64,000 nt of DNA. Source: Acidobacteria bacterium Ga0077534. Its GTDB lineage: Bacteria; Acidobacteriota; Blastocatellia; Pyrinomonadales; Pyrinomonadaceae. Both the position numbers and the translations under genes were made by a program. The DNA lies in assembly GCA_001464455.1 (NCBI GenBank), contig LNEI01000006.1, positions 1 to 64,000 of the forward strand, in the 5' to 3' direction. Within the stretch, counting starts at the first letter, position 1. Each line of letters starts with the position of its first letter. The notes under the pieces are model-generated. The model ran no database searches. It saw nothing but the letters and a program-made list of their open reading frames with translations, and had not been told where the DNA came from. Shown piece after piece: positions 1-64,000 of the stretch.

Positions 1-97
1 GATCGCCCCGATCGCAATGGAAAAAGGACTCCGCTTCGCGATCCGCGAAGGCGGCAGAACAGTTGGAGCCGGAACGGTTTCAGAAGTAGTTTTGTAA
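1..97 (+). CDS. tuf: Elongation factor Tu, C-terminal end (partial)
   Basis: The frame from base 2 to the TAA at 95-97 reads the last 31 residues of EF-Tu, including [19 protein letters not shown] and the terminal VSEVVL. This is the conserved domain III end of the GTPase that delivers aminoacyl-tRNA to the ribosome. The gene begins outside the window. Its position directly before rpsJ is the usual str/S10 junction. Nothing odd is visible in the fragment. Confidence 0.95.
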
Positions 98-103
98 GGA
101 ATA

Positions 104-171
104 GTTCGTGGTTCGTTGTTCGTGGTTGGTTGTTAAGAACTACCACGAACAACCAACAACGAGCGACGAAC
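104..171. repeat. Heptad inverted repeat between tuf and rpsJ
   Basis: The left arm (104-134) is a tandem heptad of the type GTTCGTG/GTTCGTT/GTTGGTT. The right arm (141-171) carries the complementary heptads ACGAACA/ACCAACA. The outer 17 bp pair with two mismatches, so the transcript can fold just upstream of the rpsJ start. It is one member of the intergenic repeat set described in the findings. Confidence 0.8.
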
Positions 172-178
172 AAGATTT

Positions 179-499
179 ATGTTAAACGAAAAGATACGCA
201 TCAAGCTTAAGGCCTACGATCACAGAGTTTTGGATCAGTCCACCTCGGAGATCGTTGACACGGCCAAGAGGACGGGGGCAAGAATTGCTGGTCCTATTCC
301 TCTACCGACGGTCAAGAATAAATGGACCGTTCTCAGATCGCCGCACGTTGATAAAAAGTCGCGTGAGCAGTTTGAGATCAGAACGCACAAGCGTTTGATG
401 GACATTCTCGACCCGACGGCCGAAACGGTCGATGCTTTGATGAAACTTGATCTGCCGGCGGGTGTCGATGTTGAGATCAAGGCGTTTGGTAAGAACTAG
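179..499 (+). CDS. rpsJ: 30S ribosomal protein S10
   Basis: This 106-residue protein matches S10 over its whole length: [16 protein letters not shown] at the N-terminus, the PLPT loop near residue 40, and the RTHKRLMDI segment near 70. S10 sits in the 30S head and, with NusB, also acts in transcription antitermination (family knowledge). It opens the S10 operon here. The ATG follows a heptad hairpin at 104-171, and no clear Shine-Dalgarno sequence is visible in the last 15 bases before it. Confidence 0.97.
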
Positions 500-570
500 T
501 TGCGAAGTTGTGGGAGTTGCGAAGTTGCGAAGTTAAGTCTTCGAAACTTCGAGAACTTCATAACTTGGGG
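500..570. repeat. Octad repeat hairpin between rpsJ and rplC
   Basis: The octamer AGTTGCGA recurs three to four times at 500-536, and the complementary words AACTTCGA and AACTTCATAACTT follow at 545-566, so the gap can fold. The same word family recurs before rpmD at 10797-10880. The rplC frame stays open upstream through this repeat, which explains a false N-terminal extension. Confidence 0.7.
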
Positions 571-576
571 AACTTT

Positions 577-1215
577 ATGATAAGTGGAATCATTGGTAGA
601 AAAGTTGGCATGACGCAGTTGTTTGCGGAAGATGGAACGGTAACTCCGGTTACGGTCATCAAAGCAGGACCTTGCGTTGTCGTCCAAACAAAGAGTGCGG
701 CGGGCAGCGATGGTTACAACGCTGTGCAGCTCGGACTCGTCGAAGACAAGCCGATCCGTCTTAAAAACGTCTCGAAGCCGCTTCGCGGTCACTTTGAAAA
801 GACAGGCGGCGGACTTCCGCCGACCCGCGTGCTCAAGGAGATCCGCCTTACTGCGGAACCGGATGCTTCGATCGGCGATCAGATCAAAGTTGACGTCTTT
901 GCCGACGGAGAGATCGTTGACGTGGTAGGAAAATCGAAAGGACGCGGCTTTGCCGGTACGATCAAACGTCATAAGTTTGCACGCGGCCCGGAGTCGCACG
1001 GTTCGATGAACGTCCGTGCTCCTGGTTCGATCGGGCAATCGGCTTACCCTTCGCGTGTTATTAAGGGTACGCGTTCGTCGGGCCACATGGGTGACGCTCG
1101 GGTGACGGTTCAAAATCTCACGGTTGCGAAGGTTGATGTTGAGAATAATCTGTTGATGGTTCGCGGAGCTGTTCCGGGGCCGAATGGCGGGTTGCTTATT
1201 GTTAAAAAAGCTTAG
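577..1215 (+). CDS. rplC: 50S ribosomal protein L3
   Basis: The protein is 212 residues, beginning [16 protein letters not shown], the universal L3 start. Conserved L3 segments follow, including [13 protein letters not shown] near residue 120, [17 protein letters not shown], and the C-terminal [10 protein letters not shown]3 is an early-assembly protein near the peptidyl transferase centre. The frame is open for 23 codons upstream, but that stretch translates the intergenic octad repeat. The ATG at 577, behind a GGGG run at 567-570, is therefore the likely start. Confidence 0.96.
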
Positions 1216-1271
1216 TGACGCGTCACGGGTGACAGGAAAACATCCTGCGCCGTTCACTGTTCACTGTTAAC
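1216..1271. repeat. Inverted repeat between rplC and rplD
   Basis: GTGACGCGTCACGGGTGACAGG is followed by CCGTTCACTGTTCACTGTT. These are imperfect heptads of the type GTTCACT in one orientation and GTGAC words in the other. It belongs to the same kind of element as at 2479-2551 and 3749-3824. Confidence 0.6.
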
Positions 1272-1283
1272 GAGGAAAAGATT

Positions 1284-2156
1284 ATGCCTACCGTAAAGGT
1301 TCGCAATTTGAAGAATAAAGAGGTCGGAGACGTGGAGCTCAATGATGCCGTATTTGGTGTCGAGCTAAACGAAGCGTTGATCCATTCGGCCGTGATGAAT
1401 TACCAGGCCAATGGGCGCCAGGGCACTTCGGCGACGAAGACCCGCGGCAATGTCTCGGGTTCGGGTAAGAAGCTTTGGAAGCAGAAGGGCACGGGCCGTG
1501 CGCGTATCGCATCGCTTCGTTCGCCGCTCTGGAAGGGCGGTGGTAATGTCCACGGGCCGCAGCCACGGGACTGGTCGTACCAGATGCCGAAGAAAATGCG
1601 CCGCGGAGCACTTCGTTCGGCTCTGTCTGAAAGGCTTCGCGAGGGAAATCTGATCATAATCGATGAGTTTTCGTTCTCGAATCCGAAGACGAAAGAGTTC
1701 GTCAATACGATCGCGTCGCTCAAGCTTTCGGAGAGCACGAAGCCGGTGAAGACTCTGATCATCGATTCGCTTGATAATGCGAATTTGGTGCTGTCGTCGC
1801 GAAACGTTGAGAAAACCAAGGTTACCAATAGCTTCGGACTCAACATTTACGACATCATCTACCACGAGAAGCTTTTGATATCGAAAGCGGCGGTTGAGGA
1901 ATTGACCAGCCTGCTCGACCCGAAACGCGAAAGTGCTAAGGCTGCTGATCAGGCGGTAGAGGTGGTAGAGGAAAAGCCGAAGACCAAGAAGGAAACAAAG
2001 CCAAAAGCGGAGAAAGCTCCGAAAGCTGAGGTTGCTCCGGTCGAAGAAGCGGTTGAGGAAGTCGAAGCGGCAGACGCTCCGGTAGTTGATTCGGCTGAAG
2101 CGGCCGACGAGACCACGGTCGAAGCGACAAGCGAGGAGGCGGCGAAAGATGAGTAA
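1284..2156 (+). CDS. rplD: 50S ribosomal protein L4 with acidic C-terminal extension
   Basis: Residues 1-212 are a normal L4: the extended loop near residues 40-100 has [18 protein letters not shown] and [20 protein letters not shown], which reaches the exit tunnel, followed by the globular domain ending LLDPKRE. Residues 213-290 are an added tail rich in Glu, Ala, Lys and Val (for example [19 protein letters not shown]) that ordinary L4 (about 205 residues) lacks. L22 and S17 here carry similar tails. In other bacteria L4 also represses its own operon. The last codons overlap the rplW start by 8 bases. Confidence 0.95.
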
Positions 2157-2478
2157 ATTAGCAGTTTGGGACATTTTGAAATCGCCGGTCGTTACCGAGA
2201 AGAGCGTCATCCTCAAAGAGGAATCGACTGACGAGAACAGCGATCGTAACAACGGACAGGTTTTAACCTTTAAGGTTGACAAGAAAGCGACCAAGATCGA
2301 TATCAAGGGAGCGGTCGAAGAGATCTTTAATGTAAAGGTTGCCGCGGTCCGAACGATCCAGTACGACGGCAAAATGAAACGCAGGGGCCGAATCGAAGGT
2401 CGCCGTGCAAGCTGGAAGAAGGCCTACGTGACGCTCCGTAAGGGCGAACCGATGGTTGATTACGCAGAAGCTATTTAA
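2149..2478 (+). CDS. rplW: 50S ribosomal protein L23
   Basis: The protein is 109 residues, starting [19 protein letters not shown], the usual L23 opening. The frame is open 21 codons upstream inside rplD, but the ATG at 2149 has a strong ribosome site (GAGGAGG at 2133-2139) and matches the family start. It overlaps the end of rplD by 8 bases, suggesting translational coupling. L23 surrounds the exit tunnel and docks trigger factor and SRP (family knowledge). A short polar insert (about residues 24-34, [12 protein letters not shown]) is longer than usual. Confidence 0.95.
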
Positions 2479-2551
2479 TGGTGAACGGTGAACGGTAACC
2501 GGTGACAGGAAAGAGTCACCTGTAATGCTTCACTAGCCACCCGTCACTAGA
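2479..2551. repeat. GTGAACG heptad repeat between rplW and rplB
   Basis: The segment opens GGTGAACGGTGAACGGTAACC, a tandem heptad, and closes with complementary words (GTCACCTGT, CACCCGTCACTAG), so it can fold. It leaves no obvious Shine-Dalgarno sequence directly in front of rplB. Confidence 0.65.
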
Positions 2552-2554
2552 TAT

Positions 2555-3385
2555 ATGGGAATCAAGAGATTAAAACCGACATCGCCGGCACGCAGGTATC
2601 AGACCTATCTGACCCGTGACGAGCTGACGAAAGGTGCAGTACCCGAGAAATCACTGCTTGAGCCGAAGAAGAAAATCTCCGGCCACAATAACGACGGGCG
2701 AATCACGGTTCGTCGCCGTGGCGGAGGCCACAAGCGCCACTATCGCATCATCGATTTCAAACGCGACAAGACCGGCATACCGGGCAAGGTCGCTCAACTC
2801 GAATACGATCCGAACCGCTCGGCTCACATCGCTTTGATCAACTATCTCGATGGCGAGAAGCGATACATCATTGCCCCTCTCGGATTGACGGTTGGAACGA
2901 TGATCGTTAGCGGCGAGGATGCCGACATTTTGCCGGGAAATGCTTTGCCGATCACCAATATTCCGCTGGGAACGCAGGTGCACAACATCGAGATGCGGCC
3001 TGGTAAGGGCGGTCAGATGGTTCGCTCGGCGGGTGGTTTTGCACAGATCGTTGCTAAAGAAGGCGACTACGCACAGCTTAGAATGCCTTCGGGGGAAGTT
3101 CGTAAAGTTCCAGTGGTTTGCATGGCAACTGTCGGACAGGTTGGCAACACCGAGCACGAGAACGTTTCGCTTGGTAAAGCAGGTCGCTCACGCTGGATGG
3201 GCAAACGCCCGAAAGTCCGCGGTGTAGCCATGAACCCAGTCGATCACCCGCACGGTGGTGGTGAAGGTAAAACGTCAGGCGGCCGTAACCCGGTAACGCC
3301 ATGGGGACAACCGACACGCGGTTACAAGACGCGACGCAACAAACGCACGACGAATATGATCGTGAAAGACAGGAGAAGAAAGTAA
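2555..3385 (+). CDS. rplB: 50S ribosomal protein L2
   Basis: This 276-residue protein has the normal L2 length and motifs: [23 protein letters not shown] at about residues 40-60, and the highly conserved [16 protein letters not shown] near residue 225, which holds the histidine important for peptidyl transferase centre function. The C-terminus is basic. L2 is a primary 23S rRNA binder that supports subunit association. The gaps on both sides hold repeat hairpins. Confidence 0.97.
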
Positions 3386-3457
3386 GCAGTGACAAAGTGA
3401 CAAGTGAGGAGTCAAGAAACTTATCACTGACCACGAGCCACTGACAACTGTAAGGAT

Positions 3458-3748
3458 ATGCCACGTTCATTGAAAAAAGGACCGTTCATCGATCTCAGTG
3501 TCCAAAAGGTGCTGCGAAAGATCATGGAAGGCGGAGCGAAACCGCAGGCGATCAAGACCTGGTCGCGTCGATCGACGATCACGCCCGACATGGTTGGTTT
3601 GACCTTCGGCGTACACAACGGCAAGCGCCACATTCCGGTATTTGTTACCGAGAACATGGTTGGACACAAACTTGGAGAGTTTTCACCGACCCGGCTCTTT
3701 AAGGGACATCCGGGAACGAAAGCGGAGAAGATGGCGAAGAGGAAGTAG
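3458..3748 (+). CDS. rpsS: 30S ribosomal protein S19
   Basis: The 96-residue protein starts [18 protein letters not shown] and contains the [13 protein letters not shown] and [23 protein letters not shown] blocks typical of S19. It binds 16S rRNA in the 30S head with S13. The start has a fair ribosome site (TAAGGA just upstream), unlike several neighbours. Confidence 0.97.
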
Positions 3749-3824
3749 TGAACAACTAATGGTGAACAAAGGACAGTGAAAAGCTTAAAGACTGGTCACT
3801 ATTTACTATTCACTATTCACTAAA
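3749..3824. repeat. GTGAACA / TTCACTA repeat between rpsS and rplV
   Basis: GTGAACAACTAATGGTGAAC-type words on the left are matched by TATTTACTATTCACTATTCAC on the right, giving a heptad tandem (TATTCAC) opposite GTGAAC words. It can fold in RNA immediately before rplV. Confidence 0.65.
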
Positions 3825-3827
3825 TGT

Positions 3828-4574
3828 ATGGAAGCTGTAGCAAAAACAAAATATCTTAAGGGCAGCCCGAGAAAGGCGCGGCTTGTGATCGATCTGATTC
3901 GCGGTGTGAATGTTTCGCGTGCTCTCTCGATCCTGCGCTTTACCGACAAACGTGCCGCTGACCCAATCGCGAAATGCCTCAACTCGGCAATCGCCAACGC
4001 GACCTACAAGGCGGAGCAGCAGAATATCGCTATCGATCCCGACGATCTCTGGATCAATCTGTGCTATATCGACATGGGCCCGACCAAAGGCCGCAAGCGT
4101 ATGCGTCCGGCTCCGCAGGGGCGTGCGTATCGTGAGCAGCGACACTATTGCCACATCACGATCCAGGTCACGAGCGAAGAGAAGGCGAAATCGGAAGAGC
4201 AGAAGAGGCTAGATGCCCTGCGTGATGAGCGGATCGCTGCTCGAAAGGCAGCCAAAGCAGCTGATAAGGCAAAAGCTCCGGCCGTGAAGGAAAGCAAAGC
4301 GACCAAGGTCGAGGAAGCGCCAGTCGAGCCGGTGGTGGAGGAAATCGTTGAGACTCCGGTGGAGACGGTCGAGGATACTCCTGTTGAAACCATTGTCGAA
4401 GAGGTTGTTGAAACCGAGACCCACGCTGAGGCGGTCGAAGAGAACAAGGCCGAGATTGACGCTGAGGTTTCTGCGGCCCACGAAACATCGACCCATACAA
4501 CGGCGGAAGAGAATGCCGAAAAGCCGGTCGATGATGTAATGGAAAGGACGAATAAGGAACTCGAAAGGCAGTAG
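3828..4574 (+). CDS. rplV: 50S ribosomal protein L22 with long acidic C-terminal tail
   Basis: Residues 1-118 form a standard L22 (KYLKGSPRKARLVIDLIRG; the tunnel hairpin around MGPTKGRKRMRPAPQGRAYR; HYCHITIQV). Residues 119-248 are an extra region: first a charged Lys/Ala helix-like stretch, then repeats of the type VEEAPVEPVVEEIVETPVE, strongly acidic. Typical L22 is about 110 residues, so the tail more than doubles it. The start ATG at 3828 gives the family N-terminus. No frameshift is needed: the frame runs straight from core to tail. Confidence 0.94.
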   Translation: MEAVAKTKYLKGSPRKARLVIDLIRGVNVSRALSILRFTDKRAADPIAKCLNSAIANATYKAEQQNIAIDPDDLWINLCYIDMGPTKGRKRMRPAPQGRAYREQRHYCHITIQVTSEEKAKSEEQKRLDALRDERIAARKAAKAADKAKAPAVKESKATKVEEAPVEPVVEEIVETPVETVEDTPVETIVEEVVETETHAEAVEENKAEIDAEVSAAHETSTHTTAEENAEKPVDDVMERTNKELERQ

Positions 4575-4619
4575 GCTGACGCCGAAGAGGCCGCCTGAGG
4601 GCGGAACTCCAAACGAATT

Positions 4620-5354
4620 ATGGGACAGAAGGTACATCCATACGGCTTTAGGGTCGGATACAACAAAGATTGGCACTCGCACTGGTTTGCGAAACAGGAC
4701 TTTGCAAAATTCCTTGCTGAAGATCTGAAATTGAAGCGTGATCTGAAGAAGAAATTCGCAGGCGGCGGCGTTTCGCACATCGATATTGAACGTGCGGCGA
4801 CTCGCCTGAAGATCATCATCTACACCTCGCGTCCGGGCATCATCATCGGCCGCAAGGGTTCTGAGATCGAGTCACTCCGGGAAGAGCTTTCGAGAAAGAC
4901 CGGTAAGGAAGTCTTGGTTTCGATCCAGGAGATCCGTCACCCAGAGCTGAATGCTCAGCTTCAGGCGGAGAAGATCGCTCAGCAGCTTGAGAAACGCATA
5001 ATGTTCCGCCGTGCAATGAAGAAGACGATCGAAGAGTCGCTTCGTTTCGGGGCACAGGGAATCAAGGTCATGATCGCCGGCCGTTTGAACGGAGCTGAGA
5101 TCGCACGTACTGAATGGTCGCTGCAGGGCCGCTTGCCGCTGCACACGCTTAGAGCGGATATCGATTTTGGATTCGCTGAAGCGTTGACGACTTTCGGGAT
5201 CATCGGTATCAAAGTTTGGATATACAGAGGAGAGATCCTCGACCCGAACGCATCGATGGCACGCGGAACAACGACCGACCCGATCAATGAGGTCAAGGTT
5301 GATCGTAACGCACGCAGAAATGATCGCGGGCCGCGTCGGGACGATAGGAGATAG
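4620..5354 (+). CDS. rpsC: 30S ribosomal protein S3
   Basis: The 244-residue protein begins [21 protein letters not shown] domain around residues 60-75 carries [16 protein letters not shown], and the C-terminal domain has [17 protein letters not shown]-like sequence and [11 protein letters not shown]. It ends in a basic Arg/Asp tail. S3 lies at the mRNA entry channel of the 30S subunit. The gap to L22 (4575-4619) is one of the few short ones without a tandem heptad. Confidence 0.97.
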
Positions 5355-5490
5355 TGGTCAGTTGTCGGTGGTCATTGATCAGTTAAAGACACACGCCGAC
5401 GATTGAAAGGTGAAACAAAGATTACGGGTGGCGGTTTATGAGTGGTGATTTTTCTGACCACTGACCACTGAACCCCGACCACTGGAGAAG
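5355..5490. repeat. GGTCAGT / CTGACCA heptad hairpin between rpsC and rplP
   Basis: GTGGTCAGTTGTCGGTGGTCA opens the gap and CTGACCACTGACCACTGAACC closes it near 5455-5475, so heptads of the type TGACCAC occur in both orientations. The same family recurs at 11643-11730 and 15722-15750. Confidence 0.75.
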
Positions 5491-5492
5491 TT

Positions 5493-5921
5493 ATGTTACA
5501 GCCAAAGAAGGTCAAACGCCGAAGAGTAATGAAAGGCCGCATGCGCGGGAACGCGACGCGTGGCGAGAAGCTCAGTTTTGGCGATTTCGGCCTGAAAACA
5601 CTGGAAGCGGCGTGGATCACTGACCGCCAGATCGAGGCGGCTCGTATTGCGATGACGCGTCACGTAAAGCGTGGCGGAAAGATCTGGATCAGAATATTTC
5701 CGGATAAGCCGATCACTCGTAAAGCTGCGGAAACCCGAATGGGTTCTGGAAAAGGTGCTCCGGATCACTGGGTCGCAGTTGTAAAGCCCGGGCGTGTTCT
5801 TTATGAGATCCAGGGCGTTGAGGAATCGCTTGCACGCGAAGCAATGGCACTCGCGGCACAGAAGCTGCCGATCAAGGTCAAATTTGTGACCCGTGCCGAC
5901 CTCGAAGGAGGCATTGTTTAG
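5493..5921 (+). CDS. rplP: 50S ribosomal protein L16
   Basis: The protein is 142 residues. [19 protein letters not shown] is the usual start, followed by [26 protein letters not shown] and [21 protein letters not shown]16 helps position the A-site tRNA acceptor end. The ATG at 5493 is preceded by GGAGAAG. Its stop is followed 2 bases later by rpmC, so the two are probably translationally coupled. Confidence 0.97.
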
Positions 5922-5923
5922 AG

Positions 5924-6133
5924 ATGAAAAGGAAAGAACAGATCGATCAGCTCAGCGATATGACCGCTGACGAATTGAAAGAACAGGCCGATGCGTTAAA
6001 AGAATCGCTCTTTCGGCTTAAATTTCGCAAAACGCTGGGAATGGGCGAGGTCCTTAAGGATATTCGCCGCGAGAAGAAAACACTCGCTCGCGTTTACACG
6101 TTGTTGAATAAGAAGGAAGAAGTAAAGGCTTAG
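5924..6133 (+). CDS. rpmC: 50S ribosomal protein L29
   Basis: This 69-residue, mostly helical protein has the L29 pattern: LSDMTADELKEQADALKESLFRLKF, then ILKD-like VLKDIRREKKTLARV. L29 binds beside the exit tunnel next to L23. The start lies 2 bases after the rplP stop and uses the GGAGG run in the end of rplP as its ribosome site. Confidence 0.96.
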   Translation: MKRKEQIDQLSDMTADELKEQADALKESLFRLKFRKTLGMGEVLKDIRREKKTLARVYTLLNKKEEVKA

Positions 6134-6207
6134 TTCGGAACTCGGCCATTGTCCGAGAACCATAGGGAGTAAGTCAGCTAGATCTGCAACTCCAAACATT
6201 GAAGAAA

Positions 6208-6759
6208 ATGCCAAAGAAGAAGAACGAAGAAATCGAAGGAGCAGTAGCGGGAGAAACGGTGGAGACGCCGGTAGAAGAAGCCGCTATAGAAGCTGCCGCG
6301 GACGAAACTGCGGCTGTTGAAGAAGCTCCGGTTGAAGCTGCCCCGGAAGCCGAAGCCGCTACTGCAGAGGAAGCTCCAACTGAGCTGGAGGCTGCTCCGG
6401 CTGAGGAAGCTCCGGTCGCCGAGGCCAAGCCGAAAAAAGCCGCTCCGAAAGAAAAGGCTCCGAAGGCAGCTGCTAAGGTTGAGCAGAATGAATCTGCTGA
6501 GGTTAAGAAGGTTCACAAACGTGCTGAGCGGATCGGCATCGTCGCTTCGGATAAGATGACGAAGACTGTCACGGTTCGAGTTGACCGACTCGTCAAGCAC
6601 CCGGTCTACCGCAAGTATGTCAAGAAGCGCAAAAAATTCATGGCTCACGACGAACTTGGTGCGAAGACTGGCGACAAGGTAAGAATTCAGGAAACCCGTC
6701 CGTTGTCAGCAAGAAAGCGATGGCGTGTAGTGGAGATCCTTCATAGGGCAGAACTATAG
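6208..6759 (+). CDS. rpsQ: 30S ribosomal protein S17 with about 100-residue acidic N-terminal extension
   Basis: Residues from about 103 to 183 are S17 ([60 protein letters not shown]). Residues 1-102 are a Glu/Ala/Pro/Val-rich extension (such as [16 protein letters not shown]) followed by a Lys/Ala stretch. Typical S17 is 80-90 residues. I start at ATG 6208; a TTG at 6199 in frame would add three residues. An internal start at the core is not excluded, but no methionine lies at the family start position and the open frame is long and composition-biased. Confidence 0.9.
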
Positions 6760-6842
6760 TCTTGATAGTCGAGGAAGTTTAGGAAGTCTTTCAGTATTCA
6801 CATGGCTCCATGGGCTTCAGAGACTAAAGCGGAGAAAAAGTT

Positions 6843-7211
6843 ATGATTCAGATGCAGACCTCGTTAGCGGTCGCAGATAATTCAGGGGCAAAGCGGGTCG
6901 AAATGATCATGCCGGTCGGCGGTTCGACATCGAAGATCGCTCGTCTCGGCGACACGATCAAGGTGACGGTCAAAGAAGCCGCTCCTGATGGCACCGCTAA
7001 AAAGGGAAAAGTTTACAACGCGGTTATCGTGCGAACCCGTAAAGAAGTTCGTCGGAAGGATGGAACGTACATCCGCTTTGATGAAAATGCTGCGGTTTTG
7101 ATCAAGGATGACGGAACACCGATCGGGACCCGCGTTTTTGGCCCCGTAGCCCGCGAGCTTCGTGAGCGGAACTTTATGAAGATCGTGAGTCTCGCGCCGG
7201 AAGTTATATAG
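6843..7211 (+). CDS. rplN: 50S ribosomal protein L14
   Basis: The 122-residue protein begins [22 protein letters not shown] and has [22 protein letters not shown] and the terminal [27 protein letters not shown], all typical of L14, at the standard length. L14 forms intersubunit bridges and is a docking site for ribosome silencing factor RsfS. The ATG is preceded by GGAGAAAAAGTT. Confidence 0.97.
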
Positions 7212-7244
7212 GACTTATAGGACCTATAGGACATACATGTCCTA
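7211..7244. repeat. GGACCTATA nonamer repeat with palindrome
   Basis: GGACTTATA, GGACCTATA and GGACATACATGTCC follow one another; the last is a palindrome (AGGACA, loop, TGTCCT). The same nonamer family with another palindrome (AGGACGAATTCGTCCT) lies at 8661-8710 between rpsN and rpsH. Confidence 0.8.
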
Positions 7245-7256
7245 TTTGATTTGGAA

Positions 7257-7691
7257 ATGAAAGCAACAGCGAAGACAGGAACAGTCAAGAGCAAGATCAA
7301 ACGCGGTGACACCGTCGTTTTCATTGCGGGGAAAGAGTACAACCGCTTTGACAGCAATGAGAAGCGGCAGCCGTATCGCGGTCGCGTGATCGCCGTCGAT
7401 GCCAGGAACGGGAAGGTCAAGGTCGAGGGTGCAATGCTGGTAAAGCGTCACCGGAAACCGGTCCCGCAGATGAATCGTGAAGGCGGCATCTTCGAACAGG
7501 AAGCATGGGTGAGCGTTTCGAACGTAGCATTGATCGATCCTGAAACGGGCAAACCGACCCGCGTTAAGTACGAGGTCCGTGACGGTGCCAAGGTACGTGT
7601 GGCAAAGAGTGGTGCGGTTCTCGCCGAGTCGGGCGTATATAAACGCGAGACGAAAAAAGCGGACGAGGAAGCGACTGAAGACGAAAGCTAG
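7257..7691 (+). CDS. rplX: 50S ribosomal protein L24
   Basis: Residues 1-110 match L24: a KOW-type start ([20 protein letters not shown]), [25 protein letters not shown], and [21 protein letters not shown]. At 144 residues it is longer than the usual 100-110, having an insert after GKE and a charged C-terminal tail ([12 protein letters not shown]). A TTG at 7251 is in frame; ATG 7257 is preferred. L24 is an assembly initiator of the 50S subunit. Confidence 0.95.
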
Positions 7692-7786
7692 TTTCTCAGT
7701 CTGGAAACGGAGTGATCTGGCCTTACGTGTGAGGTGCTAGATCTGAAATTATTGCCGAATCCCAGGCTACTAAGGAAAGTAAACAA

Positions 7787-8326
<540 letters not shown>

Positions 8327-8350
8327 CTTGAAACTAATAACGTAAAGATA

Positions 8351-8656
8351 ATGGCAAAGATCAGCAAAGTAGTAAAAAACGAGATGCGTCGCGAGACGGT
8401 CAAGCTTTATGCCGACCGTCGTGCGGCAGCCAAAAAGATCATCAATAATCCGAAATCGACTCCCGAAGAAGTCGATGCGGCGGTGATAAAGCTTCAGAAA
8501 ATGCCGCGGAATGCCAGTCCGGCACGGGTCCGCAACCGCTGTTCGCAGTCGGGACGGCCTCGCGGGTTTCTGAGAAAGTTTGGTATTTCTCGCGTCGCGT
8601 TAAGAAGTCTGGCACTTGAAGGGCAGATCCCGGGTGTCGTGAAGTCAAGTTGGTAG
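8351..8656 (+). CDS. rpsN: 30S ribosomal protein S14, zinc-independent long form
   Basis: The 101-residue protein has the long (C-minus) S14 architecture. It lacks the CxxC pairs of the short zinc form and ends [21 protein letters not shown] followed by [14 protein letters not shown]. It binds 16S rRNA in the 30S head. It starts 24 bases after rplE in an unremarkable gap. Confidence 0.96.
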
Positions 8657-8660
8657 GGTA

Positions 8661-8710
8661 TTTATAGGACCCATTAGGACCTATAGGACGAATTCGTCCT
8701 AATACCTAAT
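8661..8710. repeat. GGACCTATA nonamer repeat between rpsN and rpsH
   Basis: TTTATAGGACCCATTAGGAC, then CTATAGGACGAATTCGTCCT: three nonamer units end in a 16-base perfect palindrome. It is the second copy of the family seen at 7211-7244, but with different palindrome core bases. Confidence 0.8.
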
Positions 8711-8731
8711 AATTGAAGAGGTTTTTAGAAG

Positions 8732-9124
8732 ATGACAGATCCAATAGCCGATATGCTTACGCGGATCCGCAACGCGATCGCTGCGAATCACACACGCGTT
8801 GATATCCCGGGCTCAAAGCTGAAAATGGAAGTTGCCCGCATCCTCAAGGAAGAGGGCTACATCAATAATTATTCGACCAAGGGCGAAGGTATTAAGTACG
8901 TTATTCGCGTATTCCTTCGATATGATGCGAAGGGAACTTCGTCGATCACGCATTTATCGCGTGTATCAACACCAGGGCGTCGAGTCTATGTTGGTTCCGC
9001 CGATATTCCAAAGGTTCTCGGCGGTTACGGTATTAATATCGTTTCCACGTCGAAGGGCTTGATGAGCGGAAAGCGTGCAAAGGCCGAAAAGGTCGGCGGC
9101 GAGATATTGGCGCAGGTTTATTAA
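8732..9124 (+). CDS. rpsH: 30S ribosomal protein S8
   Basis: The 130-residue protein has MTDPIADMLTRIRNA, GSKLKMEVARILKEEGYI, and the C-terminal GGYGINIVSTSKGLMSG and GGEILAQVY, standard for S8. S8 binds the central domain of 16S rRNA and in enterobacteria represses the spc operon by binding its mRNA. Whether it does so here cannot be told from the sequence. Confidence 0.97.
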   Translation: MTDPIADMLTRIRNAIAANHTRVDIPGSKLKMEVARILKEEGYINNYSTKGEGIKYVIRVFLRYDAKGTSSITHLSRVSTPGRRVYVGSADIPKVLGGYGINIVSTSKGLMSGKRAKAEKVGGEILAQVY

Positions 9125-9203
9125 GCGGTGAAAAGTAGCAGTGATGAGTGACGAGTTGTCTCTTCACCCGTTGCCTGTCACTTGTAGCTAGTTACAAAAG
9201 ATT

Positions 9204-9764
9204 ATGTCAAGAGTAGGAAAAAAACCGATAACGATCCCGTCAGGGGTGACCGTCACGATCAATGAATCGGAAATGGAAGTGAAGGGGCCGAAAGGTACTT
9301 TAACTACACCGATCCCAGCTGGCGTTAGCTTCAAGCAGGAAGACGGTACATTGACCGCTGAGCGGGCAAGTGATGATCAAGCGGCCTTTCACGGTCTCGC
9401 AAGAGCACTTGCGAACAATGCGGTCGTCGGCGTGACGGAAGGCTTTAAGCGCGAAATGGATATCGTTGGCGTTGGTTACAAGGCGGATGTGCAGGGTCAG
9501 AAGATAATGTTTTCGCTCGGCTACTCGCACCCGATCGAATTTGTGCTCCCCGACGGTGTCGAAGCAAAAGCGGAACGCATTAATACGAAGACATCCATCA
9601 CGCAGTATCAGACGACGATAACACTGAGCGGCATCGATAAGCAAAAGCTCGGTCAGGTTGCGGCAGAGCTCAACCGGCTTCGAAAGCCGGACGCTTATAA
9701 AGGTAAGGGCGTGCGTTATGCTGATAAACTGTATAGATTGAAGCCGGGTAAAACAGGTAAATAG
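9204..9764 (+). CDS. rplF: 50S ribosomal protein L6
   Basis: The protein is 186 residues: [19 protein letters not shown], then VKGPKGTL, a [19 protein letters not shown] block, and the terminal [25 protein letters not shown]. These are the two tandem L6 domains at about the usual length. L6 lies near the factor-binding region of the 50S subunit. The gap before it (9125-9195) has imperfect GTGA/TCAC words. Confidence 0.97.
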
Positions 9765-9850
9765 TTGGGGTTACGGGGTTACAGGGTTGGAAAGATCATT
9801 CTCATCAACTATCTGGACTTTGGAGCACTTAAACTCTGGAAAGTAAGATT

Positions 9851-10246
9851 ATGGCACAGAAAAGCAGAGCAGATATTCGACAGGGCGTTCATAGCCGGAT
9901 CCGTAAGAAAGTCAAGGGAACTGGTGAACGGCCTCGTCTGGCAGTTTTCAGAAGCTTGAACCACATCTACGCTCAGGTCATCGACGACAAGTCGGGCAAA
10001 ACACTGGCGACGGCGTCCACGACCGAGAAAGCTCTCGGACTCAAGACGGGCGGCAATCTCGAAGCTGCAAAGTCGGTGGGCAAAGCGATCGCTGAAAGAG
10101 CTCAAAAGGCGGGCATTTCGACGGTGGTCTTTGATCGCGGTGGCTATGTCTATCATGGCCGGGTCAAGGCTTTGATCGACGCGACCCGCGAAGCGGGCCT
10201 GAATAAGCACGAAGTACAGGAGACGCCTGCAGCAGCGGCGGAATAA
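9851..10246 (+). CDS. rplR: 50S ribosomal protein L18
   Basis: The 131-residue protein has [43 protein letters not shown], and [25 protein letters not shown], which identify L18. It binds 5S rRNA with L5. A short Ala/Glu C-terminal tail (PAAAAE) follows the usual end. Confidence 0.97.
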
Positions 10247-10287
10247 AGGATTTAACACGCGGGCGTTAAAAGCTCTGCGAATTGATT

Positions 10288-10797
10288 ATGCTTAAGTCAA
10301 AACAGAAAGTTGCACCGGGCGGTTTGTTGCTCAAGGATCAGCTGATCTCGATCAATCGCGTTACCAAGGTCGTAAAGGGCGGTAAAAACATGTCGTTTGC
10401 GGCACTGGTCGTCGTGGGTGACGAAGCCGGCCACGTCGGATTCGGTACCGGTAAGGCGAAGGAAGTGCCGAACGCTATCAAGAAAGCGGTTGAGTCGGCA
10501 AAGAACAACCTGATTCGCGTTCCCCTCATCGATGGCACATTGCCGCACGAGATGATCGGCGAATACGGTGCAGGACGCGTGCTCCTCAAGCCGGCCGCAG
10601 AAGGAACAGGCGTTATCGCCGGTGGAGCTGTGCGTGCGATCCTTCAATCGCTGGGCGTTCACAACGTTCGTACTAAGATTCTCGGATCGAATAACGCTCA
10701 CAACGTCATCCGTGCGACCTTCAACGGGCTACTCCGCATGAAGGATCCGATCGAGGTAGCTCGTCTGCGCGGTAAGCAGGTCGAAGATCTAGTTTAG
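10288..10797 (+). CDS. rpsE: 30S ribosomal protein S5
   Basis: The protein is 169 residues. It contains the double-stranded RNA-binding-like N-terminal domain ([45 protein letters not shown]) and the C-terminal [24 protein letters not shown]5 contributes to decoding accuracy and mRNA unwinding. ATG 10288 is preferred over the in-frame TTG at 10282. Confidence 0.96.
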
Positions 10798-10880
10798 AAA
10801 TTTGCGACGTTGCGAATCTACGAAGTTCAGATCTTCGAGATGCTTCGTAGGGTTGCAGGCTTCGTAACTTTATAACTTAA
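10798..10880. repeat. TTGCGAA / CTTCGTA repeat between rpsE and rpmD
   Basis: TTTGCGACGTTGCGAATCTACGAAGTT is opposed by GCTTCGTAGGGTTGCAGGCTTCGTAACTT, an imperfect fold-back of the same word family as at 500-570. Confidence 0.65.
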
Positions 10881-10884
10881 GAAA

Positions 10885-11088
10885 ATGGCAAAGAAAGCAG
10901 AAATTAAAGAAGGCGGCGAGATCAAGATCCAGTATTACCGGAGCATGATCGGTTACGCTCAGAAGCAGAAGGACATCGTCAAGTCGTTGGGCATAACGAA
11001 GCTCAACCAGACGGTGACTCGGCCGGATTCGGCTGCGAGTCGCGGTGTTGTGGCTAAGGTCCCGCATCTGCTGAGGATCGTTGAATAG
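10885..11088 (+). CDS. rpmD: 50S ribosomal protein L30
   Basis: This 67-residue protein has the L30 core [32 protein letters not shown] ending in VPHLLRIVE, after a short charged N-terminal stretch. L30 is present in many but not all bacteria. It sits between S5 and L15 as in the classical spc operon. Confidence 0.95.
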
Positions 11089-11160
11089 ATGATCTTTGAT
11101 CTTTGATTTTTGACCGTCGATTTGTGTCAAACTTCAAAGATCGAATATCAAAGGTCAAAA
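11089..11160. repeat. GATCTTT heptad hairpin between rpmD and rplO
   Basis: GATGATCTTTGATCTTTGAT on the left is matched by AAAGATCGAATATCAAAGGTCAAAA on the right. The heptad GATCTTT thus occurs in both orientations. The same family recurs at 19260-19329 before accC. The rplO frame is open through it, which creates a false 21-codon extension. Confidence 0.75.
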
Positions 11161-11165
11161 TAGTT

Positions 11166-11642
11166 ATGGCTTTATCACTAAACAATTTACATCCGGCACC
11201 GGGTTCGACGCACAAAAAGAAGCGCATCGGCCGGGGTCCGGGTTCAGGTACGGGTAAAACTGCTGGTAAGGGGCACAAGGGGCAGAAGTCCCGTTCGGGT
11301 TACAGCAGCAAGCGTGGATTTGAAGGCGGCCAGATGCCGCTCCAGCGTCGCTTGCCGAAGCGCGGGTTTACTAACATCTTCAAAAAAGAGTGGCTTGAGA
11401 TCAGCCTTGCGAAGATCGAGGAAAGCTTCAACGCAGGCGACACTGTTACTCCGGAAATTTTGCATGAGCGGGGCCTGATCAAAAAAGCGAAGCACGACCT
11501 CGTCATCCTTGGAACCGGAGACATCTCAAAATCGTTAAGCATTTCTGCTCATCGTTTTACTAAAACCGCGAAGGATAAGATCGAGAAAGCGGGCGGTTCG
11601 GCTACGGTTATCGAGAAAGCGAAAGCAGCGGAAGCGGAATAG
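11166..11642 (+). CDS. rplO: 50S ribosomal protein L15
   Basis: The protein is 158 residues. It starts [28 protein letters not shown] and continues [15 protein letters not shown] and [18 protein letters not shown], classic L15. I place the start at ATG 11166 because the upstream 21 codons translate the GATCTTT repeat. L15 is a late-assembly 50S protein. It is followed by a TGACCAC-type repeat and secY. Confidence 0.96.
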
Positions 11643-11730
11643 TGGGCAGTATTCGGGGTCAGTGGTCAGTCGATGACCTTGATTCACCGAACACGCTGAC
11701 CGCCGGCCACTGAACACTGGCCACTGAATT
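11643..11730. repeat. GGTCAGT / CTGACCACTG repeat between rplO and secY
   Basis: GGGGTCAGTGGTCAGTCGATGACC is opposed by ACGCTGACCGCCGGCCACTGAACACTGGCCACTGAA. The heptads GTCAGTG and CCACTGA run in opposite directions, making a long imperfect hairpin before the secY ATG. Confidence 0.75.
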
Positions 11731-11732
11731 AT

Positions 11733-13151
11733 ATGGAGAAGTTTTTTAACGCGGTACAGAACATGTTCAAAGTCCCCGAGCTGCGGACGAGGATCCTCTT
11801 CACGCTCGGGCTACTGGCCGTGTATCGTTTTGGCGCTCATGTTCAGGCCCCCGGGATCAACGGTGCCCAACTCGAGAGGGTTTGGGGCGAAGTTGCAGGT
11901 ACACTGCTCGGTGTTCTCGATCTGTTTTCGGGCGGTAACTTTCGGACCATTTCGGTATTTGCTCTGGGAGTGACGCCGTATATCACGGCTTCCATCATCA
12001 TGCAGCTTCTGCCGGTACTCTCTCCTGCCGTCAAGAAAATTCAGGAAGAAGGCGAGGTCGGGCGCCAGAAAATGAACCAATGGACGAGGTACGGTACCGT
12101 CGCCCTCTGTATGGTTCAGACCTTTTTCGTCGCAACCTGGCTGTCCCGGAACCAGATCATTCCCGAAACATGGACAGCGACGGCGATGATCGTCATTACG
12201 TTGACGACCGGCACTGTTTTCGTGATGTGGCTCGGCGAGCAGATAACGGAACGCGGGGTAGGAAACGGTATCTCTCTTCTCATCTTCGCTGGTATCGTCA
12301 TCGGGCTTCCGTCCGGCATACAGCAGATTTTTGGCCGTGTAAGTGCGGGCGACCCGATGCAGACGCTCGGAGTTATTTTCCTCATCGTGGTGCTGGTAGC
12401 CTTGATCGCCTTGATCGTTTACGTCGAATCAGCACGAAGGCATATATCAATAAGTTACGCCAGTAGGCGGGTCGGTACTCAGACGTTCCGGGGCCAGGAA
12501 ACCAGTCTTCCATTGAAGATCAATATGGGCGGCGTTATTCCTGTGATCTTTGCCTCATCGGTGCTTGCGATGCCGCAGACGTTGTTCTCGGCGTTCCCGC
12601 CTGATCCAAACAATCCGACCTCTACATGGTCGCAGGTATCGGCATTCTTCCAGCAGTTCTTTGGCGGTGATCCGTACTATGAACTTATATTCCTGTCGTT
12701 GATCGTCATTTTCACATTTTTCTACATTACGATCATCTTCAATACAGATGAGGTCGCGGATAACCTGCGAAAGCACGGCGGCTTTATTGCGGGGATTCGT
12801 CCGGGGGCTCCGACTGCGGAATATCTCAACGGCATTTTGACGCGACTGACGACTGTCGGTGCACTCTATCTAGCATTTGTGGCGTTTGTGCCTCAGCTTT
12901 TGTTGAGCGGGTTCAAGGTTGCAAGGCTGCCGTTCATCGGGACCTCGGTTGACAACTTCTTGATGAGTACGCCTGGACTCAGTTGGATACCGACCGGGCT
13001 TGGCTACCAATTCTTCCTCGGTGGAACAAGTTTGCTTATTTTGGTCGGTGTGGCAATGGATACGGTATCTCAGATAGAAGCTCAACTCGTGATGAAAAAT
13101 TACGAAGGCTTTCTTGGGTCTGGTTCGAGGCTGCGTGGGCGTCGCGCTTAG
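11733..13151 (+). CDS. secY: Preprotein translocase subunit SecY
   Basis: The 472-residue membrane protein matches SecY throughout: the plug/TM2 region (GGNFRTISVFALGVTPYITASIIMQLL), TM segments GNGISLLIFAGIVIGLP and VALIALIVYVE, the cytoplasmic loop ISYASRRVG, and the TM7-8 region SLPLKINMGGVIPVIFASS. Ten membrane spans are expected. It forms the central channel for export of unfolded proteins with SecE and SecG. It is co-oriented in the spc operon as usual. Confidence 0.97.
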   Translation: MEKFFNAVQNMFKVPELRTRILFTLGLLAVYRFGAHVQAPGINGAQLERVWGEVAGTLLGVLDLFSGGNFRTISVFALGVTPYITASIIMQLLPVLSPAVKKIQEEGEVGRQKMNQWTRYGTVALCMVQTFFVATWLSRNQIIPETWTATAMIVITLTTGTVFVMWLGEQITERGVGNGISLLIFAGIVIGLPSGIQQIFGRVSAGDPMQTLGVIFLIVVLVALIALIVYVESARRHISISYASRRVGTQTFRGQETSLPLKINMGGVIPVIFASSVLAMPQTLFSAFPPDPNNPTSTWSQVSAFFQQFFGGDPYYELIFLSLIVIFTFFYITIIFNTDEVADNLRKHGGFIAGIRPGAPTAEYLNGILTRLTTVGALYLAFVAFVPQLLLSGFKVARLPFIGTSVDNFLMSTPGLSWIPTGLGYQFFLGGTSLLILVGVAMDTVSQIEAQLVMKNYEGFLGSGSRLRGRRA

Positions 13152-13161
13152 TTTGGTTTTT

Positions 13162-13231
13162 ACCACAGAGGGCACAGAGAACGCGGAGAGATCTGTTTTT
13201 GATCTTCTGTGAACTCTGTGTTCTCTGTGGT
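13162..13231. repeat. ACCACAGAG / CTCTGTGGT inverted repeat between secY and adk
   Basis: The left arm ACCACAGAGGGCACAGAGAA and the right arm TTCTGTGAACTCTGTGTTCTC with a final TGTGGT pair over about 30 bp with a few mismatches around a central TGTTTTT. It is a CACAGAG tandem in both orientations and could be a strong hairpin splitting the operon. Confidence 0.8.
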
Positions 13232-13240
13232 TAGGTCTTT

Positions 13241-13885
13241 ATGGATAAGATCATCGTACTTATAGGTGCTCCGGGAGCGGGAAAGGGAACGCAGGCCCGT
13301 CTTTTGGACGAGCGCCGCGGCATCCCGCAGATATCGACGGGAGATATGTTTCGGGAGATGAAAACTCTCGATACGCCGCTTGCGAAGGAAGTTCAGGAGA
13401 TCATGGCCTCGGGCAAGCTGATATCAGACGAATTGACATATCAGATCGTTCGCGAGCGAACATCAAAGCCGGATACGGCAGGAACTTATGTTCTCGATGG
13501 TTATCCGCGAACCGCTGTCCAGGCGTCACAACTCGAGGAGCTTGCTAAGGAACAGGGTAAAGAGATCTTGGCGATCGAGGTAGACGTCGAGCGTGATGAA
13601 CTCATGAAACGCCTGACCGGCCGCCGAAGCTGTCCGGTGTGCGGTGAAATCTATAATGTTTATTCGAAGCCCCCCGCAATCGAGGGCTTCTGTGATGAGC
13701 ATCCAGATGTGGCACTTACACATCGTGCAGACGATTCTGAAGAAAAGGTTACGGTTCGGCTCGAGACCTACGACGAATTGACAAAACCTCTTTTGGAATA
13801 TTACGCAAGCAGCGGGCGCCTCGAAAAGGTCGACGGAACCGGCGAGATCGAAGATATTTATGGTGAGATCGAAGGACTCGTTTAG
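13241..13885 (+). CDS. adk: Adenylate kinase with zinc-type LID
   Basis: This 214-residue long-form adenylate kinase has the P-loop GAPGAGKGTQ near residues 8-17, the AMP-binding STGDMFRE, and VLDGYPRT. The LID carries CPVCG and a later FCDEH, the Cys-x2-Cys...Cys-x-x pattern of zinc-containing LIDs. It interconverts ATP + AMP and 2 ADP in the cytoplasm. It is placed between secY and map, the standard spc-operon insertion in many bacteria. Confidence 0.96.
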   Translation: MDKIIVLIGAPGAGKGTQARLLDERRGIPQISTGDMFREMKTLDTPLAKEVQEIMASGKLISDELTYQIVRERTSKPDTAGTYVLDGYPRTAVQASQLEELAKEQGKEILAIEVDVERDELMKRLTGRRSCPVCGEIYNVYSKPPAIEGFCDEHPDVALTHRADDSEEKVTVRLETYDELTKPLLEYYASSGRLEKVDGTGEIEDIYGEIEGLV

Positions 13886-13974
13886 AGCCTTTGTTCGGTG
13901 AGGCTTTTCTGATGGGCAGATTTTCGGCAGCATCGATAGCCAGTTTGTTTTCATCCGTATTTCTTGGAAAGAAA

Positions 13975-14772
13975 ATGATCATTGCGAAGTCACAAAAAGA
14001 CCTAGACAAGATGAGAGCCGTAGGCGAGCTTATTGCTGAGGTTCGCGAGGCTCTGCGTCTAATGGTGAAACCGGGCGTTTCGACGATGGATCTGAACCGT
14101 GCAGGGGAAAAGATGATTCGCGAGGCCGGGGCGATACCGACGTTTATCGGCTATCACGGCTTTCCGTTTGCGATCTGTGCCTCAGTCAATGACGAGGTTG
14201 TACACGGATTTTCCAAAGAGACTCCGCTTAAGGATGGCGATATCGTATCGCTTGATATGGCTGCTACATTTAACGGATTTGTAGGCGACACAGCGATGAC
14301 GTGTCCGGTGGGCGAGATCTCAGATGAGTTAAAGCAGCTTATTCGTGTAACCGAAGAATGCCTCGAGCTCGGGATCGAGGCATCGCGAATAAATGGAAGG
14401 GTTGGCGATATCGGTGCTGTAATTCAGCAGCATGCCGAGAAATATAACTACGGCATCGTTCGCGATTACACTGGCCACGGGATCGGGCGTTCGATGCATG
14501 AAGCTCCGCAGATCGCGAATTACGGGCGACAGGGAACGAAGGAGAAGATCCGGGCAGGGTATTGCTTTGCTATTGAGCCGATGCTCAATCTTGGAACCCA
14601 TGAGACAAAGACGTTGAGCGATAAATGGACGGTTGTCACGCTTGACGGTAAGCCATCCGCTCACGCCGAGCATTCGATCGCCGTGACCGCTGACGGTCCG
14701 GAGATTCTCACGCTCACGAAAGAGCAGAAAAAGCAGCGGGAGAAAGGAAAGCCAATTATGGCTGCCGCGTGA
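13975..14772 (+). CDS. map: Methionine aminopeptidase, type I
   Basis: The protein is 265 residues from ATG 13975, behind GGAAAG. An upstream TTG at 13891 is in frame but adds a hydrophobic stretch foreign to the family. The metal ligands are visible: Asp in SLDMAATF and GDTAMT, His in GHGIGRSMHE, Glu in IEPML and the Glu/His of AEHSIAV. It removes initiator methionine from nascent proteins. The hydrophobic upstream frame (SIASLFSSVFLG) could be read as a longer form, but I consider it untranslated. Confidence 0.94.
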   Translation: MIIAKSQKDLDKMRAVGELIAEVREALRLMVKPGVSTMDLNRAGEKMIREAGAIPTFIGYHGFPFAICASVNDEVVHGFSKETPLKDGDIVSLDMAATFNGFVGDTAMTCPVGEISDELKQLIRVTEECLELGIEASRINGRVGDIGAVIQQHAEKYNYGIVRDYTGHGIGRSMHEAPQIANYGRQGTKEKIRAGYCFAIEPMLNLGTHETKTLSDKWTVVTLDGKPSAHAEHSIAVTADGPEILTLTKEQKKQREKGKPIMAAA

Positions 14773-14842
14773 CTTGAAAAAATGAGGGAAAGCGTATAAC
14801 ATTATTGGTTTGCTCAACTAATCAGCCGGTTGGCTTTTGAGT

Positions 14843-15064
14843 ATGTCGAAGGAAGAAGCGATAGAAGTAATGGCGACAGTGCTGGAAACACTGCCGAACG
14901 CAATGTTTAAGGTCGCCGTTGACGAGAACGCCCACGAGGTTTTAGCCCATATTTCGGGCAAAATGCGAAAGAATTTTATTCGCATTCTTCCGGGCGACAA
15001 GGTTTTAGTTGAGCTTTCGCCATACGATCTAAAACGCGGAAGAATCACTTATCGCTATAAATAG
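14843..15064 (+). CDS. infA: Translation initiation factor IF-1
   Basis: This 73-residue S1-fold protein has [20 protein letters not shown], then a core ending [30 protein letters not shown], the IF-1 signature at normal length. A TTG at 14837 is in frame, but ATG 14843 gives the family start. IF-1 blocks the A site during initiation. It precedes rpmJ and rpsM as in many bacteria. Confidence 0.96.
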
Positions 15065-15116
15065 TGAATGGTTAGCGGGTGATCAGTAGACAGTTAAGGT
15101 TCACGGGAGTTTAGAA

Positions 15117-15230
15117 ATGAAAGTCAGGCCGTCAGTAAAAAAGATGTGTGACAAGTGCAAGGTGATCCACCGAAAGGGGATCGTGCGCGTGATCTGCGAA
15201 AACCCGAAGCACAAACAGAGACAAGGATAA
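15117..15230 (+). CDS. rpmJ: 50S ribosomal protein L36, zinc form
   Basis: A 37-residue reading frame, [20 protein letters not shown] continuing to NPKHKQRQG, is L36. Cys11, Cys14, Cys27 and His32 form the zinc ribbon of the C+ type. It lies between infA and rpsM in the usual place. The ATG is preceded by GGGAGTTTAGAA. Confidence 0.96.
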
Positions 15231-15233
15231 ACT

Positions 15234-15298
15234 GATTTTGGGTTTTAGATTTGGGGGCGTAGTTTAATCCCGGAATCTAAAATCAAAGATCCAAAATA
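15234..15298. repeat. TTTTAGATTTG / AATCTAAAATC fold-back between rpmJ and rpsM
   Basis: GATTTTGGGTTTTAGATTTGG is complementary, with gaps, to CCGGAATCTAAAATCAAAGATCCAAAAT. This gives a long stem ending a few bases before the rpsM start. Confidence 0.65.
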
Positions 15299-15303
15299 AC
15301 ATT

Positions 15304-15687
15304 ATGGCTCGTATTGCAGGAGTTGATTTACCGCCCAACAAGAGGGCACAGATCGGGATGACCTACATCTATGGTGTAGGCAAGTCACGTGCTACCGAGA
15401 TCCTCGGTCAGGCCGGTATCGGTATCGATTCGAAGATCAAGGATCTGAGCGAAGACGAACTGAACAAGATCCGCACGATCCTCGACACTGAGGGAGATGT
15501 GGAAGGCGATCTCAGGAAGCGGGTTCAGATGGATATCAAGCGTTTGATGGATATCGGTTGTTACCGTGGCCTCCGTCATCGCCGCAGTCTGCCTGTTCGC
15601 GGACAGCGAACCAGCACGAATGCACGCACCAGAAAAGGCCCCCGCAAAGCGGCTGTGGCTAAGAAGAAGGCACCGGGCAAGAAGTAG
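15304..15687 (+). CDS. rpsM: 30S ribosomal protein S13
   Basis: The 127-residue protein has [33 protein letters not shown], and [24 protein letters not shown], the S13 signature, followed by a Lys/Ala tail (AKKKAPGKK). S13 contacts the 50S subunit and P-site tRNA from the 30S head. Spacing and order with rpsK and rpsD are classical. Confidence 0.97.
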
Positions 15688-15758
15688 GCGGTTGGCCGGG
15701 CTGGCAGACGTTTTGTTTTGCTGACCACGGGCCACTGACCACTGACCACTGAAAGAAA

Positions 15759-16160
15759 ATGGCAAAAGCAGCAGCAACTAAGAAAAAGACTTTCAAAAAG
15801 AAAGAGCGGAAAAATATTCCGGTTGGTATCGTCCACATTGCGGCATCGTTTAACAATACGCTGATCTCAATAACCGATACTCAGGGGAATCTTCTTGCTC
15901 AATCATCGTCGGGTGCACGCGGTTTTCGCGGAAGCCGAAAGGGTACTCCGTTCGCCGCTCAGCAGGCCGCTTCGGAAGTCGCCCGTAAGGCTCTCGACGC
16001 TGGAATGCGTGAGGTAGAAGTTCGGGTCAAAGGACCCGGCGGCGGTCGTGAGTCGGCGATCCGTGCGGTGGCTCAGGCCGGTATCCGCGTGACTTCGATC
16101 CGCGACACCACGCCGATCCCACATAACGGATGCAGGCCGCCAAAACGCAGGCGCGTTTGA
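15759..16160 (+). CDS. rpsK: 30S ribosomal protein S11
   Basis: The 133-residue protein has a Lys-rich N-terminus, then [54 protein letters not shown] and the terminal [18 protein letters not shown], typical of S11. It lies on the 30S platform. The gap before it ends with three TGACCAC heptads (15722-15750). Confidence 0.97.
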
Positions 16161-16339
16161 TTGCGGATTTTGGATTGCGGATGCGGATTTTTCGCAGCCG
16201 CGTTGAAAGTTTGGTTTTATCGAAAGGATGAAGGACGGGTAGCGTCTGTAAACTTTTCCGAATTATTAGAGTCGGTCTTGGACGGGATCGCGAGCGGAGT
16301 TAGTTAGAATCCGCAATCCGCAATCCGCAATCCGAAATC
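16161..16339. repeat. GGATTGC heptad inverted repeat flanking the rpsK-rpsD gap
   Basis: GCGGATTTTGGATTGCGGAT at the start of the gap (16161-16190) and four AATCCGC heptads at its end (16308-16339) are reverse complements separated by about 115 bases. That distance is larger than in the other gaps. The middle shows no gene. Confidence 0.75.
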
Positions 16340-16357
16340 GCCTCTCGGAGGCAAATT

Positions 16358-16990
16358 ATGGCTAGATATAGAGATGCGGTGTGCAGGCTTTGCCGCCGCG
16401 AAGGTGCAAAGTTATTTCTTAAAGGCGATCGCTGCTTCAAACCGTCGTGTGCGATCGAAAAACGCGGAACCAACCCGCCAGGACAGCATGGAGCGGCTCG
16501 CCGCAAAATGCTCGGTGGCTACGGAGAACAGCTTCGCGAGAAGCAGAAGGTTAAGCGTATCTACTTTATCCTCGAAAAACAGTTTCGAAACTACTTCGAA
16601 AAAGCCCGCAGCCAGAAAGGTGTTACGGGTGAAAATCTCCTCTTTATGCTTGAGCGTCGTCTCGACAATGTCGTGTATCGCTCGGGCTTCTCGACCTCGC
16701 GTCGGCAGTCGCGTCAGCTGGTCAATCACGGCCACGTGACCGTGAATGGAAAAAAGGTCGATATTCCATCATTTCAGGTAAAGGCGGGCGACACTGTGGC
16801 GATCAAAGAGAACTCACAGAAGAACGCTTTTGTCGATGCTGCATGGCAGACGGCAGGCGGGCGAGGACGTCCGCAGTGGTTGACCGCTGGCGGTAAAGAT
16901 CTGACCGTGGTTGTTTCGGGTACGCCGAATCGGCAGGACATCGATGCTAACATAAACGAGCAGTTGATCGTCGAGCTTTACAGTAAATAG
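16358..16990 (+). CDS. rpsD: 30S ribosomal protein S4, zinc-finger form
   Basis: The protein is 210 residues. Cys9, Cys12, Cys26 and Cys31 form the N-terminal zinc finger of C+ S4, followed by [11 protein letters not shown]. The S4 RNA-binding domain ([32 protein letters not shown]) is near residues 100-130. S4 starts 30S assembly and in enterobacteria represses the alpha operon. The GGAGG-like CTCGGAGG precedes the ATG. Confidence 0.97.
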
Positions 16991-17090
16991 TAACTTAGCT
17001 GAGTTGGCTGAAGTAGCCGGGCTTGAGAGTTTGTTCTTGCTAGGACGGCCCGGGGACAAAACCAACTCATAGGACTTTTAAAAGAACAAA
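16991..17090. repeat. Imperfect fold-back before rpoA
   Basis: TGAGTTGGCTGAAGTAGCCGGGC and GGCCCGGGGACAAAACCAACTCA are partly complementary (GAGTTGG with CCAACTC; GCCGGGC with GGCCCGG). A hairpin could form in the rpoA leader. Confidence 0.6.
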
Positions 17091-17093
17091 AAT

Positions 17094-18110
17094 ATGACAC
17101 AGAGCAACCACTGGACAGATTTCCAAATGCCGAGTCGTCTAAATGTCGATACTGAGACATTGACGGAGCGTTACGGCAAATTTTATGCATCTCCATTTGA
17201 ACGCGGCTTTGGTACGACGGTCGGTAATTCGATCCGACGTGCTCTGCTTTCGTCGATCGAGGGAGCGGCAATAACGGCGATCAAGATCGAGGGCGTCGAG
17301 CACGAATTTTCCTCGATCAAAGGAGTCGTCGAGGATGCGACTGACGTCATCCTGAACCTAAAGCAGGTGCCTTTCACGCTCCACGCTGCAGGCCCGAAGA
17401 CGCTGTCGATCAGCAAAAAGGGTGCGGGCATCGTAACTAGCGGTGACATTGAAACTGATGGTGATGTCGAGGTGCTCGACAAAGACATCCACATCGCTAC
17501 GATCAGCCAGGGCGGTTCGCTTAGCATTGAAATGCGGCTCAAGCAGGGCCGTGGCTACGTCTCTGCCGAATTCAATAATGACGAAGACCTTTCAGTCGGC
17601 TACATCCCTATCGATTCTGTTCACACCCCGATCAAGAAAGTAAACTACAACGTCGAACAAACCCGTCAGGGATCAAACACCGAGTTTGACAAGTTGACCC
17701 TCGAAGTTTGGACCAACGGTTCGGTCAAGCCTGAAGATTCGATCGGCCTCGCGGCAAAATTGGTCAAGGACCATATGTCTATCTTCGTCAACTTCGAGGA
17801 AGAGGAAGAGGAATACAAATACGAGGACATTGCCCGTCCGCCGCTAATGCGGAATGACCTTCTCGACAAATCGGTGGACGAGCTCGAGCTTTCGGTTCGC
17901 TCGTACAACTGTTTGAAGAATGCCGATATTCGCTCGATTCGCGACCTGATACGACGTAGCGAAAAGGACATGCTTCATACTAAGAACTTCGGTAAGAAGT
18001 CGTTGACTGAGATCAAAGATATGCTCCACGGAATGGGCCTCGATTTCGGTATGGACTTCGACGAGCAAGGCAATCCGATCCCCGGATCGGGCGGACGCGA
18101 TTTAGACTAA
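17094..18110 (+). CDS. rpoA: RNA polymerase subunit alpha
   Basis: The 338-residue protein has an alpha N-terminal domain with [29 protein letters not shown] and [12 protein letters not shown] for dimerisation. An acidic linker ([12 protein letters not shown]) follows, then the C-terminal domain [20 protein letters not shown], whose helix-hairpin-helix contacts UP elements and activators. Length and domain order are normal. It lies between rpsD and rplQ as in most bacteria. Confidence 0.97.
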
Positions 18111-18188
18111 GTCGGGGAAGTCGAGGAGGTCTTGGAAGTCTAGAAAGACTGCCTGGACTTCCTCGACTTGCTAGACTTTCCAGACTTT
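18111..18188. repeat. GGAAGTC / GACTTCC fold-back between rpoA and rplQ
   Basis: GGGGAAGTCGAGGAGGTCTTGGAAGTCTAG on the left and CTGGACTTCCTCGACTTGCTAGACTTTCC on the right are built from the same 8-10 base word (GAAGTCGAG / CTCGACTTC) in opposite orientation, giving a long imperfect stem. Confidence 0.75.
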
Positions 18189-18189
18189 T

Positions 18190-18693
18190 ATGAGACATCT
18201 TAAAGCACATCGTAAACTAGGGCGGACTACGGAACATCGTATGTCATTGCTTCGCAATCTGGCCACCTCGCTCATCAATGCTGAGAAAGAGCACATCGTC
18301 ACGACTGTTCCAAAGGCTAAGGAGCTTCGACCGTTTGTAGAAAAAGCGATCACATTGGCACGGAAAGCTGAGAATTTGACCGGTGAAGACAAAGTGCTTC
18401 GCGGGGTTCATCTTCGGCGTCAGGCTGCCGCATACTTTCACGCGGGTAACAGCACCTTCAAGGCTCAGCAGAGCCGTTTTCGTGGCAAAAAGGGCGAAGA
18501 GAAAGAACCGATCGAACGTACCGCCGGTGTCAAAGCAGTTCAGAGGCTTTTCAATGAGCTTGGAGCGCGCTATAAAGATCGTAACGGCGGATACACGCGA
18601 ATCATTAAGCTCGGTCGCCGTCAAGGCGACAATGCTGAGATGGCTGTGATCGAATTGGTCGATAACCCACGCGAGTTGGCCGCTAAAGGCTAG
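18190..18693 (+). CDS. rplQ: 50S ribosomal protein L17 (long form)
   Basis: [29 protein letters not shown] is the invariant L17 start, and [26 protein letters not shown] its conserved end. At 167 residues it exceeds the usual 115-130. The extra length is an internal insert at about residues 75-115 (a basic, Gln/Arg/Lys-rich stretch, then [17 protein letters not shown]). L17 lies at the exit-tunnel rim. It is the last ribosomal gene of the main block. Confidence 0.95.
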
Positions 18694-18714
18694 TTCTTCG
18701 CGGAGGTGCGAATC

Positions 18715-19248
18715 ATGAGCGAAACTTCGGCTACGGCAAAAAGCGACGATCAAGTGCACGAAAAGAAACACGACAAGAAGCACGGTGAAGAACCTTCGTT
18801 CAACATGGAGGAACTTCAGGCCCTCGCGGCGCTTGTTAACGAGCACGGATTTACTGATTTCGAGTTCGAGAACGAGAACATTCGGGTTCGGCTTAGCAAG
18901 GCTGTGACCGTTGCGGCGGCACCTGTTTCCGCTCCGGCGCCGGTTGCCGCTGCGCCTGCTCCTGTTGCTGACGTTGCCCCTGCTACTGAACCGGTTGACG
19001 AGGATGCGGGGCTGTTCAAGATCACCTCGCCCATTGTTGGCACGTTTTATCGCTCCCCCGGTCCGGATAAACCGCCGTACGTAAGTGAAGGCAGCAATGT
19101 GTCGGCCGACACCACGGTTTGCATTGTCGAGGCGATGAAATTGATGAACGAGATCCAGGCTGAGGTCTCGGGTGAGATCGTTAAGATCTATGTTCAAAAC
19201 GGTGAGCCGGTCGAATACGGGCAGCCATTGTTCGGGGTCAAAAAATAA
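18715..19248 (+). CDS. accB: Biotin carboxyl carrier protein of acetyl-CoA carboxylase
   Basis: The protein is 177 residues from ATG 18715 (CGGAGG at 18701-18706). It has a charged His/Lys N-terminal stretch, a short helical region ([20 protein letters not shown]), an Ala/Pro-rich flexible linker, and the biotinyl domain with the lysine motif [10 protein letters not shown] and the thumb-like [17 protein letters not shown]. It carries biotin between carboxylase and carboxyltransferase in fatty acid synthesis. It is paired with accC as usual; attachment to the end of the ribosomal block is less usual. Confidence 0.96.
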
Positions 19249-19259
19249 GTTGTTGAAAT

Positions 19260-19329
19260 TCGATCTTTGATCTTCGGCCTTTGATCTTTGAGTATTTCCA
19301 AGGTCAAAGGCCGAAGGACAAAGGTCATT
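19260..19329. repeat. GATCTTT / AAAGGTC heptad hairpin between accB and accC
   Basis: CGATCTTTGATCTTCGGCCTTTGATCTTTGA is opposed by CAAGGTCAAAGGCCGAAGGACAAAGGTCA. The stem is long (about 28 bp with few mismatches) around a short loop. The accC frame is open through the right arm, giving a false 16-codon extension. Confidence 0.8.
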
Positions 19330-19335
19330 TTCTTT

Positions 19336-20685
19336 ATGCGTGAGATCAAGAAAATCCTGATCGCCAACCGCGGCGAGATCGCGAACCGCATTATCTGGAC
19401 GTGCATGGAAATGGGCATCCGGACGGTTGCGGTGCATTCGGAGGCTGACCGTGACGCTCTCCACGTCCGATTCGCTGACGAGGCGATCTGTATCGGTCCG
19501 GCCCCCTCGTCGGAAAGCTACCTCAACATCCCTGCAATTATCAGCGCGGCTGAGATAACTAATGTCGATGCAATTCATCCGGGCTATGGTTTTCTGGCTG
19601 AATCGGCGACTTTCGCGACCATCTGCGAGGACTGCAACATCAAGTTTATCGGCCCAAAGCCCAGCGTCATCGCCATGATGGGTGACAAGGTCGAGGCCCG
19701 CCGAACGATGACAGCCGCCGGAGTGCCTATTTTGCCCGGAAGCCCTGACCCGATCGAGTCCACCGAAGAAGCCAAAAAGCTCGCCCTTGAGATCGGATTT
19801 CCGCTTATCATCAAGGCTGCGGCCGGCGGCGGCGGACGAGGGATGAGGATCGTCCGCGAAGAGAGCGAACTCGAGATAAGCCTCGAACTCGCTCAGAACG
19901 AAGCTCTGAATGCCTTTAAGAACGGTTCGGTTTATATCGAGCGTTACATTGAGCGTCCGCGGCATATCGAGATCCAGGTACTTGCCGACGAACACGGTAA
20001 CGTCATCCACCTTGGGGAACGCGAATGTACGATCCAGCGGCGGCATCAGAAACTGCTTGAGGAAGCTCCATCGCCAGCCATTTCTCAGGAACTGCGCGAG
20101 CAGATGGGGGCAGTAGCGGTCAAGGCGTGTCAGGAGATCGGATATTCGAGTGCGGGAACTTTCGAATTTTTGCTCGACGAGGATGATAGTTTCTATTTCA
20201 TGGAAATGAACACCCGCATTCAGGTCGAGCATCCGGTGACCGAGATGGTCACGCTTGCCGACATCGTGCGAAATCAGATCCGCATCGCTACCGGCGAGGA
20301 CCTTGTCTATACGCAGGACGAAGTGCAGATCGTCGGCCACTCGATCGAGTGCCGCATAAATGCCGAGGATCCGGTCAAGTTTACGCCTAGCCCCGGCAGG
20401 ATCACGGCGTTCAATATTCCCGGCGGTCCTGGAGTTCGGGTCGATACGGCGGTTTATCCGGGTTATGTTGTGCCGCCTTATTATGATTCGATGATCGCGA
20501 AACTCATCGTCCACGCCCGCAACCGCGAGCTCGCCATCGCCCGAATGCAGCGGGCCCTCAACATGATGGTTGTCGAGGGCATCAAGACAACGATCCCGCT
20601 TCATCAAAAGATCATGGCGGACGAAAACTTCAGAAAGGGGAACTTTTCGACGAAGTTCATGGAGGAGTTTAAGTACGAGATCTAG
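19336..20685 (+). CDS. accC: Acetyl-CoA carboxylase biotin carboxylase subunit
   Basis: The protein is 449 residues from ATG 19336 ([20 protein letters not shown]), the normal length. It has the ATP-grasp loop [13 protein letters not shown], the conserved [36 protein letters not shown], and the metal-binding [16 protein letters not shown]. It carboxylates biotin on AccB using ATP and bicarbonate. An upstream in-frame start at 19288 would lie inside the heptad repeat and is rejected. Confidence 0.97.
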
Positions 20686-20795
20686 CGATCGGAATGGCAC
20701 GACCTTCAAGCTCGACTCTCGATTGCCCTTACCGTTTGAATATGTTAGTTTGATAGCAACAATTAGCAATAGTTGTTCGATATTATTTGTGGTTA

Positions 20796-20811
20796 CCGCG
20801 CTTGTACGCGG
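20796..20811 (+). promoter_or_regulatory. Small hairpin in the rpsO leader
   Basis: CCGCG, loop CTTGTA, CGCGG form a 5-bp GC stem about 45 bases before the rpsO start. S15 is known to control its own mRNA through leader structures in several phyla, so this is a candidate site. Nothing beyond its position supports it. Confidence 0.25.
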
Positions 20812-20856
20812 AGTTACTGCAAGCAACAGGAGAGGCTGATAAAAGCAAGTAAATAA

Positions 20857-21126
20857 ATGGCTACAGTTAAAGAAGTAAAAGAACAAATCGTTACGGACTA
20901 TAAAACGCACGGCTCGGATACGGGATCGTCGCAGGTTCAGATCGCGTTGCTGTCGCAGCGTATTACCGAGCTCACTGCTCATTTCAAGATCCACAAGAAA
21001 GACAACAATTCGCGCAGAGGCTTGCTTCAATTGGTCTCGCGTCGAAGGAAGCTGCTTGACTATCTCAAGCGTCGAAACATCGAAGAGTATCACGAGATAA
21101 TCAAGAAACTCGGCCTCCGCCGTTAA
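20857..21126 (+). CDS. rpsO: 30S ribosomal protein S15
   Basis: The 89-residue protein has [53 protein letters not shown] and a normal length for S15. It binds the 16S central domain. It precedes pnp, the conserved rpsO-pnp pairing. The 170-base leader after accC holds no gene; the nearest purine-rich site (GGAGAGG) lies about 20 bases before the ATG, too far to be ideal. Confidence 0.97.
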
Positions 21127-21252
21127 CATCACCGGCTTCTTCGGGCCGTAACTAAATCGATCTTTGCGAAGAATTTGTCCGCGGCTGCTGAACGTGACAG
21201 CATAAGATGCCGGTGGGCGAAGGAAGGTCGGCATAACAATTAATCGTTGTAT

Positions 21253-21298
21253 CAAAGACGAAAGAGCTTCACGGCACGCTCTTTCGTCTTTGTTTTTT
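21253..21298 (+). terminator. Perfect 15-bp terminator-like hairpin directly before pnp
   Basis: Bases 21253-21267 and 21278-21292 are exact reverse complements (stem CAAAGACGAAAGAGC) around a 10-base loop, followed by six T. This has the form of an intrinsic terminator, yet the pnp ATG follows 11 bases after the T-run, whose end merges with the ribosome site AGAGG. It can end rpsO transcripts or act as an attenuator or processing site for pnp. Confidence 0.8.
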
Positions 21299-21309
21299 AG
21301 AGGATAATC

Positions 21310-23433
21310 ATGCCAAAAAAATATTTGAATGAATCGATCAAGCTCGGGAATCAAGAGCTGATCGTGGAAACCGGAAAGGTTGCCAAACAGGCCGACGGTT
21401 CGGTCGTAATTAGATACGGAGATACGATGCTGCTCGTTGCGGCTGTTTCCGCTCGTACCGCCCGCGAAGGGCTCGACTTTTTTCCGCTCACGGTCGAATA
21501 CCGTGAAAACAGCTTTGCCGCCGGACGTATTCCCGGCAACTACTTCCGCCGCGAAGGCCGGCCTTCGGAAAAGGAGATTCTTACCTGCCGTTTGATCGAC
21601 CGCCCCGTGCGGCCGCTTTTTGCTGACGGTTACCGGTTTGAGACTCAGATCGTTGCTTCGGTGATTTCGGCCGATATGGATAACGATCCGGATGTCATAG
21701 CCCTGACCGGAGCATCGTGTGCACTTTATCTTTCGGACATTCCGTTTGATAACCCGATTGCCGGTGTCCGAATCGGTTTGATCGATGGCAAATACATTAT
21801 CAATCCGACCTACGACGAACGCCGCGAATCCGCGCTGAATCTGATCGTTGCCGGTACCGAAGAAGCCATCTGCATGGTCGAATGCGAGGCGAATGAGGTC
21901 GACGAAAAGATCATGGTCGAGGCTCTGATGCTTGCCCATCGCGAGATCAAGCGGCTTTGCCTTTGGCAGAAAGAACTTGGAAAGGCTCTCAACATTAAAA
22001 AGCGTGAATTCGTCGTTCCTGAACTCGATAAGGGCATCGTTGCCGATGTCGAGAAGACCTGGACGGACAAGCTTCGAGCCGCTCTTGATTCGACCGGGCG
22101 TGAAAAGATCGAGGTCTATGCCGGGCTTGATGCTCTGAAAAAAGAGGTCGTCGAGAGCTATCCGGAAGACGATCCCGGTGCACGTGCTACGGCAGGCAAG
22201 GCTTTTGGCCTGCTCAAGGAAAAGATCTTCCGCGAAGACATGCTTCTTAATAAGCGTCGTCCGGATGGCCGCCGGTTCTCTGAGATCCGTCCGATCTCGT
22301 GCGAGGTTGGTTGGCTTCCTCGTGTTCACGGCTCGGCACTGTTCACTCGCGGCGAAACGCAGGCGATCGTTACCACAACGCTCGGTACAAAGGTAGACGG
22401 GCAGTTCATGGATGACCTTGAAAAGGGAACTATCGATCGCCGGTTTATGCTGCATTATAATTTCCCGCCATATTCGGTTGGCGAAACGGGCCGTTTTGGT
22501 TCGACATCGCGGCGCGAAACGGGCCACGGTAATCTTGCCCGTCGCGCGATCCAATCGGTTCTGCCGGACGATGCGGATTTTCCATATACCATCCGCATCG
22601 TCTCGGATATCACCGAATCGAACGGTTCGTCGTCGATGGCATCGGTTTGCGGCGGTATTTTGAGCCTCATGGATGCCGGTGTGCCTATCAAGAAGCCAGT
22701 CGCCGGAGTGGCGATGGGCCTGGTGATGGAAGGCAATCGTTACGCGATCCTCTCTGACATTGCCGGAGCTGAAGATCATTACGGCGACATGGATTTCAAG
22801 GTGACCGGTACCGAAGACGGTATTACCGCTCTCCAGATGGACATCAAGGTCGGCGGCATCAATGCCATGATCCTGCAGGAAGCTCTTGAACAGGCGAAGA
22901 AGGGCCGCATGCATATCCTCGAGATCATGTCGAAAGCCCTCGCCGAGCCGCGTGAGGAACTGTCGGAATTTGCTCCGCGCATTATCACGATCCAGATCCA
23001 TCCGGATAAGATCCGTGACGTTATCGGTAAAGGCGGCAGTGTTATTCGTTCGATCACCGAGGAAACGGGTGCCAAGATCGATATCGACGACAGCGGCACG
23101 ATCATGATCGCGACCAACGACGGCGAAGCGGCCCAGGCAGCGATCGCCCGGATCCGAGCGATCACGGCTGAGGCTGAGATCGGTGAGACGTATCTCGGCA
23201 CGGTTTCGCGGATCGTCGATTTCGGTGCCTTTGTTGAGATCATGCCGGGCCTCGACGGTTTGCTCCACATCTCTGAGATCTCGGATCGCCGCGTTAAAGA
23301 CGTTCGAGACGAACTGAAGGAAGGCCAGCAAATACTCGTCAAGTGCATCGGCAAAGAAGGCAACAAGGTAAAGCTCTCTAGAAAGGCGATCCTTGCTGAA
23401 GAAAAAGCCAAAGGCGCGGGCGACGGAGAATAG
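21310..23433 (+). CDS. pnp: Polyribonucleotide nucleotidyltransferase (PNPase)
   Basis: This 707-residue protein has two RNase PH domains. The first has SARTAREGLDFFPLTVEYRE and RPSEKEILTCRLIDRPVRPLF; the second has RPDGRRFSEIRPISCEVG and SDITESNGSSSMASVCGG. A KH domain (IRDVIGKGGSVIRSITEETG) near residue 565 and an S1 domain (YLGTVSRIVDFGAFVEIMPGLDGLLHISE) follow. It degrades RNA 3'-5' by phosphorolysis. Domain order and length are normal. A terminator-like hairpin sits immediately upstream (21253-21298). Confidence 0.97.
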   Translation: MPKKYLNESIKLGNQELIVETGKVAKQADGSVVIRYGDTMLLVAAVSARTAREGLDFFPLTVEYRENSFAAGRIPGNYFRREGRPSEKEILTCRLIDRPVRPLFADGYRFETQIVASVISADMDNDPDVIALTGASCALYLSDIPFDNPIAGVRIGLIDGKYIINPTYDERRESALNLIVAGTEEAICMVECEANEVDEKIMVEALMLAHREIKRLCLWQKELGKALNIKKREFVVPELDKGIVADVEKTWTDKLRAALDSTGREKIEVYAGLDALKKEVVESYPEDDPGARATAGKAFGLLKEKIFREDMLLNKRRPDGRRFSEIRPISCEVGWLPRVHGSALFTRGETQAIVTTTLGTKVDGQFMDDLEKGTIDRRFMLHYNFPPYSVGETGRFGSTSRRETGHGNLARRAIQSVLPDDADFPYTIRIVSDITESNGSSSMASVCGGILSLMDAGVPIKKPVAGVAMGLVMEGNRYAILSDIAGAEDHYGDMDFKVTGTEDGITALQMDIKVGGINAMILQEALEQAKKGRMHILEIMSKALAEPREELSEFAPRIITIQIHPDKIRDVIGKGGSVIRSITEETGAKIDIDDSGTIMIATNDGEAAQAAIARIRAITAEAEIGETYLGTVSRIVDFGAFVEIMPGLDGLLHISEISDRRVKDVRDELKEGQQILVKCIGKEGNKVKLSRKAILAEEKAKGAGDGE

Positions 23434-23482
23434 AGATCTTTGATCGACTTGCGCTGACTCCGAAGAAACTTTCGGAAATACG

Positions 23483-23522
23483 TACCGGTTACCACTATTT
23501 TGTGGTAGCCGGTATTTCTTTT
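23483..23522 (+). terminator. Rho-independent terminator after pnp
   Basis: TACCGGTTACCAC, loop TATTTT, then GTGGTAGCCGGTA (13-bp stem with one G-T pair) followed by TTTCTTTT. It lies 50 bases after the pnp stop and probably closes the long superoperon transcript. Confidence 0.85.
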
Positions 23523-23793
23523 GTCCGGCGGGATAAAAAATATTTGAAAAAATCCCATAAATTCTGGAGAGAAGGGCGGATTAACCATTTCTTCCCCTTG
23601 AATTTAGATAGAAACGGCCGAATTTGAGGTCATATATTGTCGAAATGCTTGCAAATGCGTGATTTTGCCGTCCGAATTTGCTATAGTTTCGACTCAGCCC
23701 CAAATAATCCCAAATTCGTCAGCGAGTGCCAACTAAGCTGTGAAAACGTTTTTTCGTTTTTGCCGTAGATCACTGTTTAGTCAGGTAAAGGAC
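23523..23793. other. Gene-free upstream region of the PEP-CTERM gene
   Basis: No gene is seen between the pnp terminator and the start at 23794. The stretch is A/T-richer than its surroundings and should hold the promoter for the secreted-protein pair that follows; a candidate is listed at 23679-23687. Confidence 0.6.
23679..23687 (+). promoter_or_regulatory. Possible extended -10 promoter
   Basis: TGCTATAGT matches the extended -10 form (TG-N-TATAAT with one change). No -35 box at the right spacing was found. It lies about 106 bases before the chosen start at 23794. Confidence 0.3.
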
Positions 23794-24441
23794 ATGAACA
23801 TCAATAAATATAAAGGATTACTCGCAGCCATCTGCATCGCATCGATCCTCTCGTGTTTTTCACGTGTCGATGCCGGGCCGATCCGATTTGATCAGGTCGT
23901 AACGATCGTCAATCCGGCTCCGGGCAGTGCGAACTCCACATCTTTCTCTCGAATTCGCACCGTCGACGACCTGGTTTTCGTGATGGGGGATGATGAGGAC
24001 GATAAGAGGAAAAAGGCTCCGCTGCCGCAGGACGGACGTGTGATCACGGAAACAAAGACCGAGATCGTCACAGACGATGTCTGCGATTGCGAAGAAGAGG
24101 TCGTGACGAGGCGTAGCTTCCCGAAATGGGCACTGCTCGGCCTCGCCGCTATTCCGATCGCCTTTATCCTGATCAAGCGTAAGAAGGACACGCCGACGCC
24201 GACGCAAACCGTGCCGGGTGAAACGCCGACGCCGACTCCGCCGACTACGCCGACCCCGACCCCGACCCCGACGACGACGCCTACGCCGCCGCCCCCCACG
24301 CCGACACCTCCGCCACCTGAGCCGGTTCCTGAGCCGATGACCATCCTGCTGTTTGGCACGGGCCTGGCATCGATCGGACTCGCTGCTCGCCGCAAGTATG
24401 GCAAGAAGGGCGAAAAGAGCGAGGAAAAAGAAGAAGAATAG
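23794..24441 (+). CDS. PEP-CTERM sorting-domain protein
   Basis: The protein is 215 residues from ATG 23794 (AAAGGA six bases before). It has a signal peptide (KGLLAAICIASILSCFSRVDA), a short globular part with an acidic DDEDDKRKK stretch, a membrane-like WALLGLAAIPIAFILIKRKK near residue 110, then a Pro/Thr repeat (TPTPTP type). The C-terminal PEP motif (PVPEP), hydrophobic segment (TILLFGTGLASIGLAA) and RRKYGKK cluster follow. PEP-CTERM proteins are processed by an exosortase and surface-anchored. The extra acidic tail of about 12 residues after the Arg/Lys cluster is unusual. Function is unknown. Confidence 0.85.
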   Translation: MNINKYKGLLAAICIASILSCFSRVDAGPIRFDQVVTIVNPAPGSANSTSFSRIRTVDDLVFVMGDDEDDKRKKAPLPQDGRVITETKTEIVTDDVCDCEEEVVTRRSFPKWALLGLAAIPIAFILIKRKKDTPTPTQTVPGETPTPTPPTTPTPTPTPTTTPTPPPPTPTPPPPEPVPEPMTILLFGTGLASIGLAARRKYGKKGEKSEEKEEE

Positions 24442-24528
24442 GCTAGAATGACCGTGGGCGCCGCTGGGCGGCGTCCACGTGTCTCGCCACATATTTTGTG
24501 CCGCCGAGCGGCTGACAGAGGAATTAAA

Positions 24529-25476
24529 ATGCGAGTAAACAGGTACAACTTTTTATTTGTGATCGGGCTCGTCCTGACGCTCGGGATCGCGACGACTTTT
24601 GCAAACGATACGACCAAGAAGCGTCCCAAGGGAATGGGCACGCTCAACGTGAAAACGACGGAAACGTCGTACCCGGTAAAGGTTGACGGCAAATACGTCG
24701 GTGAAAGTGGTGTCGGAACGGGTGCGGATTTCTATCTTGCTCCGGGCATCTACACCGTCGAAGTTGGTGGTCCGGACGGCAAGGTTTGGCGCGACCGGGT
24801 TGAAATTGTCAAAGATCGAAAGAACTGCATCTGTCTGAAGATCGTTCGCGAGACGATCTCAACGCCATGCCCGTATCGATTTACTCTGGACGGCCCTGAT
24901 CGCATCTCCGAAGGCGATTTTGTCACCTTTGCCGCCATCAATCAGGGAACTGCCCCGATCCCGCTGCGATACGCGTGGAAGGTTTCGAATGGCCGTGTTA
25001 CCAACGGGCTCGGAACGCCGTCTATAACGGTCGATTCGACCGGACTCGGCGGCAAGACGATCAACGCTGAACTTGACGTCAATGACGACGTCTATGACAG
25101 CCGCTGCCGTCAGGTCATTTCGGTTCCGACCGAAGTAACGCCGATCCCTGTTGTCGAACAGCCGAAGCCATTCCGCTGCGACGAGTTCGAAGCAAAGGCT
25201 CCGGATGATGACAAAGCCCGCTTTGACAACTGTGTGATCCAGGCTCAGAACACGCCTGACGCTCAGCTCTACATCATCATCTATCCGGGTACCGACCGAC
25301 AGAGCACGCGAGTAAACACATACGACCGCCTGTCGAAACGAGCACTCGATTACATGGTTCAGACGCGAGGCTTTGACCCGAGACGAATACAGATCGTTCG
25401 CGGAAGCCAGCGGCTCAAGACGACCTACGAGATCTGGATCGTCCCGCCGGGAGCGTCCCTGCCCGTCGTAAACTAA
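24529..25476 (+). CDS. Secreted PEGA-domain protein
   Basis: The protein is 315 residues from ATG 24529 (GAGGAATT upstream), with a signal peptide ending TTFA. Residues about 35-110 resemble a PEGA domain (GTLNVKTTETSYPVKVDGKY, FYLAPGIYTVEV). A PKD/Ig-like stretch follows (PIPLRYAWKVSNGRVTNG), then a C-terminal region (RLSKRALDYMVQTRGFDPRRIQIVRG) reminiscent of OmpA-type peptidoglycan-binding domains in its helix-strand order. It follows the PEP-CTERM gene by 87 bases and may share its transcript. Envelope location is inferred; its role is unknown. Confidence 0.75.
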   Translation: MRVNRYNFLFVIGLVLTLGIATTFANDTTKKRPKGMGTLNVKTTETSYPVKVDGKYVGESGVGTGADFYLAPGIYTVEVGGPDGKVWRDRVEIVKDRKNCICLKIVRETISTPCPYRFTLDGPDRISEGDFVTFAAINQGTAPIPLRYAWKVSNGRVTNGLGTPSITVDSTGLGGKTINAELDVNDDVYDSRCRQVISVPTEVTPIPVVEQPKPFRCDEFEAKAPDDDKARFDNCVIQAQNTPDAQLYIIIYPGTDRQSTRVNTYDRLSKRALDYMVQTRGFDPRRIQIVRGSQRLKTTYEIWIVPPGASLPVVN

Positions 25477-25509
25477 ACCAAGCTCGCCCCCTAATAAGGA
25501 CGAACAAAG

Positions 25510-25547
25510 GAAGGCTGTCAGAGAGCGATCTCCGGCAGCCTTCTTTC
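25510..25547 (+). terminator. Terminator-like hairpin after the PEGA-domain gene
   Basis: GAAGGCTGTC pairs with GGCAGCCTTC (10 bp, one wobble), and the inner GAGA/TCTC extends the stem. TTTCC follows rather than a clean T-run. It lies 33 bases after the stop codon and is the expected end of this transcript. Confidence 0.65.
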
Positions 25548-25563
25548 CGTTGTGTCCTACAAA

Positions 25564-25785
25564 CTCCGACGCGCTTTTCGCCTTTCAAAAGCTGAAAGTC
25601 CGGGCTTGTCCAATTCGGCGGATCCACTGTATCGAGTTGTCCGGACGTTCTGTGGGCTGCCGAGTTAACCGGTGCTATCTAGAATTTTTACCTCCGACGC
25701 GCTTATGCTTTTGTGCTGAACCCGAGGTCTGAGAGTTGAACCCGGAACCGAAGTTGGTACCGGCGTTTCGGGCTCCGACGCGCTT
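25564..25785. repeat. Three dispersed copies of a 13-bp repeat
   Basis: CTCCGACGCGCTT occurs exactly at 25564-25576, 25692-25704 and 25773-25785. Intervals are 128 and 81 bases, so it is not a tandem array. Sequences following the copies differ, although two continue with a T/C-rich run. Nature unknown. Confidence 0.7.
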
Positions 25786-25935
25786 CTCGCTACATCGGTT
25801 CCTTCTACATGTGGTTGTATTGAAGGAACGCGGCTCCGAACTTCCTTCATGACCGAAGCATCAGCCAACAAAACTGTTGAGCTTAAGGGAGGATTTGAAT
25901 TTTGATTGGAGGATGTCTGGAATGTCTCCTTTATT

Positions 25936-26125
25936 GGCCGTGGAGCGGCTAAAGATCGTAGCCAGACGTGGAACGTCTGGAAATTTCGCGTCGACACATG
26001 TCGCCCTGAAAGGGCGAAAGAGCTAGTGTTTACGGGCGCGTCTGCCGCACCTTCAGTGCGGGAATCGCAGCACCAACTTTCCAGACGTTTCACGTCTGGC
26101 TAGATTCTCTGGCGGTTTCACCGCC
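25936..26125. repeat. Array of five short palindromes with three-base loops
   Basis: There are stem-loops at 25936-25950 (GGCCG/CGGCT, imperfect), 25962-25980 (CCAGACGT-GGA-ACGTCTGG), 26001-26017 (TCGCCCT-GAA-AGGGCGA), 26045-26061 (CCGCAC/GTGCGG), 26081-26099 (CCAGACGT-TTC-ACGTCTGG) and 26111-26125 (GGCGGT-TTC-ACCGCC). Stems differ but loops are mostly GAA or TTC. The weakest first one may not count. No gene overlaps. Confidence 0.8.
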
Positions 26126-26232
26126 CAAAATCGACTTTTCAGACATCTTCTTGAGGAGATTTAACCCGCAGCTCGGAACAGGTTCGTTCCGCGTCACAAA
26201 TTTTCAAAGATCAAGTCAAAAGGTAAAAAAGG

Positions 26233-26613
26233 TTAGAGAGCGGCGGCAAGTGTTCTCGGTGAGCCGCGGGCGGCGGCTGCGACGCGGACCACGGGCAGGA
26301 ATTGCTCGATGCCGTGCCTCGCAACAAAGTCAGTCGCGATCTGGCTTATCAGCGCATCCGGCAGGTAGTCGTATGCGTAGGAGGGGAAAATACCGAACGG
26401 CGTTTTTTCGTAGAAAGTACAATCGTCCGGACGTGGATCGGGGCTCATGTTGACGAGCAATTCGTATTCGCGGTCAGGCCCAAACCGGCTCTCGATCAGC
26501 AGCCCCCACACACGCTCGACAAACGCTAGCTTTTTGTCAGGCGCGAAGGCGGGAAGCTTAACCGAAAGATTCGAACTGCATTTACACACGGCACAACGTT
26601 CCATATTCGGCAT
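26233..26613 (-). CDS. Hypothetical protein with N-terminal Cys motif
   Basis: This 126-residue frame starts MPNMERCAVCKCSSNLSV, with three close cysteines, and continues as a plausible globular sequence (PDKKLAFVERVWGLLIESRFG; DYLPDALISQIATDFVARHG). I do not recognise the family. Amino-acid composition is normal, unlike the shadow frames nearby, which is the main support. It stands alone on the minus strand between the palindrome array and vapBC. A small metal-binding protein is possible but unproven. Confidence 0.5.
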   Translation of the reverse strand: MPNMERCAVCKCSSNLSVKLPAFAPDKKLAFVERVWGLLIESRFGPDREYELLVNMSPDPRPDDCTFYEKTPFGIFPSYAYDYLPDALISQIATDFVARHGIEQFLPVVRVAAAARGSPRTLAAAL

Positions 26614-26739
26614 ACTAACCGAACCGAACTAAAAATGGAATGCTATTCCGCACGGAATGTACAAAAACGCACAAAATGACGCAAAATGCGTAGATTGCAG
26701 AGCGGCTATTTTATGGTTGCTTGCTTCGACGAACGGATT

Positions 26740-26768
26740 TTGACAGTGTCGGCGGCGGTTGTTATGAT
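26740..26768 (+). promoter_or_regulatory. Near-consensus sigma-70 promoter for vapB
   Basis: TTGACA (26740-26745), a 17-base spacer, and TATGAT (26763-26768) give a strong housekeeping-type promoter. Predicted transcription starts about 22 bases before the vapB ATG. The -10 box overlaps the left arm of the inverted repeat at 26764-26799. Confidence 0.75.
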
Positions 26769-26799
26769 GTGTATGAAATGGCGAGGTTATACACATCAT
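26764..26799. promoter_or_regulatory. Operator-like 11-bp inverted repeat over the vapB promoter and start
   Basis: ATGATGTGTAT (26764-26774) and ATACACATCAT (26789-26799) are perfect reverse complements separated by 14 bases. The left arm covers the -10 box; the right arm runs into the vapB ATG at 26798. VapB-VapC complexes typically repress by binding such repeats (family knowledge), so this is a probable autoregulatory operator. Confidence 0.75.
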
Positions 26800-26989
26800 G
26801 CGTACGAATATTGAGATCAACGACGAATTGATGAAGGAAACCTTGAAGATCACGGGTCTGAAGACCAAGCGTGAGGTGGTTGATGAGGCTCTTCGGACAC
26901 TGCTGCGGCTGAAAAAGCAGGAAGGTCTAAGAAAGCTTCGGGGGAAGGTTCAGTGGGAAGGCGATCTCGAGGCGATGAGGCTTGATTAA
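26798..26989 (+). CDS. vapB: VapB-type antitoxin, first copy
   Basis: This 63-residue protein begins MRTNIEINDELMKETLKITG, the VapB family start with an N-terminal ribbon-helix-type DNA-binding region. A helical middle follows (KTKREVVDEALRTLLRLKKQ) and a C-terminal toxin-binding segment (WEGDLEAMRLD). It has its own promoter and operator. Its stop overlaps an ATG (TAATG) that would have begun a vapC, but only a remnant of that gene remains. It is 70-80% identical by eye to the second copy at 27019. Confidence 0.88.
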   Translation: MRTNIEINDELMKETLKITGLKTKREVVDEALRTLLRLKKQEGLRKLRGKVQWEGDLEAMRLD

Positions 26990-27012
26990 TGATCCTGGTC
27001 GATTCAGCGAGG
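26989..27012 (+). pseudogene. Remnant start of a deleted vapC
   Basis: From the ATG overlapping the vapB stop, the codons read M-I-L-V-D-S, the invariant beginning of VapC (compare MIFVDS at 27210), then diverge after about 7 codons into sequence matching the leader just before vapB (GCGAGGTT, also at 26781-26788). This is what a deletion between tandem vapBC copies would leave. Confidence 0.7.
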
Positions 27013-27018
27013 TTTACT

Positions 27019-27213
27019 ATGCGAACTAATATAGAAATAAATGACAAATTGATGAATGAAACATTAAAGATCACTGGGCTAAAGACCAAGAAGGAGGTTG
27101 TCGAGTTGGCCCTCGAAGAGTTGCTTCGTCTGCGGCGGCAGGGAGAATTGCGAAAATTGAAAGGCAAGTTCCAGTGGGAAGGTGATCTTGAGGAAATGAG
27201 GCTCGATAAATGA
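27019..27213 (+). CDS. vapB: VapB-type antitoxin, second copy
   Basis: The protein is 64 residues, MRTNIEINDKLMNETLKITG, with the same architecture as the first copy and a C-terminus ending WEGDLEEMRLDK. An in-frame ATG at 26989 would add ten residues encoded by the vapC remnant; the family start at 27019 is preferred, with the copied GCGAGG as ribosome site. It overlaps vapC by ATGA, so coupled translation with the toxin is likely. It lacks an own copy of the full operator. Confidence 0.88.
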   Translation: MRTNIEINDKLMNETLKITGLKTKKEVVELALEELLRLRRQGELRKLKGKFQWEGDLEEMRLDK

Positions 27214-27614
27214 TATTTGTCGATTCGAGCGTCTGGATCGATTACATTCGCGAGCTTGAGACTCCGCATACCTTGAAGCTCGATGAAATCCTCGGCGTGA
27301 AGCGAGTTGTTATTGGCGATCTGGTGCTTGCCGAGGTTTTGCAAGGCTGTAATGATCCAAAGGTTTTTGACGAAACCGTTCAATTATTCGCCCGGCTCGA
27401 TTTTACGGTCATAGGTGGTTACCGTATAGCGTTGGGCGCTGCGAAAAACTATATCGAGCTTCGTAAGAAAGGAATAACAATTAGAAAGACCATCGATACG
27501 CTAATCGCGACGTGTTGTATCATCCACAACTACGAGTTGTTACACAACGATCGCGATTTTCTTCCTTTCGAGCAATATTTCGGGTTGAAATGCGTTTTAC
27601 CCGAAGGTATCTAA
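27210..27614 (+). CDS. vapC: VapC toxin, PIN-domain ribonuclease
   Basis: This 134-residue PIN protein has the four acidic residues of the active site: Asp5 (FVDSSVW), Glu42 (LAEVLQG), Asp96 (TIDTLIA) and Asp114 (HNDRDF). VapC toxins cleave tRNA or rRNA using Mg2+ or Mn2+ and are inhibited by VapB (family knowledge). All four residues are intact, so the toxin looks active. Start overlap with vapB is ATGA. Confidence 0.92.
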   Translation: MIFVDSSVWIDYIRELETPHTLKLDEILGVKRVVIGDLVLAEVLQGCNDPKVFDETVQLFARLDFTVIGGYRIALGAAKNYIELRKKGITIRKTIDTLIATCCIIHNYELLHNDRDFLPFEQYFGLKCVLPEGI

Positions 27615-27621
27615 GAAATTT

Positions 27622-29010
27622 ATGACTGCACCGAATATTGAAACCATTGTGTCGCTGGCTAAGCGGCGGGGGTTTGTTTTTCCGGCTTCGGATATTTATG
27701 GCGGGCTGGGGTCGTCGTGGGATTATGGGCCGTTGGGCGTGGAGCTGGCGAACAATATCAAGAAGGCCTGGTGGGACTGGGTCGTTTATGAGCGAGACGA
27801 TATCGAGGGACTTGATTCTTCGATAATCCAGAACCGTTTGGTGTGGAAATATTCGGGGCACGAGACGACGTTTAGCGATCCGCTGGCGGACTGTCGCGAC
27901 TGCAAGACGCGTCTGCGTGAGGACAAATTGGACCGAAATGCGGACGGGAAACTCGTTTGTTCGAACTGCGGTTCGACGAACCTGACCGAATCACGGCCGT
28001 TTAACCTGATGTTTCGTACGACGATCGGTGCGGTTTCGGGCGATGACGATCCGATGGCGTTGGCATATCTGCGGCCGGAGACGGCGCAGGGGATCTTTAT
28101 TAATTTTAAGAATGTTCTCGACACTTCGCGGCGAAAATTGCCGTTTGGTATCGCACAGGTCGGGAAGGCGTTCAGGAACGAGGTGACGCCTGGGAATTTT
28201 ATCTTTCGCACGCGTGAATTCGAGCAGATGGAGGTCGAGTATTTTTGCCGGCCTGAGGATGCTCCGCGGATCCATCAGGAGTGGATCGACGCGTATGATG
28301 CGTGGCTCGGAACGCTTGGGATATCGAGCGAAAACGTCGTTCATTACGAGCAGTCGAAAGAGGAACTCGCACACTATTCAGACCGGACGGTAGATTTTCT
28401 GTATAGATTTTTCCCTGACCGCGAGGACGAAGACAAGCAGTTCGATGAACTGCTTGGCATCGCGAACCGTACGGATTATGACCTGCGCGTCCATTCGAAA
28501 AAGCCCGAGGGCGAGGACGGGAAGCGTATCAATTCCGATACGACCGAGGACCTTTCGTACTTTGATCCGCAGACCAACGAGAGGTTTTATCCTTACTGTA
28601 TCGAACCATCGATCGGCGTCAACCGCACGTTGCTGGCCGTCTTGATGGAAGCGTACGAAGAGCGAACGAATGACAAAGGCGAGGTCCGAGTCATCCTCAA
28701 ACTCAAGCCTTCACTCGCCCCCATCAAGGTTGCAGTCCTGCCGCTCGCCAAGAACAACGAAGGCATCGTCACACTAGCCAAAAAGCTAAGACGCGACCTC
28801 CAACCCTCGATGCGAGCCGTCTACGACGATACCGGCGGCATCGGCAAACTATACGCCCGCCAGGACGAGATCGGCACGCCGTTCTGCGTCACGGTCGATC
28901 ATGAATCATTGGAAGACAATGCCGTTACCGTGCGTGATCGCGACACATGGGAGCAGGAGCGAGTGGCGATCGAAGGACTAAAAGCTTATCTGCAAGAAAG
29001 ACTGAGCTAG
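27622..29010 (+). CDS. glyS: Glycyl-tRNA synthetase, single-chain type
   Basis: The 462-residue class II synthetase is of the homodimeric (archaeal/eukaryotic-like) type. The N-terminal RRGFVFPASDIYGGLGSSWDYGPLG is diagnostic. A zinc-type insert carries CRDC and CSNC near residues 90-115. RPETAQGIF and FRNEVTPGNFIFRTREFEQMEVEYF are motif 2 and the Gly-specific region, and EPSIGVNRTLLAVL is motif 3. The C-terminal anticodon domain follows. It begins 7 bases after vapC, so it may be partly read from the TA promoter. Its stop overlaps the convergent gene by 4 bases. Confidence 0.96.
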   Translation: MTAPNIETIVSLAKRRGFVFPASDIYGGLGSSWDYGPLGVELANNIKKAWWDWVVYERDDIEGLDSSIIQNRLVWKYSGHETTFSDPLADCRDCKTRLREDKLDRNADGKLVCSNCGSTNLTESRPFNLMFRTTIGAVSGDDDPMALAYLRPETAQGIFINFKNVLDTSRRKLPFGIAQVGKAFRNEVTPGNFIFRTREFEQMEVEYFCRPEDAPRIHQEWIDAYDAWLGTLGISSENVVHYEQSKEELAHYSDRTVDFLYRFFPDREDEDKQFDELLGIANRTDYDLRVHSKKPEGEDGKRINSDTTEDLSYFDPQTNERFYPYCIEPSIGVNRTLLAVLMEAYEERTNDKGEVRVILKLKPSLAPIKVAVLPLAKNNEGIVTLAKKLRRDLQPSMRAVYDDTGGIGKLYARQDEIGTPFCVTVDHESLEDNAVTVRDRDTWEQERVAIEGLKAYLQERLS

Positions 29011-29936
29011 TCGATCACCTCAAAAGTTATCATGTTGGATACTAGGGGCTGTGAGGCTCCGCTGACGCAGAGTTTCATTTTGAATCGGTATTCGCCTATG
29101 GGAAGCGGGTCGTAATGGTCCATCAGGGCAATCGGGCCACCAGATTGGGCAGTTCCAGGACGCGGTGCACTGATGGCATACATTCCCGGACAGTTTTCTA
29201 CATTCGGAATCTTCTGACCTCTGTTGTTAAGAGTGCCGCGGTACGGGATCACGCGTCCCGAGCTGTGTGTCAGTTCGTATTCGAGAGGGGAAATCCAAAT
29301 TGTCTTATCGGATGATCTATCGATGTTTTTTGTCGTTTGATAAATTGTCAGCTCCTGTTGGCGGCCTTTGGGTTGATTCACGGCGATGCCTATAGCCATT
29401 CCGCCCTCTTTTCTGCCCCAGCCGTTTACGAGGTCTGTCTTCTGCGGCAGTGAAGCATTCATCGCGACGACCTTTTTTCCGTCTGAACTGAAATGTAAAG
29501 TGCCTGTCTTTGTGGTTTGCCGTTCGCGAATGCCGCGGTGATTTCTATAGATCGTTTGCTCGGGGATCGCCGTCCCGAATACGCATTTCCTTTCGATAGT
29601 CGATGCGAGCCGACCGGGAGGCTCGCTTCTCTCCTCCCGGACCACACAGCTGAATTCGTCGTAAAAATTCACGACGACCGACCGAGCCTGGAGATCCTTC
29701 TCAAAATAAGGACCCGTAGGGCTACCGGTGTGTTGCGGAGCGGCATAGTAGATCGTCTTATAGACACGACGCTGCCCATCAAGGAACTCACGCTTCGCAA
29801 CTATGCCAACTTGCGTCATCATCCCGTAAATCGTGAGTTTCCCGCCCGCGTCTGCCGATTGAGCCGTAGAGCGATCGGTGACGAGAGCGATAAATGCAAA
29901 GGTGAGTAGAATTAGCTTACAAAACGACCTTGGCAT
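29007..29936 (-). CDS. Hypothetical secreted protein
   Basis: The 309-residue protein has a clear signal peptide (KLILLTFAFIALVTDRSTAQ) and no domain that I recognise. The mature part is beta-rich looking, with a FYDEFSCVVREE stretch and a C-terminal IGEYRFKMKLCVSG. The last 4 bases overlap the end of convergent glyS. It follows, in transcription order, the other secreted gene at 29943-30860 by 6 bases, so the two form a pair. Envelope or periplasmic location is inferred. Confidence 0.7.
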   Translation of the reverse strand: MPRSFCKLILLTFAFIALVTDRSTAQSADAGGKLTIYGMMTQVGIVAKREFLDGQRRVYKTIYYAAPQHTGSPTGPYFEKDLQARSVVVNFYDEFSCVVREERSEPPGRLASTIERKCVFGTAIPEQTIYRNHRGIRERQTTKTGTLHFSSDGKKVVAMNASLPQKTDLVNGWGRKEGGMAIGIAVNQPKGRQQELTIYQTTKNIDRSSDKTIWISPLEYELTHSSGRVIPYRGTLNNRGQKIPNVENCPGMYAISAPRPGTAQSGGPIALMDHYDPLPIGEYRFKMKLCVSGASQPLVSNMITFEVID

Positions 29937-29942
29937 GAATTT

Positions 29943-30860
29943 TCACTTTACGATCTTCAACACCGGTGACTCCGCGTCTTTCAGGCGTTTCCAGAGGATG
30001 GTCATGTTTCCGGCGGGGTCTTTTTCGACGACGCGGAAGGCGACGATCGTATCGCGGCGGCGGTCGAATTCTAGTTCGTCGTAGTCGACGCCTTCGACAG
30101 AGCGCATGTATTTGCCGCGGTAGGCGATGGAGCGAAGGACGTAGGTCGTGTTCTCCTTAGCAAGCTGGCCTTTGCGGTAGAAAAAGCCGTCTTTCTTGAT
30201 CCCGCTAACGATCTCCTGCTCAAATTTCGTGAATTCGTTGCTGTCGCTTACCGGTTTTAGGTCTGTCAGAAACTTAAGTCCGTTGGTGCCGAGCGTTACA
30301 GCCTCAAGCGGTAGGTCTCCCAGATCCGCCATTATCACCTGCTGAAAGGCCCCGCCTGTTTTGAAAATGCCGTCGTGCAGTATCAGGTCGGCGAGACGCG
30401 GCAGGCGGTAGCTTTCGGTCCTGAAAGAATAGGCGATCCCTGCTCCCGGCATTTTGAACGGGATGCACTTTTCGGTAGCGACGACGACGTCAACGTCTGA
30501 CACGCAAGACGAATCGGCGTTGAGCTTTACGATGCCCGCGTTCTTATCTCTCAGCAGCTCGGCGTGCTTTACTAGCAGCGGTTCCGCGACGGCGAGCGAA
30601 GCTGTCTCTTCTTTAGAAGGGCGGCGATAGATGCCTTTTTTGGGGTCGAGCATCGGGTGGGCGATGGGCGAGTTTCTGTTCGTTATCATCTCGATCGAGC
30701 GCATGCGATCAAAACTGTCGTTATCGGCAACGATGGGGTGAACATTTGCCTGCCGCGAACCAGGCCTTGGCGTTGGCGTTGGCGACGGGATCGCGATCTG
30801 AGCGATGGTCGTAACGCTGAAAAATAAGACCAAGGGACAAAGAATGACTAGATGCCGCAT
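29943..30860 (-). CDS. Hypothetical secreted protein
   Basis: The protein is 305 residues from the ATG at 30860 (GGAGG and AGGTGG just upstream), with the signal peptide RHLVILCPLVLFFSVTTIAQ and a Pro/Thr spacer (IPSPTPTPRPG). An in-frame GTG/ATG-like start 13 codons earlier is less likely. The sequence has no recognised domain; a C-terminal stretch (YVLRSIAYRGKYMRSVEGVDYDELEFDRR) is well structured. It is divergent from the KdpD-like gene. Role unknown. Confidence 0.7.
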   Translation of the reverse strand: MRHLVILCPLVLFFSVTTIAQIAIPSPTPTPRPGSRQANVHPIVADNDSFDRMRSIEMITNRNSPIAHPMLDPKKGIYRRPSKEETASLAVAEPLLVKHAELLRDKNAGIVKLNADSSCVSDVDVVVATEKCIPFKMPGAGIAYSFRTESYRLPRLADLILHDGIFKTGGAFQQVIMADLGDLPLEAVTLGTNGLKFLTDLKPVSDSNEFTKFEQEIVSGIKKDGFFYRKGQLAKENTTYVLRSIAYRGKYMRSVEGVDYDELEFDRRRDTIVAFRVVEKDPAGNMTILWKRLKDAESPVLKIVK

Positions 30861-30898
30861 GACCACCTGCCTCCGAAGATTTATTCCATAGAATACCA

Positions 30899-30912
30899 CC
30901 GGAATATTCCGG
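30899..30912. promoter_or_regulatory. 14-bp perfect palindrome in a divergent promoter region
   Basis: CCGGAATATTCCGG lies between the divergent secreted-protein gene (start 30860) and the KdpD-like gene (start 30986). Its position suits an operator, but no regulator is known. A single TTTATA at 30928 nearby is a partial match to the KdpE-type box. Confidence 0.35.
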
Positions 30913-30985
30913 ATAGCATGTTAAATCTTTATAGTGCTTTGCGAAGAGTAGTTAGAGCGGCGATTTAGGCATAGAATCATTGAAT

Positions 30986-32107
30986 ATGCGGGTTGACGAC
31001 CTGGTGACTTCCAGATCATTGCGTTTTGCATTTTCGCTAGGGGCGATCGGGCTGACGGCTGCCGCTCTCTTCGCGCTTCGGGATGCGGTCAATGCTACGA
31101 CGGTCGCGATGATCTTTCTGGTGATCGTGCTGTCTTCCGCTACTTTTTTTGGTCGAAATCCGGCTTTGGTCGCCTCGTTTGCGGCGATGCTCATCTTCAA
31201 TTACTTCTTTTTGCCGCCGTATGGCACCTGGCATATAGCCGATCCGCAGAATCTGATCGCGTGGGCCGCATTTACGATAACGGCGATCGTGGCCGGAGAG
31301 CTTTCCGCAAATGTGCGTCGCCGAGCGGTAGAGGCAGAACAGCTTTATGCTGAGCTTCAGGCGGCGTTTGAGAAAGCGACCGAGGCAGAGGCCCTAAAGC
31401 AGAGCGAAAAGCTGAAATCGGCCGTTCTCGACGCCGTAACGCACGATCTGCGCACGCCGCTGACCTCGATCAAGGCTGCGGTCACAACTTTGCTCGACAG
31501 CGAAGGCGGGCATCGAACCATCGAACTGGATAGTTCCGGCAGGACCGATTTTCTTGATGTCATCAACGAGGAAACTGACCGTTTGAACGGATTTATCGAG
31601 AGCATGGTACAGCTCGCGAGGGTGGAAGCCGGTTCGGCCGAGGCCAGTCGGTCAGACACAAATGTCGAGGAAATAATCTCGATCGCCCTCGAGCGGGCCG
31701 AGAAAGTTCTCGCCGGACATCATCTGGGCATCAATATTCAAAAAGATCTTCCGCCCATCCATGCCGACGGCCGTGCGGTTGCCGAGGTGATCTATAATCT
31801 CGTGCAGAATGCCGCAAACTATTCGCCCGCAGGTTCAACGATAACGATAACCGCGAGTGCAGATCAAAGCGGTCATTGCATAGAGATCTCAGACCAGGGA
31901 AGAGGCATTGCTCCTGAGCTGCGAGACAGGGTTTTCGAGAAGTTTGTTCGGATCGAAGGCGATCGTTCCGAAGGCCTAGGCCTCGGCCTCGCCATTTCAA
32001 AGGGGATCGTTGAATCGCAGGGCGGGTCGATCACCATCGCGGACGGCCCTGATGGTCTGGGGACGACATTTGTGATCAAGTTTCCAGGGAAAGCAGAGAA
32101 TGAGTGA
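30986..32107 (+). CDS. KdpD-like sensor histidine kinase, short form
   Basis: The protein is 373 residues from ATG 30986. Three to four membrane segments with the DUF4118 pattern (FFGRNPALVASFAAMLIFNYFFLPPYGTW) are followed by a helical linker, HisKA with the phospho-acceptor His153 (VTHDLRTPLTSIKAA), and HATPase_c with N-box (NLVQNAANYSP), G1 (DQGRGIAP) and G2 (GLGLGLAI). Full KdpD (about 890 residues) also has an N-terminal ATP-binding sensor and a USP domain, which are absent. It overlaps the regulator gene by 8 bases. A role in K+ or turgor sensing is inferred from homology and from kup downstream. Confidence 0.88.
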   Translation: MRVDDLVTSRSLRFAFSLGAIGLTAAALFALRDAVNATTVAMIFLVIVLSSATFFGRNPALVASFAAMLIFNYFFLPPYGTWHIADPQNLIAWAAFTITAIVAGELSANVRRRAVEAEQLYAELQAAFEKATEAEALKQSEKLKSAVLDAVTHDLRTPLTSIKAAVTTLLDSEGGHRTIELDSSGRTDFLDVINEETDRLNGFIESMVQLARVEAGSAEASRSDTNVEEIISIALERAEKVLAGHHLGINIQKDLPPIHADGRAVAEVIYNLVQNAANYSPAGSTITITASADQSGHCIEISDQGRGIAPELRDRVFEKFVRIEGDRSEGLGLGLAISKGIVESQGGSITIADGPDGLGTTFVIKFPGKAENE

Positions 32108-32801
32108 ATTTCAAAAAGTCTTGGTGGTTGATGACGAATCGCAGATAACCCGTGTCCTGCGACACAGCCTGACCGCGCACAAATATGACGTTAGAACGGC
32201 GGCTGACGGGATATCAGCTCTCGACACATTTCGAGATTGGCATCCTGATCTGATCATTACAGACTTGCAGATGCCTGAACTGAACGGGATCGAATTTTGC
32301 CGTGAGGTGCGAAAAGTGTCCGACCTCCCGATCATAGTGCTTTCGGTCAAGGGCGAAGAGCAGACGAAGGTCGAAGCGCTCGACGCTGGAGCGGACGACT
32401 ATATCACTAAACCGTTTGGGATCGATGAGCTGCTCGCCCGTGTCAGGGCTGCATTGCGACGGTCACCGGAATCGAAGGCGGCGGACGACCTGGAACGTCT
32501 GGCCGACGGAGATTTCGTTATCGATATGGCGACCCATGAGATAACGGTCGCAGGTGCTGCGGTTCATCTGACGCCAAAGGAGTTTGACATGCTCGTTTTC
32601 CTGTTTCGAAACCGCGGCAAGGTTGTCACGCACCGCACGCTGCTTTCCGCGATCTGGGGCGGCAACTCTACGGAACAGACGGAATATCTGCGTGTTTTTG
32701 TTGGCCAGATAAGAAAAAAGATCGAGAAAGACCCCTCAAAACCGCGTTACATCCGCACCGAGCCGTGGATCGGCTATCGCTTTTTTTGTGAGCCGGAATA
32801 G
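32100..32801 (+). CDS. KdpE-like response regulator, OmpR family
   Basis: This 233-residue regulator has a receiver domain with acidic pair Asp11-Asp12, phospho-acceptor Asp55 (IITDLQMPELNG) and the switch Lys in KPFGIDELLARVRAALRR. A winged-helix output domain follows, with HLTPKEFDMLVFLFRNRGKVVTHRTLL and RYIRTEPWIGYRF. It pairs with the kinase just upstream. Target boxes of the KdpE type (TTTATA repeats) lie directly after the gene at 32804-32820. Confidence 0.9.
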   Translation: MSEFQKVLVVDDESQITRVLRHSLTAHKYDVRTAADGISALDTFRDWHPDLIITDLQMPELNGIEFCREVRKVSDLPIIVLSVKGEEQTKVEALDAGADDYITKPFGIDELLARVRAALRRSPESKAADDLERLADGDFVIDMATHEITVAGAAVHLTPKEFDMLVFLFRNRGKVVTHRTLLSAIWGGNSTEQTEYLRVFVGQIRKKIEKDPSKPRYIRTEPWIGYRFFCEPE

Positions 32802-32803
32802 TC

Positions 32804-32820
32804 TTTATAAAATCTTTATA
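32804..32820 (+). promoter_or_regulatory. KdpE-like binding box before the kup operon
   Basis: TTTATA (32804-32809), 5 bases, TTTATA (32815-32820) is a direct repeat with 11-bp period. Its form matches the E. coli KdpE site as I recall it (TTTATA-N5-TTTACA). The second half-site sits where a -35 box would be for the -10 at 32839. Confidence 0.6.
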
Positions 32821-32838
32821 TAAGATTTACCCCCAAAT

Positions 32839-32844
32839 TATATA
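32839..32844 (+). promoter_or_regulatory. Candidate -10 box for the kup operon
   Basis: TATATA lies 18 bases after the TTTATA half-site at 32815-32820 and about 24 bases before the ATG at 32868. The arrangement suits activation by a regulator bound over the -35 position. Confidence 0.45.
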
Positions 32845-32867
32845 CAGCCAGCTAGTCTTGGACTCGT

Positions 32868-33194
32868 ATGGCTGCGATCCTATCAACACACGCCGCGAAA
32901 GACAGGCAACGTAACGATAAGCGAGAAAAGCTGAGCGATCGCGTTCTGGTTGTCTCGCAAGTGTTGCTGTTCGCCTGCGGCGTGGCAGCTCCGGTCGCCG
33001 GACTTTTGCTTGCGGCTATCCACGCGGCTTTTCCGGCGATTCCCGAAATAGACGTCGCGGCGACCATTCTTTGTATCTTAACCATTCCTTTATTACTTCT
33101 GGGATCTCACCTGATGGATGTCATCGACCGCCGGCGTATGCGTCGGCGTGAGACACCGTCTATCGAGAAGCCTCAACTATATGACAACAACTGA
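32868..33194 (+). CDS. Small two-span membrane protein before kup
   Basis: The 108-residue protein has a charged N-terminus, then two hydrophobic spans (VLLFACGVAAPVAGLLLAAI and ATILCILTIPLLLLGSHLM) and a basic Arg-rich end. I recognise no family. It overlaps kup by 14 bases, so it is co-translated with the transporter. It may assist Kup or sense potassium, but this is only suggested by position. Confidence 0.6.
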   Translation: MAAILSTHAAKDRQRNDKREKLSDRVLVVSQVLLFACGVAAPVAGLLLAAIHAAFPAIPEIDVAATILCILTIPLLLLGSHLMDVIDRRRMRRRETPSIEKPQLYDNN

Positions 33195-35118
33195 AACTGT
33201 CGAAGACATACATTCAACGTATGCCGACGTAGAAAAACCAAAAGAGAGTCCGAGCGGCAAGTATCTAGCATTTTTATCGCTCGCCGCCCTCGGCGTGGTG
33301 TATGGCGATATCGGCACTTCTCCGCTTTATGCTCTGCGTGAATGCTTTCATGGCCCGCATGCTATCGCGGTGACGCCCGGAAACATCCTGGGCGTTCTAT
33401 CGCTGATCTTCTGGTCGCTTATCATCGTCGTTTCGATAAAGTATCTGGTTTTCGTTCTGCGAGCCGACAATCACGGCGAAGGCGGGATCCTGTCCTTGGC
33501 CGCTTTGGCGACGCCGATCAAGCCCTCGGGCAAAACAGAGAAGCGGGTCCTGATCGCTTTGGGCATCTTCGGTGCGGCTTTGCTTTACGGTGACGGTGTT
33601 CTAACTCCAGCGATCTCGATCCTCGGTGCGGTCGAGGGATTGACCGTCGCGACACCGGCGATGACACCGTTCGTTGTTCCGGTTACCATAGCGATCCTTG
33701 TTGGATTATTTATGTTTCAGAGCCGGGGAACGGCTCGTGTGGGACGGGTGTTCGGACCGGTAACGCTGATCTGGTTCACTGTGCTGGCAGTGCTCGGTAT
33801 CGCACAGATCGTTCAGTCCCCGTCCGTGCTATCGGCGGCCAATCCGCTGTACGGTGTAAATTTCTTTATTGAGAACGGCTGGCACGGGTTCGTGATCCTT
33901 GGTTCCGTGTTTCTGGTGGTAACAGGCGGAGAGGCACTCTATGCGGATATGGGACATTTTGGAAAAAAACCGATCCGTTTGGCGTGGTTTTTCGTGGCCC
34001 TTCCGGGACTTCTCCTCAATTATTTTGGCCAGGGGGCACTGCTGCTTGAGAACCCGGCGATGGCCGAGAATCCATTCTACCGCCTTGCCCCGTCGTGGGC
34101 CTTGTATCCGATGATCGTGCTCGCGACATCTGCGGCCGTCATTGCTTCACAAGCTCTGATCTCAGGTGCATTTTCGCTGACGATGCAGGCGGTTCAGCTT
34201 GGATTCCTGCCGCGCGTGAAGATCCAGCACACTTCGAGCCGCGAATTTGGACAGATATATCTTCCCGGCGTGAATTGGGCGATCATGGTGGGCTGTATCG
34301 CGATCGTCATCGGCTTTGGCAGCTCAAGCAGGCTTGCGTCGGCATACGGTATCGCGGTGACATCGACGATGGTCATCACGACGATCTTGTTCTACTTTGT
34401 CGCACGGGAACGCTGGAACTGGGGATTCTTGCCAACGGCAGCTCTTTGTGGGGCATTTTTGATCATTGATCTTGCGTTCTTTGGAGCGAACGCTATCAAG
34501 ATCCTTGACGGTGGTTGGTTTCCGCTCGGACTCGCAGCACTCATTTTCACAGTGATGGTCACTTGGAAGAAGGGCCGGAGTATTCTACAACGCCGCGTGA
34601 CGGAGGAGACAGAACCGCTCGAGGAATTCTTGGAAAAACTCGAACGCGATAAGCCGATGCGGGTTCCGGGGCTTGCCGTCTTTATGAACGGCAACGCCTC
34701 ACGGACACCGCCGGCTATGCTTCATAATTTGGAGCACAACAAGGTGCTTCACGAGCAGGTGTTGTTCGTAACGGTCAAAACGCGTCCGATCCCATACGTG
34801 CGCGAAGATGAACGCGAAAAGCTCGAACGGCTCGGCAATGGCTTCTGGCGCGTAAAGATCTACTACGGCTATATGGAAGACCCGAACATCCCGCGAGAGC
34901 TTGAAAAACTGAGCCGTCCAGGCCTGATACTGCGTCGCTGCGACATTACGTACTTCCTCGGGCGTGAGACGATAATCGCGACGCGCAAATATCCCGGAAT
35001 GGCACGCTGGCGTGAGCGGCTGTTTGGGCTGCTCACAAAGAACGCGAGGAGTGCGACCGCCTACTTTGGAATTCCGCCGAATCGGGTCGTTGAGTTGGGA
35101 GAACAGGTTGAAATATAG
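33181..35118 (+). CDS. kup: Potassium uptake protein, Kup family
   Basis: The protein is 645 residues from ATG 33181 with the family motif GVVYGDIGTSPLYALRECF at about residue 40. It has about 12 membrane spans and a C-terminal cytoplasmic domain (AVFMNGNASRTPPAMLHNLEHNKVLHEQVLF), as in E. coli Kup (622 residues). It imports K+ with protons. It sits in an apparent operon behind KdpDE-like genes instead of kdpFABC, which is unusual. The APC permease gene converges 6 bases after its stop. An upstream start at 33118 lies in the previous gene and is not used. Confidence 0.94.
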   Translation: MTTTETVEDIHSTYADVEKPKESPSGKYLAFLSLAALGVVYGDIGTSPLYALRECFHGPHAIAVTPGNILGVLSLIFWSLIIVVSIKYLVFVLRADNHGEGGILSLAALATPIKPSGKTEKRVLIALGIFGAALLYGDGVLTPAISILGAVEGLTVATPAMTPFVVPVTIAILVGLFMFQSRGTARVGRVFGPVTLIWFTVLAVLGIAQIVQSPSVLSAANPLYGVNFFIENGWHGFVILGSVFLVVTGGEALYADMGHFGKKPIRLAWFFVALPGLLLNYFGQGALLLENPAMAENPFYRLAPSWALYPMIVLATSAAVIASQALISGAFSLTMQAVQLGFLPRVKIQHTSSREFGQIYLPGVNWAIMVGCIAIVIGFGSSSRLASAYGIAVTSTMVITTILFYFVARERWNWGFLPTAALCGAFLIIDLAFFGANAIKILDGGWFPLGLAALIFTVMVTWKKGRSILQRRVTEETEPLEEFLEKLERDKPMRVPGLAVFMNGNASRTPPAMLHNLEHNKVLHEQVLFVTVKTRPIPYVREDEREKLERLGNGFWRVKIYYGYMEDPNIPRELEKLSRPGLILRRCDITYFLGRETIIATRKYPGMARWRERLFGLLTKNARSATAYFGIPPNRVVELGEQVEI

Positions 35119-35124
35119 CTGGGG

Positions 35125-37131
35125 TTAGCCGCCGACGTGGACGCTTGGGCGAAATTCGGCGTCGGGCTCGGCTTGACGAAGGATCTCGCGGGTGACCGGA
35201 GCCGTATCGCCCTCACCGAAGAGTATGTAACGGATCAGATAGTGGATCGGGTTTCCTTCGCTCCAGCCGAAGTAAACATGCGGGATCTTGTTGGTTTTGT
35301 CGCGGAGATACAGCAGCAATCCGGCTATCGCGTTCGGCACGGCCGGGGCTTTGGCTCGCAGGATTCGGTATCCGTCGATGTCGACGCCGGAGACTTCGAG
35401 TTTGCCGGCAAACTCAGATGCGTCGCCGATCTCAACCTCGAAAAATATGATCGGATCACTGGCCGGAATGTGGTTATCGACGCGTTTCTCGTGTTCCTTG
35501 AAGCGGTATTCGGTCACGTCACCTGTTTCACGACGGTTGGTTACGATACGGATCTCGCCATCGTCGATATCTTCCAGAAACGCCATCGCGGTTTCGTCGA
35601 ACTCGATCTTATTGATACGAAGCTCGGTTGTTCTGAGGGCTCGTGATACAAATGAGGCAAAAATGATCGCCAGGATAAAGAGTGTCGCGATCTGAAGTCC
35701 GCTCGGCTGTTCTACGATATTGACGAGAGTCGTATAAATGAAGATCAGCGTGATCAAAGCGTAGAGTACCCACCGCTTTTCGCCCCGGCGGCGCGACGCG
35801 ATAGCGACGGCGATCGCCGCGGATGTCATCAGAGCGAGAACGCCGGTAGCATAAGCACCGCCCTGAGCGACGACGCTCGCTCCAAAGGCGATCGTGACGA
35901 TAAAGCAGATGCCCGTGAACACAAGTACGAGCGGCCGCACTGCACGTGCCCAATTCGGGGCCATGCCGTATCGCGGCAGATAGCGCGGAACGATGTTGAG
36001 CAATCCCGCCATCGCCGACGCTCCGGCAAACCACAGGATCATGATCGTCGAGACGTCATAGATAGTTCCGAAAACGCCGCCTAGCATCTTATGGGCAAGA
36101 TATGAAACGGCACGTCCATAGGCCTGACCACCCGGCTGAAACGCCTCGGCGGGAATTAGCATCGAGGTAACGATACTACTGCCGACGAGCATGAAACTCA
36201 TGATTATCGCAGCACCACTTAGCAGCTTCTTGCCGTTGCGAATTCGCCCGGGGATCTCGGCTGAGTCATCGATATGTGGGTTTTCGGTATTGGCGATTGG
36301 AGGCTGGGAGGATTCTTTCGCCGCCGTTTCTTCATCGCTCTTAATGAGCGGCATAACGACGACGCCAGTCTCAAAGCCGGAAAGGCCGAGGGCGAGTTTT
36401 GGAAACACCCAGAGCGATGCAAGTGCCAGCCAAAGCAGGCTGCCCGATACGTCCGGGTGAGCCCAAACCGCATTCTGCCAATTCTGAAAAGCCCCCGCAT
36501 CAACAAAGATCAGCTCATACAAACCACGCACGATCGTGACGGAGGTCAGCAACAAAAAGATGACCACGATCCCGACCGCTATACCGATCGCCTCGTTAAA
36601 CCCGCGGAGAAAGACCATGCCAAGTAGCGTGATCAGCACCAGCGTGATCAGCACCGGATGATGCATGAACGGCAGGTAATGCTCGAACAACGGGTTTTCG
36701 ACGATATGAGCGGTCGCGTCGGCGGCCGACAGAGTGATCGTGATGATGAAGCTGGTAGCTACGAAACCGAGCAGGACGAGGACGAACATCTTGCCCTTCC
36801 AGCGAGAGAGCAGATTCTCCAGCATCGAGATCGAGCCGTCGCCGTGCGGGCTGTCTTCAGCCACCCGCTTGTACATAGGCAACGCCCCAAAGAGCGTAAG
36901 AATGACGAGCACGAAGGTCGCAAAAGGGGCAAGAGCACCCGCGGCGAGGAAAGCGATACCTGGCTGGTAACCGAGAGTCGAGAAATAATCGACGCCTGTA
37001 AGACACATCACCTTCCACCAGGAATGTTTCTGATGCTCGTGTTTCACGGGTTCAGAAGGGTCCGCAGTCGGCTTTGTTCCCTTCATCAACCAGTTTCTGA
37101 GGCTGAACTTACTAGATGTCTCGTTTCCCAT
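35125..37131 (-). CDS. APC-superfamily permease
   Basis: The protein is 668 residues from the ATG at 37131 (an in-frame TTG at 37173 adds 14 residues). It has twelve or so membrane spans in the first 480 residues, including [39 protein letters not shown] and [15 protein letters not shown]. This family is annotated as amino-acid transporter in many genomes, with a soluble C-terminal domain of about 170 residues. The substrate cannot be told. Its location beside kup and KdpDE-like genes makes an ion role possible. Confidence 0.8.
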
Positions 37132-37324
37132 AATTGAGTGGCGATCCGGCCGCCTCTCATCGCAGAAAAGCAAATCGGCGCTCTCGACCCGGTCGATAAC
37201 GCCTTTCCGAAGTTCGCTTATTTTTCGATGAAAATCAAATCGCCAGCGGCCTTAGTTACAAAATTGATCGGTTCATATGCAAACCGTTTCTGGTTGCTCG
37301 TGGTGAATTGCTATCCTGTTTGAC

Positions 37325-38716
37325 GTGATAACGGTACCGGAAAAGGTTTTGAGCTTTACAAGGGCGGTTGCTGAGGCTGGCGGCAGGGCGATGCTGAACG
37401 GCGGATGCGTTCGCGACGAACTGATGGGCGTCGAGCCGAAGGATTGGGACGTTGAGGTCTACGCTGTCGAACCCGAGAGGCTGCGAGAGATCGTGGCGAG
37501 ATTTGGCGATGTAAATGCGGTCGGCGAGTCGTTTGCGGTTTACAAGATCGGCAACGATCTCGACGTCAGCTTGCCTCGGCGGGAACGGAAATCGGGCGCG
37601 GGCCATCGTGGATTCGTCGTTGAAGGCGATCCATCGATGTCTTTCGAAGAGGCGTGCTCGCGGCGTGATTTTACGGTAAACGCGATCCTAAAAGATGCGA
37701 TAACGGGCGAGGTCGTCGATCCTTTTAACGGCCGCAGCGATATCGACCGGAAGGTGTTGAAATTGGTTTCGCGTGAGACTTTCGGTGAGGATAGTTTGCG
37801 CGTGCTGCGGGCGGCCCAGTTTGCCGCGAGGTTCGAGTTCTCAGTTGACACGGAAACGATCGAAGTCTGCAAGAATAGCGACGTCACGGATCTGCCGAAA
37901 GAGCGTATTTGGGGTGAGCTCGAAAAGCTTCTGCTTCTCGCACGGCAGCCTTCGATCGGGCTCAAGCTACTTTACGAATTCGGCGTTTTCCGGCAGCTAT
38001 TTCCTGAGATCGAAGCCCTTGTCGGCGTTCCGCAGGAGCCTGAGTGGCATCCTGAGGGCGATGTCGACGTTCATACGATGATGGTCGTCGACGAGGCGCG
38101 GATGCTTATCGACGATCTAGATCATCCGCGAAAGGTCGCCGTCATGCTCGGAGCACTTTGCCACGACCTGGGAAAGCCACCGACTACCGAATTCGTCGAC
38201 GGGAGAATTCGTTCTCGCGGCCACGATGAGGCCGGAGTCGAGCCGACCATCTCGTTTTTGAATAAGCTGGGGATATTCACGCTCGACGGTTTTGACGTGC
38301 GCGAGCAGATCATCCAACTCGTTCGCTATCACCTAAAGCCCGGCGAATACTACAAAACGAAAAACCCCGTTGGCGACGGAGCATTCCGTCGGCTCGCCCG
38401 CAAAGTCGAGCCCGACCTGCTCTACCGAGTCGCCAAAGCCGACAGTCTTGGCCGCTATCCGGAGTGGGACAAGAGCAAAGCGATCTTTGGCTCGGAAGCT
38501 CAGGAGTGGTTTATCGAGAAGGTGCGCGAGCTGCAGGTCGAGAAAAAGGCGCCCGATCCGATCTTGATGGGTCGTCACCTGATTGAATTAGGAATGACGC
38601 CGGGCCGAGAGTTCAAGAAGATCCTCGATGAGATCTATGAGAAACAGTTGGACGGATTAGTTGCGAATCTGGAGGAGGCAAAATTTTTAGCTCATTCGGC
38701 TGGGAAAGAAGACTAG
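37325..38716 (+). CDS. cca: tRNA nucleotidyltransferase (CCA-adding/poly(A) polymerase type) with HD domain
   Basis: The 463-residue protein has the class II nucleotidyltransferase motif LNGGCVRDELMGVEPKDWDVEVY (Asp-x-Asp pair), the RRDFTVNAIL motif B and RAAQFAARFEF. A C-terminal HD phosphohydrolase domain carries HDLGKPPTTEF at about residue 280. It completes or repairs tRNA CCA ends. The start is GTG at 37325. A possible alternative is an A-adding-only enzyme or poly(A) polymerase, which the sequence alone does not exclude. Confidence 0.85.
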   Translation: MITVPEKVLSFTRAVAEAGGRAMLNGGCVRDELMGVEPKDWDVEVYAVEPERLREIVARFGDVNAVGESFAVYKIGNDLDVSLPRRERKSGAGHRGFVVEGDPSMSFEEACSRRDFTVNAILKDAITGEVVDPFNGRSDIDRKVLKLVSRETFGEDSLRVLRAAQFAARFEFSVDTETIEVCKNSDVTDLPKERIWGELEKLLLLARQPSIGLKLLYEFGVFRQLFPEIEALVGVPQEPEWHPEGDVDVHTMMVVDEARMLIDDLDHPRKVAVMLGALCHDLGKPPTTEFVDGRIRSRGHDEAGVEPTISFLNKLGIFTLDGFDVREQIIQLVRYHLKPGEYYKTKNPVGDGAFRRLARKVEPDLLYRVAKADSLGRYPEWDKSKAIFGSEAQEWFIEKVRELQVEKKAPDPILMGRHLIELGMTPGREFKKILDEIYEKQLDGLVANLEEAKFLAHSAGKED

Positions 38717-38734
38717 CTGTTAGCTGTTAGCGAA
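38717..38734. repeat. TGTTAGC heptad repeat after cca
   Basis: CTGTTAGCTGTTAGC at 38717-38731 is a heptad tandem just past the cca stop. The complementary-type words ACTAACAACT recur at 39490-39524 beyond the dprE2 start, so this family also flanks genes outside the ribosomal cluster. Confidence 0.6.
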
Positions 38735-38754
38735 GAAGCTTTTAGATCTTCCAC

Positions 38755-39489
38755 TTAAAGTTTTGTTTTAAGAAAGATCTGTTCCGGAACCGACCGTACC
38801 ACGAACATTATTTGTCGCCATATTCCGAGCGAGTATAACGTGTGCTTTCGTGAGAGATAAGCTTTATAAACCGCTTTGGCGACGCGTTCGGGGCTTGCCG
38901 TGAGTGGTTTCGGAAGCTCCATCTCCGCTGTCATTTTTGTCTCGACGAACCCGGGTTTAACGGTTATCACGTTTACTTTCGTTTTTGCGAGGCGATGGCG
39001 TAGTCCCGCGAGAAACGTTGTAAAGCCAGCCTTTGCCGAGCCATAGATGTAATTGCTCTGTCGCCCGCGTTCGCCGGCGACGGACGAGATGCCGATGATC
39101 GTGCCTTCGTTCCGCGATTCGAGGTCGTTGGCGACAATGGAGACAATCGAGACCGCGCCTGTGTAGTTTGACGAGATGACCTTTTCTGCCTCGGACCAGT
39201 TGTTTTCGGAAACCTTCTGATCACCGAGCGAGCCGATCGAATAAAGCACTACGTCAGGTTTGGCCGTAAGAGACGTGTAGAAATCGCAGTGAGCTGCAGT
39301 ATCTTCGGCATCGAACTCCGCGGCGAATGCCTTTACTCCATGGCGGATCTCAATGTCCTTAACCGATGTTTGAAGCTCCTCCGCCGACCGGGCCGCCAGA
39401 ATGATGTCAAAGCCTTGAGCCGCGAATTCGTGAGCACACGCCAGCCCGATATCCGAACGACCTCCAAGAAGAAGTAGAGTTTTTGCCAT
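38755..39489 (-). CDS. dprE2: DprE2-like short-chain dehydrogenase (decaprenylphosphoryl-2-keto-ribose reductase)
   Basis: This 244-residue SDR protein has the dinucleotide motif LLLLGGRSDIGLACAHEFA near the N-terminus and the catalytic Ser and Tyr-x3-Lys (GISSVAGERGRQSNYIYGSAKAG). With DprE1 it epimerises polyprenyl-phospho-ribose to polyprenyl-phospho-arabinose (pathway knowledge from mycobacteria). The assignment rests on the SDR sequence plus direct linkage to a DprE1-type oxidase. The ATG at 39489 is chosen; a TTG at 39498 is in frame. Confidence 0.85.
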   Translation of the reverse strand: MAKTLLLLGGRSDIGLACAHEFAAQGFDIILAARSAEELQTSVKDIEIRHGVKAFAAEFDAEDTAAHCDFYTSLTAKPDVVLYSIGSLGDQKVSENNWSEAEKVISSNYTGAVSIVSIVANDLESRNEGTIIGISSVAGERGRQSNYIYGSAKAGFTTFLAGLRHRLAKTKVNVITVKPGFVETKMTAEMELPKPLTASPERVAKAVYKAYLSRKHTLYSLGIWRQIMFVVRSVPEQIFLKTKL

Positions 39490-39527
39490 AACTAACAACT
39501 ATAAACTAACAACTGATAACTGCTTTC

Positions 39528-40838
39528 TCAGCTAGTGTTTCTGAGCCTTTTTGCCTGTGCTGACGTAAAACGCCCTGAAGGCACGATGTCGTTGTAACCG
39601 CGCTGAAAGACGTTGGGCTTCATACGTGCGTCTTTGGCCAGATAGATACGGCCGTTGTTTTTCATCACGATCTCATCAAGTTCGTCTAGCAGTCCGAAAA
39701 CCTTTTCGTTGACCTTGAAATCGAGAGCGAGCGTGAAGCCTTCCATCGGAAAGCTCATAAACGAGTTTGGGTGCGGCTTGCCAAAAAGCTTCAGGACCGC
39801 GAGCGGCGAGCCTTCGCCGGACCGAGATATCTTTTCGAGGATCTCTACGACGCCCTCACTTTTGTCGAGCGGGAGAACGAATTGATACTGGACGAAACCA
39901 TTCCTGCCGTAAAGCCTGTTCCAGTCGCGAATGCCGTCGAGAGGATAGAAAAAGGGATCGAAATGAACTATCGACGTCTTTCGCTCGGACAGTTGGCGAT
40001 TGAAATATAGTGTATTAAAGGACTTTATCGTGAGGGGATTTAGTGCGAAGGCCGGTGCGTTGAACGGTATCGACGGACCGCTTTTCGGCGGCAGCCTAAG
40101 CGGGTCGGCCGAATATTGTCTCGGAAGATCGGCCAACTTGGTATGTTCGCCAAGCTGAAGTATCGAGCGTCCTAAACTTTTCCCGCGAGCGGTACAGTCG
40201 AGCCAGGCAACGGAGTAAGTAGAACTCGAGTTATCGGCAAACTGCTTCATTACCGCATCAATGTTCGCCGATTTTATCGAGTTCTGATCGATAAATGCGG
40301 TTTCGATAGGCTGCAAACGAAACCTTGCCCTCAGGATCAGGCCTGTTAAGCCCATTCCTCCGCAGGTTTGCCAGAAAAGAGCGGCGTTCTCGTTCGGGGA
40401 ACAACGTCGGACTACGCCGGTTTCATCCACTAGATCAAAACTAATAACATGCGACGCGAAACCGCCTTCCTTGTGGTGATTTTTCCCGTGAACGTCGGCA
40501 CCGATAGCACCGCCAACGGTTATGAATTTGGTTCCCGGCGTCACGGGCAGAAAAAAGCCCCTTGGCACGATGACGTCGAGAATATCTGAGAAAAGTACCC
40601 CGCTCTCACATTCGATCTCGCCTTTTTCGAGGTCGAGATCGAGGAACTTGTTGAGGCGAAGTGTCGAAAGAATATTGTCGCCCAGCGAGGCGTCGCCATA
40701 TGAGCGGCCGTTTCCGCGTATGGTTATTTCGTCAGAACCCCCGATCAATGCGGCGATCTCGCTCTGTCGCGACGTCTCGGTGAAAGCAGCTTCCACGATT
40801 GGGTAATTTCCCCAATTTGTTACGGTTCTACGACGCAT
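39528..40838 (-). CDS. dprE1: DprE1-like FAD-linked oxidase (decaprenylphosphoryl-ribose oxidase)
   Basis: The 436-residue vanillyl-alcohol-oxidase-family protein has an FAD-binding domain with RGNGRSYGDASLGDN, the ESGVLFSDILDVIVPRGFFLPVTPGT block and GGAIGADVHGKNHHKEG. The C-terminal VLKLFG-x-x-SFPMEGFTLALDF and YLAKDARM align with mycobacterial DprE1. The lysine of the AKD(A/S)R motif is kept, while the benzothiazinone-target Cys position reads Ala (GFTLALDF). It overlaps the upstream ubiA-type gene by 11 bases. Confidence 0.88.
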   Translation of the reverse strand: MRRRTVTNWGNYPIVEAAFTETSRQSEIAALIGGSDEITIRGNGRSYGDASLGDNILSTLRLNKFLDLDLEKGEIECESGVLFSDILDVIVPRGFFLPVTPGTKFITVGGAIGADVHGKNHHKEGGFASHVISFDLVDETGVVRRCSPNENAALFWQTCGGMGLTGLILRARFRLQPIETAFIDQNSIKSANIDAVMKQFADNSSSTYSVAWLDCTARGKSLGRSILQLGEHTKLADLPRQYSADPLRLPPKSGPSIPFNAPAFALNPLTIKSFNTLYFNRQLSERKTSIVHFDPFFYPLDGIRDWNRLYGRNGFVQYQFVLPLDKSEGVVEILEKISRSGEGSPLAVLKLFGKPHPNSFMSFPMEGFTLALDFKVNEKVFGLLDELDEIVMKNNGRIYLAKDARMKPNVFQRGYNDIVPSGRFTSAQAKRLRNTS

Positions 40839-41694
40839 AGAGAATCACTGCAAATGCGACGAGCCAGAGTCCGATCATTGCCTGGATCATCGTGTCCTTG
40901 AGCAGTATCAGCGTCGGTGAGCCGCTTTTTTGCTCGACCATCGCGATCTGCAGGAACCTGAGTAGGCCAATGATGACAAAGATCGACGTTAGATAAACAT
41001 TGTCGGACCTCAGCCGCGTGACGACGTCCTCTGAGACCGTATACATGATGTAGCAAACGATCGTCGTGCCGGCGAGGACGATCAGGCAGTTGTCGATAAA
41101 GGGAAGTGTATAACCTCCGAGAGACGGCCTAAGTGCCGATTTGTCGACATCGAGCAGAAGATCGTCCCGGCGTTTCCCTAATGCGAGACAGCACGCCAGC
41201 AAAAACGTCATCAGGATCAGCCATTTCGAAACTGGAACCCCCACCGCGACACCGCCGGCAAGGACCCGCAGCACAAACCCGACCGCGATAACCGAAATGT
41301 CTATGATAGAAATATGCTTGAGTATCAGGCAATAGAGGATCTGTACCGCGAAATAACCGCCGATGACCGCCAGAAATTCAAGGTTCACCAAAAAAGCCGA
41401 GCTGATCGCCGCCCCACAAAGGAGTAACATTAGAAGGACGGCGGTGCTTCGAGAAACGCTTCCGATCGCGAGCGGCCGATTGCGTTTAACTTCGTGGAGT
41501 TTGTCTTTTTCTAGATCGAAGAGGTCATTGAAAACGTAAACCGCACTTGCTGCTAAACAAAACGACGCGAAAGCCACGGCCAGCCGATGATCGGCGACCA
41601 GCAATCCGATCTTCCCCGCAAAGAAAGCAGGAATAAAGACAAAGAAATTCTTTATCCACTGATGCGGGCGTAGAAGTTTTATAATGTTGGTCAA
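40828..41694 (-). CDS. ubiA: UbiA-type polyprenyl-phosphate phosphoribosyltransferase
   Basis: This 288-residue UbiA-superfamily membrane protein starts MTNIIKLLRPHQWIKNFFVF and has the first Asp-rich motif VFNDLFDLEKDKLHEVKRNRP, with the pattern NDxxDxExD...HxxKRxRP of decaprenyl-phosphate 5-phosphoribosyltransferase (Rv3806c type). The second motif region reads GKRRDDLL. It would transfer 5-phosphoribosyl from PRPP to a polyprenyl phosphate, the first committed step before DprE1/DprE2. It overlaps dprE1. Confidence 0.88.
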   Translation of the reverse strand: MTNIIKLLRPHQWIKNFFVFIPAFFAGKIGLLVADHRLAVAFASFCLAASAVYVFNDLFDLEKDKLHEVKRNRPLAIGSVSRSTAVLLMLLLCGAAISSAFLVNLEFLAVIGGYFAVQILYCLILKHISIIDISVIAVGFVLRVLAGGVAVGVPVSKWLILMTFLLACCLALGKRRDDLLLDVDKSALRPSLGGYTLPFIDNCLIVLAGTTIVCYIMYTVSEDVVTRLRSDNVYLTSIFVIIGLLRFLQIAMVEQKSGSPTLILLKDTMIQAMIGLWLVAFAVILYAS

Positions 41695-41709
41695 AAGGTT
41701 GTTTTTTAG

Positions 41710-41791
41710 CTTTGCGTCTTCTTTGCGACCTTTGCGTTTTAGAAAATGGTTTTAACGCAAAGAACGCAAAGGTCGCCAAGAAACGCAAAGG
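41710..41791. repeat. CTTTGCG / CGCAAAG inverted repeat
   Basis: GCTTTGCGTCTTCTTTGCGACCTTTGCGTT is opposed by AACGCAAAGAACGCAAAGGTCGCCAAGAAACGCAAAG, with a loop near 41745. It fills the gap between the UbiA-type gene and the membrane protein upstream of it. Confidence 0.8.
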
Positions 41792-41797
41792 AAAATC

Positions 41798-43003
41798 CTA
41801 GGTGACTAATTCATGGTTCTGTCCCGAATTTCGAGCCTTGCGGTTCATCTTCATCCAGATCGCGGTCGCTCCGAAAAACAATGTAAAAATACCATATCCT
41901 GCCTGCCCAATGTAGAGGTCAAGCTGGCCTTGTTTTACGGAGTAGACAACTGCGGTCAGCAGGAGGACGTAGATCTGCACGATCGCGCAGTTTAGGAAGA
42001 ACCTAAAAAGATCGGATCTCATCGTTTGTAGCGACAAAACGATCGAGAGCAAAAGCGTCGTTCCTGGAATTAAAACACTTGCATACGGCAGCGTGTCTTC
42101 GACGGCTTTTAGTTTATCCGACTGAACGTGAAGAGGGGCAAAAGCGGCAGGATCGTACACCCAAAAGGGGAGCGTAACCGCCAAAAAAACTACGCCAGAG
42201 ATCGAAAGATACTTGATACCCTGTTTCCAGTCCGCTATCTGAATGAGCAACGATAGAAACAGCGGCATTAACAGAATAAATGTTGACCGCGACGACAGGC
42301 CGATGCCGAGAAGGATGGCGGGCAGGATGCGTTTCCATGCCGGAGAATTTGGATCGGCTAGAGAAGGAGCGAGCAGCCACATCGCGACGACGACGTAGAT
42401 CGTGTTTGCCGTGTAGTCGCCGCCCGTCACAACGTTCTGCATAACCGTTGGGGACATGACTAGAATGACCCAGACCAGTCCCAGAGCCGCGGTGCTGCTT
42501 CCTTCGAAACGGCGATAGACCAGATAGAATGCCGCTAACCAAACGACATTCTGCAATTGGATCAGGCCAACGACGACAAACGGCATCGCGAGCAGCACAG
42601 CTCCAGGCATCGGCGAGATCAGGTTGCCGAGATATGTGGTCAGCCGATAAGGATATCGACCGTTCAAGAATTCCGTCGCGGCTGTTATCAGTGCGTCGTC
42701 AGCATCGGTGCCAACCAGGCCGGGACGGGAGTTTACTATTGGATAAGTGTAAAGAGCGATCGCGGCCAGACCGACGAACGTCGCGATCGCGAAATAGTCA
42801 GCGGTGCGAGCCGACACGCTTGATAAAAACAACGGCAAAAGGAAACGGTACCCGATAAAAACAGCAGCAGTTCCTAGAACAAAGTAGGCTAGAACACCTA
42901 TCGATCCGCCATATTTTAGGGCAGTATCGAAAGACGGTACGAGGAGAAAGATGGAAAGGAGAAGCGGCAGTGCGAATGTTTTTGACATTGGTGATGCCGC
43001 CAT
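41798..43003 (-). CDS. Polytopic membrane protein, GT-C glycosyltransferase-like
   Basis: The protein is 401 residues from the ATG at 43003 (the frame is open 13 codons upstream from a GTG inside a repeat hairpin). It has about ten hydrophobic spans. After an early span comes LVGTDADDALITAATEFLNGRYPYRLTT, an acidic pair in the first outer loop as in GT-C enzymes (mannosyl- and arabinosyl-transferases using polyprenyl-phosphate sugars). No family is recognised with confidence. Adjacent ubiA-dprE1-dprE2 genes make a polyprenyl-phospho-arabinose user the likely role. Confidence 0.6.
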   Translation of the reverse strand: MAASPMSKTFALPLLLSIFLLVPSFDTALKYGGSIGVLAYFVLGTAAVFIGYRFLLPLFLSSVSARTADYFAIATFVGLAAIALYTYPIVNSRPGLVGTDADDALITAATEFLNGRYPYRLTTYLGNLISPMPGAVLLAMPFVVVGLIQLQNVVWLAAFYLVYRRFEGSSTAALGLVWVILVMSPTVMQNVVTGGDYTANTIYVVVAMWLLAPSLADPNSPAWKRILPAILLGIGLSSRSTFILLMPLFLSLLIQIADWKQGIKYLSISGVVFLAVTLPFWVYDPAAFAPLHVQSDKLKAVEDTLPYASVLIPGTTLLLSIVLSLQTMRSDLFRFFLNCAIVQIYVLLLTAVVYSVKQGQLDLYIGQAGYGIFTLFFGATAIWMKMNRKARNSGQNHELVT

Positions 43004-43029
43004 ACTAGAAAAATCAGAACCCCGAAAAA

Positions 43030-43080
43030 CACGAAACAACACGAATTGCCGATGACGGTCTTGGTTCGTGTTGTTTCGTG
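43030..43080. repeat. 16-bp perfect inverted repeat
   Basis: CACGAAACAACACGAA (43030-43045) and TTCGTGTTGTTTCGTG (43065-43080) are exact complements with a 19-base loop. It lies upstream of the GT-C-like gene and downstream of rpoD and may serve as terminator or leader structure. Confidence 0.85.
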
Positions 43081-43100
43081 GACTTTGGTGGTTAAAAGGC

Positions 43101-44831
43101 TTACTTACCTTCTAAAAATGCCTTCAACCGACGCGAACGCGACGGGTGACGCAGCTTTCTCAGAGCTTTTGCTTCGATCTGACGGATACGTTCACGAGTA
43201 ACGGCAAAGTGCTGGCCGACCTCTTCGAGGGTGTGTTCCGAGCCCGTGTTGCCGAGGCCGAAACGCATTTTGATGACCTTTTCCTCACGGGGGGTGAGAG
43301 TCGCCAAAACTTCATCAGTTATCTCACGTAAGTTAGAGAAAGTAACTGATTCTGCTGGGTTTAGTATCGACTTGTCCTCGATAAAATCCCCCAGATGCGA
43401 ATCCTCTTCCTCGCCGATCGGTGTTTCGAGAGAGATCGGTTCCTGAGCGATCTTAAGGACCTTGCGGACCTTCGAAACCGGAATGTCCATCCGCTTTGCG
43501 ATCTCTTCGCTCGTTGGTTCGCGGCCGAGTTCCTGAACAAGCAGACGCGAGGTGCGGATCAGCTTGTTGATCGTCTCGATCATGTGAACCGGGATGCGAA
43601 TCGTGCGAGCCTGATCGGCGATAGCACGCGTGATCGCCTGTCGGATCCACCACGTTGCGTAGGTCGAGAATTTGTATCCGCGACGCCACTCGAATTTGTC
43701 TACGGCCTTCATCAGGCCGATGTTGCCTTCCTGGATCAGATCGAGGAACTGCAAACCGCGGTTGGTGTATTTCTTCGCGATCGAAACGACGAGACGCAGG
43801 TTGGCTTCGACCAACTCTCGTTTCGCCTTGTTCGTGTCAAATTCACCGACCGATATCGTCTGGTAAGATCGTTTGATCTCAACCGCCTGCATGTGATAGC
43901 GGGCCTCGATCTCGGCGATCGCTGCTTTTGCGTCAGCGATCTTCTGATTCAGCTCTTTCTTTTCAGGAGCTGCAGGTTTGGCATCGAGCCGTTCTTTCCA
44001 TTTGTTGATATTTCGCTCGTGTTTGCGAATATCCTCGACCACCTTTCGGATCGCTGCGATCAGAACCTGGCGTGAGCGCTCGGTCAGGTTGAGATGCTTG
44101 ATCTCGGTCGCGATATCAAGCCGAAGCCGTGCGGTCTTGCGCTTCAGCGTCAGGAGTTTCTTGGTCTTCTTACCACCAGATTTTTCTTGCTCAGCCAGCA
44201 GGGCGACCCATGACTTGAGCACCGGCTGGAAGTTCTGCCGGATGCTCTCGAGGCCTTCGAGTGTCCAGCGAAGGTACTCTTCTGCCTTATCTTCTTCTAT
44301 CGAGATCTCGGCCTGTTCGCTGAAAACGACGGTCTCGCGAATGCTCGCCTTTCCGGCGGCAAGGTCGTCGCCGATCTTGAGCAGACGCTCGACCGCGATC
44401 GGAGAACGCGATATCGCTTTGTGAGTTTTTATCTGGCCCCGCTCGATGCGCTTTGCGATCGTAACTTCGCCTTCGCGGTTGAGCAGCGGCACGACACCCA
44501 TTTCGCGCAGGTAAAGCCGTACGGGGTCGTTAGATTTGTCGAGAACACCGGCCGAGAGATCTAGATCCAGATCTTCCTCGTCAGTCTCTTCTTTTTCTTC
44601 TTCCTCGTCGTCGAGAGCCAGACTCGACGCACGTTCCAATAACTGGGCGTCAGTTTCGGCAACCGAGATATTTGCACCCTCAAGGCGCTCCAAAACATCC
44701 TCGATGTCGTCGGGCGACAACATATTCTCCGGGAGTTCCCGGTGGAGTTGGTCGAGGCTCAACCCCTTCTTTCGCCTGCCGAGAGCCATCAGGCGATCCA
44801 TTAAGTCTTCTTTTTCGTCGTAATCAGCCAT
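43101..44831 (-). CDS. rpoD: RNA polymerase primary sigma factor RpoD
   Basis: The 576-residue protein has region 1.1 at the N-terminus, an acidic [14 protein letters not shown] stretch, then region 1.2 ([16 protein letters not shown]). Regions 2 to 4 follow: [40 protein letters not shown], and the -35-binding [25 protein letters not shown]. It directs housekeeping transcription. It follows dnaG as in the macromolecular-synthesis operon, 121 bases downstream of its stop. Confidence 0.97.
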
Positions 44832-44952
44832 ATCGATATAAATGCGTTTTGATTAGATCACAACCTAAATCGTTGTTCGCTATATAGTTAATAACGTTTT
44901 AGGCGCCCGTAAGGTTTCAGTCCGGCGGGGCGGATTTAAAAGCGTAAGTATA

Positions 44953-46806
44953 TCACAATTCGACAACACGACGCTGCAAATCGCGGCGAATTTTTTCGAG
45001 TTCGAGCTGTTCATAGGTGAGTTGGTTAAAGAGCTCGGCGTCGCCGGTCTGTTCGGCGAGCGAAGCTTCGCGGCTGATCTCGATTATGCGGTTTGAGATC
45101 GCCATATTTCGCAACGAAAATACACAATTTTCCGCATCATGAAGCACCTGGTCGAGCACTTCTTCCTTCGCCCGACGCGGAGGTGTGCTAAGTATTTGCT
45201 GAGCGAGGTCAAGAGCGTTCTCGTCGTCCCCGACCGTTTCCATTAGGGTTTCGGCGGTTATTTCGCCCCCGCGATTGTGGATCTCGATGAATGCGTGAAA
45301 TAGTTCGCCGCTCGCTAGATTCTCAAAATCGCTCGGTTCGAGTTGCGGCAGAACGATCTCTCGCAGGTCGGTATCATGCACGAGGAGCTCGAGCAAGCGG
45401 CGTTCGGCGAGCGTGATCTTTGCCCTTGCAGCTTTCGAGATCCGCTGAGTGACGTACTCGGTCGTTTCGTGCGAAACGGTTTTCAGCGTCGACCAGAGCT
45501 CGCGACGAAGCCCCGCGTCTTCGATATGGTAAAACGCCATCGCCTGATCAAAGCTCTCGCGCCGCTGGATGTTGTTGCGGATCGCCGATATCACCGGAAG
45601 AAATTCCTCGATAGCCTCAGCTTTCTGCTTGGCATTATTGAGGTTACGGCCCTCGACCGACGCATCGAGAGCGAAGCGGAGAAACGGCGTCGCCCTTCCG
45701 CGACTTTCGTTGTAGGCGGCCAGCCCGTTTTCGCGAATGAAGTCGTCGGGATCCTTGCCGTCAGGCAGGACGAGGACCTTGATGTCGAATTCCTGCGGCA
45801 AAAGATGCTCGATCGCACGCCTCGCGGCCTTTTTTCCGGCGGCATCGCCGTCGTAGTTAATGACGACTGCCTTTGCAAAACGCCCGAGCAGCTTCGCCTG
45901 CTGGTCAGTAAACGCTGTTCCGAGGCTCGCCGCGACGTTTGTTACACCAAATTGGGCGAGGGCGATGAGGTCGAGATAACCCTCGACAATGATCGCGAAT
46001 TTTTTGCGACGGATGTCGTCCTTTGCCTGAAACAGGCCGTAAAGATGCTCGCTTTTGACGTATGCGGCGGTTTCGGGTGAGTTAAGATATTTCGGCTGGT
46101 CGTCCGGGCTCAAAGCCCTCGCTCCGAAAGCCACGGGTTTCCCGTTCACATCGAGAACAGGGAACATCAGCCGGTTTCTAAATCTGTCGTAAACTCTCTC
46201 TTTTTCTTCATTTACCGAAACCAGCCCGCTCTGCTCGATCAGCTTTTCGTCAATCTTTTTTTCGCGGAGCAGATTAAGCAGACCGTCCCATTTGTCAGGC
46301 GAATAGCCGATGCGGAACTGTTTTTGGATCTCTTCGGAAATACCGCGTTGCTCCAAATACCTTTTCGCCTCTTTCGCTTTTCCACTTTTCCCCTGTAGTG
46401 CTTCCTCCCAAAACTCGACCGCTATCTGATTAAGCTCGACGATCTGCTCGGAGAGCTTTTTTGTTTCCTCGCGTTTCTTCTTGTTCCGCTCGTAATCGAC
46501 ATCATCGACCGGCTCGGGCAGCATCACACCGCTGATCTCGGCCACGCGTTTGACAGCCTCGGGGAAATTCAGCCCTTCCATCTCCATGATGAAATTAAAA
46601 GCCGTCCCGCCTTTGCCGCAGCCAAAACACTTATAAAACCCTTTAGAAGGATTGACCGAAAACGAAGGCGATTTCTCCTGATGAAACGGACAACAAGCCA
46701 TCCAGTTCGCCCCTTTCTTCTTCAGATCCTGAGCATACGGCTGTATTATCCGCACCAAGTCGGCACGGTTCTTCAGGTCGTCGATGAAGTATTGGGGGTA
46801 GAGCAT
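44953..46806 (-). CDS. dnaG: DNA primase
   Basis: The protein is 617 residues from ATG 46806 (MLYPQYFIDDLKNRADLV); an upstream in-frame start would add 11 residues. The CHC2 zinc domain carries CCPFHQEKSPSF and KCFGCGKGG. The TOPRIM core has IVEGYLDLIALAQFG and INYDGDAAGKKAARRA, and a DnaB-binding helical C-terminus follows. It makes RNA primers at the replication fork. It is followed by rpoD. Confidence 0.96.
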   Translation of the reverse strand: MLYPQYFIDDLKNRADLVRIIQPYAQDLKKKGANWMACCPFHQEKSPSFSVNPSKGFYKCFGCGKGGTAFNFIMEMEGLNFPEAVKRVAEISGVMLPEPVDDVDYERNKKKREETKKLSEQIVELNQIAVEFWEEALQGKSGKAKEAKRYLEQRGISEEIQKQFRIGYSPDKWDGLLNLLREKKIDEKLIEQSGLVSVNEEKERVYDRFRNRLMFPVLDVNGKPVAFGARALSPDDQPKYLNSPETAAYVKSEHLYGLFQAKDDIRRKKFAIIVEGYLDLIALAQFGVTNVAASLGTAFTDQQAKLLGRFAKAVVINYDGDAAGKKAARRAIEHLLPQEFDIKVLVLPDGKDPDDFIRENGLAAYNESRGRATPFLRFALDASVEGRNLNNAKQKAEAIEEFLPVISAIRNNIQRRESFDQAMAFYHIEDAGLRRELWSTLKTVSHETTEYVTQRISKAARAKITLAERRLLELLVHDTDLREIVLPQLEPSDFENLASGELFHAFIEIHNRGGEITAETLMETVGDDENALDLAQQILSTPPRRAKEEVLDQVLHDAENCVFSLRNMAISNRIIEISREASLAEQTGDAELFNQLTYEQLELEKIRRDLQRRVVEL

Positions 46807-46823
46807 GAGTCTCGCACCCATCG

Positions 46824-47483
46824 CTAAGGTAGAAGCCAAAAATCAACCGAGTTAGTGTCCGAGAATGGATAATCCGACCGCTGCCTAAAAAAACGAATTC
46901 GACCTACAGTCGATTTGCTGAACTTCGACTTGAGCTCGCTTACTGCCTTTTGAAATTGCGGCCTGGATTCCCGCGAGAATACGGCGTTAACTCGAAGTCG
47001 TGGGTTGGCGTTTGCCAGCTCACCTATATATTTGTACACGGTGCGATAAGAACAGATGCCATCTGCATCCGTGTGAAAAAAGAAGGGTTCCACACCATCA
47101 GGAATCGTTAGGTTCCATGTTTTCGATTTGGGAATTGGCCTATCGCGCGGAAACATCAAAAACTTTAGCCTGGCCTCGCCCCTTTCATCCCCGCGAATTA
47201 ATGGTATCGGCGGTGAACCTGTACCCGGTCTTCCGGTACCGGAAGAGAAGCGAATTTCGAGGTAGAGCTTATTAATTAGGTGATCCTTGGAACCCGACAC
47301 GATCGCAACGCCATTCTTTGTAGGGTTATTGCGTAAAACAATGTCAAAGTTGTCAATCCGGGCGAGCATTTCATCACATTCGATAACCGAAAAATCATCG
47401 ATGACTTCGGCGACGGGATCCGCCTGAGCAAGGATATTTGTCGTAAAGAAAAGAATCTGCGCAAGTAAAATGAAAGCTTTCAT
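46824..47483 (-). CDS. Hypothetical secreted protein
   Basis: The protein is 219 residues from ATG 47483, with signal peptide KAFILLAQILFFTTNILAQA. The mature part has an ECDEMLARIDNFDIVLRNNP segment, which recalls small acidobacterial secreted proteins of unknown role. It ends 17 bases before dnaG and may be co-transcribed with it. No catalytic motif was recognised. Confidence 0.7.
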   Translation of the reverse strand: MKAFILLAQILFFTTNILAQADPVAEVIDDFSVIECDEMLARIDNFDIVLRNNPTKNGVAIVSGSKDHLINKLYLEIRFSSGTGRPGTGSPPIPLIRGDERGEARLKFLMFPRDRPIPKSKTWNLTIPDGVEPFFFHTDADGICSYRTVYKYIGELANANPRLRVNAVFSRESRPQFQKAVSELKSKFSKSTVGRIRFFRQRSDYPFSDTNSVDFWLLP

Positions 47484-47678
47484 GAAAACAAAAATCGAAT
47501 ATTCCACTCGTCACGGAGAAATTTTATGAGCTTTGATTGTCCACATAATCCCTCGTAATTTCTCAATCCCCTAATGGGAATAATTCGGGGTTCTTGTAAC
47601 GCCATACTTACCGAATCGACTCTGGAAATGCCCTGATTGAAATCCCGCGGCAACCGCGGCTTCCTCGGACGACTTTGA

Positions 47679-50183
47679 CTACAGTTTCAGTTCCGCTATT
47701 GTAGCACCGTTTCCGCCTTGCGATGAGGGGGCGAATTCGTGGCGTTCGACTAGGTCGCTGGTTTTTAGAAAGTGGTGGACGTAGTTTTTTAGGGCGCCGG
47801 TGCCGAAGCCGTGGATGATGCGGACGCGGGGGGTGCGGGCCATGTAGGCTTCGTCGATGAAGCGGTCGAGTTCGTATTCGGCGTCGGCGGTGGTTTTGCC
47901 GATGAGGTTGAGTTCGGAGATCTGGTCCAAAGTTTCAAGTCCTAGGTCCCAGGTCGTCTGGGCTATGGGGGCTTTGGACTTTGGACTTTGGACTTCGGGC
48001 TCGCCTGCCGGGCGGAGGTCGGCGATCTTTTCTCTTAGCCGCATGCCGCCGACGAGGATCTCTGCGACTTCTTTGTCGAGGCGTTCGATAGTGCCGATGT
48101 TTCCGAAGCTAGTGATGACTTTGGAGCCGACGGCAAAGTCAGAACCGCTTGCGTGAGCGGGCGGCGCGTTTGTTTGTCCTGAACGCCCGTAGCTATCACG
48201 AGACTTGCCGCCCGCCGACGCAGGCGGTTCTGACCTGCGTAACACCGCCCGGTTCATTTCGGCTTTACGCGAAAGGCGTTCTTTCTCCAGACGGTTTCTT
48301 AGGGCCTTGTCTTCGAGCGTTTTGATGAAGGCTTTGGACTGGCGGTCGAAATCGTCGATGGTGGCGGCGAGCTGGCTCTCGAACTCCTTTTGTCGAGCCT
48401 TTTCTTTTTTGACGGCTTCGACTTCGAGGCCGGCGTATTTCATGGCGACGGCTTCCCGCTCTTCTTCGAGAGCGATGCGGAGGTCGGTGGCGATCTTGGT
48501 CTCGTTTTGGAGTTTTCTGAGGTATTGTTCTGCTTCCTGGGCTGAAACGTCGAGGTTTTCGCGAGCCGCGTCGATTACCTGTTGATCGATGCCAAAACGG
48601 CGGGCGATCTCGATGCCGCTGGAAGCTCCCGCAAGGCCGAGGAGCAGTTTGTATGTCGGCTGCAGCGTTTTCTCGTCGAATTCGACCGAGGCGTTGATGA
48701 TGTTTTCGTCGTTTGCGGCGTATATCTTCAGGCCGCGATAGTGGGTCGAGGCGATGACGTGGGCGCCCTTATTTCGAAAGTGATCGACGATCGCGACGCC
48801 GAGGGCCGAGCCTTCTTCGGGGTCGGTGCCGGTTCCGGCTTCGTCGAGCAGCACGAGCGAGGGCGGGCGGCATTCGCGGATCATTGAGGCGATGTTCGAC
48901 ATGTGGGATGAGAATGTCGAGAGATTTGCTGACAGCGATTGATGGTCGCCGATGTCGGCGAGGACGGAGCGGTAGAAGGGAACTTTCGCTTCTTTCGCCG
49001 GAACCGGCAAGCCCGAGATCGCCATCAGGCTGAGCAGGCCGGCGGTTTTTAAGACGACGGTCTTACCACCCGCGTTGGCGCCGGAGATGATCATGATCGC
49101 GTTCACTCTGGTTAGACTGAAGGATGACGGCACGATGTCAGTACCACCTGCGATAGCGGGTGGGGCCTTTGAACTCGCTGATGTTGCATCCCGCGGGGTG
49201 CGGAAATCCCCACCCGCTACCGCAGGTGGTACCGACCCGCGTTTCAGGTTCTCTTCGAGCAAGGGATGCCGTGCGTCGACCAAATCGAGTGTTTCGTTGT
49301 CGGCGATTAGTGGCACGACGGCACGGAATTTTCTCGCGAATTCTACTTTCGCTTTGATGAAATCAAGTTCGGCCACCGCATCGACGGCCATTTCGATTGC
49401 GGGGAGTTGTTCGCGGAGCGATTCGGTAAGAGAAAACAATATCCTCGCGATCTCGCGTTCTTCTTTGCCTTTGAGATTTTGGAGTTCGTTGTTGGCCTCG
49501 ATCGCTTCGAGGGGTTCGACGAAGACGGTCGAGCCACTGGATGAGAAGCCGTGGGCGACGCCGGTGACCTTGCCGCGGAAATCGGTTTTGACGGGGATGA
49601 CGAAACGGTCGTTTCGCATCGTGACGATCTCGTCCTGGATCGCCGTTCCGGCGGCACGCATTGCGGCTTCGAGCGATTTAGTCAGGCGTGAACGCTGGGC
49701 GTTGATCTCACGTCGCAGTTTTGCCAGCTCCGGCGAAGCCGAATCGTCGATCTCGCCGCCTGGGAGCAGCTTTTTATTGATCTGGTCGATCGCTCCGAGC
49801 AGTGTCGGCGGGATATTCTCAACTATCTGCCACAGCGTCGGTGCCGAATCCTTTTCCGGCTGGATAGCCGAGCGGGCGAATAGGGCCTGCGTACAGGTTC
49901 GTGAGATCTCAAGCAGCAAATTCGGTTCGAGCGCCGTGTTTTTGATCCGCAGGATCGCAACCGCTGCGGTCGGGTCTTCAAGCCCGCTGAAAGACCACGT
50001 TATCTGTTTCTCTTCGTTTAGGTGGATGGTCTCTGCGATCGCCTTCAGAGCATCGTCCAGCTCGGCCCGAGCCTCGATCGGCCGCAGATCGGCAAACCGC
50101 TCGACGCCCATCGGAGTCTGGGCGTGACGGCTGACAAGCTCGAGGAGCTTGGCGTATTCGAGGGTTTCGAGGGAAAAGGCCAT
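47679..50183 (-). CDS. mutS2: MutS2 with in-frame repeat insertions
   Basis: The 834-residue protein has an ATPase core with Walker A GANAGGKT near residue 371, LLDEAGTGTDPEEGSALG (Walker B) and the C-terminal Smr nuclease domain (LNLIGKTTADAEYELDRFIDE, IIHGFGTGALK). MutS2 acts in recombination control and collided-ribosome rescue. Three repeat inserts interrupt linker regions in frame: PPAVAGG...PPAIAGG before Walker A, PPASAGG...PPAHASG in the linker after the ATPase, and a GGACTTT heptad (QSPKSKAPIAQTTWDLGLE) just before Smr. Family lengths are about 780-790 residues. Confidence 0.93.
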   Translation of the reverse strand: MAFSLETLEYAKLLELVSRHAQTPMGVERFADLRPIEARAELDDALKAIAETIHLNEEKQITWSFSGLEDPTAAVAILRIKNTALEPNLLLEISRTCTQALFARSAIQPEKDSAPTLWQIVENIPPTLLGAIDQINKKLLPGGEIDDSASPELAKLRREINAQRSRLTKSLEAAMRAAGTAIQDEIVTMRNDRFVIPVKTDFRGKVTGVAHGFSSSGSTVFVEPLEAIEANNELQNLKGKEEREIARILFSLTESLREQLPAIEMAVDAVAELDFIKAKVEFARKFRAVVPLIADNETLDLVDARHPLLEENLKRGSVPPAVAGGDFRTPRDATSASSKAPPAIAGGTDIVPSSFSLTRVNAIMIISGANAGGKTVVLKTAGLLSLMAISGLPVPAKEAKVPFYRSVLADIGDHQSLSANLSTFSSHMSNIASMIRECRPPSLVLLDEAGTGTDPEEGSALGVAIVDHFRNKGAHVIASTHYRGLKIYAANDENIINASVEFDEKTLQPTYKLLLGLAGASSGIEIARRFGIDQQVIDAARENLDVSAQEAEQYLRKLQNETKIATDLRIALEEEREAVAMKYAGLEVEAVKKEKARQKEFESQLAATIDDFDRQSKAFIKTLEDKALRNRLEKERLSRKAEMNRAVLRRSEPPASAGGKSRDSYGRSGQTNAPPAHASGSDFAVGSKVITSFGNIGTIERLDKEVAEILVGGMRLREKIADLRPAGEPEVQSPKSKAPIAQTTWDLGLETLDQISELNLIGKTTADAEYELDRFIDEAYMARTPRVRIIHGFGTGALKNYVHHFLKTSDLVERHEFAPSSQGGNGATIAELKL
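47928..47995. repeat. GGACTTT heptad hairpin inside mutS2
   Basis: TTTGGACTTTGGACTTTGGA at 47973-47992 and the opposing TCCAAAGTTTCAAGTCC at 47929-47945 form a fold-back read in frame within mutS2, just before the Smr domain. The bases are multiples of the heptad yet keep the frame open. Confidence 0.8.
48141..48231. repeat. Inverted pair of REP-like elements inside mutS2
   Basis: AGAACCGCTTGCGTGAGCGG (48141-48160, ending 48165) and its inverted relative at 48207-48231 (GCCGCCCGCCGACGCAGGCG) form a pair. Each is itself nearly palindromic. Both orientations translate as PPAxAGG-like in the mutS2 frame. The same element ends lpxD at 58213-58237. Confidence 0.85.
49142..49232. repeat. Inverted pair of REP-like elements inside mutS2, second site
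   Basis: TACCACCTGCGATAGCGGGT (from 49142) and CCCACCCGCTACCGCAGGTGG-type bases (49208-49232) are inverted copies 42 bases apart. The translation reads PPAVAGG and PPAIAGG, immediately before the Walker A loop. A different stem sequence from the 48141 pair, same layout. Confidence 0.85.
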
Positions 50184-50217
50184 AGGAACAAAGGATTAGC
50201 AGGATCGGTCGAACGCC

Positions 50218-50676
50218 TTAGTCATCATCGTATTCGCCCAGTTTTGCTTTTGCGAGGAAGTCGGCAAAAGTCTCGGCCCGGCTTTCCGTTTCACCAGACT
50301 CATGTAACCACACAACCACAGGTGTTTCTCCTCCCTCCAGTTCGCGACTGTAATCGAAACAATAACAGTCACCGGTCCCGACTTCGGCGAAAGGAAGCAA
50401 ATGGTCGAAGTTAAATTCGTCGCCGTAATCTTCAAAATTGGCGATCCATTGGGCCCAGCTTCCTTCTTTGTAATTTCTAACAATCGAATCCCAGGTTTTA
50501 CGCGGATCACGTTCATCAAAAACCGGGTAAATCGAATCTACACCGTCCACTTGCAAGCCATTGTTTTCAAGCAACCACGCACGAAACGACGGCGGAAAGC
50601 GAAAATTGAGCTCCTTTTCGGCTTTCGCGATCGCTTCTTCTGTTGTGCCAATAACTCTCTCTGTTCTTCCACTCAT
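50218..50676 (-). CDS. SMI1/KNR4 (SUKH) family protein
   Basis: The 152-residue protein has the SUKH pattern: IAKAEKELNFRFPPSFRAWLLENNG at the start, a middle WIANFEDYGDEFNFDHLLPFAEVGTGDCYCFD, and VVVWLHESGE. SUKH proteins often act as immunity proteins for contact-dependent toxins (family knowledge), but no toxin gene lies nearby, so the role here is open. It is on the same strand as DUF427 and DCC genes, with 20 bases to the next one. Confidence 0.85.
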   Translation of the reverse strand: MSGRTERVIGTTEEAIAKAEKELNFRFPPSFRAWLLENNGLQVDGVDSIYPVFDERDPRKTWDSIVRNYKEGSWAQWIANFEDYGDEFNFDHLLPFAEVGTGDCYCFDYSRELEGGETPVVVWLHESGETESRAETFADFLAKAKLGEYDDD

Positions 50677-50696
50677 AATTTTCGAGGAGATTCGGG

Positions 50697-50981
50697 TTAC
50701 TCCGCAGTTACCTTAACGCCTTTCCAAAACGCTACATATCCTTCGATGTTCTTCGCATCGGGTTTGGTTTCCGGGTAATACCAAGCGGCGTCTTTGTTTG
50801 TTTCGCCGTTTACGACGATGCTGTAATAGCTCGCCGTGCCTTTCCAGCCGCAGACTGTGTTGGTCTCGGACGGGGCGAAATATTGTTTGTTGATCGAGTC
50901 GGCGGGGAAGTAGTGATTTCCTTCGACGACGACGGTGTCGTTGCTTTCGGCGATCGTTGTATTGTTCCAGATAGCTTTCAT
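50697..50981 (-). CDS. DUF427 domain protein
   Basis: The 94-residue protein reads MKAIWNNTTIAESNDTVVVEGNHYFP, continuing with CGWKGTASYYSIVVNGE and AWYYPETKPDAKNIEGYVAFW, the DUF427 signature over its entire length. Function is not known. Its start is close to the left arm of the long hairpin at 50994-51078, so that arm lies in its leader. Confidence 0.88.
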   Translation of the reverse strand: MKAIWNNTTIAESNDTVVVEGNHYFPADSINKQYFAPSETNTVCGWKGTASYYSIVVNGETNKDAAWYYPETKPDAKNIEGYVAFWKGVKVTAE

Positions 50982-50993
50982 AATAGTTTTTGT

Positions 50994-51078
50994 GCAGAAG
51001 CACGCACGAAGTAAGTGCTCTGTTTAGATAAATCTCGACTCTTCGCAATCGGAGCCCTTACTTCGTGCGGGCTTCTGC
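50994..51078. repeat. Long inverted repeat flanking the end of the DCC gene
   Basis: The left arm 50994-51020 (GCAGAAGCACGCACGAAGTA) and right arm 51052-51078 (complement with two mismatches) give a stem of about 27 bp with a 31-base loop. The right arm encodes the last codons (EARTK) and stop of the DCC-family gene. A related half-element lies at 51543-51569. Confidence 0.85.
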
Positions 51079-51480
51079 AATAAATCTTTCTCTCACATCC
51101 GGCGTCGGGAGCATGCAGGCGTCCTGGCGGCCGAAGATCTTGTAGCGGTTGGCGGCGAAAAGTTTGTACGCGGCGTCACGAATGAACGCGGGGACGATGA
51201 TGAATACGTACGCGAGCGACCAGATGCCGCCGAGCCCGCGGGCGATCTTTAGTGCGGCGGTCGAATGCATGTACGCTTCTCCATCCTCGATCAGTACCAC
51301 GGAGTCAACATCGTCTCCGATCCCAAACTTTTCTTTCTGCTCCGTCCCAACTTCCGACTGCAAAGCCGCGAACTTGAACTTCTTATCAGGATCGTTGCGA
51401 ATAATGAAGTTGACCGAGCCGTTGCAGAAATTGCAGACTCCGTCAAATAGTACGATCTTTTGCTGTTGAGGTGTGTTCAC
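51058..51480 (-). CDS. DCC-family thiol-disulfide oxidoreductase-like protein
   Basis: The protein is 140 residues, starting at the GTG at 51480. The family motif FDGVCNFCNGSVNFII (the DCC name comes from D-x-x-C-x-x-C) is intact, followed by FKFAALQSE and the terminal RYKIFGRQDACMLPTPDVRERF. A longer frame upstream only translates repeat sequence (51490-51573). The stop codon lies inside a hairpin repeat (50994-51078). Role likely redox-related, not established. Confidence 0.85.
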   Translation of the reverse strand: MNTPQQQKIVLFDGVCNFCNGSVNFIIRNDPDKKFKFAALQSEVGTEQKEKFGIGDDVDSVVLIEDGEAYMHSTAALKIARGLGGIWSLAYVFIIVPAFIRDAAYKLFAANRYKIFGRQDACMLPTPDVRERFIAEARTK

Positions 51481-51505
51481 AGCGATGCGTTTGCTAGTTT
51501 CTGTA

Positions 51506-51569
51506 CGTAAGCAAGGACGATCTCTACGAGCGTTCGCGTTTCGCCCTTGCTGACGCGCGGGCTTTTGCA
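51506..51569. repeat. GCAAGGGC-type repeat upstream of the DCC gene
   Basis: TAAGCAAGG near 51506-51515 and CGCCCTTGCTGACGCGCGGG (51541-51560), ending GCTTTTGCAA at 51570, form a fold-back. The right part resembles the 51052-51078 arm (CCCTTACTTCGTGCGGGCTT), so one family flanks the DCC gene on both sides. Confidence 0.65.
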
Positions 51570-51658
51570 ACAAATTTGATCGATCCTGTCCATGGTTAAA
51601 ATTCTACCGCAAATAACGGATAGAATTGAGCCGTGAGAGGGCGATAAGCTTATTGACG

Positions 51659-52711
51659 ATGGAAACAGAACTTTATTGGCGAGCGGTCACTACGAACGAT
51701 CAGCGATTTGACGGCGCGTTTGTGCTGGGCGTGAAGACCACGGGCATTTACTGCAAACCGTCGTGCCGAGCACGGCTGCCGAAGCGTGAGAACGTCGATT
51801 TTTACGGCTCGCCCGAGATCGCGGAAGGCCGCGGCTTTCGTGCGTGCAAGCGTTGTCGGCCGCGTGAGGTCGATGCGGTCGATCCGCAGACGGCGAAGAT
51901 CATCCGAGCGTGCGAGATGATCGAAGGCGACGAATTTATCACGCTCGACCGCCTCGCCGAAGGGCTCGGGGTCAGTTCGTTCCATCTGCAGCGAAGTTTT
52001 AAGGAAATAATTGGCGTAAGCCCGAAAAAATATGCGGAGGCAAAGAGAATGGAGCGGTTTAAGGAAGAGTTGAGAGGCGGCAGCGAGGTCGTCGATGCAA
52101 TGTACGACGCGGGTTTTGGTTCGAGCAGCCGTTTGTACGAGAAGGCGGGCGAGAACATGGGAATGACGCCCGCGGTCTATAAGAAAGGCGGTGTCGGAAT
52201 GAAGATAAATTTCACGATCGCCGATTGCGAGCTCGGAAAACTGCTGGTCGCGAGGACAAAACGCGGTGTTTGCAGCGTGACCTTTGGCGATGATGGCGAC
52301 GGATTGTTTGAAGGACTGCAAAAAGAATTTCCAAACGCGGAGATCGCCGAGGACGCCAAAGACTTGAAGAACGCGGTCGATGCGATATTGCAGTATCTCG
52401 CGGGTAAAAACCGGCGGCTCGTTCTGCCGCTCGATCTCCAGGCGACGGCGTTTCAGCTTCAGGTTTGGGATTTCCTGCGGAAGATCCCGTACGGCGAAAC
52501 TCGTTCGTACTCCGAAGTCGCCGAGGCCTTAGGCGACAAGAAAAAAGTGCGAGCGGTTGCTCAAGCGTGTGCCAGAAACCGCGTCGCAGTCGTCATTCCT
52601 TGCCACCGCGTGGTCGCGAGCGACGGAAAACTCAGCGGTTATCGCTGGGGCGTCGAGCGAAAACGCTCCTTGCTCGCGAAAGAAGGGGCGGTAGAAGCCA
52701 AATCAGCGTGA
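51659..52711 (+). CDS. ada: Ada-type DNA repair protein and regulator
   Basis: The protein is 350 residues from ATG 51659. The N-terminal zinc domain has Cys32, Cys36, Cys63 and Cys66, with the same spacing as E. coli Ada Cys38/42/69/72. Then comes an AraC-type helix-turn-helix (LAEGLGVSSFHLQRSFKEIIG) and a C-terminal O6-alkylguanine methyltransferase with active Cys in IPCHRVV. It would repair alkyl lesions and activate its own gene. No alkA or alkB lies adjacent. The minisatellite begins 21 bases after its stop. Confidence 0.94.
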   Translation: METELYWRAVTTNDQRFDGAFVLGVKTTGIYCKPSCRARLPKRENVDFYGSPEIAEGRGFRACKRCRPREVDAVDPQTAKIIRACEMIEGDEFITLDRLAEGLGVSSFHLQRSFKEIIGVSPKKYAEAKRMERFKEELRGGSEVVDAMYDAGFGSSSRLYEKAGENMGMTPAVYKKGGVGMKINFTIADCELGKLLVARTKRGVCSVTFGDDGDGLFEGLQKEFPNAEIAEDAKDLKNAVDAILQYLAGKNRRLVLPLDLQATAFQLQVWDFLRKIPYGETRSYSEVAEALGDKKKVRAVAQACARNRVAVVIPCHRVVASDGKLSGYRWGVERKRSLLAKEGAVEAKSA

Positions 52712-52732
52712 ATTGTCGTCAAAACCCCGTGA

Positions 52733-52942
52733 CCTGTGGCCTTAGACCCGCGACCTGAGCACTCTGCCCCGCGACCTGAGCACTCTGCCCCGCGACCTGA
52801 GCACTCTGCCCCGCAACCTGAGCACTCTGCCCCGCGACCTGAGCACTCTGCCCTGCGACCTGAGCACTCTGTCCCGCAATCTGAGCACTCTGCCCCGTGA
52901 CCTGAGCACTCTGCCCCGTGACCTGAGCACTCTGCCCCGCGA
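52733..52942. repeat. 21-bp tandem repeat (minisatellite), ten units
   Basis: Nine nearly identical units of CCTGAGCACTCTGCCCCGCGA run from 52754 to 52942, preceded by one diverged unit (52733-52753). Units differ at most by two bases. On the minus strand a frame reads a heptapeptide repeat (AGQSAQV), but no gene is supported. Spacer-free units rule out CRISPR. Confidence 0.95.
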
Positions 52943-53169
52943 TATTACTCCTCGAATCTGTGGCTCCAGCACAAACCTCCTCTCCCGGAGGCAAGATCTT
53001 CGAACTTAAAGTGCGTCTATCGTGCCCTCTTGGTCATGTGCCTAGCGAATGTAAGCTTTTGTAAAGAAATAGTGATTACCGCCGAACCCATTTTGCCCTT
53101 CGAAACTTTTCATATATTCTCTTGCGTATTAGCAATTCCAAAAGCACTACTGTTTGAGCTTCAAAAGTT
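52943..53169. other. Leader region of the amidohydrolase cluster
   Basis: Between the minisatellite and the first amidohydrolase-like gene I see no gene, only a candidate promoter at 53093-53120. Confidence 0.5.
53093..53120 (+). promoter_or_regulatory. Possible promoter for the amidohydrolase cluster
   Basis: TTGCCC (53093-53098), a 16-base spacer and TATTCT (53115-53120) resemble a weak sigma-70 promoter about 50 bases before the ATG at 53170. Match to consensus is modest. Confidence 0.3.
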
Positions 53170-54846
53170 ATGAGATCAAAGCTTCTTATGCTTTCGTTTG
53201 CGGCGATTTGTACGTTTTTCAGCGTCGCCGTGTCTGGACAGAGTTACGCGATCACGAACGCTCGGATCGTCACGGTTTCGGGGGCGACCATCGAAAGAGG
53301 AACGGTCGTAGTTCGAGACGGGCTGATCCATTCGGTCGGGGCAAACGTCTCGCCGCCTGCGGACGCGACCGTTTTTGATGCGGCCGGCTCGACTATCTAC
53401 CCCGGATTTATCGACGCTGCCAGTAACCTCGGTGTTCCTGCTCCGGCCGCTGGGCCAGGCGGCGGCGGACCGGGCGGCGGTGGCGGCGGAGGCGGCCAGG
53501 CGGCAGCAGCCGCGGCCGCGGCGGCGGCACAATCGGGGTCAAATTCGAACTATCCGGCGGGTTTTCGCCCCGAAGTCGACGTTCTGGATCTGATCCGGGC
53601 CGGCGACTCGCAATTTGACGCCAACCGGAACGCCGGATTCACGACCGCACTCTCGATGGGCCGTACGGGGATCTTCTCGGGGCAGTCAGCGGTGATCAAT
53701 CTGGCCGGAAATTCCGTTTCGTCGATGACGGTCAAGGCACCATTCGCCCACCACATCTCGTTTGTGACCATCCCGGGAACCTATCCCGGCTCGCTGCTTG
53801 GCACATTCTCGGCACTGCGGCAGATATTTAATGATGCCAAGCGTTTACAGGAAATGCAGCGTGCTTACGCCGCTGATCCGAAAGGGATGCGACGCCCCGA
53901 GACCGATAAGTCGCTCGAAGCTCTCTTCCCTGTGATCAACCGCCAGATGCCTGTGGTCTTTAGCGCGAACCGCGAACTCGAGATCAACCGCGCGCTTGAC
54001 TTCATGAAGGAGTACAACCTGGTCGGCATCATCGCGGGCGGGCAGGAAGCGTGGAAACTGACCGATCGGCTCAAGGCTCAGAACGTTCCCGTATTGCTTT
54101 CGCTTAACTTCCCAAGACGCACCGCGGCCGCATCGCCTGATGCAGATCCGGAAACGCTCGACATCTTAAGATTTAGGGCAGAAACGCCTAAAGGACCGGG
54201 CCGCCTTGCACAGGCCGGGATCAAGTTTGCGTTCAGCTCCGGCGGGGCGACTTCGATCGCGGACTATTTCTCAGGCGCCGGAAAGGCGGTTGAGGGCGGG
54301 CTTTCGCGAGATGCGGCGATCCGGGCAATGACGCTCGGAGCGGCCGAGATCCTCGGCGTCAGCGACCGCGTTGGCTCCATCGAGGCAGGTAAGATCGCGA
54401 ATCTGGTCGTCGTCAAAGGTGACCTTTTCGGCCGCGACCGTTTTGCTTCGCACGTTTTTGTAGATGGTCGTCTGTTCGAACAGAAAGAGCAGCCGCGACC
54501 TGCAGGTCCTGGCGGCCGCGGTCCGGGCGGTGCGGCACCTGCTGCGGCGAATTTCGGCGGTACGTACACCATATCTATCGACGTTCCCGGACAACCGCTT
54601 CCCGCGACGCTGAATTTGCAGCAGCAGGGAACCGCGATAACCGGCACGATGGTCTCGCAGCTTGGCACGTCGCCGATCTCGAACGGGAGAGCTACGGGGA
54701 ACGGCTTTAGTTTCTCGGCAACCGTTCAGTTTGGCGGAGCTTCCATCGACATAACAGTTCAGGGTGCGGTTTCCGGAGCGAATGTCAGCGGCACGGTCGA
54801 TTCGCCGCAGGGCAATATCCCGTTTACCGGAACCAGGAATCCATAG
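53170..54846 (+). CDS. Secreted amidohydrolase-like protein lacking the HxH metal motif
   Basis: The 558-residue protein has a signal peptide (LLMLSFAAICTFFSVAVSGQ) and an amidohydrolase-type fold ([20 protein letters not shown], and later GSIEAGKIANLVVVKGDLF). The metal-binding start of the barrel reads YPGFIDAASNLG, where active members have PGxIDxHxH. A glycine- and alanine-rich loop (residues about 95-120) and a C-terminal beta-rich module (residues about 465-558) are added. The first of three tandem homologous genes. A non-catalytic or partner role is likely. Confidence 0.85.
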   Translation: MRSKLLMLSFAAICTFFSVAVSGQSYAITNARIVTVSGATIERGTVVVRDGLIHSVGANVSPPADATVFDAAGSTIYPGFIDAASNLGVPAPAAGPGGGGPGGGGGGGGQAAAAAAAAAAQSGSNSNYPAGFRPEVDVLDLIRAGDSQFDANRNAGFTTALSMGRTGIFSGQSAVINLAGNSVSSMTVKAPFAHHISFVTIPGTYPGSLLGTFSALRQIFNDAKRLQEMQRAYAADPKGMRRPETDKSLEALFPVINRQMPVVFSANRELEINRALDFMKEYNLVGIIAGGQEAWKLTDRLKAQNVPVLLSLNFPRRTAAASPDADPETLDILRFRAETPKGPGRLAQAGIKFAFSSGGATSIADYFSGAGKAVEGGLSRDAAIRAMTLGAAEILGVSDRVGSIEAGKIANLVVVKGDLFGRDRFASHVFVDGRLFEQKEQPRPAGPGGRGPGGAAPAAANFGGTYTISIDVPGQPLPATLNLQQQGTAITGTMVSQLGTSPISNGRATGNGFSFSATVQFGGASIDITVQGAVSGANVSGTVDSPQGNIPFTGTRNP

Positions 54847-54876
54847 TCTTTATTGAATTTTAATAGGAAAAAGAAA

Positions 54877-56277
54877 ATGAGGAAGACAACAGTTTTTCTA
54901 ACTATCGTTTCGCTTCTCATGATCTCGCCGACGTTGCTCGTCGGCCAGTCGAAGGGCGACCTTCTGATCAAGAACGCGACCGTCATGACGGCGACGAAGG
55001 GCACTCTCGAGGGAACCGACATACTGGTCCAGAACGGCAAGATCGCCCGGATCGGCAAAGGCTTGACCGCTGGTTCCGGCGTGCGTACGATCGATGCGAC
55101 CGGGAAATATGTCACACCGGGCATCATCGACGCTCACTCGCACGCGATGGTCTCGGCCATCAACGAAGGCTCGCTAGCAGTGACCTCGATGACGCGGATC
55201 GATGACATGCTCAACCCGAGCGACATCTCGATCTATCGAGCATTGGCTGGCGGCGTCACGGGAGCCTTGTTACTTCACGGGTCGGCAAATCCGATCGGAG
55301 GGCAGAGCACGACGGTTAAATTCAAATGGGGCCGTCCCGTTAATGAGTTTCCCGTCGCAGGAGCACCGCCGGGGATAAAATTCGCTCTTGGCGAAAACGT
55401 AAAAAGATCCAGCTCAACGCCGCAGCCAGGGCAGACGCCCCGATATCCGCGCACCCGAATGGGAACAATGGAAGTCATTCGTGACGCCTTCATTCGAGCA
55501 CGTGAATACAAGCAGGCTTGGGATGATTTCCGTGCAAAGAAGACCCGCGTCCAGCCCCGCATCGACGAAGAACTGCAGCCTATGGTCGAGATCCTCGAAG
55601 GCAAACGTAAGGTTCACTGCCACGGTTACCGCTCGGACGAGCATTTGAACATCCTGCGGATCGCCGAGGAATTCGGATTTAAGATCGGGACGCTTCAGCA
55701 CGGCCTCGAAGCTTTCAAGATCGCTCCCGAGATCGCCAAGCATGGAGCGGGCGTTTCGATATTCGCGGACAGCTGGAGCTACAAACTCGAGGCGTACGAT
55801 TCTACCCCTTATACGGGCTACGTCCTGTGGAAGAACGGCGTTAACGTGTCGATCAACTCGGACTCGGCGGAGAGAATTCGCCGCTTGAATCTCGACGCGG
55901 CCAAAATGATGAAATACGGCGGCGTGCCGGAACAGGATTCGCTGCGAATGATCACGCTTAATCCCGCGATACAGCTGGGGATCGACAACCGCACTGGTTC
56001 GATCGACGTTGGCAAAGACGCCGACATCGCTATCTGGTCGGGACATCCTTTCAGTTCGCTATCGCTGTGTGAAATGACGATCATCGAGGGCGAAGTTTAC
56101 TTCGACCGGGCGAAAGATAAGACGATGAGGGAGCAGCTTGCGAAAGAGAAGGCTGACCTCGAAAAGCTTGAGATGAATCGAGCACCCGGCTCAGGCGGCA
56201 CGCAGCCGCGTGTGCCGACCGAACGCGACCGCGGTCATTACAGCCATGGCGACGAAGACGGAGGACACGAACGATGA
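54877..56277 (+). CDS. Secreted amidohydrolase with intact metal-binding motif
   Basis: The protein is 466 residues from ATG 54877 (AGGAAAAAG upstream; an in-frame TTG at 54853 adds eight). The signal peptide ends near LLVGQ. His87 and His89 (PGIIDAHSHA), HCHGYRSDEH, LQHGLEAF and the Asp in SINSDSAERIRR complete a plausible metal site of the imidazolonepropionase-like amidohydrolases. The substrate is unknown. Its end overlaps the third gene by ATGA, so the trio is one operon. Confidence 0.88.
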   Translation: MRKTTVFLTIVSLLMISPTLLVGQSKGDLLIKNATVMTATKGTLEGTDILVQNGKIARIGKGLTAGSGVRTIDATGKYVTPGIIDAHSHAMVSAINEGSLAVTSMTRIDDMLNPSDISIYRALAGGVTGALLLHGSANPIGGQSTTVKFKWGRPVNEFPVAGAPPGIKFALGENVKRSSSTPQPGQTPRYPRTRMGTMEVIRDAFIRAREYKQAWDDFRAKKTRVQPRIDEELQPMVEILEGKRKVHCHGYRSDEHLNILRIAEEFGFKIGTLQHGLEAFKIAPEIAKHGAGVSIFADSWSYKLEAYDSTPYTGYVLWKNGVNVSINSDSAERIRRLNLDAAKMMKYGGVPEQDSLRMITLNPAIQLGIDNRTGSIDVGKDADIAIWSGHPFSSLSLCEMTIIEGEVYFDRAKDKTMREQLAKEKADLEKLEMNRAPGSGGTQPRVPTERDRGHYSHGDEDGGHER

Positions 56278-57638
56278 ACCAGATAAAGATAAGTAACGCA
56301 CTAAAGTTCGCATTCCTCGCGGCAGCGATCCTAGTTTCCGGCATTGCCATCTCGGCTCAGAGCGATGCATCGCAGCAGAACAAGATCGGAAGGGCAGGAA
56401 CTTTCGCGATAGTCGGAGCCAGGATCGTAACCGTTTCCGGAGCCGTTATTGAAAACGGGACCGTCGTAATACGAGACGGCAAGATCACGGCGGTAGGCGT
56501 CGGAGCGGCGATACCATCAGGAGCGGAAAGGATCGACGGCAAAGGGCTTTCGGTGTTTCCAGGCATGATCGACGCATCGACCAACATGGGCCTTGCGGAG
56601 ATCCCGCAAGGTGCGAACGCGACGATGGACGTGCAGGAAGTCGGCACCATGAACGCCAATGCCAAGGCGATAACCGGCATCAATCCGCATTCGTCACATA
56701 TTAATGTCACCCGAGTTAACGGCATCACCACGGTGTTGTCCCATCCGACGGGTGGAACTGTCTCGGGCCAGGGGGCCGTAATAAATCTTAACGGTGCCAG
56801 GCAGGAAGACATGGCGGTCGTGCCCGTTCACAGCCTTGTCATCAATTTCCCGCGAGTAACGGGCGGCGGTGGCGGTTTTGGCGGCGGTGGATTCGGCGGC
56901 GGCCAGCAGGCTAATTTTAACGACCTGATCCGTCGCCGAGATGAAGCGGTTGAGGATCTTAAGAAGACCTTTCGCGAAGTCGAGGCGTATGCCAAGGTCG
57001 TCGAAGCGTATCAAAAGGACAAATCACTGCCGACTCCGACGACATCACTTCGTTTAGAAGCGATGATCCCGTACGTGCGTGGGCAGAAACCGATCGTTTT
57101 CACAGCCGAACGCGAACGTGACATCAGAGCGATCGCAAAGTTTGTGGCCGACACAAAGGTGAAAGGCATCATCGTCGGCGGGCAGGATGCGTGGAAAGCC
57201 GCCGATGAGCTTAAAAAGAACAACATCGCGGTCATTTACACCAACATCTATGGCTTGCCCGTTCAGCAGGATGACCCGTACGATTACTTGTTCGAGGCTC
57301 CTTCAAAAATGCTGGCTGCGGGAGTGAAATTCTCAATTTCGACCGGAGACACGGGTGCAGAAGCACGCGATCTGCCTTACCATGCAGGACTCGCCGGTGC
57401 CTACGGCCTCGGAAAAGATGAAGCTTTGAAAGCGGTAACGCTTTACCCGGCTCAGATCCTCGGCATCGATGACAGGCTCGGCTCAATTGAGGTTGGCAAG
57501 ATGGCAAATGTCGTCGTAGCCGACGGAGACCTTCTTGATCCCCGCACAAACATCAAATACGTGTTCATCGGCGGACGACTTATCCCGCTCACGAGCCGTC
57601 ATACTGAGCTGTTTGACAGCTTTAAGGATAGAAAGTGA
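56274..57638 (+). CDS. Secreted amidohydrolase-like protein, second one lacking HxH
   Basis: The 454-residue protein has signal peptide [18 protein letters not shown] and the fold signatures [20 protein letters not shown] and [20 protein letters not shown]. The metal motif reads [12 protein letters not shown] instead of IDxHxH, as in the first gene of the cluster. A Gly/Phe-rich loop ([15 protein letters not shown]) stands near residue 200. It starts within the stop of the active-type gene, pointing to coupled expression. A heterodimer partner role is a guess. Confidence 0.85.
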
Positions 57639-57717
57639 AAGAGTGAAATAGGTCAAAAAGTGAAAAAGCTGGTGAGAGACATCATCCAGCTTTTTCACTT
57701 TTAAACTCTTTCACTTT
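57632..57717. terminator. Two nested inverted repeats between convergent genes
   Basis: Inner arms 57656-57672 and 57686-57702 (17 bp perfect) sit inside outer arms 57632-57644 and 57705-57717 (13 bp perfect). The words are GTGAAA/TTTCAC heptad-like. The T-rich arms can terminate transcripts from both directions. The outer right arm covers the msrB stop codon (57711-57713). Confidence 0.85.
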
Positions 57718-58163
57718 TTCTGTGGGATTTCTTCCCCATTTTCAAAAAACTCAAGCGAGGCCGAGTTCAAGCAATATCGCTGTCCGGTCGGCGGTGGGCC
57801 GTCGGGGAAGACGTGGCCTTGATGGCCGCCGCATCTTGAGCAGCGGATCTCGATTCGCCGCATGCCGTAGCTGTTGTCTTCGATGTTGGTCAGGTGATCC
57901 TTATCGAACGGCCGATAGAATGACGGCCAGCCTGTTCCGGATTCGAATTTGTGGCTCGAACTAAACAGCGGCAAACCGCACAAACGGCATGCATATGTAC
58001 CGTCCATTTTGTTGTCGAGCAACGTTCCGCAAAACGCTGGCTCGGTGCCGTGGTTGAGCAGAATGCGATATTCCTCTTCGTTTAGATCCTGAGCGAGGCG
58101 TTCGATTGCCTCGGCGTCGAGTGGAGTGATGTTGTAGCCGGCATCGGATAATTCTTTTTCCAT
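57711..58163 (-). CDS. msrB: Peptide methionine-(R)-S-oxide reductase MsrB
   Basis: The protein is 150 residues from ATG 58163. The MsrB fold is seen in LNHGTEPAFCGTLLDNKMDGTYAC. Zinc cysteines lie in CRLCG and CSRCGGHQGHVFPDGP, and the active Cys in RYCLNSASLEF. It reduces methionine-R-sulfoxide in proteins. The frame is open far upstream but lacks starts matching the family. It ends inside a nested hairpin. Confidence 0.94.
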   Translation of the reverse strand: MEKELSDAGYNITPLDAEAIERLAQDLNEEEYRILLNHGTEPAFCGTLLDNKMDGTYACRLCGLPLFSSSHKFESGTGWPSFYRPFDKDHLTNIEDNSYGMRRIEIRCSRCGGHQGHVFPDGPPPTGQRYCLNSASLEFFENGEEIPQKK

Positions 58164-58212
58164 AATCAATGTATAACCGATCTCGCTGGGATTATTCCCT
58201 TCGGCGTTTTTT

Positions 58213-58266
58213 GCCGCCCGCTTACGCAGGCGGTTCTGACTCGAAAACTCGTTTTTCGAGTTTTCG
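58213..58266. repeat. REP-like element plus hairpin at the lpxD 3' end
   Basis: GCCGCCCGCTTACGCAGGCG (58213-58232, to 58237) is the element found twice in mutS2. The lpxD stop lies inside it (58222-58224). Next to it CGAAAACTCG-TTTTT-CGAGTTTTCG (58242-58266) is a perfect 10-bp hairpin within the last lpxD codons. Confidence 0.85.
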
Positions 58267-59253
58267 CAGACGACCGGCAAACTCGCCGAGTTTTCTAAAT
58301 GCAGCCGTCGAACGCAGCCAGTCGCGGTTTTCGAAGGCGGGAATTCCGGACATTATCTTGCCCGGTTCGACATCATGCGAGGTTGCGGATTTGGCGGTCA
58401 ATACTGCATCGTCGCCGATCTTTAGGTGGCCGGCGATGCCGACCTGGCCGGTTAGGATCACGCGTTTGCCGATGTGCGAACTGCCCGCGAGGCCGGTTTG
58501 AGCACAGATCAGGGCGTCTTCGTCGATGGTGCAGGAATGGCCGATCTGGACTAGGTTATCGATCTTGGCACCGCGTTTGAGGCGGGTTTCGCCGACTGAG
58601 GCACAGTCGATCGCTGTGTTGGCACCGATCTCGACATCGTCTTCGAGTACAACGCGGCCGGATTGCGGGATCTTTAGCCAGTGTTTGTTCTCATCTTTTG
58701 CGTAGCCGAAGCCGTCCGAGCCTATCGTCGAATTGTTGTGAATGATACAGTTGCGGCCGATCTCGCAGTTTTCGCGGATCGAAACGCCCGAATGGATCGT
58801 TGTATTTTCGCCGATCGAAACCCCGTCGTAGATCGTCGCATTCGGCATGATCCGCACACCGCTTGCGATCCTGCAATTCGCCCCGATCACCGCATTTGCA
58901 TGGATCTCGACATCTTCCGCAACAGTTGCTGACGGATCGATAACCGCTGACGCATGAACAAACTTCCGCAGCTCCGGCTCGGGGAAAAACAGTCGCATCG
59001 CGCGGGTGTATGCTACGTACGGGTCTTTCGCACGAAGTATTGCTATGTCATCGCGTTCGATCGAAACATTTTCCGCGAGAAAGATCGCCGATGCTTTCGT
59101 TTGAGCGATCTGCGGCGTGTATTTCGGGTTCGCGAGAAAGGTGATATCACCCTCGCCGGCGAGATCGAGCCCGGCGGTCGAGGTGATCTCGATATTGGCA
59201 GCGCCGGATTCGATGGTTGAGCCGGTCAAGTCGGCTAGTTTGGCAAGATTCAT
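58222..59253 (-). CDS. lpxD: UDP-3-O-acylglucosamine N-acyltransferase
   Basis: The protein is 343 residues from ATG 59253 (MNLAKLADLTGSTIE); the frame is open 13 codons further. The N-terminal uridine-binding domain is followed by left-handed beta-helix hexapeptide repeats (IDPSATVAEDVEIHANAVIG and on), with the catalytic His region LVQIGHSCTI and IGSDGFGYA. It adds the second acyl chain in lipid A synthesis, implying an outer membrane with LPS. The last residues (FESEPPA) are encoded by a REP-like element. Confidence 0.94.
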   Translation of the reverse strand: MNLAKLADLTGSTIESGAANIEITSTAGLDLAGEGDITFLANPKYTPQIAQTKASAIFLAENVSIERDDIAILRAKDPYVAYTRAMRLFFPEPELRKFVHASAVIDPSATVAEDVEIHANAVIGANCRIASGVRIMPNATIYDGVSIGENTTIHSGVSIRENCEIGRNCIIHNNSTIGSDGFGYAKDENKHWLKIPQSGRVVLEDDVEIGANTAIDCASVGETRLKRGAKIDNLVQIGHSCTIDEDALICAQTGLAGSSHIGKRVILTGQVGIAGHLKIGDDAVLTAKSATSHDVEPGKIMSGIPAFENRDWLRSTAAFRKLGEFAGRLRKLEKRVFESEPPA

Positions 59254-59386
59254 AAGAAATCCCTTGAAGGAAGTCGTTTCGATATGCAACACTATTTTTA
59301 CAGAGATTTATCTTCGCGCAAAATCACCATCACTTTTGCTCGTCTCCCAATCCGTCCGCAATTTTACTTAGGAGTATTACCGCACC

Positions 59387-59992
59387 ATGAATTCAACCTC
59401 ATTCAAGCCATCAACGGCACCCGTAAAAAACATTCAGCCGACTGACGCCCGAGCAGTTTTGAAAAGTGAAATGATCGAAGGGAAGACCTATCCTCGTCCG
59501 GCTTCAAACCGCTGGCATAATGTGATCGCCACCAATTTTGTCATCGCCATCGGCGGCCGTATCCAGCGGGGAAATCATGAGTTGTACTCAAACGACATGA
59601 GGGTGAAATTCGGCGAGAATTCAGTGTGTTTTCCTGCGGTCGTAGTTGTGACAGGCGAACCGGAGTTCTCGGACCAGAATTCAGAGCTTTTGGTAAATCC
59701 TACTGTTCTGATCGAGATATTCTCAGCCAGCACCCGAGCGACAGACAGAACGGAAAAGCTCGAGGGATTTCTCGCGATCCCAAAACTAAAAGAATGTCTG
59801 CTCGTTAACGAGCAGGAAATGCGGATAGAACATTGGTCACGCCAGAACCCAAAGCAGTGGATATATCGCATCTACAACGAACGCGATGACGCCATCAGCC
59901 TCGAATCGATCGGCTGCAAAATGTCTCTGTCGGAAGCGTATTCGCAGGTAAAGTTCCGTGAATCCGAGTTAAGCTCGCGGGCCGTCAATTAA
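59387..59992 (+). CDS. Uma2-family protein with altered catalytic residue
   Basis: The 201-residue protein resembles Uma2/DUF820 endonuclease-fold proteins: HNVIATNFVIAIGGRIQRGN, then VVVVTGEPEFSD, NPTVLIEIFSASTRATDRTEK and FLAIPKLKECLLV. Where family members have PDVVVV with a catalytic Asp, this one reads FPAVVVV. The family was proposed as PD-(D/E)xK nucleases. Loss of the Asp suggests an inactive or altered enzyme. It is a single gene between lpxD and the next convergent gene. Confidence 0.8.
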   Translation: MNSTSFKPSTAPVKNIQPTDARAVLKSEMIEGKTYPRPASNRWHNVIATNFVIAIGGRIQRGNHELYSNDMRVKFGENSVCFPAVVVVTGEPEFSDQNSELLVNPTVLIEIFSASTRATDRTEKLEGFLAIPKLKECLLVNEQEMRIEHWSRQNPKQWIYRIYNERDDAISLESIGCKMSLSEAYSQVKFRESELSSRAVN

Positions 59993-59999
59993 CTGCCCA

Positions 60000-60518
60000 T
60001 TAACTGCATGGGATGTCATCAGCCGGGGAAACTATCGGGACAGCCATGGTAGTTTCCCCGTTTTCCGTTACGCGGGCCCTGTAGGAGGCGATCTGATAGA
60101 TCGGATTCGGGATGTCGGTCCGGGTAACGACTCCGACACGTGCCCAATAAAATCCATCGCACTGATAGAACGAGACATTTGTCACTTCGCGTTTTTCCTT
60201 GGTGACGAAATGGTCGCGAAGGGCGAGTTCCGTTTCGGCGTTTACACGAATACTGTCGCCGATTCCCGGACGGTTCAAATACCATACGCCGGCGCCGATC
60301 ACCGCCACCAATATAGCTACTCCGCCGAGTGCCGCCACGTACTTTCTAGAGCTTCCCTTGGTCTCTTCAACGGTCTGAAAAAGACGGCTTTTTTCTACTT
60401 CGATAAGCTTGGGCCGCTCGGGCGAGGGCGTCTGCGGTTGTGGCGAAGGATCTTTAGCAGACCGAGCCTCTTCCGGTCTGGGAGAGTCATCACTGAGGAG
60501 TCCTTTTGCAAACTTCAT
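60000..60518 (-). CDS. Hypothetical single-span membrane protein
   Basis: The 172-residue protein has an Asp/Pro/Ser-rich cytoplasmic N-terminus (about 55 residues), a membrane span (YVAALGGVAILVAVIGAGVWYL) and a small C-terminal domain (TELALRDHFVTKEKREVTNVSFYQCDGFYWARVGVVTRTD). I recognise no family. It is convergent to the Uma2 gene with 7 bases between stops. Confidence 0.6.
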   Translation of the reverse strand: MKFAKGLLSDDSPRPEEARSAKDPSPQPQTPSPERPKLIEVEKSRLFQTVEETKGSSRKYVAALGGVAILVAVIGAGVWYLNRPGIGDSIRVNAETELALRDHFVTKEKREVTNVSFYQCDGFYWARVGVVTRTDIPNPIYQIASYRARVTENGETTMAVPIVSPADDIPCS

Positions 60519-60605
60519 TATAAAATGACGTATATCATCAAAATTAATCGTAGTGCAAGGCCGATTTGCTCCCGGAAGGCTGAGTAGAATGCGCCGTCAA
60601 AAGCA

Positions 60606-60636
60606 AAAGGCCTCGAAGCATAACCTCGAGGCCTTT
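60606..60636 (-). terminator. Terminator of the RRM gene
   Basis: AAAGGCCTCGA and TCGAGGCCTTT (11-bp perfect stem, 9-base loop) are followed, in minus orientation, by TTTTGCTTTT. It lies 24 bases after the stop of the RRM gene. Confidence 0.85.
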
Positions 60637-60660
60637 CAGAATTCTCAGAATTCAAAGTGC

Positions 60661-61026
60661 TTACCAGCGATTGCCGCCGCCGTAGCCACCGCCACCGCCG
60701 CCGCTTCCGCCGCGTGATCCGCCACGACCGCCGCCGCCGCCGTAACCGCCACCACCACCGCCGCCTCTGCTGCCACCGCGGTCGCCCTGCGGTTTAGCTT
60801 CGTTGACTTTCAGTGCGCGTCCGTCGACTTCTTTGCCGTTGAGTTCGCTGATAGCAGCTTCGCCTTCTGCCTGTGAAGACATTTCGACGAAGCCAAAACC
60901 GCGTGAGCGGCCGGTTTCGCGATCTTCAATGATATTCGACGACTCGACAGTGCCGACTGCGCCAAAAAGAGAGTTGAGGTCCTGGTTTGTCGTATTGAAC
61001 GACAGATTTCCAACGTATAGTTTCAT
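60661..61026 (-). CDS. RRM-domain glycine-rich RNA-binding protein
   Basis: The 121-residue protein has one RRM with RNP2 LYVGNL at residues 3-8 and RNP1 RGFGFVEM near 43-50. A Gly/Arg/Tyr-rich tail (GGGGYGGGGGRGGSRGG) and terminal NRW follow. The layout matches the small bacterial RRM proteins known from cyanobacteria as cold-inducible. GGAAAGG precedes the ATG. A leader of up to about 340 bases upstream holds no gene. RNA-chaperone role is inferred. Confidence 0.93.
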   Translation of the reverse strand: MKLYVGNLSFNTTNQDLNSLFGAVGTVESSNIIEDRETGRSRGFGFVEMSSQAEGEAAISELNGKEVDGRALKVNEAKPQGDRGGSRGGGGGGGYGGGGGRGGSRGGSGGGGGGYGGGNRW

Positions 61027-61369
61027 CTTGTTTTACCTTTCCCGTGTTAGGGATCTAACGAAGCGGCGATGACTCGGTGATCTTTTTGTGGTCAAAAAGG
61101 CCGATTCTCGGATACTCGCGATTGAGAGCTTGCTTCTACTTTTACTTAAATGGCCTGCTCTCAAACTTATCCAAAAACCGTTAAAGACGAAGCGCGAAGA
61201 CTTGAAGTCAACGCGAGAGAAGGAATGACATAAGGAGATTGACACGTAACGCGTGTAAAAACAAGCTTTAAATCGTGAAAGTTGCTCAATTTGCTTCGTT
61301 AACAGCATTTTAGTCAGGAATTATGTGCTACTATTCTCTGGAAAAATAATATATACGGGGAAGGTTGAG
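61027..61369. other. Divergent intergenic region (RRM leader and following gene's upstream)
   Basis: No gene is found in 343 bases. On the minus strand it is the likely leader of the RRM gene. A short palindrome lies near 61239-61255 (ACACGTAACGCGTGT) and runs of T/A occur near 61090-61105. Leader control by temperature is known for RRM genes elsewhere, but I cannot show it here. Confidence 0.5.
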
Positions 61370-62512
61370 ATGAAGACTCTGGTTATTGGGGTGTTTCTAG
61401 CATGTGCGGCGGGCGTTTACGCTCAGGCCGTTGGTGATGAGGTTCGCTATCAGTGCTTCTGCTTCGGCCAGGAATGGGTCAAGGCGACGGTCGAGCGAGT
61501 TGATGGAAACAACGTTCGTGTAAGATTTGGGAACATGGATAATCAGGTCGTGACCCTGCCGAAGAACTCGCCGAAACTTCGACTGGGAAATGCGGGCAGA
61601 AATCCGCTCGAGAGCGTTCCGCCGGATAACCTTCAGAAAGCCTTCATGGATGAAGCTGCTCCTCGATTTTCATACGCGGTTTCCGCGTTTGCTCCCTACT
61701 ATGATCCTCAATTCAATAACGCGGGCGGCGGAGTTCCTGATTCGGACATCTGGAGAAGATCCGTTGGCGAACTTGCAGAGCTTGATTCTTTGTGCAAAAC
61801 GCGATATCGCGGTATTACCGATTATCGTAGTCCCGGCTATATTCGTGCAGGTTCAGTTGATTACCGCTTCGGCGTCTGGTGTGAGATCGCTTCGAATCGA
61901 GCTGAGATCGAGAAGAAGGCGCGCGTCGGCGTGGCAAAAACGCTTGTAAACCTTGGCTATACGGACGAGAACCTCAGATTCGGATTTAATGAGCCAGACA
62001 ACCCGGTACGATGGGAGACCCAGCAACTTATTTGGGACCGTGATAAATGGCGTACGGAAAAGATCGCATGGCTGCGGCCTAAGTTCGCGGCTTACAAGGT
62101 CGATGTCCCGTCCGATGCGACCGCCGCCGCGGAGGCGAAAGCGGACGAATTAAAGGAGATCGTTCTCCGCGATGCTCCCGGACGCTCGTACAAACAGCCG
62201 CCCTATCGCGATGCTTCGGTAGAGGCAGTGGTCAGGTCTGCGCTTGCAAAGGAATATCCCGGCGCACAAGTTCTGAAAATAGGTCTCGACTACCGAACGT
62301 GGGTTCAGAGAAAGAGCCTGGACTACGTCGCGAGCGATGACCTGTTCCGGTATTATAAGGTCAGTTACAACTCCTACAAGCGCGGGACAGTTCTACTCAG
62401 AATTCCAAACCGTCCGCTTTGCCAGATGCAGGACTTCGTGGTCGGCCTAAGCGGTAGTAAAGTCGTGCCAGCCGGAGTCGGCGGCAGCGGCGTCTTTATG
62501 AAGTGCGAATAA
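61370..62512 (+). CDS. Hypothetical secreted protein with SH3/Tudor-like N-terminus
   Basis: The protein is 380 residues from ATG 61370 (GGGGAAGG at 61357-61364). Signal peptide TLVIGVFLACAAGVYAQ. Residues about 22-65 (GDEVRYQCFCFGQEWVKATVERVDGNNVRVRFGN) have the pattern of a small SH3- or Tudor-like barrel. The remainder (a DDLFRYYKVSYNSYKRGTVL region near the end) is of unknown family. Unrecognised overall. It ends 10 bases before the potassium channel gene. Confidence 0.65.
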   Translation: MKTLVIGVFLACAAGVYAQAVGDEVRYQCFCFGQEWVKATVERVDGNNVRVRFGNMDNQVVTLPKNSPKLRLGNAGRNPLESVPPDNLQKAFMDEAAPRFSYAVSAFAPYYDPQFNNAGGGVPDSDIWRRSVGELAELDSLCKTRYRGITDYRSPGYIRAGSVDYRFGVWCEIASNRAEIEKKARVGVAKTLVNLGYTDENLRFGFNEPDNPVRWETQQLIWDRDKWRTEKIAWLRPKFAAYKVDVPSDATAAAEAKADELKEIVLRDAPGRSYKQPPYRDASVEAVVRSALAKEYPGAQVLKIGLDYRTWVQRKSLDYVASDDLFRYYKVSYNSYKRGTVLLRIPNRPLCQMQDFVVGLSGSKVVPAGVGGSGVFMKCE

Positions 62513-62521
62513 CAGCAAACT

Positions 62522-62923
62522 ATGAGCAAAGTTAGGCATTTTGTTACCAGATTGACGGATAGCTGGACCGAGATCCTCGGTTCGTACGTCCTTGTTATCG
62601 TCGCCTCTGCCACTCTTTATTCTTATCTCGAAGACAAGCCCGTTTTTGACTCGCTGTGGTGGGCATGCGTCACAGGGCTGACGATCGGCTACGGCGATAT
62701 GTATCCGGTGACGGTCGGCGGCAAGATCGTAGCCCTCGTTTTGATGCACATCGTGCCGCTTCTTATTATTCCTCTGATCATCGCTCGAATTCTCGGCACC
62801 CTGATAGAGGATGCGAACCAATTCAGCCATGACGAGCAAGAGCAGATGAAAAACGATATTCGCGCGATAAAGACGGCAATGGGCCTCGACAAAGTCGAGG
62901 CCGCCTCAAAAGATGAAAGCTAG
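62522..62923 (+). CDS. Two-span potassium channel
   Basis: The 133-residue protein has TM1 (ILGSYVLVIVASATLYSYL), a pore helix and selectivity filter TIGYGD (TGLTIGYGDMYP), TM2 (KIVALVLMHIVPLLIIPLIIARIL) and a charged helical C-terminus with no RCK domain. It fits the Ion_trans_2 K+ channel family, a tetramer in the inner membrane. Together with kup it suggests the window is rich in K+ handling genes, though 27 kb apart. Confidence 0.9.
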   Translation: MSKVRHFVTRLTDSWTEILGSYVLVIVASATLYSYLEDKPVFDSLWWACVTGLTIGYGDMYPVTVGGKIVALVLMHIVPLLIIPLIIARILGTLIEDANQFSHDEQEQMKNDIRAIKTAMGLDKVEAASKDES

Positions 62924-63447
62924 TTATCGCTAACGAACTCAAAACTCTGAAGAGCTTCAATGATGAGCTTGTCCGACTCCGCAACTTTGGCAGAAGCGGC
63001 GCCGTGAAGAACGACGCTAAACTTGTCCCAGAGCAAGACGATAAACATATTTTTGTCGCCATCGATCGTCAGGTTAAACACTTTGCCCCGATAATCTCCG
63101 ATCTTAGCCGGGGCTTCGCCAAGTAGCTTTGCCCCTTCGGCACCGGCCAACGTGCTTTTGTAACCGGCGAGAAACTCATCTATCTGAGCGGCGGTCCTGG
63201 CAGCGGCCACTTCACGGATCGTGACGGCGATCATGCCTTCCTTCACATCCCATTGGTAGCGGGTACCGCCGGGAACGTCTTCGATCTTTACCCATTTTTC
63301 GGGCAAAGATATCTCAAAACCATCGTCCTCCGATGCGAAGACGTCCTTATCGGTCACGCCCCGAAGCGATTTGACCTGTGCTGAGGCCGCAACTGTGAAG
63401 AGCCCTAAACAAAGTAAGAGCGAAAAAAGAACTTTTAGGTTAGTCAT
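62920..63447 (-). CDS. Hypothetical secreted protein
   Basis: The protein is 175 residues from ATG 63447, with signal peptide LKVLFSLLLCLGLFTVAASAQ. The mature region (EDDGFEISLPEKWVKIED, GKVFNLTIDGDKNMFIVLLWDKFSVVLHG) resembles lipoprotein-like or PsbP-type folds in layout, but I cannot name a family. Its last 4 bases overlap the convergent channel gene. Confidence 0.65.
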   Translation of the reverse strand: MTNLKVLFSLLLCLGLFTVAASAQVKSLRGVTDKDVFASEDDGFEISLPEKWVKIEDVPGGTRYQWDVKEGMIAVTIREVAAARTAAQIDEFLAGYKSTLAGAEGAKLLGEAPAKIGDYRGKVFNLTIDGDKNMFIVLLWDKFSVVLHGAASAKVAESDKLIIEALQSFEFVSDN

Positions 63448-63609
63448 AGGTAGTTTAGTTTTGGGGACGGTGCCCACTGCTTGATTTCTAAAAGGCATTC
63501 TCGGTAAACAAATGCGGAAAGTAAAGCCCTAGACTGTCCGAAATGTAAATAACTTGATAAATTTCTGAATTTGAATAAATGCGTTATTATTTAGGTTCAA
63601 GGAGTTTAC

Positions 63610-64000
63610 ATGAGAAAAGTATTTTTGTTCGTTTTTTTGGCCCTTATCGCGGGAGCTATCGCATCCGTTGAAGCCTCGGCTCAGGCTAAAACTGTTGCCG
63701 GCGAATGGGACGGGGCGTTTGAGACTCCCGGCGGAGCACGGCCATTTAAGCTCGTTCTCAAGGTTGACGGTGAAAAGCTGTCCGGCGTAGCGAAGCGTTC
63801 GAGCGGTGATTCAGCTATCACTGGCACCATAAAGGGGAAGGACATCGTATTTAGCTACACGATCAGCTACAACGGTAACGATCTGACAATGAGCTTTACC
63901 GGAAAATTCGACGGCGATGCGATGACCGGAACGGTTTCGTTCGGCGGCAACGCGGAAGAGTCATGGAGTGCTAAACGGGCTCCCGCAGAAAAGCCGAAAG
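63610..64000 (+). CDS. Secreted beta-sheet protein, N-terminal part (runs off the window)
   Basis: It starts at ATG 63610 behind AAGGAG. Signal peptide VFLFVFLALIAGAIASVEASAQ. About 130 codons are present. The mature part (GEWDGAFETPGGARPFKLVLKVDGEKLSG, ITGTIKGKDIVFSYTISY, GDAMTGTVSFGG) is a small beta module that resembles the C-terminal module of the amidohydrolase-like protein at 53170-54846. The end lies beyond the window. Confidence 0.75.
   Translation, partial: MRKVFLFVFLALIAGAIASVEASAQAKTVAGEWDGAFETPGGARPFKLVLKVDGEKLSGVAKRSSGDSAITGTIKGKDIVFSYTISYNGNDLTMSFTGKFDGDAMTGTVSFGGNAEESWSAKRAPAEKPK

Follow-up and report, generated by a model that had tools for sequence, protein, structure and literature searches.

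The lipid-linked arabinose gene set is best known from tuberculosis bacteria, whose decaprenylphosphoryl-arabinose pathway comprises Rv3806c, Rv3807c, DprE1, DprE2, AftA-D and Emb. Lipid-linked pentofuranose systems with GT-C enzymes have already been described in Gram-negative bacteria as well. The three-component systems of the Citrobacter youngae type consist of a PPPRS, a MATE flippase and a GT-C enzyme of family GT136, work through polyprenyl-P-pentofuranose and include DprE1 and DprE2 homologues where arabinofuranose (Araf) occurs (PMC11127046). The pili of Pseudomonas paraeruginosa carry D-Araf, and the cluster PSPA7_6245-6251 contains ubiA and TfpW (PMC12369383). In Azorhizobium, noeCHOP are Nod-factor arabinosylation genes with roles assigned by similarity (PMC2443382). 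An earlier note on the DNA studied here had suggested Araf in a surface glycan of an LPS-bearing bacterium; given the precedents in PMC11127046 and PMC12369383 this idea is not new for Gram-negative bacteria; the GT-C family found at the locus is an orphan.

The window, that is, the whole stretch of 64,000 nucleotides that was analysed, carries four genes of interest on the minus strand, flanked by rpoD and a convergent cca. Judged by its relatives, the stretch belongs to the Acidobacteriota (Pyrinomonadaceae). The features of the locus are the following.

41798-43003, minus strand: polytopic GT-C-fold glycosyltransferase candidate, 401 aa, ATG start
40828-41694, minus strand: putative UbiA-family polyprenyl-phosphate 5-phosphoribosyltransferase (DPPR synthase / PPPRS type), TTG start, uncertain
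39528-40838, minus strand: putative DprE1-type polyprenylphosphoryl-ribose 2-oxidase (FAD; NF053785, 4aut)
38755-39489, minus strand: putative DprE2-type SDR, 2-keto-pentofuranose reductase (NF053786, PRK07102, PDB DprE2 chain)
43030-43080, minus strand: terminator-like hairpin between rpoD and the GT-C gene, a perfect 16-bp inverted repeat with two exact arms, then a T-run (z -5.1)
41700-41795, minus strand: dispersed REP/MITE-like inverted repeat between the GT-C gene and ubiA, outside the pathway (z -6.6)

All four reading frames are open at or near the coordinates of the earlier note. An alternative, longer GTG frame of the GT-C gene reaches 43042, with its start inside the hairpin; the DprE2 frame spans 38755-39498, the ATG at 39489 being the better start, and the UbiA and DprE1 frames share 11 bp. 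The REP/MITE-like repeat has 25 matches in its own genome, itself and both palindrome orientations counted. It is absent between the two genes in two related genomes (G073 and G077), where the GT-C and ubiA frames overlap by 4 nt when the TTG start is taken. Base composition, considered as a sign of horizontal gain of the cassette, was not decisive (GC 51-52% in the four genes, 53% in the window).

The locus shares with the Citrobacter youngae type a UbiA-type PPPRS, epimerising enzymes for the steps after ribose transfer and a GT-C enzyme as last component. However, the DxDGT motif of a fused HAD phosphatase is absent from its UbiA sequence, a scan of 16 window proteins found no phosphatase or flippase family (for 5 of them there was no family match at all), and its GT-C protein has 401 aa and no C-terminal CBM. 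With the mycobacterial pathway it has UbiA, DprE1 and DprE2 homologues in common, and AftA, AftB and Emb are among the fold matches of its GT-C protein, whereas no linked phosphatase was found in that scan, the genome has no GtrA-family protein, and the GT-C protein no sequence match to solved Aft/Emb chains. Pilin glycosylation in P. paraeruginosa likewise takes place in a Gram-negative organism, where a D-Araf donor pathway that includes a UbiA protein supplies a GT-C transferase, but that transferase belongs to a pilin cassette, and no pilin family occurs among the same 16 window proteins. In Azorhizobium, also Gram-negative, noeC, noeH and noeO are homologous to the genes that provide the arabinose donor in mycobacteria; there, unlike here, the genes are linked to Nod-factor genes and the acceptor is known. 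The ubiA-gtrA-dprE1-dprE2 clusters on alphaproteobacterial plasmids (Paracoccus, Rhizobium etli, Salipiger) keep the relative order of these three enzymes, but their UbiA proteins are longer (513-546 aa) and Paracoccus and Salipiger have a gene annotated as GtrA-type, in whose place R. etli has a short unnamed ORF. The larger membrane proteins downstream in R. etli and Paracoccus bear no clear similarity to the GT-C protein of the window (lowest E 0.0029 among 11 proteins compared).

Homology of the donor genes

The UbiA protein matches the decaprenyl-phosphate phosphoribosyltransferase model NF008977 of NCBIfam (E 7.7e-64) and Pfam PF01040, and its best PDB sequence match is 8j8j, an Rv3806c-type synthase (E 1.3e-36); it lies under every curated NCBIfam cut-off (216 against 234, 199 against 207 and 162 against 474 bits). 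The NDxxDxxxD motif is present as NDLFDLEKD at residues 56-64, and PMC11127046 found the N and D residues of a motif of this type to be required. In the genus, the neighbours of more remote UbiA relatives include sugar-nucleotide, polysaccharide-deacetylase and glycosyltransferase genes. For the DprE1 protein, NF053785 is by far the best family (E 3e-119), its 399 bits remaining under the curated cut-off of 500, a score reached in just 5 of the 396 genomes of Acidobacteriota. The protein contains the FAD-binding domain PF01565, aligns to DprE1 across residues 29-416 of 436, and matches PDB 4aut (E 3.7e-77) with the HGKNHH and AKD motifs retained in the alignment. Where benzothiazinones have their target cysteine in DprE1, the protein has alanine. 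A probe for DprE1 with the Pfam ALO model (PF04030) gave no match. The DprE2 protein scores 205 bits with NF053786 (E 1.4e-60), under the curated cut-off of 250; in NCBIfam it fits best to PRK07102, an SDR model with a generic name (324 bits, cut-off 267), and among PDB sequences a DprE2 chain matches best (5.3e-34, the next being 9.6e-18). The consecutive donor trio recognised by the earlier note is thus upheld by NCBIfam models and PDB sequence matches, with similarities far beyond chance. Since each of the three proteins scores less than the curated cut-off of the model that names it, sequence comparison places them as divergent homologues of these families.

Fold and acidic motif of the membrane protein

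Lack of a GT-C fold in the polytopic protein was one of the outcomes that, according to the earlier note, would refute its proposal. Foldseek alone gave a weak result on its AlphaFold2 model (pLDDT 80.2, pTM 0.84; best E 0.016), and VIA-align of the model returned GT-C-fold proteins in the first 37 rows (Z 19.1-8.2), the next row scoring 4.8. These rows include PIG-U and translocon chains, which we take to be GT-C-fold. With such a clear gap to other folds, the predicted structure has a GT-C fold. The comparison with AftA, AftB and Emb proposed by the earlier note came out two-sided: all are among the fold matches (Z 11.9, 11.2 and, for EmbB, 8.8), but the highest scores belong to mannosyltransferases and related proteins, several mannosyltransferases standing above them. 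No sequence match was found for the protein in Pfam, NCBIfam or PDB, and its family profile retrieved nothing from the PDB sequences. It can therefore be called a new transferase candidate, as the earlier note had it, in the sense that it is nameless in these libraries and new relative to them only.

The acidic motif GTDADDAL, reported earlier in this protein, was found at residues 98-105, where it begins a predicted helix (100-113) of the AlphaFold model. Among 20 family sequences, the window protein included and two of them found via the motif, D100 is kept in 20 and D103 in 18. GT-CA enzymes are described in PMC12041299 as having an essential Asp at the tip of juxtamembrane helix 1, which in AftB lies in a DD motif. 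In the model, the acidic motif is located where GT-C enzymes have this essential Asp, and it is a candidate catalytic site. Family members were matched in 14 genomes of the Acidobacteriota sample of 396, a count that takes in the window's own genome and one weak match, and a few records that bear the names of other phyla also matched; phages gave no match and plasmids a single one, an Azospirillum protein.

Linkage of the GT-C and donor genes

Relatives of the GT-C, UbiA and DprE1 proteins were compared across 119 genomes of the order. Close UbiA and DprE1 relatives occur in 4 of them and the GT-C gene accompanies the pair in all 4 (Fisher 8.8e-6, genomes counted without correction for relatedness). 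In G073 the order rpoD-GTC-ubiA-dprE1-dprE2-cca is identical to that of the window, and the trio has open frames with 73-82% identity to the window's genome (UbiA 81.6%, DprE2 77.0%, DprE1 73.5%). The GT-C protein has only 53.6%, a faster divergence that might be expected of a transferase whose acceptors change. The GT-C gene is present in 8 genomes of the order, and 4 of these (G062, G065, G074 and G088; completeness 87-97%) have no strong DprE1 match. In the first three it lies between rpoD and cca with the trio absent from the site. Weak DprE1 matches occur elsewhere in all four (E 9.1e-8, 3.1e-4, 4.6e-9 and 1.5e-7, respectively); for UbiA, nothing in G065 and G088 matches, and G062 and G074 each have one remote relative away from the site (37 and 36%). 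Three other genomes have distant DprE1 relatives (39-45%), none with a GT-C gene of the window's family. The rpoD/dnaG and GT-C trees place G077 and G065 differently with mixed support, and therefore do not separate gain from loss.

In the phylum, DprE1 homologues at E 1e-40 were found in 83 of 396 genomes. None of 22 regions around DprE1 relatives elsewhere in the phylum has the window's GT-C family, and none of the 9 regions around further GT-C relatives has UbiA or DprE1 relatives; longest-ORF picking missed DprE1 in 4 of the 22, so that neighbour counts are lower bounds. The gene-order survey proposed in the earlier note consequently speaks for linkage in the 4 genomes with close ubiA and dprE1, and against it in the 4 of 8 GT-C genomes without a strong DprE1 match and in the 22 phylum regions. 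The order ubiA-dprE1-dprE2 is retained on a Bacteroidota plasmid, and a Persicobacter region has DprE1, DprE2 and UbiA relatives and no GT-C gene of the window's family. A 406-aa protein 3' of the trio on a Flammeovirgaceae plasmid was rejected as a GT-C candidate (one membrane segment predicted by hydropathy, no family match).

Proposed role and alternative readings

Gene homology, the GT-C fold of the model, the conserved motif and gene linkage are what the analysis shows, and from them we infer every reaction, the donor of the GT-C protein, the phosphatase, the flippase and the acceptor. We hypothesize that the four genes probably, on balance, constitute a system of the three-component kind that adds D-Araf outside the cytoplasmic membrane. 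An unlinked phosphatase would remove the 5'-phosphate, DprE1 would oxidise C2 and DprE2 would then reduce it to give polyprenyl-P-arabinofuranose, and an unlinked flippase from outside the GtrA family would flip this lipid. The GT-C protein would take it as donor, with the acidic first-loop motif as catalytic site, and the acceptor would be periplasmic, probably an exported polysaccharide. Trio homology, the modelled fold, motif position, linkage in the 4 genomes with the close ubiA/dprE1 pair, the 4-nt overlap and the precedent systems together make the GT-C protein a likely arabinosyltransferase. Arabinose transfer by this protein, as suggested earlier, would fit the donor trio and the fold; the GT-C genomes without a strong DprE1 match and the higher fold scores with mannosyltransferases speak against it.

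These last observations would also fit a GT-C protein that was at the rpoD-cca site before the arabinose cassette landed there and that takes mannose, glucose or ribose from its polyprenyl-P donor, polyprenyl-P-arabinose being used by another GT-C enzyme of the genome. The three cassette-free sites and the lack of linkage in the phylum regions seen agree with this, as do 9 matches to PMT_2 at other places in the genome, 8 of which exceed the cut-off (Pfam GT87, PF09594, has no match there), and the Azospirillum homologue, which lies beside WbaP and an O-antigen-ligase-family gene with no trio in the 12.5 kb seen. We nevertheless regard such an origin as possible but doubtful, given that the GT-C and ubiA frames overlap in two genomes and that, within the order, the close ubiA/dprE1 pair never occurs without the GT-C gene.

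A GT-C enzyme that adds any lipid-linked sugar at hand, the sugar at one locus changing as the cassette is gained or lost, would fit a site that exists with and without the cassette, the distant UbiA relatives of G062 and G074, and the GT136 enzyme ORF12, described in PMC11127046 as a promiscuous user of either Ribf or Xylf donors. It is decidedly unlikely, however, as G065 has no UbiA match and a pentofuranose made by the UbiA route cannot be the general donor. That the trio makes another lipid-linked pentose, or acts outside the pathway, could be argued from scores under all three named cut-offs, but long alignments, the motifs kept, the gene order retained on the Bacteroidota plasmid and the open, well conserved frames of G073 make this very improbable. 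A further reading, rather unlikely, is that the GT-C family is a modular platform whose rpoD-side locus keeps its acceptor and changes its sugar with gain or loss of a donor cassette.

With this locus the likely users of lipid-linked sugars gain a GT-C family that has no name yet, and genomes that have or lack the arabinose cassette at a single site form natural pairs. If the modular reading were true, some Pyrinomonadaceae would arabinosylate a surface glycan, and in sister lineages enzymes of this family would attach a different sugar. Should the GT-C protein add arabinose to a glycan of the envelope, the range of surface sugars with arabinofuranose would come to include a phylum where DprE1 homologues are frequent.

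Gene order and the donor cassette

The earlier note placed a set of arabinan-donor genes beside a polytopic membrane protein, an observation that was right, as gene order and homology of the trio show. The genes are arranged as follows.

44953-46839, minus strand: presumably dnaG, from its protein sequence
43101-44831, minus strand: presumably rpoD, from its protein sequence
41798-43003, minus strand: polytopic protein, the GT-C candidate, after rpoD
40828-41694, minus strand: UbiA-family protein, after the GT-C gene
39528-40838, minus strand: DprE1 homologue, after the UbiA gene
38755-39489, minus strand: DprE2 homologue, after the DprE1 gene
37325-38716, plus strand, opposite to the trio: cca, with Pfam support

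The UbiA and DprE1 genes overlap by 11 bp. In the spacer between rpoD and the GT-C gene, a T-run follows a perfect 16-bp inverted repeat (43030-43080), and therefore the GT-C cluster may be transcribed separately from rpoD. This repeat is missing from the terminator scan, whose loop limit was 8, and the consensus scan for promoters and terminators gave a number of sites not above that in shuffles. A REP/MITE-like inverted repeat lies between the GT-C gene and ubiA (41700-41795), with 25 matches in the genome, self and both orientations counted. The 682-aa protein at 35125-37173, presumably amino-acid permease-like on reading its sequence, had no match at E 0.1 among Pfam and NCBIfam families.

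All three proteins of the trio scored under the curated cut-offs of their NCBIfam models (DprE1, 399 bits against 500; DprE2, 205 against 250; phosphoribosyltransferase, 216 against 234). Among solved structures, the top sequence matches were DprE1 (E 3.7e-77), DprE2 (5.3e-34, the next SDR being at 9.6e-18) and, for the UbiA protein, the Rv3806c-type enzyme 8j8j (1.3e-36). The UbiA protein keeps the NDxxDxxxD motif and the DxDGT motif is absent from it, so that a separate phosphatase would be needed.

Fold of the membrane protein

The GT-C protein showed no sequence match in Pfam, NCBIfam or PDB, and its family profile none in PDB. Scans of seven family members, with hits allowed up to E 1, gave weak matches to ALG3, which is a GT-C family too, for two of the seven (best E 0.0026); the other matches were scattered. 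The AlphaFold2 model, obtained with 7 sequences, had a mean pLDDT of 80.2 and a pTM of 0.84. Foldseek by itself was weak, its best match being ArnT at E 0.016 and no match reaching 0.001. VIA-align, run over Foldseek's 1000 best chains, returned GT-C-fold proteins in all of rows 1-37, the following row having Z 4.8. These included GPI mannosyltransferase I (Z 19.1, rmsd 5.3, 298 aligned), ALG3 (16.6), ArnT (15.9), PimE (15.5, rmsd 4.4, 281 aligned), AftA (11.9), AftB (11.2, rmsd 4.0, 282 aligned) and EmbB (8.8). Since the program warns that unrelated folds can give helical models about Z 13, the reading rests on the Z gap and the uniform match list. On this modelled evidence the GT-C fold, as the earlier note had called it, is well supported, and the protein would presumably act as a glycosyltransferase.

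When the window's sequence was aligned with 19 others, the residues G98, D100, A104, P118, T123, G134, Q151, G233 and R239 proved invariant, and 18 of the 20 sequences have D103. Two of the 20 had been picked up by means of the acidic motif itself and give no evidence on it. D100 opens a predicted helix of the model, a placement that fits the essential Asp which GT-CA enzymes have at the tip of juxtamembrane helix 1 and which AftB carries within a DD motif (PMC12041299).

Occurrence with and without the donor genes

Eight of the 119 genomes of the order have the GT-C gene. Four genomes, the window's own (G000), G073, G077 and G054, carry close relatives of both UbiA (at least 64%) and DprE1 (at least 57%), the G077 DprE1 relative being in two fragments at contig ends. 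GT-C is present in all four (Fisher 8.8e-6, uncorrected for relatedness), and a close ubiA/dprE1 pair without GT-C was not seen among the 119. Three genomes (G001, G044, G038) have distant DprE1 relatives (39-45%) and lack a member of the GT-C family. The full gene order was found in G073; there and in G077 the ORFs of GT-C and ubiA share 4 nt where the window has the REP/MITE-like repeat, and in G077 regulator and MFS genes lie between DprE2 and cca. The G054 genes are split over two contigs, the GT-C gene lying at the edge of one, and may or may not be adjacent.

The order rpoD-GTC-cca without the trio occurs in G074, G065 and G062, with only weak DprE1 matches elsewhere in these genomes; a distant UbiA relative lies elsewhere in G062 and G074, and none was found in G065. 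These three and G088, another genome with a GT-C homologue, are 87-97% complete by the genome table. Among 20 further regions of the genus, all without GT-C, rpoD adjoins cca in 10 (two with a short ORF between) and was not seen beside it in 9; one stops at a contig end. Since the rpoD-cca site occurs with GT-C, with or without the trio, and also without GT-C, GT-C seems to be an optional gene there that does not require the trio.

Across the phylum, DprE1 matched at E 1e-40 or better in 83 of 396 sampled genomes, five above the curated cut-off. In 22 regions around such matches, with genes taken from ORF picking, the DprE1 ORF was recovered in 18, a UbiA relative in 7 and the GT-C family in none. 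The GT-C family itself matched in 14 of the 396 (the window's own included, one match weak), and none of nine fetched regions, from 9 of the 13 other genomes, had a UbiA or DprE1 relative. Searching named genomes with the GT-C alignment gave 10 loci, every one in a MAG record. Loci that match genomes of the window's genus bear the labels Pyrinomonadaceae, Blastocatellia, Chloracidobacterium, Acidobacteria/Acidobacteriota or simply bacterium; the labels of three others are delta proteobacterium, Chloroflexi and Pseudomonadaceae. A GT-C homologue, annotated as a hypothetical protein, also lies on an Azospirillum sp. TSH100 plasmid (region L170, 5677-6837), where its cluster also includes genes for WbaP and a member of the O-antigen ligase family.

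On plasmids, DprE1 was matched best in two Bacteroidota (51.5% and 48.6%), with consecutive ubiA-dprE1-dprE2 in one and dprE1-dprE2-ubiA in the other, the GT-C family being absent from the stretches seen. On plasmids of Azospirillum, Paracoccus, R. etli and Salipiger the UbiA proteins are longer (488-546 aa) and are accompanied by DprE1 and an SDR gene; in three of the four a GtrA gene is annotated as well. Relative to these, the window cluster looks like a stripped form.

Proposed pathway and possible acceptor

The pathway would follow the scheme of PMC11127046, with the phosphatase step performed by an enzyme separate from the UbiA protein; for glycans that contain Araf, that paper notes homologues of DprE1/E2 in the candidate systems. 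Of 16 window proteins scanned, none matches a phosphatase or flippase family and five match no family at all. The genome gave no GtrA-family match, in a search whose control found GtrA in 7 of 14 genomes, including Corynebacterium glutamicum. Pyrinomonas methylaliphatogenes, of the same family as the window organism, has a Gram-negative cell wall (PMC4644332).

The wider idea of arabinofuranose in a surface glycan is a variation on what is already known, since Gram-negative arabinofuranose systems have been published: those of PMC11127046, pilin glycosylation in P. paraeruginosa (PMC12369383) and noeCHOP of Azorhizobium, with enzyme roles assigned by similarity (PMC2443382). Among the titles listed by literature searches on Acidobacteria with arabinan or arabinofuranose (10 of 69 and 10 of 27 papers), none was on this pathway in Acidobacteria.

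In G088 (region L053, 1971-5796) the GT-C homologue is directly followed by a Wzz/GNVR polysaccharide chain-length protein, a hint that the acceptor may be an exopolysaccharide; a peptidase family C25 protein (1-1779) also adjoins the GT-C homologue. Between G000 and G073, GT-C is the fastest-changing of seven genes compared (identity 53.6%, against 73.5 for DprE1, 77.0 for DprE2, 79.3 for cca, 81.6 for UbiA, 87.7 for dnaG and 94.6 for rpoD), which fits either a changing acceptor or weaker constraint. We consider it somewhat probable that the GT-C protein is an arabinosyltransferase. As far as our searches go, what is new is an unnamed GT-C family and its occurrence at one site both in genomes that have the donor cassette there and in others that lack it.
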